From contig JAJZYV010000103.1 in assembly GCA_021797955.1 (NCBI GenBank), positions 1 to 6,657 of the forward strand: 6,657 nt of DNA. Reading direction: 5' to 3'. This stretch comes from Thermoplasmata archaeon. GTDB taxonomy: Archaea; Thermoplasmatota; Thermoplasmata; Thermoplasmatales; Thermoplasmataceae. Shown here one piece after another: positions 1 through 6,657 of this stretch. The number at the start of each line of letters is the position of its first letter. Position 1 is the first letter of the stretch. A program made the translations under genes and the position numbers. A model generated the notes under the pieces. It saw only the letters and a program-made list of their open reading frames with translations, had not been told where the DNA came from and searched no databases.

Positions 1-149
1 TTTAGAGTCATTAGAATTGCTAATACACTTGTTACACCTTAAATGTTTTATAATATTGCATCAACGTAGGTTCCTCTATTTTATCAATATTAAAGGGAAT
101 TATAATAGCATAAGTTGTGTAAATTATGAAAGAATTTGTATTGTTCCTG

Positions 150-172
150 ATACCATGGTATAAGTCTTTTTT
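150..172 (+). terminator. Palindrome followed by a T run, possible terminator of a gene left of the window
   Basis: A perfect 12-bp palindrome, ATACCATGGTAT (150-161), is followed five bases later by six T residues (167-172). Read as RNA it gives only a 4-bp stem with a 4-nt loop, so the hairpin is weak, but archaeal terminators depend mainly on the T run. It could end a transcript entering from the left, or be a protein-binding palindrome about 78 nt upstream of the MFS start. No coding sequence could be supported in positions 1-229. Confidence 0.25.
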
Positions 173-203
173 AACTTGTATATAAATGATTTAATGTGTA
201 TCT

Positions 204-214
204 AAAAATTTAAG
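204..214 (+). promoter_or_regulatory. TATA-like promoter element of the MFS operon
   Basis: The A/T-rich stretch AAAAATTTAAG ends in TTTAAG (209-214), whose first T is exactly 30 nt upstream of the ATG at 239. This puts the element centre about 27-28 nt before the start codon, where archaeal TATA boxes sit relative to the transcription start, so the mRNA would be leaderless. The SDR gene on the other strand has the same TTTAAG at the same distance. A second A/T-rich box, TATATAAAT (179-187), lies too far upstream for a leaderless transcript and would give a roughly 25-30 nt leader. Confidence 0.6.
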
Positions 215-230
215 TAATTCATATGACATA

Positions 231-244
231 TGACTTTTATGTCA
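231..244 (+). promoter_or_regulatory. Putative TetR operator over the MFS start codon
   Basis: TGACTTTTATGTCA is an inverted repeat TGAC-N6-GTCA covering -8 to +6 relative to the ATG at 239. A 14-mer with the same arms occupies exactly the same register at the SDR gene, TGACATACATGTCA. A further copy of the arm, within ATATGACATA (221-230), lies just upstream. A repressor bound here would cover the predicted transcription start. Assignment to the TetR protein encoded at 4851-5435 is inference from proximity. Confidence 0.5.
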
Positions 245-1630
245 GGTAATGTTAATGACAGTGGGGAAAGACTTGCTAATATTCAGGCAAGGCTTGACCG
301 TTTGCCCATAAGACCCTATCCAAGGTTCTGGCTTGTAATTCTGGGAATTGGCTATTTTTTTGCCTTCTACGATATACTTGCTTTGAGTTATGCGTTCGTA
401 TCTCCTATGGTCTCACAGTTGAAGCTGACTGAGATACTACTGAGTGATTCTGCTTCTGCAACTCTTTTTGGATATATAGTTGGTACTTACGTTGTGTCAA
501 CTATAAGTGATTATGTCGGAAGAAGGCTTGGGCTTGTAACCAATGCCTTACTTGTTGCCGTAGGAACATTAATATCAGCTCTGTCATTCAATGCCCCAGA
601 ATTAATAGCTGGGAGATTCATAGCTGGAATGGGAATCGGTGCTGAGATATCCATAATCAACACATATATGTCAGAAATAACCCCATCTCATATGAGAGGA
701 AAAATGACTCAATGGGCGTATTTTTCAGGAGCCCTTGGGTTCGCTCTCGCTCCATTTATTGCACTGGTTATCATACCAATAAATGCCGACGGTTGGAGGT
801 ACCTTTTTGCTATACCAGCAGTTATTGCGGTGGCAATAGTCTTCCTGAGATTTAGTATGCCGGAGTCTCCTAGATGGCTTGTACTTAAAGGTAAACCAGA
901 TGAGGCCGAGAAAATAATCAATGATATGGAGTCTTTTGTTAAGGAGAAGATTAGCACACTTCCTGAAATTCCCGCTTATGAAAGAGAGATTCCTGGTGAA
1001 CACTTTCCTACGAGAGAAATATTTACAAAAAAGTATGGTCCTAGATTAGCCATAGTGGCATCATTCTGGTTTCTAGACTATTTCCTGGCTTACGGTATAC
1101 TGGGATTTGCACCATTGATATTTGTCACATCAGGATTTCTGTTCACGACTGCAGTATGGTATATTGGTCTTGGATCCACCGGTTATATAGTAGGTGCAGT
1201 CTCCATGACTTTTATCGCTGATAAGTGGGAAAGAAAATATCTGATTATCTCTGCACTCATACCAGCTATTATAGCAGTATTTCTATTTGCACTGGCTCTA
1301 TATGATCATTCTGCAGTTTTATTAACCATAGGTGCCTTTTTAGGGTCTTTCGCAACAGCCTTCGCAGTGCCAGCTTATACATACACTGCAGAAATATATC
1401 CAACCAGGGCAAGGGCAACTGGGTTTGCTCTCTCAGATGGTATTGGTCACCTGGGGGGAGCCATAGTACCTTTTGCATTTACAGCGATGGTTGTTCTCAC
1501 CACTGCTAGCATAGTAAAAACCGGTGCAAACTTCTTTATCTTACTTGGAATACTTGAAATAATAGCCGCTTTTGTATTGCTAGCCGGTCCAAGAGCGTCA
1601 AGAAAACCACTCGAAACGGTGTCCCCATGA
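239..1630 (+). CDS. MFS transporter, sugar/metabolite:H+ symporter type
   Basis: This encodes a 12-helix inner-membrane secondary transporter of the major facilitator superfamily, 463 aa from the preferred start. It shows the sugar-porter/metabolite-symporter signatures. The loop 2-3 motif DYVGRR is at residues 91-96, an E-x-TP-x4-RG motif is near 146-154, PESPRWL is at 208-214 just after helix 6, and a charged central cytoplasmic loop spans about 215-265. DKWERK (328-333) is the second-half copy of the loop motif, and AEIYPTRARATG lies at about 384-395. An in-frame ATG at 230 would add only MTF. I prefer 239 because the TATA-like element then has exactly the spacing seen at the SDR and tetR genes. 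The gene heads the operon, and its stop overlaps the next start as ATGA. Substrate and direction cannot be read from sequence. An organic or aromatic acid taken up for the ligase downstream, or export of a product, would both fit. Confidence 0.93.
   Translation: MSGNVNDSGERLANIQARLDRLPIRPYPRFWLVILGIGYFFAFYDILALSYAFVSPMVSQLKLTEILLSDSASATLFGYIVGTYVVSTISDYVGRRLGLVTNALLVAVGTLISALSFNAPELIAGRFIAGMGIGAEISIINTYMSEITPSHMRGKMTQWAYFSGALGFALAPFIALVIIPINADGWRYLFAIPAVIAVAIVFLRFSMPESPRWLVLKGKPDEAEKIINDMESFVKEKISTLPEIPAYEREIPGEHFPTREIFTKKYGPRLAIVASFWFLDYFLAYGILGFAPLIFVTSGFLFTTAVWYIGLGSTGYIVGAVSMTFIADKWERKYLIISALIPAIIAVFLFALALYDHSAVLLTIGAFLGSFATAFAVPAYTYTAEIYPTRARATGFALSDGIGHLGGAIVPFAFTAMVVLTTASIVKTGANFFILLGILEIIAAFVLLAGPRASRKPLETVSP
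1618..1621 (+). promoter_or_regulatory. Shine-Dalgarno site of the hydrolase gene
   Basis: GGTG lies five bases before the ATG at 1627, inside the end of the MFS gene. It matches the archaeal 16S tail complement GGTGA over four bases. It supports translation of the hydrolase from the ATGA overlap. Confidence 0.45.
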
Positions 1631-2445
1631 TTCTAAGGAATGGTAATATTCAAATATTTTATAATGTAGTCGGTAAAGGAACTCCCATAGTTTTTGTTGA
1701 AGGACTTGGTTACTCAATGTGGATGTGGAAATTCCAGAAGTCCCTTTCCATGAAGTATAAACTCATCTTTTACGATAATAGGGGAGTTGGGAAATCATCT
1801 AAGCCTGAAGAAAATTATACCTTGGATGATTTTCAGAGCGATCTATTTTCTCTTGTACAGTCATTAAAATTAGAAAATTTTTTTCTGATAGGTGTATCAA
1901 TGGGTGGGATGATAGCCGAACAGTTTGCCCTGGAACATCAAGAAATGATAGAAGGACTAGTACTCTCTTCAACTAATTTTGGAATACGATCAAAGTTGCC
2001 TTCAATGGATGTGCTTAAGATTCTTTCAGAACCTCCCAATGGAAAGGAAATGTTTGAAAGAATGAGACCTGCTTTTTCAGAAAAAACCGTATTGAATAAT
2101 AGAAAATTGATTGATCTTATTATAGAGGAAAGGAGCCTTGATTCTCCCATTGTGAAGCAGGTACAGCAGTCAATGGCGTTCATAAAATTCGACGTTTTAG
2201 ATAAACTTCAGAATATATCATGTCCAACTCTGGTAATTTCTGGACTGGATGATAAGATAGTTCCTATTGAAAACTCTGAAATAATTCATGAAAAACTCCC
2301 CAACAGTAAGTTTATAAAATTCAGAGATTCAGGACACCTGGTCAACATGGAAAGACACAATGATTACAATGCAGAAATAGATAAATTCTGCACAAGTGTA
2401 ATGAGTAAGAGTTTTAGTAAGGTCATAACTCCATTGGTGATTTAA
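1627..2445 (+). CDS. Alpha/beta-hydrolase (3-oxoadipate enol-lactonase-like), Ser nucleophile
   Basis: This encodes a 272-aa soluble alpha/beta-hydrolase fold protein, likely an esterase, lactonase or thioesterase. The nucleophile elbow GVSMGG puts the catalytic Ser at residue 91. The acid is probably Asp209 in GLDDKIVP, and the general base is His237 in DSGHLVN. The oxyanion-loop motif after strand 3 reads VEGLGYS (24-30), with Glu in place of the usual His of HGxG. DNRGVGKS (50-57) is the usual strand-4 turn. A small cap of about 120-190 links the two halves. The fold ends near residue 258, and the last 13 or so residues (from SKSF) look like an unstructured tail whose codons also contain the SD site of the next gene. 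The gene overlaps the transporter by 4 nt and ends 3 nt before the proposed CTG start of the ligase, so it is co-transcribed. Overall similarity is closest to the PcaD-like group, but the substrate is not determined. Confidence 0.88.
   Translation: MILRNGNIQIFYNVVGKGTPIVFVEGLGYSMWMWKFQKSLSMKYKLIFYDNRGVGKSSKPEENYTLDDFQSDLFSLVQSLKLENFFLIGVSMGGMIAEQFALEHQEMIEGLVLSSTNFGIRSKLPSMDVLKILSEPPNGKEMFERMRPAFSEKTVLNNRKLIDLIIEERSLDSPIVKQVQQSMAFIKFDVLDKLQNISCPTLVISGLDDKIVPIENSEIIHEKLPNSKFIKFRDSGHLVNMERHNDYNAEIDKFCTSVMSKSFSKVITPLVI
2436..2441 (+). promoter_or_regulatory. Shine-Dalgarno site that supports a CTG start for the ligase
   Basis: GGTGAT is fully complementary to ATCACC of the archaeal 16S 3' tail. 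It lies seven bases before the CTG at 2449, within the last codons of the hydrolase. No ATG, GTG or TTG exists in the ligase frame between the hydrolase stop (2443-2445) and ATG 2575. There is therefore no conventional start for this SD to serve in that frame. Confidence 0.55.
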
Positions 2446-2448
2446 ACG

Positions 2449-3855
2449 CTGGATAAGGTTTTAAGAAATTGGTATAATACTGGTAATACTGGATTTGTAA
2501 AATATGAAGAGAAGGTACTCAGGTATAGAGAAATAGATGAACAGAGTGATCATATTTTTTTAGTTCTAAGTGAAATGGGCATAAAAGAAGGTGATGTGAT
2601 TTTATCCATAATAAAGAACCCTCTTGATAGTGTTATCCTATTTTTCGCAGTTGTTAAATGTGGTGCAATTTTATTCCCTATAAATCCAGTAATAGAGAAA
2701 TCCCTTTACGATCATGTAATCAGCAATGCAAAGCCAAAACTAATTATAAGTGATTTTAACAATGAAGGAATTTCTATTGAAACTTTGAAAAACAGGAGTA
2801 TTAAAGGCAACCGTCTAAACCCTAACCAGAATTATAACCCTGAGAGAACAGTATTGACCCTTCTAACAGGAGGATCGACAGGAACTCCTAAGGGTGCTGA
2901 AATTTCCGAGAATGCAATTATGTGGAATGCATTTAACACAGTTCTCACATGGGGCATAAACCAAAGTGATAGAACACTTGTTTGTATGCCTTTATATCAT
3001 ACAGGGGGTTGGAATATCCTGTTGATACCAACTCTAATTGCCGGAGGAAGTGTAATATTTTCAGAAAATAATTTTGATCCTGACGAAATTATAAATCTCA
3101 TAGAAAAGGAAAGAATAACTATATTTATGGGTGTACCAACCATGTATGAGAAAATAGTGGCAAGTAGCGAATTTTATAAGAAAGACCTTTCCAAGGTTAG
3201 AATGATATCTGGAGGTGGAAAACTCAGAAAAGAGACCTATGAAAAGCTTTTGGAAAGAAATATTAAAGTGTTTCAGGGTTATGGATTAACTGAGGCTGGT
3301 CCTAATAATTTTTACATTTCTCCAGAGAACCAGAAAAAATTCCCGGACTCTGTTGGAACTCCATGTATATTTGTAGAAGTAAAACTTGCGGAAGATGGTG
3401 AGCTATTAATCAGAGGTAAACACCTCTTCTCCAGATACATGTTCGGAAGCGACATTGATCCCTTTGAAATAGATGGTTATTTTAAAACAGGAGATATTTT
3501 CAGAACCAATGAGCTTGGATACTATTTCTTTGTGCAAAGGAAGAAGAATGTGATTAAAACTGGAGGAGAAAATGTCTATGCAACCGAGATAGAAGATATC
3601 ATTCTAACATTACCCTATGTGGTTGAATGCTCTGTTATTGGAATGCCAGACAACTATTGGGGTGAAGCGGTAGTTGCCTTTGTGAAGACCAATGAGGTAA
3701 AATCAGAAGAACAGCTAAGAAAAGATCTAAAGATGAAATTATCAGGTTACAAAGTTCCTAAGAGGGTAATCTTTGTTAATAATTTACCAAGAAATGCTGT
3801 AGGTAAGGTGTCAAGAGAGGAACTGGTGAGATTATATGAAAAAAGTGTACATTAA
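2449..3855 (+). CDS. AMP-forming acyl-CoA ligase (ANL superfamily), probable CTG start
   Basis: Expected reaction: carboxylic acid + ATP + CoA to acyl-CoA + AMP + PPi, in the cytoplasm. From CTG 2449 it is 468 aa. The ATP-binding loop LTGGSTGTPKGAE is at about 139-151, MPLYHTGGWN at about 180-189, GYGLTE at 277-282, TGD at 347-349 and the hinge region around QRKKNVIKTGGEN at about 363-375. The catalytic Lys of the C-terminal lid is Lys453 in PRNAVGKVSRE. The first plain ATG (2575) would give 426 aa and remove residues such as LRYREIDEQSD (24-34), which match the conserved LTYRELDERAN-type beginning of the family, so that start is too late. The upstream frame is open back to the hydrolase stop. 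The hinge Gly before Arg is Gln here (QRK rather than GRK). Length is at the short end of the family, nearer the MenE type. Acyl specificity is unknown. The gene sits between the hydrolase and the condensing enzyme and overlaps the latter by 20 nt. Confidence 0.9.
   Translation: MDKVLRNWYNTGNTGFVKYEEKVLRYREIDEQSDHIFLVLSEMGIKEGDVILSIIKNPLDSVILFFAVVKCGAILFPINPVIEKSLYDHVISNAKPKLIISDFNNEGISIETLKNRSIKGNRLNPNQNYNPERTVLTLLTGGSTGTPKGAEISENAIMWNAFNTVLTWGINQSDRTLVCMPLYHTGGWNILLIPTLIAGGSVIFSENNFDPDEIINLIEKERITIFMGVPTMYEKIVASSEFYKKDLSKVRMISGGGKLRKETYEKLLERNIKVFQGYGLTEAGPNNFYISPENQKKFPDSVGTPCIFVEVKLAEDGELLIRGKHLFSRYMFGSDIDPFEIDGYFKTGDIFRTNELGYYFFVQRKKNVIKTGGENVYATEIEDIILTLPYVVECSVIGMPDNYWGEAVVAFVKTNEVKSEEQLRKDLKMKLSGYKVPKRVIFVNNLPRNAVGKVSREELVRLYEKSVH
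3825..3829 (+). promoter_or_regulatory. Shine-Dalgarno site of the KAS III-like gene
   Basis: GGTGA lies six bases before ATG 3836, inside the ligase gene. It supports this start and hence the 20-nt overlap between the two reading frames. Confidence 0.5.
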
Positions 3856-4825
3856 GAAATTTGCAATTTATGCTTCCGAAAATGTGATGACGGCTAAGTC
3901 AATCAGCGAAGAAACTGGCATACCTGAAGATGTTGTAAGGGAGAAACTGGGAATAGTTTCAAAGCCTGTTGAGGAAAAGCTTTCACTTTCAGATCTCAGC
4001 ATGAAATCAATTGAGAAAATAGTTGGGCCGGCCGACAGTTCTCTTAAAAGATTAAAATATATTGTCTCAGCAGGATCAGATTTTAAGGATAAATACATAT
4101 GGACACTTGCACCATCACTGGCATCTAAACTTGGAGTAAAAGAAGCTCTATCTTTTGATATATCCTCTCAATGTGTCGGAAGTTTAGTTGCACTTGACAT
4201 GATGAAATCAAGGATCTCATCTGAAAGCAACTTTGATGCGCTAATTAGCATCGCCACAAAGCAAAGTCATATTGTGAACTATAAAGACAGAACAGGTTCA
4301 TTCATGTATGATTTTTCAGACGGTTCTGGAGCAGTACTCATTTCTGAGGAAAAAGGTGAATATGAAATATTACAGAGTGCATTCCTTACAGACGGATCGT
4401 TCTCTGATGTAGTATACGCACCCTTTGGTGGTTCATTCATTTTAGATAAGGATATCTGGTCCTATAAACTTACTGTAAGTGAGGAAAAGGCCTGGAAAGA
4501 AAGGATGGCTGATGCAACACTGAGGAATTTTATAAGGGTGATTACAGAAGCAACAGTAAAATCAGGTTATGACATTAAGGATATTGATTACCTGGCATTC
4601 CTTCACACAAAGAGATCATTTCACCGTGAAATTATGGATGCCCTTGGAATAGATAGGAGTAAAAGTATATACCTTGAAGATTATGGACATATGCAGGGGG
4701 TAGATCCATTTATTTCACTCAAATTGGCAGAAGAAAAGAATCTTTTAAGGCCTGGAAATCTTATATGCCTGGTTTCGGCCGGGACAGGATGGACATGGGG
4801 TGCCACTGTAATATTAAAGGTTTAA
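3836..4825 (+). CDS. KAS III-like condensing enzyme / acyltransferase (thiolase fold) with altered active site
   Basis: This encodes a 329-aa thiolase-superfamily protein of the usual size and layout of 3-oxoacyl-ACP synthase III (FabH). The catalytic Cys is Cys113 in FDISSQCVGSL (107-117). The core strand DFSDGSGAVLIS (159-170) matches the DGAGAV block. His257 in AFLHTKRS takes the place of the PHQAN His, and the C-terminus has the family's W-T-W-G-A block (319-323). At the position of the third catalytic residue, where FabH has Asn in YGN, this protein has YGHMQGVDPF, with His285 replacing Asn and Asp290 five residues on. It may therefore use a Cys-His-(His/Asp) arrangement and act as an acyltransferase or non-decarboxylating condensing enzyme rather than a standard FabH. 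The overlap with the ligase suggests that it uses the ligase's acyl-CoA. No acyl carrier protein or DUF35 partner is visible. It is not the typical archaeal HMG-CoA synthase by these motifs. Confidence 0.83.
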   Translation: MKKVYIKKFAIYASENVMTAKSISEETGIPEDVVREKLGIVSKPVEEKLSLSDLSMKSIEKIVGPADSSLKRLKYIVSAGSDFKDKYIWTLAPSLASKLGVKEALSFDISSQCVGSLVALDMMKSRISSESNFDALISIATKQSHIVNYKDRTGSFMYDFSDGSGAVLISEEKGEYEILQSAFLTDGSFSDVVYAPFGGSFILDKDIWSYKLTVSEEKAWKERMADATLRNFIRVITEATVKSGYDIKDIDYLAFLHTKRSFHREIMDALGIDRSKSIYLEDYGHMQGVDPFISLKLAEEKNLLRPGNLICLVSAGTGWTWGATVILKV

Positions 4826-4829
4826 TAAA
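4821..4829 (+). promoter_or_regulatory. TATA-like element for a separate tetR promoter
   Basis: TTTAATAAA begins exactly 30 nt before ATG 4851, the same spacing as the TTTAAG elements of the MFS and SDR genes. It overlaps the stop codon of the condensing-enzyme gene. The tetR gene has no recognisable SD site, which fits a leaderless transcript of its own, although read-through from the operon is also likely. Confidence 0.45.
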
Positions 4830-4836
4830 TGGCTTA

Positions 4837-4849
4837 TCATTGTAAATGA
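4837..4849 (+). repeat. Short inverted repeat at the tetR start, possible autoregulatory site
   Basis: TCATT-GTA-AATGA is a perfect inverted repeat with 5-nt arms ending two bases before ATG 4851. It overlaps TGACAT (4847-4852), one half of the operator-like motif seen at the MFS and SDR genes. The second half (ATGTCA) is absent, so this would be at best a divergent operator. Confidence 0.25.
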
Positions 4850-4850
4850 C

Positions 4851-5435
4851 ATGAATCTCTATCCAAAGACCAAAAAAGGTCAGGAAAAATTCAACAAGAT
4901 TATTAAAAGTTCAATAGAAACAATTGCTAAACTTGGATATTCAAATGCAAGTGTTGGAGAAATAACAAGAAATGCTGGTGTGTCATATGGGCTTTTTTAC
5001 CTTTATTTCAAGGATAAGGACGATCTTCTGGAAGAACTGGTTAAGAAGTATAACCATGAAATGAGGAAATACATTCATGACAGTATAAACGGAATTGAGG
5101 GTAGAATAAATATAGAAAAGAGAGGTTTTCGTGCCTTTATTGAATGGGTTAAGAAAAACACACATCTGTTCCAGATTCTCCTGGAGGCAGAGATACACAG
5201 ACCTGAAACTTACAAATGGCATTACAGGATGCTTGGAGATCATTATGCGAAGTATCTCAAGGATGCTATGAAAAAAGGTGAAATTAAAGATAGAGATCCA
5301 AATATACTTGCATATACATTAATGGGCACAGCTGACTTTCTTGCCAGAAGGTTTATTCTCTGGGATAGTGATAGAAAATCAGATTTTCCATTTAATGAGA
5401 TTGACAGTCTAATAGAGAGCATAATGAAAAATTAG
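4851..5435 (+). CDS. TetR/AcrR-family transcriptional repressor
   Basis: This is a 194-aa one-component regulator. The N-terminal helix-turn-helix is clear: ASVGEITRNAGVSYGLFYLYF covers residues 33-53 and is followed by KDKDDLLEELV, the usual helix-4 start. Residues from about 65 on form the helical ligand-binding and dimerisation domain, without a cofactor motif I can recognise. The length is typical of the family. It follows the condensing-enzyme gene by 25 nt and has a candidate leaderless promoter. TetR proteins near acyl-CoA genes commonly sense acyl-CoA, as in the Sulfolobus FadR regulator, so an acyl-CoA or pathway intermediate is a reasonable ligand guess. Candidate operators are the TGAC-N6-GTCA repeats at 231-244 and 6221-6234. 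Both the ligand and the operator assignment are inferences. Confidence 0.9.
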   Translation: MNLYPKTKKGQEKFNKIIKSSIETIAKLGYSNASVGEITRNAGVSYGLFYLYFKDKDDLLEELVKKYNHEMRKYIHDSINGIEGRINIEKRGFRAFIEWVKKNTHLFQILLEAEIHRPETYKWHYRMLGDHYAKYLKDAMKKGEIKDRDPNILAYTLMGTADFLARRFILWDSDRKSDFPFNEIDSLIESIMKN

Positions 5436-5451
5436 AAAAGAGTCCACCGGA

Positions 5452-5469
5452 ACAAAAATTTATTTTTGT
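5452..5469. terminator. Bidirectional hairpin/T-run terminator between convergent genes
   Basis: ACAAAAA-TTTA-TTTTTGT is a perfect 7-bp stem with a 4-nt loop. It gives a run of five T residues on both strands. It sits in the 47-nt gap between the stops of tetR (plus) and the SDR gene (minus), so it can end both transcripts, in keeping with T-rich archaeal termination. Confidence 0.55.
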
Positions 5470-5482
5470 AATAAATTCCAGT

Positions 5483-6226
5483 TTAGAAAAAGAACCCTCC
5501 ATTTATGTTTATAACCTCTCCATTTATATATGAAGCTTTTTCAGAGCATAAAAAAGAAATCAGTTCAGCAACTTCCTCAGGTTTTCCAAGTCTACCGGAT
5601 GGAATCTTATTCTCATAATCTTTGAGGATTTCTGCTGGAATGGTTGAAATCATTTCCGTATTTATTATGCCTGGACTTATAGCATTTGAAGTTATGCCAT
5701 ATTTCCCAAGTTCTCTGGCCAGTGTTAGTGTCAATCCTACAAGTCCAGCTTTTGATGCAGCATAATTTGCCTGTCCCCTGTTACCGTATCGACTTATGGA
5801 CGAAATATTAATAATTCTTCCAAAATGGTTGCCGATCATACCTTCAACAACCTGTTTTGTACAGTTGAATGCACCGTACAGGTTCACCCTCATCACCTGA
5901 TCCCATTGCTCATACGTCATCTTTCTTATTGTGGCATCCCTTGTAATTCCCGCATTATTTATCAGAACGCTCACTGATTCAGTTGCTGTTTCTCTCCTGA
6001 TGTTATTAAATAATTCCACTGTTGATTTAAAATTAGCAACATCAGCCATCATTCCTAATATATCACCATTTGTTTCATTCTGAAGGTCTCTGGCGGTATC
6101 AGCTACCTCATCTTTCAAATCCGCTAGAACTACAAAAAATCCGTCTCTCAAAAGAGATCTGGCAATACTTTTTCCTATTCCTCCATTACCACCTGTAATT
6201 ACTGCAACTTGTTTATTACCTGACAT
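5483..6226 (-). CDS. Classical SDR, 3-oxoacyl-(CoA/ACP) reductase type (FabG/PhaB-like)
   Basis: This encodes a 247-aa cytoplasmic NAD(P)-dependent short-chain dehydrogenase from the preferred start. The Rossmann motif TGGNGGIG is at residues 11-18, NNAG at 90-93 and the structural Asn at 115. The catalytic Ser is about 143 in NISS, with Tyr155 and Lys159 in YAASK, and SPG at about 184-186. The C-terminal NGG block ends in GGFFF. The block GNRGQANYAASKAG is especially close to FabG/acetoacetyl-CoA reductase proteins. Asp36 at the end of strand 2 hints at NAD(H), but Lys19 after the Gly motif leaves NADP(H) open. An in-frame ATG at 6235 would add MTY. I prefer 6226 because the TATA-like element is then 30 nt upstream, as at the MFS gene. 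Though transcribed in the opposite direction, it shares a promoter and start-region cassette with the MFS operon. It therefore likely reduces the 3-oxo product of the KAS-like enzyme, or oxidises a 3-hydroxyacyl-CoA. Confidence 0.92.
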   Translation of the reverse strand: MSGNKQVAVITGGNGGIGKSIARSLLRDGFFVVLADLKDEVADTARDLQNETNGDILGMMADVANFKSTVELFNNIRRETATESVSVLINNAGITRDATIRKMTYEQWDQVMRVNLYGAFNCTKQVVEGMIGNHFGRIINISSISRYGNRGQANYAASKAGLVGLTLTLARELGKYGITSNAISPGIINTEMISTIPAEILKDYENKIPSGRLGKPEEVAELISFLCSEKASYINGEVININGGFFF

Positions 6227-6234
6227 GTATGTCA
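6221..6234 (-). promoter_or_regulatory. Putative TetR operator over the SDR start codon
   Basis: On the minus strand TGACAT-AC-ATGTCA is a perfect inverted repeat with 6-nt arms. It covers -8 to +6 relative to the start at 6226, the same register as the MFS site at 231-244. It is followed directly by GGTAAT, also as in the MFS gene. Confidence 0.55.
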
Positions 6235-6250
6235 TATATCTTAAAACGTT

Positions 6251-6260
6251 CTTAAAGTTT
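6251..6260 (-). promoter_or_regulatory. TATA-like promoter element of the SDR gene
   Basis: On the minus strand AAACTTTAAG ends in TTTAAG (6256 down to 6251), whose first T is exactly 30 nt upstream of the ATG at 6226. No SD site precedes either possible start, so a leaderless mRNA is expected. Confidence 0.6.
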
Positions 6261-6286
6261 TCTTTGGACTTAACTTTTTAACTTAA

Positions 6287-6299
6287 TCCCGAATCGGGA
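6287..6299. repeat. GC-rich palindrome upstream of the SDR promoter
   Basis: TCCCGA-A-TCGGGA is a perfect inverted repeat with 6-nt arms around a single base, a G/C-rich island in very AT-rich DNA. It starts 61 nt upstream of the SDR start and lies about 140 nt before the VOC frame. It is unlike the TGAC-N6-GTCA motif, so it could bind a second regulator, or act as a weak terminator or mRNA hairpin. No partner copy is visible elsewhere in the window. Confidence 0.4.
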
Positions 6300-6450
6300 A
6301 GGTTATGAATAACGTTGAGCATTGAATTTAACATCAGTTGAAAGTCTGGTAATTTCTAACTCTAATTTCATTAAAAGACACTTTCACGATAATCATGAAT
6401 TTAGAATAGTCTATTTTAGCAAAGGAGTAATCTGAAAATGGTGATTAATA

Positions 6451-6657
6451 ATTATAAGTGAGATTTCAGGTATTGATGAAGTTCTCTTTTTTGTTGATAA
6501 TCTGGCAGACGCAAAGGAATGGATCAAAGTGTTATTAGAAAAAGAGCCAGATTTTCAAAGTGAAAATTATTATTCTTTTAACCTCGGATTCTGTAAAATA
6601 GGATTACATCCCTCTGATGATAAATCAAGTTCTGGTGTAGCAGGGCAGGTTTCTTAC
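6451..6657 (+). CDS. VOC-family (glyoxalase/bleomycin-resistance-like) protein, 5' part, start uncertain
   Basis: The open frame runs to the window edge (69 codons visible), so the gene is 3'-truncated here. The start of a vicinal-oxygen-chelate domain is recognisable: IDEVLFFVDNLADAKEWIKV is the first beta strand and helix of the babbb module, and LGFCKIGLHPSDD is the strand with the GLHP motif common in this family. These proteins are metal-dependent lyases, isomerases, dioxygenases or drug-binding proteins, and the function cannot be narrowed. The frame opens after a TGA at 6442-6444 and holds no ATG, GTG or TTG before the domain, only ATA or ATT codons (6448, 6451, 6454). GGTGAT at 6440-6445 is a good SD for ATT 6451 or ATA 6454. 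Alternatively, translation starts at ATG 6438, which has AGGAG upstream, and a frameshift or sequence error separates it from the domain. The start given is a guess. Confidence 0.62.
   Translation, partial: MISEISGIDEVLFFVDNLADAKEWIKVLLEKEPDFQSENYYSFNLGFCKIGLHPSDDKSSSGVAGQVSY

Follow-up and report, generated by a model that had tools for sequence, protein, structure and literature searches.

Predicted start-codon operators of a FadR_Sa-type TetR regulator at an acyl-CoA metabolism locus of a Thermoplasmata archaeon

The window, meaning here the whole 6657-nucleotide stretch analysed, comes from a Thermoplasmata archaeon and matched its closest genome (G001, one contig of 1,938,699 bases) with 98.8% identity across all 6657 bases. 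The MAG contig Ferroplasmaceae archaeon UBA567 was 98.3% identical to it over 2217 bases, and an SDR relative with 82% identity belonged to Cuniculiplasma sp. C_DKE, which makes a Cuniculiplasma the likely source. The plus strand carried, in this order, genes for an MFS transporter, an alpha/beta hydrolase, an acyl-CoA ligase, a KAS III-like protein and a TetR regulator, and the minus strand carried a FabG-like SDR gene. The neighbours of tetR (ligase, KAS III-like, hydrolase and SDR) thus formed a fatty-acid or lipid metabolism setting. The features were as follows.

209..214, plus strand: TTTAAG, a TATA-like box 24 nt 5′ of ATG 239 (MFS operon)
224..244, plus strand: predicted operator of 21 bp over the MFS start, with half-sites TGAC 224-227, TGAC 231-234 and GTCA 241-244, core dyad 231-244
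239..1630, plus strand: MFS transporter gene, whose start is probably ATG 239; another ATG lies in frame at 230
1627..2445, plus strand: alpha/beta hydrolase gene
2446..3855, plus strand: AMP-forming acyl-CoA ligase reading frame
3836..4825, plus strand: KAS III-like gene (NCBIfam PRK06840, above its cut-off)
4851..5435, plus strand: tetR, encoding a FadR_Sa-type regulator proposed to read the MFS and SDR operators
5483..6226, minus strand: FabG-like SDR gene, whose start is probably ATG 6226; another ATG lies in frame at 6235
6221..6234, minus strand: predicted operator dyad TGACATACATGTCA at the SDR start, without an outer half-site of the MFS type
6251..6256, minus strand: TTTAAG, a TATA-like box 24 nt 5′ of ATG 6226 (SDR gene)

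The MFS and SDR starts shared a cassette that a sequence-only reading had pointed out, and all of its coordinates and spacings held. At the MFS start TTTAAG (209-214) was followed by 24 nt and then by ATGTCAGGTAAT (239-250), and on the minus strand the SDR start had TTTAAG at 6256-6251, again 24 nt, and ATGTCAGGTAAT at 6226-6215. The inverted repeat TGAC-N6-GTCA lay, as that reading had it, at -8 to +6 of both ATG codons (TGACTTTTATGTCA, 231-244, at MFS; TGACATACATGTCA, 6234-6221, at SDR). The 10-mer ATATGACATA was likewise present 5′ of both genes, beginning at 221 for MFS and at 6237 (minus strand) for SDR, with a 7-nt shift relative to the ATG. Since at MFS the 10-mer overlies the outer half-site and at SDR the inner one, a predicted offset between overlapping half-sites accounts for this shift, a point absent from the earlier reading. 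With its extra half-site 7 bp upstream the MFS site might hold a second dimer, and the SDR site seems suited to a single dimer. Both starts had an in-frame ATG 9 nt upstream (MTFMSGN in MFS, MTYMSGN in SDR), and the SDR start had an additional TTTAAG at 6245-6240, 13 nt from the ATG.

The exact 12-mer occurred twice in the window against a shuffle mean of 0.01, in agreement with the claim that the identity exceeds chance. In G001 it also occurred twice, solely at the MFS and SDR starts. None of the 13 one-mismatch places in that genome opened a gene, as the frame either continued upstream for more than 100 codons or closed within 21 codons. The dyad alone was not unusual in number: four window matches with at most one mismatch stood against 1.84 expected, with 24 of 200 shuffles reaching four, and TGAC-N6-GTCA was not enriched in G001 (22 places versus 34 for the reversed control). 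We therefore dropped dyad frequency as evidence, and only the position of the dyad counts. Two of the 22 places spanned a start, and these were MFS and SDR. The other 19 examined (the remaining three being those in the window's cluster) did not place the 14-mer at unrelated starts, 0 of 19 lying at a start and the closest to any mechanically called ORF start being centred 36 nt inside the ORF. None of the 399 candidate ATG starts sampled, which belonged to 264 ORFs and came from 400 kb of G001, had an exact dyad centred within 15 nt; the sample was limited to ATG starts, chosen mechanically in 20 stretches. Two further places in the window were set aside as operators, namely the third exact TGAC-N6-GTCA (3888-3901, inside the KAS gene), which has no start nearby, and TGAC 4847-4850 before tetR, which has no partner half-site.

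From -35 to +12 the MFS and SDR starts were identical at 36 of 47 positions without gaps. Only one of 79,223 sampled start pairs had at least 36/47 identity, by eye a pair of aldo-keto-reductase-like paralogs inside homologous coding sequence. Identity of at least 18/21 over -9 to +12 was found in two of these pairs and identical first 12 nt, less rare than 36/47, in three, the paralog pair being included each time. From codon counts at starts, TCA-GGT-AAT at codons 2-4 was expected in about 2.4e-5 of starts. This likeness, together with the GGTAAT shared past the dyad by MFS and SDR and absent from the ABC-gene elements described below, could reflect common descent, in which one gene received a copy of roughly 47 bp of promoter and start from the other and the resemblance is history and not a binding site. 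However, the identity was patchy (box 10/11, middle 8/15, around the start 6/9 and 12/12), and in five other genomes a related element covers the start of an unrelated gene, that of the ABC binding protein. Copying and operator function are also mutually compatible, and we regard descent as the whole explanation as unlikely.

The TetR protein, which we favour as the reader of both sites, was the sole TetR_N match in G001 at E ≤ 0.001. Among kin it was rare: 2 of 101 relatives had it at E ≤ 1e-15 and, at E ≤ 1e-20, 3 of the order's 117 genomes. Its closest characterised relative is FadR_Sa (Saci_1107 of S. acidocaldarius, PDB 6EN8/6EL2), a repressor of a cluster of fatty-acid genes (Wang et al. 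2019, PMC6449355). The two proteins shared 40% full-length identity and the TetR fold (here predicted), both genes lie beside acyl-CoA-metabolism genes, and both have a dyad operator (here predicted). DNA contacts in helix 3 of FadR_Sa are made by Tyr47, Gly48, Leu49, Tyr51 and Phe52, and Tyr53 was also mutated (PMC6449355); counting Tyr53, five of these six residues were identical in the window TetR, Phe52 being replaced by Leu51. Three of nine acyl-CoA pocket residues were identical (Arg72, Arg85, Phe96), and K77, M101 (Val100 here), R132 and others differed, with aromatic or basic replacements at some positions. Unlike FadR_Sa, which has Asn37 at a dimer-dimer contact, the window TetR has Gly36. 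All but one of the FadR_Sa sites, whose motif is 16 bp, lie more than 130 bp from promoters (PMC6449355), whereas both predicted sites in the window cover start codons. Judged by full-length sequence and predicted fold, the window TetR appears to be an archaeal FadR_Sa-type regulator, a kinship not foreseen in the earlier reading. The TetR-family FadR proteins of Bacillus and Thermus had only 19-24% identity to it, and the Thermus FadR site TTRNACYNRGTNYAA (PMC5597230) was unlike the window operator in core and spacing. An alignment of the window TetR with 15 of 17 relatives was built, and viral contigs searched with the TetR alignment (40 stretches) gave no relatives. A Cuniculiplasma divulgatum homolog of FadR_Sa is listed in section 13 of PMC6449355; that section puts the species in Thermoproteales, whereas NCBI taxonomy has the genus in Thermoplasmatales. 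Among the open-access journal articles searched, none was seen to describe an operator of a Thermoplasmata FadR.

At E ≤ 1e-30 this TetR was present in eight of 400 genomes of the class (G001, G366, G095, G153, G242, G256, G303 and G347). G366 was 99% identical to the window and had the same SDR site on a contig ending within the KAS gene. This contig (L058, G366:C32), which carries that SDR start and a TetR of 99% identity, sits in the bin of another genus, for which a misplaced contig or a recent transfer are suggested as alternatives. In five of the six further genomes (G095, G242, G153, G303 and G256) a related 21-bp element covered the start of the gene for an ABC-transporter binding protein, which is new here and had not been foreseen; G347, whose assembly is 73% complete, had no element match. 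The binding proteins of G242, G095 and G153 matched Pfam Peripla_BP_6, and the G303 and G256 proteins had 62% and 57% identity, respectively, to the G242 protein. In G095 and G242 the ABC gene shared its contig and strand with tetR, KAS and ligase genes lying between the two, and in G153, G303 and G256 the two genes were on separate contigs of draft assemblies. G256 was the only one of 22 genomes of family f27 with tetR.

The 21-bp elements were TGACATATGACTTTTATGTCA (MFS), AGATATATGACATACATGTCA (SDR), TGAATAGTGATTCACATGTCA (G095), TGAAAGGTGGTTCATATTTCA (G242 and G153), TGAAGGGTGATTCATATTTCA (G303) and TGATAGGTGGTTCACATTTCA (G256). The sequence-only reading would have been weakened by a lack of conservation in relatives, and the element was kept there in related form, with half-sites of TGAA, TGAT or TTCA type in place of exact TGAC/GTCA. 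Each element may be parsed as a pair of 14-bp dyads, built of TGA-type and TCA-type half-sites and shifted by 7 bp from one another. On this parsing, those at ABC starts would resemble QacR-like binding, in which two TetR dimers occupy overlapping dyads (named in PMC6449355, section 9); the second dyad is incomplete at MFS and absent at SDR. Overall symmetry was 7-8 of 10 pairs except at SDR (5/10), and pairing of the inner dyad was strong at SDR (6/7) and MFS (5/7) and weak in the other elements (2-4/7). Across the four GC-rich sites (G242, G153, G303 and G256, with G095 left out of the comparison) the AT-rich element had 90% pairwise identity against 29-45% in the flanks on both sides. The pattern TGRTTCAYATKTCA, with at most one mismatch, matched once each in G242, G153 and G256, twice in G303 and nowhere in G347, with 0 in the reversed controls; in G095 it matched 13 places against 6 in the control, near chance there. 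Matches in G095, G242, G153 and G303 were expected because the pattern was built from those sites; G256 was not used in building it, but its ABC gene is a homolog of that in G242. Of the 12 G095 places with one mismatch, one (L130 1501-1514, G095:C49:64683) overlapped the possible start of a 144-aa ORF and is not claimed, being near chance.

MFS relatives in the 400 genomes numbered 15 matches, all except that in G001 at 39-43% identity, so the MFS site could be followed in DNA to G001 only. MT.MS starts were found in 2 of 32 MFS relatives and 6 of 13 SDR relatives (window's cluster included), and one further MFS relative starts VIHVS. Some TetR, MFS and SDR relatives shared contig sizes (101,597 for P0006, P0021 and P0059; 11,214 for P0003 and P0053), which suggests synteny.

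TATA-like hexamers 5′ of candidate starts in G001 peaked at -28 (22 cases), with 0-9 at the 54 other offsets tested. At -30, the offset of MFS and SDR, the count was 8, little above other offsets, and at -21 it was 2. We rejected the upstream in-frame ATG codons (230 and 6235) as starts, since the box would then sit at -21; ATG 239 is the probable MFS start because a box at -30 fits it. Across the seven sites the gap between the TATA-like box and the 21-mer was 9 nt at MFS and SDR, 7 in G095 and 18-20 in the other four. The start was an ATG at index 15 of the element at MFS, SDR and G095, and a GTG at index 6 in the other four. The distance from box to start was nevertheless 24, 24, 22, 26, 25, 24 and 26 nt, that is, within 22-26 nt at 7/7 sites while the element shifted by about one helical turn; the box patterns were chosen after the sites had been seen, that of G303 being TTTTAT. 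A near-constant box-to-start distance with a shifting element argues for leaderless starts and for an operator that keeps to one face of the helix. The earlier proposal of leaderless mRNAs is supported by this spacing, by the MFS and SDR boxes at -30, which fall inside the span of about 22-32 nt expected upstream of a leaderless archaeal start codon, and by the hexamer peak near -28, and the MFS and SDR mRNAs are probably leaderless.

The recognition helix read YGLFY in the window TetR, SGTFY in G095 and LGTFY or AGTFY in the f15 and f27 proteins. Half-site and helix thus appear to change together, YGLFY going with TGAC/GTCA and LGTFY/AGTFY/SGTFY with the TGAA/TGAT/TTCA types; the groups are few and this is a lead only. 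It bears on the possibility that the dyad is read by some other DNA-binding protein, with tetR a mere passenger. TetR binding is a prediction, and the regulator survey of G001 covered TetR_N. However, element and TetR co-occur in distant genomes, and the half-site varies with the recognition helix, so we hold a passenger tetR to be less probable again than simple copying. Least probable of all is a translation or N-terminal signal (MSGN and a leaderless codon preference) as the source of the shared start, with the dyad there by chance, for although Met-Ser starts are common (ATGTC in 20 of 399 sampled G001 starts; [MV]S opening 20/32 MFS and 6/13 SDR relatives), MT.MS opened 0 and MSGN 1 of those 399, and the element is AT-rich in GC-rich genomes and conserved into its non-coding left part.

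We suggest, with a probability of about 0.8, that both starts carry operators of the FadR_Sa-type, probably acyl-CoA-responsive TetR encoded in the MFS operon, lying over probably leaderless starts and switching both units together. The proposal that one repressor, the neighbouring TetR, serves two units is thus supported by the sole TetR_N match in G001, by the kinship with FadR_Sa (PMC6449355) and by co-occurrence with a start element in five of six further genomes. What the data show is the sequence, its rare placement, its retention in related genomes, the protein family and a predicted fold; binding, ligand, repression, 5′ ends, operon extent and dimer number are inferred. TetR would bind the dyad of TGAC-type half-sites downstream of the TATA box, covering the transcription start and first codons, and in that position it would stop RNA polymerase and not TBP. 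An imported acid would be converted to acyl-CoA by the ligase of the operon, the acyl-CoA would release the repressor from its operators, and the uptake and activation operon (tetR included) would be induced jointly with the separate SDR ketoreductase gene.

We also lean, by a little, towards a wider reading in which the operator in the first codons dictates the N-terminus [M/V]-x-x-[M/I]-S of three unrelated proteins (MFS, SDR and ABC binding protein). Across Thermoplasmata the element would be used in two registers separated by roughly one helical turn, with the start moving from the right half-site (ATG) to the middle (GTG) while the TATA-to-start distance stays fixed and the half-site changes with the recognition helix. 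TetR repressors and start-site operators are well known, so the surprise is limited. The FadR_Sa homolog in Cuniculiplasma, a list entry without operators in PMC6449355, would become a testable regulon of two window sites and five related sites in the class. Placing an operator on the start codon suggests a simple means of repressing leaderless archaeal genes, and the elements would provide a natural series of operator and recognition-helix pairs.

Some minor observations concern reading frames and other sites. TTTAAT lay exactly 24 nt 5′ of the tetR ATG (window 4821-4853), with the lone TGAC 4847-4850 abutting that start, and tetR may have a weak promoter of its own. The ligase frame had no ATG, GTG or TTG near its expected start (window 2443-2580); its first codons past the hydrolase stop are ACG CTG, the same as in G001, and no in-frame ATG comes before that at 2575, so that a non-canonical ACG or CTG start is possible. 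A frame at window about 6444-6657 (also L058 from 2005), reading ISGIDEVLFFVDN and glyoxalase-like by eye, likewise had no ATG, GTG or TTG near its opening. TGACAT-N0-12-ATGTCA occurred at six places in G001 against 0 for the reversed control, two of them MFS and SDR. The other four are not claimed as targets: L036 and L037 were inside ORFs, and L040 (between an IS110-type transposase and another ORF) and L041 were outside ORFs of at least 70 aa. At L041 1501-1521 (G001:C1:1515721) the sequence TGACATATTAACTATATGTCA, with a 9-nt spacer as in the outer MFS dyad, lay 22 nt 5′ of a cupin-domain ORF and is a possible further target.
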